The position numbers and the translations under genes were made by a program. Shown piece by piece: positions 1-24,761 of a stretch of DNA of 24,761 bases (its first letter is position 1; each line of letters starts with the position of its first letter). The notes beneath the pieces were generated by a model. It had not been told where the DNA came from. It searched no databases and saw nothing but the letters and a program-made list of their open reading frames with translations. Origin of the DNA: Deltaproteobacteria bacterium (GTDB lineage Bacteria; Campylobacterota_A; Desulfurellia; JAGGSF01); contig JAGGSF010000099.1 in assembly GCA_021159235.1 (NCBI GenBank), forward strand, positions 1-24,761. The letters are read 5' to 3'.

Positions 1-42
1 CTGAACCTCTTTTCCATCTATAACAAGAGTTACATAATCCAT
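1..42 (-). CDS. Partial gene start, probable [2Fe-2S] N-terminal domain protein
   Basis: Only the first 14 codons are inside the window (MDYVTLVIDGKEVQ); the gene continues past the left edge. A strong Shine-Dalgarno (AAAGGAGAAG, about positions 46-55) precedes the ATG at 42-40. The start lies 25 nt after the gltA stop, so it is the next gene of the same operon. The pattern V-T-L-x-I-D-G-K-E-V is typical of the plant-type [2Fe-2S] domain that opens NuoG-like, Fe-only hydrogenase and NAD-dependent formate dehydrogenase subunits. Such subunits often sit beside GltA/NfnB-like flavoproteins. Fourteen residues do not distinguish between these, so the start is seen and the family is inferred. Confidence 0.55.
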   Translation of the reverse strand, partial: MDYVTLVIDGKEVQ

Positions 43-67
43 TTTCTTCTCCTTTAAATGGAGTTTT

Positions 68-1516
68 TCATTTATTTAAACTTTCTTTTAAACTACCACC
101 AGAAGAGAGATACTTATCTATTCCCCTGGCAGCTTTTTTACCGTCTCCCACTGCCAGTATCACCGTCGCCGCTCCACGGGCTATATCACCACCGCAAAAT
201 ATGCCTTCCCTCGTAGTCTGCATTGTTTCTTCGTCAAACACAAAATAACCCCATTTATTTACCTTTACACCGAGTTCTGCTGCGCTTTTCGGCACGATGG
301 GATTGGCCAGCGTTCCAATAGCATCAACCACCATATCACATTCTATAACAAAGTTTGTTCCCTCTATGGGAACAGGCCTCCTCCTTCCCGATTCATCAGG
401 CTCACCCAATTCCATCTTAACACATTCCATACCGGTAACTTCTCCTGTCTCTTCATTGCCCAATACCTTTATGGGAAGAGTAAGAAAATTTAATACTACG
501 CCTTCTTCTTCGGCATGAGCAATCTCTTCTATCCTTGCCGGCGCCTCCTTTCTTGATCTTCTATAAACAATGTGAGATTCTTCAGCCCCCAATCTTAAAG
601 CGGTTCTGGCAGCGTCCATAGCTACATTTCCCGCACCTATTGTGCACACCTTCCTTCCTATCTTAATAGGTGTGTCATACTCTGGAAATCTATAGGCTTT
701 CATAAGATTGGAACGGGTAAGAAATTCATTTGCCGAATATACCATTGCCAGGTTTTCTCCAGGAATGTTCATAAACCTGGGTGCACCAGCACCAATTCCT
801 ATGAATATAGCGTCAAACTCCTTTGCTATATCGGGTATACTCTTCGTCTTTCCAGCTACAAAATTCGTTTCAAACTTCACTCCTAATTTTTCAATTTCAC
901 CCGTTTCATACTTCACAATCTCCTTTGGCAATCTGAACTCTGGAATACCATAAACCAAAACCCCCCCTGGAGTATGAAATGCCTCAAATACAGTTACATC
1001 ATAACCCATCTTTTGCAAATCTGCAGCACAGGTAAGACCAGCCGGACCAGCACCGATAACAGCTACGCTCTTGTTTTTCTTCTTAATTTCTGGTATACTT
1101 TCATGAACATTGTTTTCTCTCGCCCAATCTGCAACGAATCGCGCCAGTCTCCCTATGGCGATGGGTTTACCTTTTTTGTTAAGCACACAGGTTTCATAAC
1201 ACTGTGTTTCCTGAGGACATACCCTGCCACATACTGCAGGAAGATTGTTTGTCTTCAGTATTTCAAAGTATGCACCTGCAAAATCTTCTTCCACAATCTT
1301 TTTGATAAACTCCGGGATGTGCACCTCTGCCGGACAGCCATCCACACAATGGGGAGGTGTACATTGCAAGCACCTCTGCGCCTCATAGATAGCCATCTCC
1401 TTGGTATAACCGGTAGGCACCTCATTAAAATTATGGATTCTTATCTTTGGATCCTGTTCCGGCATCTGCACCTGATTCCTTTTCATCCTCTCTTTAACAG
1501 GTATCATCTCAGCCAT
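68..1516 (-). CDS. gltA: NADPH-dependent glutamate synthase small-subunit type flavoprotein (GltA/NfnB family)
   Basis: Cytoplasmic iron-sulfur flavoprotein of the homotetrameric GltA (GltD-like) family, which passes electrons from NAD(P)H through FAD and [4Fe-4S] clusters. Two cysteine sets are seen near the N-terminus: C49, C52, C57, C61 and C96, C100, C106, C110. They are followed by an FAD-binding GAGPAG (155-160), then a second dinucleotide fold with GAGNVAMDAAR and a YRRSRKEAPAR segment, then the C-terminal GGDIARGAATVILAVGDG FAD motif. Length (482) is normal for the family. Two starts compete. The ATG at 1516 has AGGAG only 2 nt upstream. The ATG at 1507 (MIPVKER) makes a 4-nt ATGA overlap with the lipoprotein stop and has AGGAG 11 nt upstream. 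No NfnA-like partner lies upstream, so a bifurcating role is not supported here. Glutamate synthase or an electron-transfer role with the downstream Fe-S gene are both possible. Confidence 0.9.
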   Translation of the reverse strand: MAEMIPVKERMKRNQVQMPEQDPKIRIHNFNEVPTGYTKEMAIYEAQRCLQCTPPHCVDGCPAEVHIPEFIKKIVEEDFAGAYFEILKTNNLPAVCGRVCPQETQCYETCVLNKKGKPIAIGRLARFVADWARENNVHESIPEIKKKNKSVAVIGAGPAGLTCAADLQKMGYDVTVFEAFHTPGGVLVYGIPEFRLPKEIVKYETGEIEKLGVKFETNFVAGKTKSIPDIAKEFDAIFIGIGAGAPRFMNIPGENLAMVYSANEFLTRSNLMKAYRFPEYDTPIKIGRKVCTIGAGNVAMDAARTALRLGAEESHIVYRRSRKEAPARIEEIAHAEEEGVVLNFLTLPIKVLGNEETGEVTGMECVKMELGEPDESGRRRPVPIEGTNFVIECDMVVDAIGTLANPIVPKSAAELGVKVNKWGYFVFDEETMQTTREGIFCGGDIARGAATVILAVGDGKKAARGIDKYLSSGGSLKESLNK

Positions 1517-2136
1517 TGCTCCTTACCCCCCTTTATAAACTCCATATTTATAGTACCTAACATAGAAGCGATAACCAATGTTACCTTTCCTGTATGAGGC
1601 ATTTTTCTAAATCTAATTATATAATTTTTTGACCACCTGTTAGCATCTATGAGATACATCCACTGATTCATCATCCTGTTTATTTCTATTTCTTCAATTT
1701 CCAGCGGTTTCTCTATCATTTTTCCATAAATAGCATGCACATTCCAGAAAGGATGCGGGCTTGCTAAATTGTTTATATCCTCATCTCCTGTATAAAGGGC
1801 TACCCAGAATTCATCAAAGTTCTCTGTGCGATTTTTCCATTCCTCTTTCAGTTTTTCCTTTTCTGCATCAGGTAAATGTACCTGCTTGCTATACGAATCT
1901 ACAAAACTCATAGCCAATTTCCTGTCAAAATAGGTGGCCTTGCAAAGGGCAACAGTTTCAAAATCCCTATACAGCTTAAAAGACCTGGTGTGTGAATGAA
2001 GCATCTCTGTAAACTCACTACTGTAACTCCTGATGCCAACATCCTGCATGTAAGTGCAACCGGAGACAATCAGAAGAAAAACAAACAAAAATATACACCA
2101 AAAACCTCTAACACACCCCTTCTTCTGTCTATTCAT
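1504..2136 (-). CDS. Hypothetical lipoprotein
   Basis: A 210-residue predicted lipoprotein of unknown function. The N-terminus is basic (NRQKKGCVRG), followed by a hydrophobic stretch (about 12-24) and a lipobox V-S-G-C with the acceptor cysteine at residue 27, so export and lipidation are expected. The mature part is mixed alpha/beta in character, rich in Trp and Tyr, with a charged segment around residues 88-105 and a strand-like C-terminus. I recognise no enzyme motif. Its ATG overlaps the aroB stop by 4 nt (ATGA) and its stop overlaps the gltA start, so it is translationally coupled inside the operon. Neighbouring functions are unrelated and do not suggest a role. Confidence 0.8.
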   Translation of the reverse strand: MNRQKKGCVRGFWCIFLFVFLLIVSGCTYMQDVGIRSYSSEFTEMLHSHTRSFKLYRDFETVALCKATYFDRKLAMSFVDSYSKQVHLPDAEKEKLKEEWKNRTENFDEFWVALYTGDEDINNLASPHPFWNVHAIYGKMIEKPLEIEEIEINRMMNQWMYLIDANRWSKNYIIRFRKMPHTGKVTLVIASMLGTINMEFIKGGKEQWLR

Positions 2137-3221
2137 TCTTTCATCTTATCGATTGCCTCACCAATTATTTGCGGCTCTAAAACTGTAACAATTTTAACTT
2201 TGCCGATATTTTCTGTCAAGACAAATCTGAGTTTGTTGCTTACTGCTTTTTTGTCCCACCTCATTGCATCATATATGTCATCAGTTTCAAATTTTGAAGG
2301 TATATGCACGGGAAGAGAAAAGGATTGTAAAATATTCTTTATCCTCTCATAAACCTGTTTTTCACATATGTTCAACTTCCAGGAAAGCAATGAGGCAAAC
2401 ACCATACCCACAGCTACCGCCTCTCCATGTCTGCAGGTTTTATACTCTCCCATTTTTTCCAGAGCATGAGCTAAGGTATGTCCAAAATTGAGTATTCGTC
2501 TTATATCTTTTTCCCTTTCATCCCTTTGCACAATATTTGCCTTATTTAAAATGCTTTTCTTCACGATATAAAGCATAGCCTGTCTGTCCCGGTGAAGAAT
2601 TTTCTCCGTATTCTTTTCCATGTAACTGAACAATTCTTCATCCTGTATAACTCCATATTTTATCACCTCAGCTAATGCTCCTCTCCATTCTCTATCAGGT
2701 AATGTATATAGAAAATCTATTCCGCTGAATACAGCATCGGGTTGGTAAAATGCGCCGATAAGATTCTTTCCTCTTTTGTGATTTACAGCTACCTTTCCCC
2801 CGATGGAGCTATCCACCTGTGCAAGCAAGGTGGTGGGAATGTGAATGAGGGGAATACCTCTCAAAAATGTGGCGGCGGCAAAACCTGCAATGTCTCCCAC
2901 CACACCACCACCTAAAGCAAACAACGGACTTCTCCTATCCAGATTGTTTTCTGCCAAGAAATCAACAATTTTGATAAACTCATGTATATTTTTGTATTCT
3001 TCCCCGTCAGGCAAAATGTAAGTAAAAACTTTAAATCTATCTTTTAAAACCCTTTCTACTTTCTCGCCGTACAGGGGATAAACAGTACTATTTGTGACAA
3101 GCGCTGATTTATCAGAATAATCTGATCTTTCAACAAAAGACCTGAGCTCATCCAATATATCTTCTCCGATGTATATCTTATAATCTTTTGTAATTGTATG
3201 CACATTGATAATATCATTCAT
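2133..3221 (-). CDS. aroB: 3-dehydroquinate synthase
   Basis: Second step of the shikimate pathway: converts DAHP to 3-dehydroquinate using NAD+ and a divalent metal, in the cytoplasm. The protein has the NAD-binding GGGVVGD (104-110), then HIPTTLLAQVDSSIGGK (127-143), and the metal ligands of the family: E185 in ALAEVIKYG, H248 in NFGHTLAHALE and H265 in RHGEAVAVGM. Length 362 is typical. The start ATG overlaps the uracil-DNA glycosylase stop by 4 nt (ATGA). The Shine-Dalgarno is modest (AAAGG, about 10 nt upstream). No other shikimate gene is in the window, so the operon is mixed in function. Confidence 0.97.
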   Translation of the reverse strand: MNDIINVHTITKDYKIYIGEDILDELRSFVERSDYSDKSALVTNSTVYPLYGEKVERVLKDRFKVFTYILPDGEEYKNIHEFIKIVDFLAENNLDRRSPLFALGGGVVGDIAGFAAATFLRGIPLIHIPTTLLAQVDSSIGGKVAVNHKRGKNLIGAFYQPDAVFSGIDFLYTLPDREWRGALAEVIKYGVIQDEELFSYMEKNTEKILHRDRQAMLYIVKKSILNKANIVQRDEREKDIRRILNFGHTLAHALEKMGEYKTCRHGEAVAVGMVFASLLSWKLNICEKQVYERIKNILQSFSLPVHIPSKFETDDIYDAMRWDKKAVSNKLRFVLTENIGKVKIVTVLEPQIIGEAIDKMKE

Positions 3222-3844
3222 ATATTCATTGCCTTTATCAAATCGTCTTTAAATGCATCTATAGCCTGAGGATTTCTTAAAAGATAAGCAGGATGGAATG
3301 TAGGAATAACAGTAACATCTCTATATCTCATTGTTTTTCCCCTTAAAATGGAAATGGACAACATACTTCCTGTAAGTTGTTGTGTAGCAAACTTTCCTAA
3401 ACAAACAATGGTCCTGGGCTCGATGATCTCTATCTGCCTTTCTAAATAGGGAAAGCACATTAAAAGTTCCTCCGGCCTGGGATTTCTATTTTCTGGGGGT
3501 CGACATTTTATGCAATTGGCTATGTACACCTCCTCTCTTTTTAAACCTATCTTTTCAAACACCTCATCCATCAACTTTCCTGCCTTACCCACAAATGGCC
3601 TGCCCGACATGTCCTCTTCTCTGCCTGGTGCCTCTCCCACAAACATGATCTCCGCATCTTCGTTTCCTTCACCAAACACAACATGGGTTCGAGTCCTAAA
3701 AAGCGGACACCTGTTGCATTCCTCCACTTCTCTTTTTAATTCTTGCAGGGATTCTGTTTTTTTGTTATCCTCTGCACCCCTCATATATTCTATTCCCACC
3801 ACATCCTTTAGAAACCGGAGGTATACCTTTACTTCACCTATCAT
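3218..3844 (-). CDS. Family 4 uracil-DNA glycosylase (Fe-S type)
   Basis: Removes uracil from DNA in base-excision repair. This is the thermostable-type family 4 enzyme with a [4Fe-4S] cluster. The four cluster cysteines appear in the expected spacing: C43 and C46 (CNRC), C114 in KCRPPENRNP and C130 in the MCFPYLERQI segment. Motif A is GEAPG (70-74) and motif B is HPAYLLRNP beginning at H184. The 208-residue length is usual. The N-terminal 20 residues before M21 are not obviously conserved, so M21 is a possible start, but the 4-nt ATGA overlap with hisG favours the listed one. Confidence 0.93.
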   Translation of the reverse strand: MIGEVKVYLRFLKDVVGIEYMRGAEDNKKTESLQELKREVEECNRCPLFRTRTHVVFGEGNEDAEIMFVGEAPGREEDMSGRPFVGKAGKLMDEVFEKIGLKREEVYIANCIKCRPPENRNPRPEELLMCFPYLERQIEIIEPRTIVCLGKFATQQLTGSMLSISILRGKTMRYRDVTVIPTFHPAYLLRNPQAIDAFKDDLIKAMNI

Positions 3845-4449
3845 ATAAAAATGTCCACCAGCTTTTTAATTTCATCGTATTTTGTGTGATAACTTCCTCT
3901 ATTGGCAACAAGACGGGCAGTAGAGGTAAAGATTTCTCCTATCACCTTCAGTCCATTTTCCTTCAGTGTTCTACCGGTAGATGTGATGTCTACAATCCAA
4001 TCCGATATTCCAAAAAGCGGCGCAAGTTCCACAGAACCATAAAGTTTTATTATCTCCACATTTATTCCTTCTTTTATAAAAAAATCCCTGGCTATGTTGG
4101 GAAATTTAGTAGCTACCCTCAAGGGTCTTAAAGAAGACATTGTATCACTCTTTCCCGCTACTACCATCTTACAATGCCCTATATTTAAATCAGCCAGTTC
4201 ATACAGGTCTCTGTTCTGTTCTCTCAATACATCGTATCCCGCTATCCCCAGATCTGCCGCTCCGTATTCAACATAGGTGGGTACATCCTGAGCCCTCACT
4301 ATAATAAACCTCAGTTTTCCTCCCCACCCATCAAAATAGAGTTTTCTCCCCTTTTGAGGAAATCCAACATCTATCCCCTTTTCCGTAAATACATCCAGTG
4401 TCTCATGTAAGAGTCTTCCCTTGGATAGAGCAACAACAAGCCTATTCAC
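3841..4449 (-). CDS. hisG: ATP phosphoribosyltransferase, short form
   Basis: First committed step of histidine synthesis (ATP + PRPP to phosphoribosyl-ATP). It begins VVALSKGRL and contains ADLGIAGYDVL and the PRPP-loop segment WIVDITSTGRTLKENGL. At 202 residues it lacks the C-terminal ACT-like regulatory domain, so it belongs to the short HisG class. This class normally needs the HisRS-like partner HisZ for activity; no hisZ is in this window. The start is GTG at 4449 with AAGGAG 8 nt upstream, and it overlaps the murA stop by 8 nt. Its own stop overlaps the glycosylase start by 4 nt. Confidence 0.95.
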   Translation of the reverse strand: MNRLVVALSKGRLLHETLDVFTEKGIDVGFPQKGRKLYFDGWGGKLRFIIVRAQDVPTYVEYGAADLGIAGYDVLREQNRDLYELADLNIGHCKMVVAGKSDTMSSLRPLRVATKFPNIARDFFIKEGINVEIIKLYGSVELAPLFGISDWIVDITSTGRTLKENGLKVIGEIFTSTARLVANRGSYHTKYDEIKKLVDIFI

Positions 4450-5701
4450 TCTTCTCTCTCCTTATGGAACCTGAAAGTGCACGGATTTTTTGCTCCAAAT
4501 TTTCATATCCACGATCCAGGTGATGAACTCCAAACATTACTGTTTCTCCACAAGCTGCCAGTCCTGCAACAATTAAGGATGCCGCTGCCCTGATATCGGT
4601 TGCAGTAACAGGAGCACCGTTTAGATGATCTACCCCTTCAATAATTGCATGGTTGCCACTTACTTTTATATTTGCTCCCATCCTTGTAAGTTCCGGGACA
4701 TGTGAAAATCTCTTTTCAAAAATTGTCTCTGTAATTACACTGCTCCCATCTGCAATAGATAAAAGGGATGTAAACTGTGGCTGCATATCGGTGGGAAAAC
4801 CGGGATAGGGCATGGTTTCTATATCCGTATGTTTTATCTTACCCTTCATTTTTATTCTTATTCCATTTTTCTTCACATTTATGCTTGCCCCTACATCTTT
4901 CAGTTTTTCCACTACAGCGTGCAGAAACTGGTAGGGGGCGTTTTCAATCTCCACATCTCCCTTTGTTGCACAGGTTAAAACCATATATGTTCCCGCTTCT
5001 ATTCGATCATAGATTATGTTGTGCACTTTATTTGCCTTCAGACTGCTTACACCCTTTATAACGATATTCTTTGTTCCTGCACCTTCTATCTTTGCACCAC
5101 AGCTGTTTAAGAAATTTGCCAGATCCACTACTTCCGGTTCCTGAGCGGCATTTAATATCGTTGTAACTCCATCGGCAAGAGTAGCGGCCATAATCACATT
5201 CTCTGTTCCAGTAACAGTGGGAATATCAAAATATATTTCTTCCCCTTTTAATTTTTTAGCTTTGGTTTCAATGTATCCATTCTTTACTTCAACAAAAGCT
5301 CCCAATTTTCTCAATGCCTCTATATGCAGGTTTACAGGTCTTTCTCCTATGGCACATCCTCCAGGTAGTGAAACACTGGCTCTTTTATATTTGGCTAAGA
5401 GAGGACCTAAAACCAGTATGGATGCACGCATTGTTCTTACCAGCTCATAAGGCGCCAATGTTTTATTTATATTACTGGCATCAATTTTGAGATTGTGTTG
5501 TTTCAATTCAAATTCCGCTCCCATGAGCTTTAACAAGCTGCACATTGTTTCTACATCTTTCAGTTGAGGAACATTGGAAAACTCGCATTCTCCATCTAAG
5601 AGAATAGATGAAGAAATAAGGGGAAGGGCGGCATTTTTCGCTCCCCCTATCTTTACCTTACCGCATAATGGTTTTCCACCTTTCATTACTATCTTTTCCA
5701 T
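4442..5701 (-). CDS. murA: UDP-N-acetylglucosamine 1-carboxyvinyltransferase
   Basis: First committed step of peptidoglycan synthesis: adds enolpyruvyl from PEP to UDP-GlcNAc, in the cytoplasm. It has the N-terminal GGAKNAALP with K22-N23, and the mobile-loop motif PGGCAIGERPVNLH with the catalytic cysteine at C116. This cysteine is the residue that fosfomycin alkylates in the family; it is Asp in resistant lineages. Length 419 is normal. The ATG start has GGAAGG just upstream and overlaps the ROK kinase stop by 13 nt. It uses the UDP-GlcNAc made by the glmU/glmS products encoded at 18-21 kb. Confidence 0.98.
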   Translation of the reverse strand: MEKIVMKGGKPLCGKVKIGGAKNAALPLISSSILLDGECEFSNVPQLKDVETMCSLLKLMGAEFELKQHNLKIDASNINKTLAPYELVRTMRASILVLGPLLAKYKRASVSLPGGCAIGERPVNLHIEALRKLGAFVEVKNGYIETKAKKLKGEEIYFDIPTVTGTENVIMAATLADGVTTILNAAQEPEVVDLANFLNSCGAKIEGAGTKNIVIKGVSSLKANKVHNIIYDRIEAGTYMVLTCATKGDVEIENAPYQFLHAVVEKLKDVGASINVKKNGIRIKMKGKIKHTDIETMPYPGFPTDMQPQFTSLLSIADGSSVITETIFEKRFSHVPELTRMGANIKVSGNHAIIEGVDHLNGAPVTATDIRAAASLIVAGLAACGETVMFGVHHLDRGYENLEQKIRALSGSIRREKSE

Positions 5702-6561
5702 ACCTTACCTTCCAATGCAATATAAGCCATGCCGAGCAATCCTGCTTTATCTGGCAAAGGATCTCTGATGAATTGGACATTTGAGGGTAGATAACTTCTT
5801 CTCTTCACCACCTCCTTCATCTTATCACAAAAGTAAGGATAGGAATAGCTCATCTTCCCCCCAAAGATTATCGCTTGAGGGTTAAAGATATTTATCAATG
5901 ATGCCACTCCTATACCCAAAAATGTAGAAAAACATCTTACCATCCTGCGGGCTTTTCTATTCTCTTTCGCCAGATCAAACAGATCTTTTACAGTTTTATT
6001 TTTCCATTTTTTGTTTATTTCTCTTTGCAATGCCCATCCTCCTGTGTAAGCTTCCAGGCATCCCCTGTTGCCACAACTGCATCTCTTTCCAAATGGCACA
6101 ACAGTTATATGTCCTATCTCTCCTGCATATCCCTGATAACCCCTTAAAATTTCATTGTCTATTACAACTCCCCCTCCTATACCCGTTCCCAGCGTTATGT
6201 AAACAATATGGGAAAGATTGAATCGTCTGCTGGCACCGAAAGCAGCAGCGTTGGCATCATTTTCCAAAAACAGGGGAATACAAACGTTCTCTTCTATTTT
6301 TAAGAAAGAAAAATTATTCAGAAATGGCAGGTTGGGTGATTTTTTCAACATTTTTTCCTTATAATCTACTGCACCGGCAACAGCTATACCTATTTTTTTT
6401 GTCCCTTCATTCATTATCTTTCTTATATGTTCAACGATACTCATAAATTCTTCTAAACTCTTTCCGCTTTTGATCTCGATTTCCTCTTCTATATTCAACC
6501 TTTCTGAAACACGGGCTATTCTGGTATTTGTGCCTCCAATGTCCAGCACCACTACATTCAT
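5689..6561 (-). CDS. ROK family sugar kinase (glucokinase-like)
   Basis: A 290-residue ROK kinase, probably phosphorylating glucose or an amino sugar in the cytoplasm. It has the N-terminal phosphate motif DIGGTNTR (7-14), ENDANAAAFGA with catalytic Asp102, the GTGIGGGVV phosphate loop (125-133), and the ROK zinc site formed by H151 in GEIGH and C161, C163, C168 in CSCGNRGCLEAY. There is no N-terminal helix-turn-helix, so it is an enzyme and not a ROK repressor. Substrate cannot be read from the sequence: glucose, N-acetylglucosamine and N-acetylmannosamine are all possible. It is the first gene of the long minus-strand operon. Its ATG sits 6 nt after a good -10 box and has no Shine-Dalgarno, so a leaderless mRNA is likely. 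Confidence 0.93.
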   Translation of the reverse strand: MNVVVLDIGGTNTRIARVSERLNIEEEIEIKSGKSLEEFMSIVEHIRKIMNEGTKKIGIAVAGAVDYKEKMLKKSPNLPFLNNFSFLKIEENVCIPLFLENDANAAAFGASRRFNLSHIVYITLGTGIGGGVVIDNEILRGYQGYAGEIGHITVVPFGKRCSCGNRGCLEAYTGGWALQREINKKWKNKTVKDLFDLAKENRKARRMVRCFSTFLGIGVASLINIFNPQAIIFGGKMSYSYPYFCDKMKEVVKRRSYLPSNVQFIRDPLPDKAGLLGMAYIALEGKVWKR

Positions 6562-6567
6562 AAGAGT

Positions 6568-6595
6568 ATTGTATTTAATTTTCTACAATATTCAA
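6568..6595 (-). promoter_or_regulatory. Promoter of the ROK kinase-murA-gltA operon
   Basis: Reading the minus strand, TTGAAT (6595-6590) is followed by a 16-nt spacer and TACAAT (6573-6568). The -10 box ends 6 nt before the ATG at 6561, which puts transcription start at or next to the start codon. An inverted repeat TATTGTA-N10-TACAATA (6567-6590) covers the -10 box and spacer and could be an operator, although such short AT-rich dyads also arise by chance. Confidence 0.6.
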
Positions 6596-6641
6596 ACCCA
6601 ATATACTCAAGGCAGAAGGGTAGGGTAGGGCTTATTGGAAA
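6596..6641 (-). other. C-rich segment after nadE, possible Rho site
   Basis: Between the nadE stop and the kinase promoter, the minus-strand transcript carries three CCC blocks separated by UA (6618-6630) in a G-poor setting. No hairpin followed by a T-run is present. This composition fits a Rho-utilisation segment that would end the nadE unit. On the plus strand the same bases are three GGG tracts separated by TA, one tract short of a simple G-quadruplex. Confidence 0.25.
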
Positions 6642-7544
6642 TTAAAGAGTAATGTATTCCTCTTTATCAAAATGAAACACATGTGGAGGAAGACTTCTAA
6701 GAGGGGCTTTGTCCATAATCTTTTTTACCCTGTTTACCTTTTCTTCAGGCAAATCCACAGACAGATTATTCTCCAAACAGTATAATATCTCATCTATATC
6801 CTCATAAGGCAGCCCCAGTATAAACTCATCATCTATACCCGGTACAAGATCAGGTGAAGGTGGTTTCTCCAGGATAGCCTTAGGAATTTTCAGTCTCCTG
6901 GCTATCTCTCTTACCTGTGTTTTATAAATGTTTGCAAGAGGTGTTATGTCTGCTAATTCATCTCCATACTTTACATACAAACCAGTGGATATTTCAGTTT
7001 TGTTTGTATTTCCTAAAACCAAACCCCTACGCAGATCCGCATGAAAATAAAGTAAGATTGCCCTCAGTCTGGCCTTTGCTCGGTAGTAAGCCTGTGCTTC
7101 CCAGAAATCCTTTTCCTTTGCGCTTGAAGTGAGATCTTTTAGAAAAACATCCTCACCGCCCATCTCTTTCCATTGTCTCCTTACCCATTTTTCCTGTGTC
7201 TTTCTGGGAATCAGAAATGTAGGAGGAGACAGACGATAAATACCTATCTCTCTTAAGGCTTTGGTTATATTTATAAATCTGTAATCTATATCCAAAATAT
7301 GAGCAAGCGCAATAGCATCTCTCGTATTCTGGATAGAGGAGTGCTTTTCCGGCAGAATGAGACCAAATACATTTCTCTTTCCTACAGCTTCCACCGATAG
7401 GTAAGCATCTACCGTTGAATCCAATCCCCCACTCAGCCCTATTACAATCGCTTCACTTCCCTTTGAAGATTCCTTGATAAAGTCACACATCCTGGAAATG
7501 AGCTTGGTATAATCAATAGAGGCGAGAAAATCTTTATATTTCAT
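6642..7544 (-). CDS. nadE: NH3-dependent NAD+ synthetase with an internal insertion
   Basis: Final step of NAD+ synthesis: amidates deamido-NAD+ with ATP and ammonia. The PP-loop SGGLDST is at 38-44, and the characteristic NTNKTEISTGLYVKYGD and DITPLANIYKTQVREIAR segments follow at 179-216. There is no N-terminal nitrilase domain, so free ammonia is the expected nitrogen donor. At 300 residues it is longer than the usual 245-275. The extra length sits at about 103-150, a charged stretch with IPRKTQEKWVRRQWKEMGG and KEKDFWEAQ. The ATG lies only 11 nt after the 3' end of tRNA-Leu and has no Shine-Dalgarno, so translation may depend on the processed tRNA end. It is the last gene of the sirtuin/tRNA operon. 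Confidence 0.93.
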   Translation of the reverse strand: MKYKDFLASIDYTKLISRMCDFIKESSKGSEAIVIGLSGGLDSTVDAYLSVEAVGKRNVFGLILPEKHSSIQNTRDAIALAHILDIDYRFINITKALREIGIYRLSPPTFLIPRKTQEKWVRRQWKEMGGEDVFLKDLTSSAKEKDFWEAQAYYRAKARLRAILLYFHADLRRGLVLGNTNKTEISTGLYVKYGDELADITPLANIYKTQVREIARRLKIPKAILEKPPSPDLVPGIDDEFILGLPYEDIDEILYCLENNLSVDLPEEKVNRVKKIMDKAPLRSLPPHVFHFDKEEYITL

Positions 7545-7555
7545 ATAATTTATAA

Positions 7556-7642
7556 TGCCGAGGGCGGGAATCGAACCCGCACGGGAGGATCACTCCCACC
7601 AGATTTTGAGTCTGGCGCGTCTACCAGTTCCACCACCTCGGC
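7556..7642 (-). tRNA. tRNA-Leu (CAA anticodon)
   Basis: An 87-nt class II tRNA. The acceptor stem is GCCGAGG/CCTCGGC, the anticodon arm is CCAGA-CTCAAAA-TCTGG with anticodon CAA at 7608-7606 (reads UUG), the long variable arm is GGGAG-TGATC-CTCCC, and the T arm is GCGGG-TTCGATT-CCCGC. The discriminator base is A (position 7556) and the next bases are TTA, so CCA is not encoded and must be added enzymatically. It lies 12 nt after the sirtuin stop and 11 nt before the nadE ATG, on the same strand, so it is almost certainly cut from a polycistronic mRNA. Confidence 0.97.
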
Positions 7643-7654
7643 GCTTGCATTTAT

Positions 7655-8506
7655 TTAACACCCTGAATCTTCATTGTCAAGTTGCAACAATCGGTATATG
7701 GCAAGCAATGCATCCTTGGCCTTCATCTTTAAAAAAGCATCAGGTTCGCATACTAAAAGAGAACCGGCATCTGGATTTATGGTTATTATGTAACTGCCCT
7801 TTTGCTTGAGGCGAGAAGCAATACTGTCGTTAGTGGGAATAGCAGAGCTACTGCCGATGAGAAATACTACATCCGGCACCTTTACCTCTTCTAAAAAGCC
7901 ATACCAATTCCTCTTCTGATAGGTATTATCTATATAATCCCAGTCACCAAACATAAGTATATTTGGCCTTAAAAGATCACCGCAGACCGGACAAATAGGG
8001 AGTTTGCTTGCCTCCATCTTTTCTTCATCTAAATCACATAAAGGTACCTCATAATTTTCTCTCACCCCGTAGTTACATCCCACCTCTCTCATACATTGCA
8101 ATCTCCACATGGAACCATGAACCTCACAAACGGATGTAGGTTCAGCTCCAGAAATAAGATGATACCCATCGGTATTTGTGGTATGGATAAAGGCTTTTTT
8201 GAAGTGTTTTTTCATAAGCTTATTTATCACTGTATATCCCGCATGTGGTTTATTCTGGTGCGCATTTCTTCTTCGCCACTCATAAAATGCCCATGCATAT
8301 TGAGGACATCTGCGAAAACTCTGGGGAGAAGCAAGGGTTTGTGCTTCTAATCCTACCTTTTTGAATGCAGGGAAATTTCTCCAATATCCCTCCTTGTCTC
8401 GAAAGGTAGGAATGTTAGAATCAGCAGACATACCTGCGCCCGTGAGAAAAACAGCCGTTTCAGCTTTTCTGATCTTCTCCACAATACAGGATATATCTTT
8501 ATCCAT
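7655..8506 (-). CDS. Divergent Sir2-family NAD-dependent deacylase
   Basis: A 283-residue sirtuin, expected to use NAD+ to remove acyl groups from lysines (or to cleave or transfer ADP-ribose) in the cytoplasm. The NAD-binding GAGMSADS is at 23-30, followed by NIPTFRD in place of the usual GIPxFRG. The TQNxDxLH motif reads TTNTDGYH (109-116), with Thr for Gln. The general-base His is kept (H130 in EVHGSMW), as are four zinc cysteines (C138, C144, C172, C175) and the RPNILMFGDW segment. It also has an acidic insertion at about 150-168. It is clearly distinct from the CobB-like sirtuin encoded 389 nt upstream on the other strand. The Shine-Dalgarno is weak. It is followed by tRNA-Leu and nadE, which replenishes its co-substrate. 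Confidence 0.88.
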   Translation of the reverse strand: MDKDISCIVEKIRKAETAVFLTGAGMSADSNIPTFRDKEGYWRNFPAFKKVGLEAQTLASPQSFRRCPQYAWAFYEWRRRNAHQNKPHAGYTVINKLMKKHFKKAFIHTTNTDGYHLISGAEPTSVCEVHGSMWRLQCMREVGCNYGVRENYEVPLCDLDEEKMEASKLPICPVCGDLLRPNILMFGDWDYIDNTYQKRNWYGFLEEVKVPDVVFLIGSSSAIPTNDSIASRLKQKGSYIITINPDAGSLLVCEPDAFLKMKAKDALLAIYRLLQLDNEDSGC

Positions 8507-8521
8507 ACAACTCTAACTTAA

Positions 8522-8794
8522 TCAACCTTTCCAGAGATAATCGTTTATTACTCGCTCCGCTTTTTTTTCTCCTACAAATTCATCCATAATACTTTCCACT
8601 TTTTTGAAATCACGCCATTTTTTAAATAGATCGGGTCTTACTCCTACATAGAGCTTTCCTATTATTCCCGAGGGTGGTGTTGCATACAATTGTTTTATTC
8701 TCTCCTCAATCTTCATTTTTAGCTGCTTTCTTGCCATCTTTGCAACATCTTCCTCATCCTCAAGAACATAAGGAAAAAAATTGAGCACAGACAT
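8522..8794 (-). CDS. Conserved-looking small protein of unknown function
   Basis: A 90-residue soluble, charged protein with no signal peptide or membrane segment. The first half is predicted helical (DEEDVAKMARKQLKMKIEER), followed by a TPPSGIIGKLYVGV turn/strand and a basic-acidic C-terminal helix. I do not recognise the family. The start is well supported by AGGAGG 5 nt before the ATG and by a promoter just upstream. It is the first gene of the operon with the divergent sirtuin (15-nt gap), tRNA-Leu and nadE, so a role as partner, substrate or regulator of the sirtuin is possible but only from context. Confidence 0.75.
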   Translation of the reverse strand: MSVLNFFPYVLEDEEDVAKMARKQLKMKIEERIKQLYATPPSGIIGKLYVGVRPDLFKKWRDFKKVESIMDEFVGEKKAERVINDYLWKG

Positions 8795-8822
8795 ACCAAC
8801 CTCCTTCAGTTATACTGTTATT

Positions 8823-8851
8823 AAGATATAAATCTACTCCATCTCTGTCAA
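8823..8851 (-). promoter_or_regulatory. Promoter of the 90-aa protein/sirtuin/tRNA-Leu/nadE operon
   Basis: Minus strand TTGACA (8851-8846), 17-nt spacer, TATCTT (8828-8823). The predicted start near 8816 gives a leader of about 22 nt that includes the AGGAGG ribosome site. The consensus -35 is one arm of the palindrome shared with the divergent promoter. Confidence 0.7.
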
Positions 8852-8865
8852 GGCAAAGCTTGACA
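8846..8865. promoter_or_regulatory. 20-bp palindrome joining two divergent -35 boxes
   Basis: TGTCAAG-GCAAAG-CTTGACA is a perfect 7-bp inverted repeat with a 6-bp centre. Each arm contains the TTGACA -35 box of one of two divergent promoters, so the two polymerases would compete for the site and a single regulator could control both sirtuin units. Confidence 0.6.
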
Positions 8866-8889
8866 CATTATACGGTTTCTGATTTTATA
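8860..8889 (+). promoter_or_regulatory. Promoter of the CobB-like sirtuin, predicted leaderless
   Basis: TTGACA (8860-8865) is followed by an AT-rich -10 region, TTTTAT at 8883 (17-nt spacer) or TTTATA at 8884 (18-nt spacer). The GTG start codon at 8895 is 5-6 nt after the -10 box, leaving no room for a ribosome-binding site. Confidence 0.6.
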
Positions 8890-8894
8890 TAGTT

Positions 8895-9638
8895 GTGGAA
8901 AAAGCAAGCAAATTGATACAGGTTATTAAATCTCATCATAATATCATCGCTTTAACAGGTGCTGGTATATCCACCAGAGCGGGCATTCCTGATTTCAGGG
9001 GCGATAAAGGTATCTATAAGATGAAAGGTGTATCAGCAGATAAAATATTTGACATAACCTATTTTCGGACTCATCCCGAGTATTTCTATCATTTTACAAT
9101 GGGACTTATACCTAAACTTTACGATGCCCGACCCACAACAGGACACAGACTTCTGGCAGAACTGGAAAAAATGAAATACCTAAAGGGCATTATTACTCAG
9201 AATGTAGATGGACTGCATCAAAAAGCAGGCAGCAAAAATGTTATAGAGATTCACGGTTCTATGTGGAAGTTTTATTGCATCTCCTGCGGTAAGAAGTACA
9301 GCTACGATGAGATTAAGGAGGTAGTTCTAAAGGGGAAGGTGCCACGGTGTGAGTGTGGAGGACTGATCAAGCCAGATGTTGTTTTCTTTGGAGAAGCAGT
9401 AAAAGAAATGGAAAAAGCCATCCGCTGGGCAGGTGAGGCAGAACTGATGATCGTTTTAGGTTCAACACTTGTTGTTTATCCCGCAGCTCAATTGCCACTG
9501 TATACTATTGAAAATAAAGGTAAATTGATTATTGTTAATAAAGACCCTACACCCATGGACAAGTATGCTATTTTAGTTTTTCATACAGACATAGAAGAAT
9601 TTGCCCGGGCAGTGTTGAATGAGATAACCAGATCTTGA
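8895..9638 (+). CDS. cobB: Sir2-family NAD-dependent protein deacylase (CobB-like)
   Basis: A 247-residue canonical bacterial sirtuin. It uses NAD+ to deacylate lysines, releasing nicotinamide and O-acyl-ADP-ribose. Motifs are complete: GAGIS (22-26) with [16 protein letters not shown] (101-108), catalytic H120 in EIHGSMW, zinc cysteines C128, C131, C152 and C154 (CISC, CEC), [10 protein letters not shown], and a [14 protein letters not shown]-terminal NAD segment. The start is GTG, and the first motif lies only about 20 residues in, so the start cannot be much later. No Shine-Dalgarno is present and the -10 box ends 5-6 nt upstream. It is divergent from the other sirtuin operon and is followed by ftsH under a separate promoter. 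Confidence 0.94.
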
Positions 9639-9663
9639 CCTTTTAACAGTTGGTCAATATATA
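9635..9663 (+). promoter_or_regulatory. Promoter of ftsH with an inverted repeat
   Basis: TTGACC (9635-9640), 17-nt spacer, TATATA (9658-9663). The -35 overlaps the cobB stop codon. TTGACC-N11-GGTCAA (9635-9657) is a 6-bp inverted repeat spanning the -35 and spacer and may be an operator. It is not the CIRCE sequence. Transcription would start near 9670, and AGGAAG (9671-9676) precedes the ftsH ATG at 9679. Confidence 0.6.
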
Positions 9664-9678
9664 TTTACGAAGGAAGAA

Positions 9679-11490
9679 ATGTCACTTTATAAGAATTTGT
9701 TTCTATGGTTAGCAATAGCTTTAGTAATGATCGTTTTGTTCAATACCTTAAGTACCGAACATTACAATGCTACAAAAAAGATCAGCTATACACAGTTTGT
9801 AAAACTGGTTGATGAAAACAATGTTAAGAGCATAAAAATCAAAGGAACAGAAGTAATAGGAAAATCAAAGGATAACAGTTCTTTCAAAACATATATTCCG
9901 CAAAATTCAAACATCATAGAAAAACTGGAGAAAAACAACGTCAATATAGAAATTCTCCCTGAAAATAAAAATTCATTTGTGTTAAATATGCTTTTCTACT
10001 GGGCGCCTGTAATTCTTCTTGTTTTTCTCTGGTTCTATTTTATGAGCCAGATGCAAAGAGGCGGAAAAGCAATGAGCTTTGGTAAAATAAATGCTCCTTT
10101 AAGTATGGCTGCAGGGAAAAAGGTTACATTTAAAGATGTTGCCGGCGCAGACGAATCAAAAGAAGAGTTAAGGGAAGTAATAGACTTCCTGAAAAATCCT
10201 GGAAAATACAAACGACTGGGAGCAAAGATCCCTAGAGGCGTTCTGTTGGTCGGACCACCCGGTACAGGAAAAACCTTGTTAGCCAAAGCAGTAGCAGGAG
10301 AGGCGGATGTGCCTTTCTTGAGCATTAGTGGTTCTGATTTTGTAGAGATGTTTGTAGGAGTAGGAGCGGCACGGGTAAGAGACCTGTTTCAACAGGCAAA
10401 GAAAAACGCACCATGTATTGTATTTATCGATGAAATAGATGCAGTAGGCAGGCACCGGGGAGCAGGTATTGGCGGTGGTCATGACGAAAGGGAACAGACT
10501 TTAAACCAGCTCCTGGTAGAAATGGATGGTTTCAAGACCACAGATAATGTAATTGTTATGGCTGCAACCAACAGACCGGATATCCTGGATCATGCATTAT
10601 TAAGACCGGGAAGATTTGACAGGAGAATAGTGGTTTCAAAACCAGATGTGAAGGGCAGGGAAGAGATATTAAAGGTGCATACTGCAGATGTGAAGTTGGC
10701 AAAAGATGTAGACCTGAAAATCGTGGCTAAAGGAACACCGGGATTTTCCGGTGCAGATCTGGCTAACTTAGTAAATGAAGCGGTTTTACATGCAGCAAGA
10801 CTCAACAAAAAAGAAACGGATATGGCTGATTTTGAAATAGCCAAGGATAAAGTGCTTATGGGACCAGAGAGAAAAAGTATGATAATTAGCGAAGAGGAAA
10901 GGAAAAATGCGGCATATCACGAATCTGGTCATGCTATGGTGGCAAAATTTCTCCCCAATACTGACCCCGTGCACAAGGTAAGTATTATTCCTCATGGAGT
11001 TGCAATGGGTATAACCCAGCAGTTGCCAGAAGGAGATAGACATACTTACGACAAAGAGTATTTACTTAATAAAATTGCGGTTTTAATGGGTGGAAGGGTG
11101 GCAGAAGAACTTGTCATGGGGCACATCACAACGGGAGCTGCAAATGACATTGAACGAGCTACTGACATTGCCAGAAAAATGGTTTGCGAGTGGGGAATGA
11201 GCGGCTTAGGACCCATTGCCTATGCATCAAACAAGGATGAAGTCTTCTTGGGAAGAGAAATAGGAAGATATAAAACCTACAGTGAGAAAACGGCTTCCGC
11301 TATAGATGCAGAGATTAGAAAGATTACAAATAAAGGTTATGAGACAGCAAAAAAAATAATATCCACTCATATAGATAAGTTGCATAAAATCGCCAATCTA
11401 TTATTAGAAAAGGAAACCATTACAGGGAAAGATATTGACAAAATACTGGGATCAGATAATGCCCTTCAAACTGGAGCTATTTCCGCCTGA
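9679..11490 (+). CDS. ftsH: ATP-dependent membrane zinc metalloprotease FtsH
   Basis: A membrane-anchored AAA+ protease that degrades misassembled membrane proteins and regulatory substrates. It has TM1 at about 6-24, a periplasmic domain, TM2 at about 100-122, Walker A GPPGTGKT (192-199), the pore loop FVGV (225-228), Walker B IVFIDEID (247-254), the second region of homology [18 protein letters not shown] (298-315), the zinc motif HESGH (414-418), and D490 in AANDIERAT as the probable third zinc ligand. At 603 residues it is at the short end of the normal range and lacks a long C-terminal tail. It has its own promoter, and its 3' end overlaps the folP start by about 32 nt. Confidence 0.98.
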
Positions 11491-12664
11491 AATAACCTTT
11501 ATCGACAAGCAGATGAAAGACATTGGCGTAGATGATATAGGCCTTTCCATTATGAGGGAAAAAGGCAATAGTATGTGCTTTTGCATTCATGATGTAGCCT
11601 TTCATCTGGCAAATATATTGAAACAGGAAGCTCTTGCTATAGGGGCTGATGCGGCTGTGCATAAGAATTGTGTATCAGGAAAAGTGGAAAAAACAGACAT
11701 TCTATTGTTAGGCAACGTAAAAGATATGCGAGATTTAAGTATAAAATTGAAAAAACAGAGCTTTTCGGCATTGAAAATGCTGGGAGATAAACTGGATGAG
11801 AGCATCAGCGGATATTTAAAGAATGAATTTACCATCAGAGGCCCACATCTAAATATGCAACTGGGAAAAAGGGCTCATCTGATGGGAATCCTCAATGTCA
11901 CACCCGATTCTTTTTACAATGGAGGAAGATACATAAATGTGGAAAAAGCAGTAGACCACGCCCTGAAAATGATAGATGACGGAGCGGATATTATAGATGT
12001 AGGCGGAGAATCTACAAGACCGGGGGCAAGGGCCGTAGATGAAAAAGAAGAAATCAGCCGGGTTATTCCGGTAATTGAAGGAATAAGAAAAAAAAGCAGT
12101 ATTCCCATCTCCATTGATACTTACAAGTCAACAGTCGCAGAAAAGGCCATACAGGCAGGAGCAAATATGGTAAACGATGTGGCATTAAAGTTGGATAAAA
12201 AGATGATAGATGTAATAAAAAAATACGATGTTCCCATCGTGGTTATGCATATGAAGGGAGTGCCGCGAACAATGCAGCTAAACCCTGTATACGAGCATGT
12301 TATTCCCGATATTTTAAAGCAAATGGAAGAATATATAGGAATGTTGAAGGAAAATGGAGTGGATGAAGAAAAGATCATTGTTGATCCCGGTATAGGATTT
12401 GGAAAGAGGATGGAGGATAACCTTGTTATTCTTCACAGACTGTATGCCTTTAAGGTTTTAGGGAAGCCTATATTGATAGGTGCATCCAGAAAATCTTTTA
12501 TCGGCAGAATATTAAACAATAATGTGGAGGAAAGATTATGGGGAACATTAGCAGCAATAACAATAGCCAGAGCAAATGGTGCACATATCCTGAGGGTTCA
12601 TGATGTTAAAGAGGCTAAAGAAGCCTTAAAAATAACAGATGCAATAATGAGGGAAGGAGTATGA
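11459..12664 (+). CDS. folP: Dihydropteroate synthase with N-terminal extension
   Basis: Condenses p-aminobenzoate with dihydropterin pyrophosphate in folate synthesis; the classic sulfonamide target family. The TIM-barrel core starts at about 135 and carries [10 protein letters not shown] (143-152), [11 protein letters not shown] (180-190), SIDTYK with D220, MVNDV (237-241), [20 protein letters not shown] and GASRKSFIG. About 130 residues precede the core, including [20 protein letters not shown]. Extended DHPS proteins with a similar N-terminal segment occur in several anaerobic lineages; its function is unclear. I chose the ATG at 11459 ([10 protein letters not shown]) over the ATG at 11435, which would overlap ftsH by 56 nt. 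Its stop overlaps the dtd start by 4 nt (ATGA). Confidence 0.92.
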
Positions 12665-13113
12665 GAGCAGTAATACAAAGGGTAAAAGAAGCAAATGTAG
12701 AAGTGGATGGTAAAGTTATCTCTAAAATTGGCGAGGGTTTAGTTGTTTTTCTCTGTGCCTGTGTAGATGATGAAGAGGAAGATGCAGAAGCTTTGGCCCG
12801 CAAAATTGCATACTTGCGTATATTTGATGATAATGAAGGAAAGCTTAATCGGTCGGTAGTGGATGTAGGAGGAGAGGTATTACTTGTTTCAGAGTTTACC
12901 TTAGCGGCCAACATAAAAAAGGGACACAGGCCAAATTACCTGCATGCGGCAGAAAAGGAAGAAGCAATCAGGCTGATGGCACTGTTTGAAAAAACACTGA
13001 GTTCCCTTATTAAAAAACCCATCTCTACAGGTAAATTTGGAGCACACATGATTGTCAGTATAAGGAACGATGGACCGGTGACACTATTTATAGACAGCAA
13101 AGATCTATGGTAG
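12661..13113 (+). CDS. dtd: D-aminoacyl-tRNA deacylase
   Basis: Cytoplasmic proofreading enzyme that hydrolyses D-amino acids (and glycine) mischarged on tRNA. It starts MRAVIQRV as is usual for the family, carries the second active-site motif NDGPVTL (Gly-cisPro) near the C-terminus, and has the normal length of 150. The first motif, usually SQxTL, reads SEFTL here (codon GAG), a Gln-to-Glu change worth noting. It is coupled to folP by a 4-nt ATGA overlap with GGAG just upstream, and it overlaps miaA by 7 nt. Confidence 0.95.
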   Translation: MRAVIQRVKEANVEVDGKVISKIGEGLVVFLCACVDDEEEDAEALARKIAYLRIFDDNEGKLNRSVVDVGGEVLLVSEFTLAANIKKGHRPNYLHAAEKEEAIRLMALFEKTLSSLIKKPISTGKFGAHMIVSIRNDGPVTLFIDSKDLW

Positions 13114-14018
13114 ATGTAGTAGTTATTGTTGGTCCTACTGCCGCAGGAAAAAGCATTTTAGCTCAAAGGCTCGCAAAAAAGATAGATGGTGAAATCATAT
13201 CTGCCGATGCAACGCAGGTTTATCGCCTCTTGAATATAGGAACAGCGAAGGTTATGCCTTCAGAAAGGATCGTTCCGCATTATCTCATAGATATAAGAGA
13301 TCCTGATGAGCAGTATTCATGCGGGGATTTTGTAAGGGATGCTAAGAATCTCTGTAAAAAGATTGCCAGGAAAGGAAAAACACCCATCATTGTGGGAGGA
13401 ACAATCTTTTACATATACGCTCTTGTTAACGGAATGCCAGAAGAACAGGAAATCGACGGTAGAATTAAAGCCTTTGTAGAAGATGTAAGCCGTGAATATG
13501 GTCTTCCCTTTATATACAAATGGTTGAAGGTATGTGATGAGAAGTGGGCGGAAAGGATTGATAAAAACGATAGCTATCGTATAAAACGTGGTTTTTCCTT
13601 TTACCTTTCCCGTAATATTCCTTATTCTTCTTATCTGGAATGTATAAAGAGGGATGAAGATTTTTCCTTTCACCTCATTGGTCTTTCCGTGGAAAGGAAA
13701 AAGTTGGATAAAATGATAGAAGAAAGAGTAGAAAGAATGCTAAAGTGCGGGTTTGTGGATGAAGTAGAGCATATTCTCTCACTGGGTTATTCTGCCTCTC
13801 TTCCTTCACTCCAGAGTATAGGATACAAAGAGATAATAATGTTTCTGCAGGGAAAGATAAAGAAAGAAGAACTGTTTCCACGTATCTGTAAAGCAACAAA
13901 AAATCTGGCAAAGAGACAGATGACCTGGCTGAGAAACAAGTTTCATAATATAACCTGGCTTGATGCTGAGGCGCCGGATCTGGTTGATAAGGTAGTGGAA
14001 GCTATCTCTCCCCGTTAA
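13107..14018 (+). CDS. miaA: tRNA dimethylallyltransferase
   Basis: Adds dimethylallyl to A37 of tRNAs that read codons starting with U, next to the anticodon; tRNA-Leu(CAA) in this window, with A37, is a plausible substrate. The P-loop GPTAAGKS is at 9-16. SADATQVYRLLNIGTAK replaces the common SADSMQVYR, and VGGTIFYI replaces VGGTGLYI. NDSYRIKRGFSFYLS and the C-terminal KRQMTWLRN are present. Length 303 is normal. The start overlaps dtd by 7 nt with only a weak ribosome site. The 3' end overlaps the opposing exported-protein gene by 17 nt. Confidence 0.96.
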   Translation: MVDVVVIVGPTAAGKSILAQRLAKKIDGEIISADATQVYRLLNIGTAKVMPSERIVPHYLIDIRDPDEQYSCGDFVRDAKNLCKKIARKGKTPIIVGGTIFYIYALVNGMPEEQEIDGRIKAFVEDVSREYGLPFIYKWLKVCDEKWAERIDKNDSYRIKRGFSFYLSRNIPYSSYLECIKRDEDFSFHLIGLSVERKKLDKMIEERVERMLKCGFVDEVEHILSLGYSASLPSLQSIGYKEIIMFLQGKIKKEELFPRICKATKNLAKRQMTWLRNKFHNITWLDAEAPDLVDKVVEAISPR

Positions 14019-14556
14019 GTCTCAAGGTATTGTTTTTAAAGGTAGCAAGAGGCCTGTCCTTTACAAAGATAAAGATATACAGGTCCTTGAATGGGGGGAT
14101 ATAAGAGTCTATTGTATCCTTAGCAATTTCATCCTTTATGTTTAAATTTCTGGCTCGAGCTTGCAGAAAATCTCTGCGAGAAAAGTATATGGAGTAATCT
14201 ATTCTTAGCTCTTCTACTACCTTTAGCAGCATTTGTTTGAGTTCTTGATCTGATAAAAAGAAATGTCTATCTCCCATGTAGTACCATTTATATTCTGGTT
14301 GCATATCAAGGTTGATGGTGATACTCTTGGCCAGTGGCAGAAAAGACGCACCGGTGGAAAAAAACTGCTCTGTTTTGATACTTTTGTATCTCTTTATTTC
14401 ATTTGTAAACTCATCCTTTATTAATCGGGCATACAGTATGAATAATTCATTCTCCATGGAGCGTTCTTCTGTACAGCTCCCTTTTACCATCTCAGAATTG
14501 CCAAAGGCAAAAATTAGAAGAAAAACAATCAATGGTACGGGTCTTGTATTCCACAT
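14002..14556 (-). CDS. Hypothetical exported protein
   Basis: A 184-residue protein of unknown function. The N-terminus (MWNTRPVPLIVFLLIFAFGN) reads as a Sec signal peptide, although the charge before the hydrophobic core is low. The mature region is alpha/beta with a basic stretch (FSRRDFLQARARNLNIKDE) and strand-like YIFIFVKDRPLATF near the end. No lipobox and no known motif are seen. It follows the 71-residue exported protein after 9 nt, so the two are co-transcribed, and its tail overlaps miaA by 17 nt on the opposite strand. Confidence 0.7.
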   Translation of the reverse strand: MWNTRPVPLIVFLLIFAFGNSEMVKGSCTEERSMENELFILYARLIKDEFTNEIKRYKSIKTEQFFSTGASFLPLAKSITINLDMQPEYKWYYMGDRHFFLSDQELKQMLLKVVEELRIDYSIYFSRRDFLQARARNLNIKDEIAKDTIDSYIPPFKDLYIFIFVKDRPLATFKNNTLRLNGER

Positions 14557-14565
14557 AAATTAAAA

Positions 14566-14781
14566 TTATGGGTCGGTTGAAAGTTGTAATTTTTTGTCTT
14601 CTTGAGCTACATTCCCCTTCATATTCTTCAACCAGATGAAATCTGTTCTTACAGTGCCATAAATGGTAATGGTTGTATCGCCTTCTGTTGTAGTAGCATT
14701 ACCGGTAACATTATCAGCATTTGATACTCCACAAATCAGTATACCTACTATCGTCAACACACAAATTACTGCTTTCATCAT
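14566..14781 (-). CDS. Small exported protein, resembles the start of a porin
   Basis: A 71-residue protein with a clear signal peptide (hydrophobic core about 5-17, likely cleavage after SNA at residue 22). The short mature part is Thr/Asn-rich, followed by TTITIYGTVRTDFIWLKN, which has the alternating pattern of a first beta-strand of outer-membrane porins of the 'YGxxRxD' type. The reading frame then ends with a TAA, and the following gene is not porin-like. It may be a genuine small envelope peptide or the remnant of a porin gene. It starts ATGATG 5 nt after a -10 box with no ribosome site. Confidence 0.65.
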   Translation of the reverse strand: MMKAVICVLTIVGILICGVSNADNVTGNATTTEGDTTITIYGTVRTDFIWLKNMKGNVAQEDKKLQLSTDP

Positions 14782-14786
14782 AGTTT

Positions 14787-14814
14787 ATAATACATATCAA
14801 AACAGTATTGTCAA
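14787..14814 (-). promoter_or_regulatory. Promoter of the exported-protein pair, predicted leaderless
   Basis: Minus strand TTGACA (14814-14809), 16-nt spacer, TATTAT (14792-14787). The -10 box ends 5 nt before the ATG at 14781 and no Shine-Dalgarno lies between. Confidence 0.65.
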
Positions 14815-14827
14815 ACTCTTAGAGTTT
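14813..14827. promoter_or_regulatory. Palindrome between divergent promoters
   Basis: AAACTCT-T-AGAGTTT is a perfect 7-bp inverted repeat with a one-base centre. It touches the minus-strand -35 box and sits 9 bp before the -35 box of trxA, a suitable place for an operator acting on both units. Confidence 0.45.
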
Positions 14828-14836
14828 CAGGATTAC

Positions 14837-14864
14837 TTGACAAGAGAATGAACCATGATATATT
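14837..14864 (+). promoter_or_regulatory. Promoter of trxA-trxB
   Basis: TTGACA (14837-14842), 16-nt spacer, TATATT (14859-14864). The predicted start near 14871 gives a leader of about 26 nt with GGAGG at 14886-14890, 6 nt before the trxA ATG. Confidence 0.65.
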
Positions 14865-14896
14865 AACCTTCCCGATATTAAAAGTGGAGGAAGTAA

Positions 14897-15226
14897 ATGG
14901 CAAAAGTTCAGTTAAGAAAGTCAAATTGGGAGGAGGAGGTATTAAAATCTGATATACCGGTAATGGTGGACTTCTGGGCTCCATGGTGTGCTCCATGTAA
15001 AATGGTATCACCCATCGTTTTAGAGCTTGCTGAGGAATATGAAGGCAGGATCAAAGTAGGGCAATTAAATACCGATGAAGAATCAGAAATTGCTATAGAA
15101 TACGGCATAATGTCTATTCCTACCCTTATGTTTTTTAAGAGAGGAGAGGTAATAGATCAAGTCATAGGGGCAGTTCCCAAAGAATATATAGTCCAGAAAA
15201 TAGAGGAAGTTTTAAAGCATGATTGA
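14897..15226 (+). CDS. trxA: Thioredoxin
   Basis: A 109-residue cytoplasmic thioredoxin that reduces protein disulfides. The active site is WCAPC (C31, C34) in FWAPWCAPCKMVSP, a common variant of WCGPC. The cis-proline loop MSIPTLMFFKRG and the C-terminal GAVPKEYIVQKIEE are present. There is no signal peptide. It is followed directly by trxB with an 8-nt overlap, so the electron donor and acceptor are made together. Confidence 0.97.
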   Translation: MAKVQLRKSNWEEEVLKSDIPVMVDFWAPWCAPCKMVSPIVLELAEEYEGRIKVGQLNTDEESEIAIEYGIMSIPTLMFFKRGEVIDQVIGAVPKEYIVQKIEEVLKHD

Positions 15227-16139
15227 TATTGCCATTGTTGGGGGCGGCCCGGCAGCGTATACAGCTGCAATATTTGCTGGACGAGCAGGGTTAAACACCA
15301 TTGTATATGAAAGCGAGTTAATAGCAGGAAAAATCACATCCATTCCTCAAATAGAAAATTATCCTGGTTTTCCCGAGGGAATCAGCGGTGAAGAACTTTC
15401 CGATAGATTACATAAGCAAGCAGAAAAATTTGGGGTGGATACTGTTTACAATGAGGTTAAAGAAATAAGGCTTAATGGAAAATATAAAGAGATCTTGATC
15501 GATTCAGGAGAAACGATAAAAGCAAAAGCCGTGATATTGGCTATGGGTGAGACGGCACGAAAACTTGGTTGTCCAGGAGAAGGTAAGTTTTTAGGAAAAG
15601 GTGTTTCTTATTGTGCCATTTGTGATGGAGCATTTTTCAAGGGTAAAAATGTTGCGGTTATAGGTGGTGGAGATGCCGCCTTATCCAGCGCTCTCTATCT
15701 CTGCCGTTTAGTAAAGAAGCTATACCTTATTCATCGGCGTAATGATTTAAGGGCAATAAAAATATTACAAGATAAATTAAAACAACAATGCGAGAAGGGA
15801 GAGCTTGTTCTGAATCATGAGGTAAAGGAAATTCAAGGGAAAAAATTCGTCAATGGAATACTCGTGCAGAACAAAGAAACAGAGGAAGTAAACAGGATAG
15901 ATGTGGATGGAGTTTTCATCTATATAGGGAGTGAGCCCAATACGAAAATCGTACGGGAAATTGTAAAGGTAGATGAACAAGGATATATCGTTACCAACGA
16001 GAAGATGGAAACCTCCTGCCCTGGCATCTATGCTGCAGGAGATGTGAGAAAAAAGGATTTAAGACAGCTTATTACTGCAGCAGCAGATGGAGCTATCGCT
16101 GCATTTCAAGCGCGTCGGTATATTGAAATGTATTACTGA
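15219..16139 (+). CDS. trxB: Thioredoxin reductase
   Basis: A 306-residue FAD-dependent reductase that passes electrons from NAD(P)H to thioredoxin. The FAD-binding motif is GGGPAAYTAAIFAGRAG (8-24), with Ala where the third Gly is usual. The redox pair is C132-x2-C135 in SYCAICDGAFF. The nucleotide domain has GGGDAALSSALYL, then IHRRNDLRA (171-179) whose HRR fits NADPH preference. The C-terminal GIYAAGDVRKKDLRQLITAAADG FAD segment is complete. The usual GGQ of the FAD loop reads AGK here. Stop and opposing SecB-like stop are 1 nt apart. Confidence 0.96.
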   Translation: MIDIAIVGGGPAAYTAAIFAGRAGLNTIVYESELIAGKITSIPQIENYPGFPEGISGEELSDRLHKQAEKFGVDTVYNEVKEIRLNGKYKEILIDSGETIKAKAVILAMGETARKLGCPGEGKFLGKGVSYCAICDGAFFKGKNVAVIGGGDAALSSALYLCRLVKKLYLIHRRNDLRAIKILQDKLKQQCEKGELVLNHEVKEIQGKKFVNGILVQNKETEEVNRIDVDGVFIYIGSEPNTKIVREIVKVDEQGYIVTNEKMETSCPGIYAAGDVRKKDLRQLITAAADGAIAAFQARRYIEMYY

Positions 16140-16140
16140 T

Positions 16141-16626
16141 TTATTGATTTTTTTTCTGAGCTTGCAAATTTTCCTGAATTCTCGATGGATTGAACTGTAT
16201 GGGTGGAACGATCACTGGAGATAAACCCATACGCAGAAAAGCATTTTGAACAATTTCTCTGAAGTATGGCCAGCTATCTATAAGTACAGTAGACTGGGAA
16301 AAGATATCAAATATCTCATCATCTATAGGGGTGCCTGTTTTAAAATCAAGAACAAAAGTGGGATTCACATAACAGAAGGTATCGTCCGGGTTATCCTTGC
16401 TGGCCACCTTTAAACTGAATTCCTGAAATACCCTTATGGTGCTGTCGTCCAATACCTGATAGTATGCATTTCTGTCAATGTATATCTTCTGGGTTTCTGG
16501 GGAGATGTTTATCTTTTCATCGTCAAAACCTGTTTCCAATTTCAACAGGCGAATACTACGAAACTCAATGCTTGAATTGAACTCATTGTACCTTTCTTCT
16601 AAATCTTTTTCCATATCTTCCTCCAT
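16141..16626 (-). CDS. SecB-like export chaperone
   Basis: A 161-residue acidic cytoplasmic protein of the SecB family. The family signature is in the C-terminal part: WPYFREIVQNAFLRMGLSPVIVPPIQF matches the conserved 'R-ExI...-R-GFPPxxLPPxxF' region of SecB, preceded by beta-strands such as TFCYVNPTFVLDF. SecB holds unfolded precursors for SecA; divergent SecB-like proteins also serve toxin-antitoxin systems, but no such pair is adjacent. The ATG at 16626 has GAGGAAG 7 nt upstream; a second in-frame ATG follows at 16614, also with GGAGGAAG. It lies 57 nt downstream of the ClC gene and has its own promoter. Confidence 0.8.
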   Translation of the reverse strand: MEEDMEKDLEERYNEFNSSIEFRSIRLLKLETGFDDEKINISPETQKIYIDRNAYYQVLDDSTIRVFQEFSLKVASKDNPDDTFCYVNPTFVLDFKTGTPIDDEIFDIFSQSTVLIDSWPYFREIVQNAFLRMGLSPVIVPPIQFNPSRIQENLQAQKKNQ

Positions 16627-16658
16627 ATTAAATCTTCCTCACACCAGTTTCTAAAACC

Positions 16659-16687
16659 TTTATAACAGAGTTTCAGTTACAATTCAA
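16659..16687 (-). promoter_or_regulatory. Promoter of the SecB-like gene
   Basis: Minus strand TTGAAT (16687-16682), 17-nt spacer, TATAAA (16664-16659). The -35 box overlaps the ClC stop codon. The predicted start near 16652 leaves a leader of about 26 nt containing GAGGAAG. Confidence 0.55.
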
Positions 16688-18474
16688 CTCCCAATCTCCT
16701 CCACTATTTCATTGTATATTCTCGTTATATCCTTTCTTCTAACAATTCCAATAATTTTCGTTTTATCTTTCTCATCCACCACAGGTAGCGTGTTTACTTC
16801 TTTAAAACCAATCTTGTGCAACGCATCGTGTAGTGATTCGTTGGGGGTTATACTTATCACATTGAGGTTTGCTACATCTTCTGCCACCAGCATTTTACTG
16901 ACCTCGGGTGAATCCAGGACAGCTTTTATATCGTGCAAGGTTACAATTCCTGTCAGCTTACCTTCCGTGTTTACCACGGGAATATCATCCAATTTTTCTG
17001 AAGAGAGAATGGAGAATATATCCCTTAGCGGGGTGGACTCAGAAATGATTTTGAACTCTTTCTTCATTATATCTTTTATTTTTATACTTTGTAGTGCATG
17101 TCTTAAAAATTCATAACGGTGAGCAGGTGAATATCCCCTGTTTTCCATTTGTTTTTCATAAATTGTCCATTTTCGGCTGATAAAGTAACTGATTGCCGAA
17201 ACCCACATGGCGGGGACAATCAAATCATAGTTTCCCGTCATCTCAGCAACCATAATGATGGTAGAAAGAGGCGCATTTGCCGCAGCACTGAAGAATCCTG
17301 CCATTCCCACTAAAACAAATGCACCGGGTTGTTGGACAAAAGTGGGCAAGATATAGTGGAAAAAGCCTCCCACTGCGCCACCCAATGTGCCACCAATAAC
17401 CATCGATGGACCGAATACACCCGCCGAACCCCCGCTGGATATGGTAAAAGCAGTGGCGAAGATTTTCAGAAAAGCGATGAGAAACAGTGTGGTGAATGCT
17501 ATCTTACCCCACATTGCCAGCTGTAGGGTGCCATATCCCATGGATATTGCCTGTGGCATGAAGACTCCAATAATCCCCACAAAAAAACCACCTATAGCAG
17601 GCTTGAGGTGTGGTTTGATATGTATTCTGTGGAATATATCCCTTATTCCATAGAATACCTTTACATAAATGTAGGAAAACAAAGAAACAATTACAGCAAG
17701 TGTGGTATATGGTATGAGTTCTAATGGATTGGTAAATTTAAAGGCAGCTGTTGAAAATAAAGGTAACCATCCAAATTTCGCCGCAAAGATAGAATATGCA
17801 ACAATAGAGGCAATAAAAGCAGACAGAAGCACTTCACTTTCTATCTCCAGTTCTCTGTATAGAACCTCTCCTGCAAATACTGCTCCAGCCATTGGTGAGC
17901 GAAAAATAGCACCAATACCTGCTCCCATACCGGCAGCCAGAAGTATTCTTCTATCTCTCTCAGACAATTTAAGCTTCCTTGCTAAAAATGAACCAAAGCC
18001 TGCACCAATTTGCGCGATGGGACCTTCTCTTCCTCCCGAACCACCCGTTCCCAGGGTGATAGCAGATGCAATCATCTTTATAAAGGGCACAACGGGTCTT
18101 ATTATTCCTCTCTTTTGATGATAGGCTTCTATTGCAGCATCTGTTCCATGCCCTTCTGCTTCAGGAGCAAAGGTATATACAATAAAACCAGACAAAAGTC
18201 CTCCACATGTCGTAACCAGAATAAGTAAAACCGGATTAAAAGTTTTATGCATTTCTCCAAATATCAGGGGTTCGCCTGCTGGAGAAGAAATGCTGTAACC
18301 CGCTACATTTCCTAAAACATAAGTGTAAAAAAAGTGAATTAAAATAAGAAATACTATAGCTCCCAATCCCGCTATGATGCCTACGATAACACTGTAGATG
18401 AGAACCTTGCCAGTGGATATTAGTTCTGCCCCTTTATAACTACGCCATAATTTTGATTTAAATGTAATTTTCAT
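16684..18474 (-). CDS. ClC-family chloride channel/antiporter with two CBS domains
   Basis: A 596-residue inner-membrane anion transporter. The ClC core spans about 20-435, with many hydrophobic helices, GTGGSGGREGPI (142-153) carrying the gating glutamate E150, GSAGVFGPSMVIGG (349-362) and FFSAAANAPLSTIIMVAEMTG (394-414). Two CBS domains follow at about 463-520 and 530-590 and may bind adenine nucleotides. The first anion-binding motif, GSGIPE in E. coli ClcA, reads GHGTDA (108-113). The position of the internal proton glutamate aligns by eye with Val204 in AGEVLY, as in channel-type ClCs. The ATG overlaps the glmS stop by 4 nt (ATGA), so it is part of the glmU-glmS operon. Confidence 0.92.
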   Translation of the reverse strand: MKITFKSKLWRSYKGAELISTGKVLIYSVIVGIIAGLGAIVFLILIHFFYTYVLGNVAGYSISSPAGEPLIFGEMHKTFNPVLLILVTTCGGLLSGFIVYTFAPEAEGHGTDAAIEAYHQKRGIIRPVVPFIKMIASAITLGTGGSGGREGPIAQIGAGFGSFLARKLKLSERDRRILLAAGMGAGIGAIFRSPMAGAVFAGEVLYRELEIESEVLLSAFIASIVAYSIFAAKFGWLPLFSTAAFKFTNPLELIPYTTLAVIVSLFSYIYVKVFYGIRDIFHRIHIKPHLKPAIGGFFVGIIGVFMPQAISMGYGTLQLAMWGKIAFTTLFLIAFLKIFATAFTISSGGSAGVFGPSMVIGGTLGGAVGGFFHYILPTFVQQPGAFVLVGMAGFFSAAANAPLSTIIMVAEMTGNYDLIVPAMWVSAISYFISRKWTIYEKQMENRGYSPAHRYEFLRHALQSIKIKDIMKKEFKIISESTPLRDIFSILSSEKLDDIPVVNTEGKLTGIVTLHDIKAVLDSPEVSKMLVAEDVANLNVISITPNESLHDALHKIGFKEVNTLPVVDEKDKTKIIGIVRRKDITRIYNEIVEEIGS

Positions 18475-20285
18475 TCAACGGTTACACTTTTCGCTAAATT
18501 TCTGGGGTGGTCTACATCATATCCCAGATAGTTTGCAATGCTGTATGCGAAGAGCTGCAGTGGAACGATGTATAAGAATGGCGAAAATATAAGATCTGTT
18601 GAGGGAGTTGTAAGAACGAGACCGGCATCTTCTATCTTTTCATATTTATCTGTTGCAACGGCAATAATCTCACCTTTTCTACTACTCACTTCTTTTATGT
18701 TGGATAATGTTTTGTTTAGTAATAAGGGAGAAGGAGGAATAAGGAAAACAGAGGGAGTAGTCTTATCAATAAGGGCAATGGGTCCATGCTTCATTTCGCC
18801 TGCTGCATATCCTTCGGCATGAAGGTAAGAGATTTCCTTTAGTTTTAATGCACCTTCCAGAGCTATGGGGTACAGAATGCCTCTGCCTAAGTATAGATAG
18901 TTTTTAAATTGAGAATAATATGGTGCAATATTCTGCACTTTTTGCAGGTTTATCTCAAATGTCTCGTTGATCTTGTCAGGAATCTTTAGAAGTTCTTCTG
19001 TATAATCCTTTAGTTGTTGATTATTTAATGTTCTTTTAGTTCTTGACAGAAAAAGAGTGAACAAATACAGAATTGCCAGTTGTGAAACAAAAGCCTTGGT
19101 AGAGGCAACACTGATTTCTGGACCGGCATGGGTGTAAAGGACATAATCAGACATTCTTGCAATACTGCTTCCCTGAACATTAACTATGGATAATGTAGGA
19201 ATATTCTGTGATTTTGCATAACTCATGGATTCCAGAGTATCCGCAGTCTCACCTGATTGAGAGATGACGATAAACAATGTGTTCCTATCTAAGAGTATAT
19301 TTTCATACCTAAACTCAGAGGCAACTTCCGCTGTCGCAGGAATATGCGCTACATTTTGCAAGATATATCTACCTACTAAGGCAGCATAATAAGAGGTGCC
19401 ACAGGCAACAAGCACAACCTTATTTATGTTGTTAATAAATTTACCATTCCATTTTAGCTCCTCTTCCAGCGAGATGTTATCATCAATTCTTCCCAGCAGC
19501 GTGTTTCTTACTGCATCACCTTCTTCTGCAATCTCTTTCAGCATAAAGTGTTTGTAACCACCTTTCTCTGCCTGTTCTTTTGTCCAATCTACTGTGGATA
19601 TATCCTTTTTTACTTCACTTCCTCGGAAATCAAATATTCTTATGTTGTCTTCATCTATCTCTGCTATCTCCCCATCCTCAAGAAATAAAAACCTGTTTGT
19701 GTAGGGAAGAAGCGGAGCAACATCGGAGGCAATAAAATTCTCTCCATTTCCTATCCCTACAATGAGAGGACTCTTATACTTTATTCCTATGAGTTTCTTT
19801 TCTCTCCTGCATATAACCCCTACTGCGAAACTTCCATTTAGCATATGCACTGCTTTCAGGCAGGCGTTGAGCAGGTTTCCATTATAAAAATAGTTTATTA
19901 GATGAGCTATAAGTTCGCTATCGGTTTGACTTTTCCTTTTATACCCATTTTTAGCCAGAAAGGCTTCAATCTCTTTTGCATTTTCTATGATACCATTGTG
20001 CACAATGGCAACTTCTCTACTTTGATGAGGATGTGCGTTTATTTCGTTAGGTTCTCCGTGAGTTGCCCACCGTGTGTGTCCTATTCCTATATTTCCGTTT
20101 ATTGGTCTTTTGAATAGTTTATCTATCAGGTTTACTATTTTCCCCGATGCCTTTATTGTTTCTATTTTCTTATCTATTACCGATATGCCGCTGGAATCAT
20201 ACCCCCTATATTCCAGCGCTTTTAACCCCTCTATGAGTAGAGGAACGGCGTTTTTTTTGCCGATGTAGCCTACTATTCCGCACAC
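18471..20285 (-). CDS. glmS: Glutamine-fructose-6-phosphate aminotransferase (isomerizing)
   Basis: Makes glucosamine-6-phosphate from fructose-6-phosphate and glutamine, the entry to UDP-GlcNAc. The N-terminal glutaminase domain starts MCGIVGYIG with catalytic Cys2 and contains HTRWATHG (70-77) and VHNGIIEN. Two SIS domains follow, with ACGTSYYAA, SQSGETADT, ASTKAF and the EGALKLKEISYLHAEGY segment. The C-terminal DVDHPRNLAKSVTVE is intact. Length 604 is normal. The start is GTG at 20285 with GAGG 5 nt upstream, overlapping the glmU stop by 13 nt. No leader exists for a glmS ribozyme. Confidence 0.98.
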   Translation of the reverse strand: MCGIVGYIGKKNAVPLLIEGLKALEYRGYDSSGISVIDKKIETIKASGKIVNLIDKLFKRPINGNIGIGHTRWATHGEPNEINAHPHQSREVAIVHNGIIENAKEIEAFLAKNGYKRKSQTDSELIAHLINYFYNGNLLNACLKAVHMLNGSFAVGVICRREKKLIGIKYKSPLIVGIGNGENFIASDVAPLLPYTNRFLFLEDGEIAEIDEDNIRIFDFRGSEVKKDISTVDWTKEQAEKGGYKHFMLKEIAEEGDAVRNTLLGRIDDNISLEEELKWNGKFINNINKVVLVACGTSYYAALVGRYILQNVAHIPATAEVASEFRYENILLDRNTLFIVISQSGETADTLESMSYAKSQNIPTLSIVNVQGSSIARMSDYVLYTHAGPEISVASTKAFVSQLAILYLFTLFLSRTKRTLNNQQLKDYTEELLKIPDKINETFEINLQKVQNIAPYYSQFKNYLYLGRGILYPIALEGALKLKEISYLHAEGYAAGEMKHGPIALIDKTTPSVFLIPPSPLLLNKTLSNIKEVSSRKGEIIAVATDKYEKIEDAGLVLTTPSTDLIFSPFLYIVPLQLFAYSIANYLGYDVDHPRNLAKSVTVE

Positions 20286-21646
20286 TCTTTCCTCTTTCTA
20301 TATCTCTTTACCCAGTTTTCTATATTCTGTTGTGGAACTCTGGATATAGCTAAGCTATACGGAGGAACATATTTGGTTACTGTTGTTCCTGCAGCGGTAA
20401 TAGCATCATTGTCTATTTCTACCGGGGCAACGATCTCTGTATTGGAACCGATAAATACCCTATCACCGATCTTCGTCTTATTCTTCTTATATCCATCGTA
20501 GTTACAGGTAATAGTTCCTGCTCCTATATTTGTGTCTTTGCCTATCTCTGCATCTCCAATGTAGGTTAAGTGAGATGCCTTCGTATTTTCTCCCACAACC
20601 GATTTTTTTACCTCTACAAAATTACCTATTTTCACATTCTCCTTTAATACTACTTCTGGCCTTAAGTGTGAAAAAGGACCGATGGAGCATCCCTTCCCTA
20701 TATGACTCTTTTCTATTACACTGTATGGATATATACTTACTTCATCTGAGATCACGCTATCTTCTATTACTGAACCGGTATCAATAATACAATTCTGACC
20801 AACAATGGTACTTCCCCTCATACAAACCTGCGGATGGATTATACTATCTTTTCCTATTTTTACATCATAATCAATGTATGTGTTGTCAGGATCAATAATT
20901 GTTACACCTGCATTTAGTAGCTTTTCTATTATCTTAGCTTGTAACTTTTTTCTTATTAAACTCTGTTCCTTTCTTGTGTTTATCCCCAAGATTACGTCAC
21001 TGTTACTTACCAGATACGCTTCCTTTTTTTCTGCATATTCCACTATATCCGTGAGATAATACTCCTTATGTGTACTTTTTCTCACAACCTCTGTCAAAAG
21101 CTTTTGAGCACAGGAGGACTTTATCATGTAAATGCCGCTGTTCACCTCATTTATCTTAATCTCCTCTCTACTTGCCTCTTTTGCTTCTACAATCTTTTCC
21201 AATCTTCCATCTTTTCTCTTTATCCTTCCATAACCGGCAGGTTCATCTAACACCGCAGATATAAGTCCTACCTCTAAATTCCTTGATCTTACGAACTCTA
21301 TAAATCTTTCTGCATTGCATCTGTCCAAAAGGGGTGTATCTCCACCCATAACAAAGAGATATTCACAGCTCTGGGAAGAGATATTTTCCAACGCACATAA
21401 GAAAGCTGTAGCAGTGCCTGTCTGTTCTTTCTGCAATACAAAGTCTATATTCCATCCCTGAAACAGTTTCTCCATTTCACTTTTGATCTTATCGTTTACC
21501 ACCATTATTATCCTTTTCATTTTCAAGCTTTTCATTAACTCAGCAGGGTAAAATATAACGGGTTTTCCGCACAAATCGTGGAGCAATTTTGTTTTATCTG
21601 ACATCATCCTTATACTTTTACCTGCTGCCAGGATAACTCCTATCAT
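20273..21646 (-). CDS. glmU: Bifunctional GlmU: glucosamine-1-P acetyltransferase / GlcNAc-1-P uridylyltransferase
   Basis: Catalyses the last two steps to UDP-GlcNAc. The uridylyltransferase half starts MIGVILAAGKSIRMMSDKTK, a slight variant of LAAGxGxRMxSxxPK, and includes MGGDTPLL and NEVNSGIY. The C-terminal half is a left-handed beta-helix of hexapeptide repeats ending with LTYIGDAEIGKDTNIGAGT, ITCNYDGYKKNKTKIGD and FIGSNTEIVAPVEI. I set the start at 21646: AGGAGG lies 8 nt upstream and the family motif begins at once, giving 457 residues. A longer frame opening at 21679 would add 11 non-conserved residues. It overlaps glmS by 13 nt, so two of the three enzymes from fructose-6-P to UDP-GlcNAc are coupled; glmM is not in the window. 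Confidence 0.97.
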   Translation of the reverse strand: MIGVILAAGKSIRMMSDKTKLLHDLCGKPVIFYPAELMKSLKMKRIIMVVNDKIKSEMEKLFQGWNIDFVLQKEQTGTATAFLCALENISSQSCEYLFVMGGDTPLLDRCNAERFIEFVRSRNLEVGLISAVLDEPAGYGRIKRKDGRLEKIVEAKEASREEIKINEVNSGIYMIKSSCAQKLLTEVVRKSTHKEYYLTDIVEYAEKKEAYLVSNSDVILGINTRKEQSLIRKKLQAKIIEKLLNAGVTIIDPDNTYIDYDVKIGKDSIIHPQVCMRGSTIVGQNCIIDTGSVIEDSVISDEVSIYPYSVIEKSHIGKGCSIGPFSHLRPEVVLKENVKIGNFVEVKKSVVGENTKASHLTYIGDAEIGKDTNIGAGTITCNYDGYKKNKTKIGDRVFIGSNTEIVAPVEIDNDAITAAGTTVTKYVPPYSLAISRVPQQNIENWVKRYRKRKECAE

Positions 21647-21737
21647 CTGCTTTTCCTCCTTCTTTAAACAGCATGCCAAATTTTATATCTTTCTTCAACC
21701 CTTTTCTTTTTATATGCTTTTTGCTATTTTTTTTAAG

Positions 21738-22952
21738 ATGCCACACATATTATTATATAAACAATCTTTATCGGATTTACTTTCACGTCTTAAACCCAGA
21801 GAAGAAGGGGTAGGAGAATGTGTTATTCAATACCTGGGTGCGTTCTTATCTGGTAGTGAGGTTTTGATTCCCACCAATATTGTTACCAAAACAGGCTGCA
21901 TGAGGTTTGCCATAAAGGTTCTGCAAAAGGGTGAAAATACAATGGTAAAGATAGGAACAGGAATAAAAGTGGAATCAAATTATTTAATAAAGGAGGCGAT
22001 TAAAAGAATTGGGCTTTTAACAGGTGGTCGCATAGTATGGAGCAATTTGAACATTAACAAAAAGGTGGATTACTTCTTCGACTATTCTAAACGATTTGAG
22101 GTAAACATAGATATCTTTGAAAATGTCCGTGGTATATTTAAGAACGAAAATCCATTGAATGTGGAAATAGGTTTCGGAAATGGTGAGTTTCTCCTATATC
22201 AGGCACAGAAGAAAAAAAACGAAAATTTCATCGGTTTTGAAGTAGAAAGCAAGAATTTCTCTCTGGTAAAGAAAAAATTACACGATTTAAACTTAGATAA
22301 TGTGAAGATCATGCGATGTGATGGTACTTTCGCTATGGATGTTTTGTTTGAAGATGAGAGTATAAAAAATATTTTTCTTTATTTTCCATCTCCCTGGTTT
22401 AAAGAGAAAAATATTAAGCATGCGGTGGTAAATAAAGATTTTGTTGATTTAATCTCTCATAAGCTGGTAAAAGGCGGTTCATTTGAACTTGTTACTGATA
22501 ACTATCCTTACTTGGCTTACAGTATTGAGCTTTTTGACAAAAGCGGTTTTTTTCTAAGAAAGGAAGTGGATATAAATCCTGAAAGAGAGGTTACTACCTA
22601 TTTTGAAAGAAGATGGAGAAGAAAGGGAAGAACAATATACGGTATAAAATGTTTTAAGATAAAAAGGCAGAATAAAGAAAGAAAGCCGCTTTATAAAAGG
22701 ATAGATTTTCCCATCGAAACAGGCATACCTCAAAAGTGTTCAATAAAAAGGGGAGAGGCAATCTTGCGTATTCTCAATGTGTATAGTAGTTTGTATTCTT
22801 CAGACCTCTTTATGGAAGCTATTGTGGGAGAAATAAAATATCCACAGCATGCATACTTTCACCTAAAAAAAGAAAAAGGTCACTTTCTTCTTTATCCTTT
22901 TACCTCTATTATCCCTACAGAGGGCGTGGAGAATAGTTTAATGTATATCTGA
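21738..22952 (+). CDS. trmB: tRNA (guanine-N7)-methyltransferase, extended form
   Basis: Methylates G46 in the tRNA variable loop using S-adenosylmethionine. The core (about 138-310) has the SAM motif VEIGFGNGEFLLYQA (142-156), GFEVESKN, the TrmB signature FPSPWFKEKNIKHAVVNKDF (216-235), ELVTDNYPY with T253-D254, and TTYFERRWRRKGRTIYGIKCFK. At 404 residues it is nearly twice the usual 210-230, with about 135 residues before and 95 after the core. Long TrmB proteins of this kind are known in Campylobacterota, so this is an established variant. I prefer the ATG at 21738 (MPHILLY) over 21714. Neither has a Shine-Dalgarno, and an extended -10 (TGCTATTTT, 21722-21730) ends 7 nt before 21738. Its tail overlaps metG by 15 nt. 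Confidence 0.9.
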   Translation: MPHILLYKQSLSDLLSRLKPREEGVGECVIQYLGAFLSGSEVLIPTNIVTKTGCMRFAIKVLQKGENTMVKIGTGIKVESNYLIKEAIKRIGLLTGGRIVWSNLNINKKVDYFFDYSKRFEVNIDIFENVRGIFKNENPLNVEIGFGNGEFLLYQAQKKKNENFIGFEVESKNFSLVKKKLHDLNLDNVKIMRCDGTFAMDVLFEDESIKNIFLYFPSPWFKEKNIKHAVVNKDFVDLISHKLVKGGSFELVTDNYPYLAYSIELFDKSGFFLRKEVDINPEREVTTYFERRWRRKGRTIYGIKCFKIKRQNKERKPLYKRIDFPIETGIPQKCSIKRGEAILRILNVYSSLYSSDLFMEAIVGEIKYPQHAYFHLKKEKGHFLLYPFTSIIPTEGVENSLMYI

Positions 22953-24761
22953 ACCTGGAGGCATATCTCCATCTACAGTAAGTAGCCTTACCTTACCCTT
23001 GTCCTCAGCGGCCAGTAGCATTCCCTGAGATGTTACACCCATGAGTTTTGCGGGTTTAAGATTACTCACAATTATAATATTCTTGCCTACCAGCTCTTCA
23101 CATGAATAATGATCTTTTAAACCTGCAACGAGTGTTCTTAAGTGTTCTTCTCCCACATCTACTTTCAATTTCCATAATTTACGAGAACCTTTTACCTCTT
23201 CGCATGAAATAATTTTAGCTACCTTAAGCTTAACCTTTTTGAATTCATCTATATCTATTTCTTCTTCCTCCGCTTTTTCTTCAAACCTGTGAAATAGCAT
23301 CTCTTTCTTTTCTACTTTTACCTCCTCCACATCTAAATCTATATCATCTACTGTTTTTTCTGTTGCTTTACCCGAAAATCCCAACTGCCTCCACATCTCA
23401 TCAGCAGTTCCAGGCAAGAAGGGGGAAATCAATAAACAGATAAACCTTAAAGAAGAAAGCACATTGTACAAAACTTCCTGCAATCTTTTTTCTTCTTTGT
23501 TCTTCTTTAAAACCCATGGTTCTTTATCTGTAATGTACTTATTTGCCTTGGCTATAAGCGACCATATTTCCCCTAATGCTTCATCAAATGCAAATCTATT
23601 CATACATTGCTTTATATTTTCTATCGTTTTTCTTCCTTCCTGTTCTAAATAGTGGTCTTCAACCTGAACCCTTTTTACTACTCCCTGATTGTATTTTTCT
23701 ACCATGGACAGAAATCTCCACACCAGGTTGCTCAAATCATTCGCCAGATCACTATTTAAACGAGTGACAAATGCCTCTTCACTGAAGTTTCCGTCTAAAC
23801 CAAAAGGAACTTCTCGCATGAGAAAATATCTGTAGGCATCACGACCATACCTCTCCATCATTTCAAGGGGATTTACCACATTACCCAATGACTTTGACAT
23901 TTTTGTTTCTTTAACCATCCACCAACCGTGAGCAACAATATGTCTGGGCAAAGGAAGCTCTGCAGACATAAGAAAAGCAGGCCAGTAAACGGCATGAAAT
24001 CTCAAAATGTCCTTTCCTACAAAGTGAACATCGGGTGGCCAGATGCTCCTGAACTTATCCTTATCATAAGCATAACCTATTCCACTCACATAGTTAAATA
24101 AGGCATCAAACCATACATATATTACATGTTTCTTGTCAAATGGCACGGGGATACCCCAATCCAGTGATGTTCGGGTGATACTCAAGTCTTTCAGACCAGA
24201 TCTAACAAAGCTTGTAACTTCATTATAACGAGATTGAGGTATCACAAATTCCGGATGCTCTTCATAATACTTTAAAAGTGGTTTTTCATATTTTGAAAGC
24301 CTAAAGAAGTAGCTTTCTTCTCTCAGTCTTTCTACCTTTCTTCCACAATCTGGACACAGATGTTCTCTGCCCACATCCAGATCTGTAAAATATGATTCAC
24401 AATGGATGCAATACCATCCTTCATAACTGCCCTTGTATATGTCACCTTTTTCATACAGTCTGGTGAATATCTCCTGCACAGTTTTTTTGTGCCTTTTTTC
24501 TGTAGTTCTTATAAAATCATCATTTGTTATGTTTAATTTATTCCACAGATCCTTAAATCTTACTACTACACTGTCTGCAAGCTGAATGGGTGTTTTACCC
24601 ATTTCATCCGCAGTTTTCTTAATCTTTTGCCCGTGTTCGTCAGTTCCTGTCAGAAAAAACACATTTTCACCCAGAAATCTTTTAAAGCGGGCATATGTAT
24701 CTGCGGCAATAGTAGTATAAGAATGACCGATGTGGGGAACATCGTTTACATAATATATGGG
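22938..24761 (-). CDS. metG: Methionyl-tRNA synthetase (5' end cut by the window edge)
   Basis: Charges tRNA-Met and initiator tRNA. The frame is open to position 24761 and the visible protein is 607 residues, beginning PIYYVNDVPHIGHSYTT, so only the first few residues before PIYYVN are missing. The HIGH motif is at 24734-24723 and KMSKSLGNV lies later in the catalytic domain. The zinc knuckle has two CxxC pairs (CIHC and CPDC). After the anticodon-binding helices, an acidic linker (EEKAEEEEIDIDEFKKV) leads to a C-terminal Trbp111-like OB domain (about 110 residues, with SNLKPAKLMGVTSQGMLLAA), which increases tRNA binding in the family. Its stop overlaps the trmB 3' end by 15 nt. Confidence 0.97.
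   Translation of the reverse strand, partial: PIYYVNDVPHIGHSYTTIAADTYARFKRFLGENVFFLTGTDEHGQKIKKTADEMGKTPIQLADSVVVRFKDLWNKLNITNDDFIRTTEKRHKKTVQEIFTRLYEKGDIYKGSYEGWYCIHCESYFTDLDVGREHLCPDCGRKVERLREESYFFRLSKYEKPLLKYYEEHPEFVIPQSRYNEVTSFVRSGLKDLSITRTSLDWGIPVPFDKKHVIYVWFDALFNYVSGIGYAYDKDKFRSIWPPDVHFVGKDILRFHAVYWPAFLMSAELPLPRHIVAHGWWMVKETKMSKSLGNVVNPLEMMERYGRDAYRYFLMREVPFGLDGNFSEEAFVTRLNSDLANDLSNLVWRFLSMVEKYNQGVVKRVQVEDHYLEQEGRKTIENIKQCMNRFAFDEALGEIWSLIAKANKYITDKEPWVLKKNKEEKRLQEVLYNVLSSLRFICLLISPFLPGTADEMWRQLGFSGKATEKTVDDIDLDVEEVKVEKKEMLFHRFEEKAEEEEIDIDEFKKVKLKVAKIISCEEVKGSRKLWKLKVDVGEEHLRTLVAGLKDHYSCEELVGKNIIIVSNLKPAKLMGVTSQGMLLAAEDKGKVRLLTVDGDMPPGSDIH

Follow-up and report, generated by a model that had tools for sequence, protein, structure and literature searches.

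The locus is best regarded as a genus-specific chromosomal neighbourhood with three promoters and an accessory NadE-type gene, and not as a dedicated system of NAD homeostasis; we put the probability of this reading at roughly 0.6. Next to a tRNA present in one copy, the neighbourhood appears to hold genes for a deacylase and for an accessory amidating ligase of the NadE type, in an order that is kept locally. Because the NadE-like gene, labelled nadEx here, is extra and divergent and transcription of the tRNA probably starts from a promoter of its own, the locus would represent a local gene arrangement and not an NAD control circuit. The window, that is, the whole stretch of 24,761 nucleotides that was analysed, belongs to a draft assembly of 1.13 Mb (G000) from the class Desulfurellia. 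On its minus strand, p90, sirA, tRNA-Leu(CAA) and nadEx follow one another with gaps of 15, 12 and 11 bp, respectively (Table 1). The positions and strands of all five features are those of the preliminary description. Its list of an unknown 90-residue protein, a sirtuin, tRNA-Leu(CAA) and a NadE-type gene in the given order agrees with Pfam, NCBIfam, ARAGORN and Rfam, and a second sirtuin, sirB, does diverge from the same site.

Table 1. Features of the p90–nadEx neighbourhood and their positions in the window.
Feature	Position	Strand	Basis
p90, 90-aa orphan, first gene of the p90-sirA unit	8522-8794	-	ORF
sirA, predicted Sir2-family deacylase	7655-8506	-	PF02146
tRNA-Leu(CAA)	7556-7642	-	ARAGORN, Rfam, genome scans
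nadEx, NadE-superfamily paralogue with an insert of ~50 residues	6642-7544	-	PF02540
sirB, canonical CobB-like sirtuin, divergent, upstream of ftsH	8895-9638	+	PF02146
p90-sirA promoter, TTGACA-17-TATCTT	8823-8851	-	promoter scan; kept in three species
Proposed tRNA promoter over the sirA 3' end	7652-7680	-	conservation and tRNA-leader rule

Both sirtuins carry the SIR2 domain, with E-values of 3e-24 for sirA and 2e-53 for sirB. In sirA, the catalytic His129 and the cysteines 137, 143, 171 and 174 are invariant in the alignment. The domain, the catalytic histidine and the zinc cysteines by which Sir2 deacylases are recognized are thus all present in its sequence, and as a member of this family the protein would act as an NAD+-dependent protein deacylase. 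The catalytic histidine and four zinc-type cysteines are shared with the Sir2/CobB deacylases, and the nearest solved structures by sequence are those of archaeal Sir2 (4twi, 1m2g) and SIRT5. Unlike Sir2/CobB, sirA is longer, contains the motifs TNTDGY and RPNILMFGDW and falls under every NCBIfam CobB equivalog cut-off. Its orthologues (62–67% identity) occur in most class Desulfurellia genomes, and outside the genus their surroundings differ, with a radical-SAM gene as a frequent neighbour. The orthologues of sirB in two sister species (G001 and G002) are 87–88% identical and likewise lie upstream of ftsH. A sirtuin-based anti-phage defence was considered and rejected, as the PADLOC SIR2 matches were negligible and the best one for sirA was to a pAgo model (E 0.045). 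The intergenic space between p90 and sirB (8795–8895) contains two -35 boxes about 9 bp apart, and sirB may be leaderless, with a promoter very near its GTG. A conserved regulator site common to p90 and sirB was also rejected; no inverted repeat was found at the setting used, and in the sister genomes this space holds extra, contig-breaking sequence (at the starts of L035, L053 and L054 and at the end of L055).

The first gene, p90, has no match in Pfam, NCBIfam, PADLOC or PHROGs. Orthologues with 91–92% identity were found only in G001 and G002, and no homologue outside the genus was detected in the 61 genomes searched. Several weak matches (E 0.003–0.08) were dismissed because they lie within long unrelated reading frames. 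The identity in the sister species, together with purifying selection (dN/dS of 0.07–0.11 for these two species against the window copy), argues that p90 is a real gene. Its AlphaFold2 model shows four helices, has a low confidence (pLDDT 51) and is too poor for a structure search.

The gene-neighbourhood search in relatives showed the order p90-sirA-tRNA-Leu(CAA)-nadEx in three species of one genus, namely the window and the two sister species, with protein identities of 87–92%, and it did not find this order outside the genus. Since G001 and G002 are mutually close (dS 0.07–0.09), and each differs from the window at a dS of 0.35–0.57, they represent one comparison over a fair distance and not two. 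The persistence of the order between lineages at a dS of about 0.5 counts against our reading of the locus. All genes are under purifying selection relative to the window copy (dN/dS 0.07–0.13; 0.11–0.13 for nadEx), and the nadEx reading frames are intact in all three species. The gene after nadEx is a convergent NTPase-like gene in the sister species, so the unit ends there at nadEx; in the window, the next gene encodes an ROK kinase. Among 79 nadEx loci from other lineages, none has a sirtuin or p90 nearby. Together with the other neighbours of sirA in relatives, this speaks against a system that extends beyond the genus.

One promoter had been proposed to drive all four genes, and this was not confirmed. 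The TTGACA-17-TATCTT element ahead of p90, upstream of all four genes, is kept in the three species; besides it, a second conserved promoter-like box directly precedes the tRNA. This second TTGACA is located near the end of sirA, within the codons CTT GAC AAT, 38 bp ahead of the tRNA, and does not differ among the three species. The proposed tRNA promoter comprises the TTGACA at -38, a spacer of 16–17 bp and an imperfect -10 element (TTAAAT or TAAATA). For comparison, the 120 bp ahead of the 20 other tRNA genes of G000 (L192–L211) were inspected. TTGACA begins 34–43 bp before the tRNA in 14 of these 20 leaders, and 0.1 would be expected from the TTGACA frequency of the window. A perfect TTGACA at -34 to -43 is a clear organism-specific rule for tRNA promoters. 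Given the box and its distance, which is typical for the tRNAs of this genome, it is likely that tRNA-Leu(CAA) has its own promoter, and this pattern suggests that tRNA(-nadEx) is probably a separate transcription unit. Transcription from sirA may still run on into the tRNA. In the arrangement that we propose, one of two divergent promoters would serve sirB(-ftsH) and the other p90-sirA, and the third, within the end of sirA, would serve the tRNA. For nadEx, no Shine-Dalgarno sequence was found within the 11 bp after the tRNA (the duplex energy is -1.7 kcal/mol vs. -12.2 kcal/mol for p90). Its expression would most likely depend on read-through from the tRNA promoter, with tRNA 3'-end processing releasing the nadEx transcript.

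A link to translation through tRNA-Leu(CAA) had been suggested as well. This tRNA is the sole leucine tRNA with the CAA anticodon detected in G000 by ARAGORN, Rfam and genome scans and is therefore considered an ordinary single-copy tRNA, which leaves the suggested link unsupported. The idea that it regularly accompanies sirA or nadE was rejected, since it is placed elsewhere in most genomes of the class. In Desulfurella, it is found 3.8–4 kb after sirA, and in some Hippeaceae (L170, L171, L172 and L173), it lies next to the nadA-nadC-nitrilase-nadE operon, with side and strand varying. As its position differs among the genomes of the class, the gene order around it is fluid. The 3' CCA of the tRNA is encoded in the sister species (L035, 1416–1424) and is absent from the window (7544–7556).

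The nadEx product belongs to the NadE superfamily. It scores 183.6 bits against NAD_synthase PF02540 (cut-off 21; E 4e-54) and 171.4 bits against TIGR00552 (cut-off 63.65). It stays below the NCBIfam equivalog for NAD+ synthase, PRK13980 (204.5 vs. 255 bits), which a Caldiserica relative (L068) passes with 266.9 bits, and it does not reach the cut-off of NCBIfam PRK00876 (172 vs. 313). The best PDB match of its AlphaFold2 model (pLDDT 89) is 2e18, with a Z of 28 and an rmsd of 2.4 over 234 residues. The predicted fold is like that of NadE (2e18 and 1xng; Z 27–28, rmsd 2.0–2.4), and the SGGxDS, GNTNKTE, KYGD and YKTQ motifs are present. Unlike NadE, nadEx has an insert of about 50 residues (at about residues 97–150), carries FVKYGD and SPDL instead of GxxTxYGD and S/TADL, lacks the DExELG glutamate and is a second copy. 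In the tree, insert-bearing proteins and canonical NadE form separate clades (SH-aLRT 99). Across the clade, the exchanges fall on positions that canonical NadE keeps invariant or almost so. The DExELG glutamate is present in 20/20 canonical NadE proteins, where the three genus members have Ile and the wider clade mostly has Ala, Ser, Val, Tyr or Phe. The other conserved NadE positions are mostly retained, which counts against our reading. Within the ATP-pyrophosphatase motif SGGxDS, the window copy reads SGGLDS and both sister species read SGGLNS (D42N; L035 and L053), and residue 42 is Asp in all 76 clade members outside the genus. With these motifs, nadEx probably activates a carboxylate by adenylation with ATP, followed by amidation with ammonia, and its substrate would be NaAD, in the role of a backup enzyme, or, more likely, a different carboxylate. 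The family scan yielded 389 relatives; the best 80 of the 389, which were analysed, come from Caldisericota, Thermotogota, Chloroflexota, WOR-3, Actinomycetota, Lokiarchaeota and others and include a member of the same genus, the MAG Desulfurellaceae bacterium RS_18_25 (L067). The distribution of the clade over bacteria and archaea is patchy.

The preliminary description took this gene for the enzyme that makes NAD+. The source genome has a canonical nadE elsewhere, in nadA-nadC-nadE (L057), and a further NadE, either NH3- or glutamine-dependent, was found in 18 of the 20 other nadEx genomes tested. In 17 of these 18 genomes, the match is near full length, and in G070 it is of the glutamine type and apparently split over two contigs; G062 and G077 showed no clear second NadE. 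In an operon of Dehalococcoidales (L079, 479–3012), a canonical nadE, a DegV-like gene and nadEx stand in a row. It is therefore probable that nadEx is not the main NAD supplier. The sister species present a different picture. Behind nadC, the canonical nadE is gone in both G001 (L185, G001:C5) and G002 (L186, G002:C110), with nadA, nadC and the genes that follow still in place, and in G002 the initial codons of the former nadE persist as an overlap with the end of nadC. These are the same two species in which D42N was found. G001 possesses a glutamine-dependent nadE that overlaps glnA (L056, 1868–4938, G001:C9). In G002, no second NadE was detected, and the locus that matches the one in G001 ends in a different gene, though this assembly is broken into 230 contigs. 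A search for glnA, run without a positive control, gave no match in G000 or G002. As nadA, nadC and nadD are still present in G002, NaAD should form there, and something must amidate it. Thus, nadEx may be the sole NAD synthetase of G002. This case is the strongest argument for the NAD-supply view and counts against the reading preferred here. If nadEx does amidate NaAD in G002, Asn stands for the otherwise invariant Asp42.

The best-surviving alternative is the one originally proposed, namely that sirA uses NAD+, which nadEx would provide as a second NAD+ synthetase, and that their co-expression matches supply to use. We consider it unlikely. The order kept in three species, the purifying selection on nadEx and the situation in G002 are consistent with it, and so is a parallel in Desulfurella that also counts against our own reading. 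In three genomes of this one genus (L051 in G006, G013:C58 and G019:C18), a canonical nadE directly precedes a CobB-like sirtuin gene on the same strand, with a 16-nt overlap in L051. As in the window, a NadE gene adjoins a sirtuin gene on one strand. Unlike the window, the nadE is the canonical one of nadC-nitrilase-nadE, the sirtuin is CobB-like, p90 and the tRNA are missing, and the pair contains no orthologue of nadEx or sirA. Closeness of nadE and a sirtuin gene was seen in 2 of the 44 genera scanned, both from the class Desulfurellia, which has a chance probability of about 0.01–0.07 at an assumed rate of 0.3–1% per genus. The parallel is thus independent but weak, with the count of genera borderline by chance, and is suggestive at most. 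Further points against the alternative are the probably separate tRNA promoter, the housekeeping nadE of G000, the D42N exchange in both sister species and the 79 other nadEx loci without a sirtuin linkage. In its main points, the proposed mechanism of a single promoter, NAD+ use matched to supply and a tie to translation lacks support. Among the papers covered by the literature search, none described a sirtuin–NadE operon; gene clustering of PII with nadE has been reported (PMC7196632).

It is also conceivable, and clearly less probable, that nadEx is a decaying passenger caught behind an essential tRNA gene. An exchange at an otherwise invariant residue of the ATP motif in two species, the missing Shine-Dalgarno sequence and the patchy, transfer-like distribution would fit such a fate. 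The intact frames and low dN/dS of nadEx speak against it, as does the fact that G001 and G002 lost the canonical nadE but retained nadEx. Amidation of NaMN to NMN, as by NadE* of Francisella tularensis, is very improbable: it would account for G002 without an ordinary NadE, a NadE homologue with an altered substrate has a precedent (PMC3376133) and 3fiu, labelled NMN synthetase, ranks third among the structural matches, with a Z of 26.7 that lies within about 1 of the best, but all NadE structures match alike, so this rank is unspecific, and Francisella has NadM in place of NadD, whereas NadD is present in G000, G001 and G002.

As an operon story, the neighbourhood is of small weight, since the sirtuin link is limited to one genus and the tRNA promoter is probably separate. 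Of what remains, the nadEx clade is the most interesting, as a second NadE-type enzyme that is probably put to a different use. The PRK00876 'NAD(+) synthase' subfamily is an insert-bearing sister clade of nadEx. Its cut-off is passed by distant relatives (such as L117, L125 and L141) that, unlike the window gene, are found in polysaccharide-type clusters with an ACP and an AMP-ligase. In many phyla (L106–L146), PRK00876 NadE-like genes adjoin genes for ACP, an AMP-forming ligase, and asparagine-synthase-like and WbuX-like proteins, and distant relatives also sit with sugar amidotransferase genes. These neighbours suggest a non-NAD amidation. Tentatively, and at somewhat less than even odds, the insert-bearing clade, to which the window gene belongs along with relatives from Caldisericota, Thermotogota, Chloroflexota, WOR-3, Asgard and other archaea, could represent a second NadE-type enzyme of wide occurrence that acts on a substrate different from NaAD, in an ATP-dependent amidation not yet described. 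Its genes probably receive the annotation 'NAD synthase' through TIGR00552 or PRK00876, although most of the host genomes already own one. Elsewhere in the window (11435–12664), a dihydropteroate synthase carries an N-terminal extension of about 140 residues, which is also present in the sister species.
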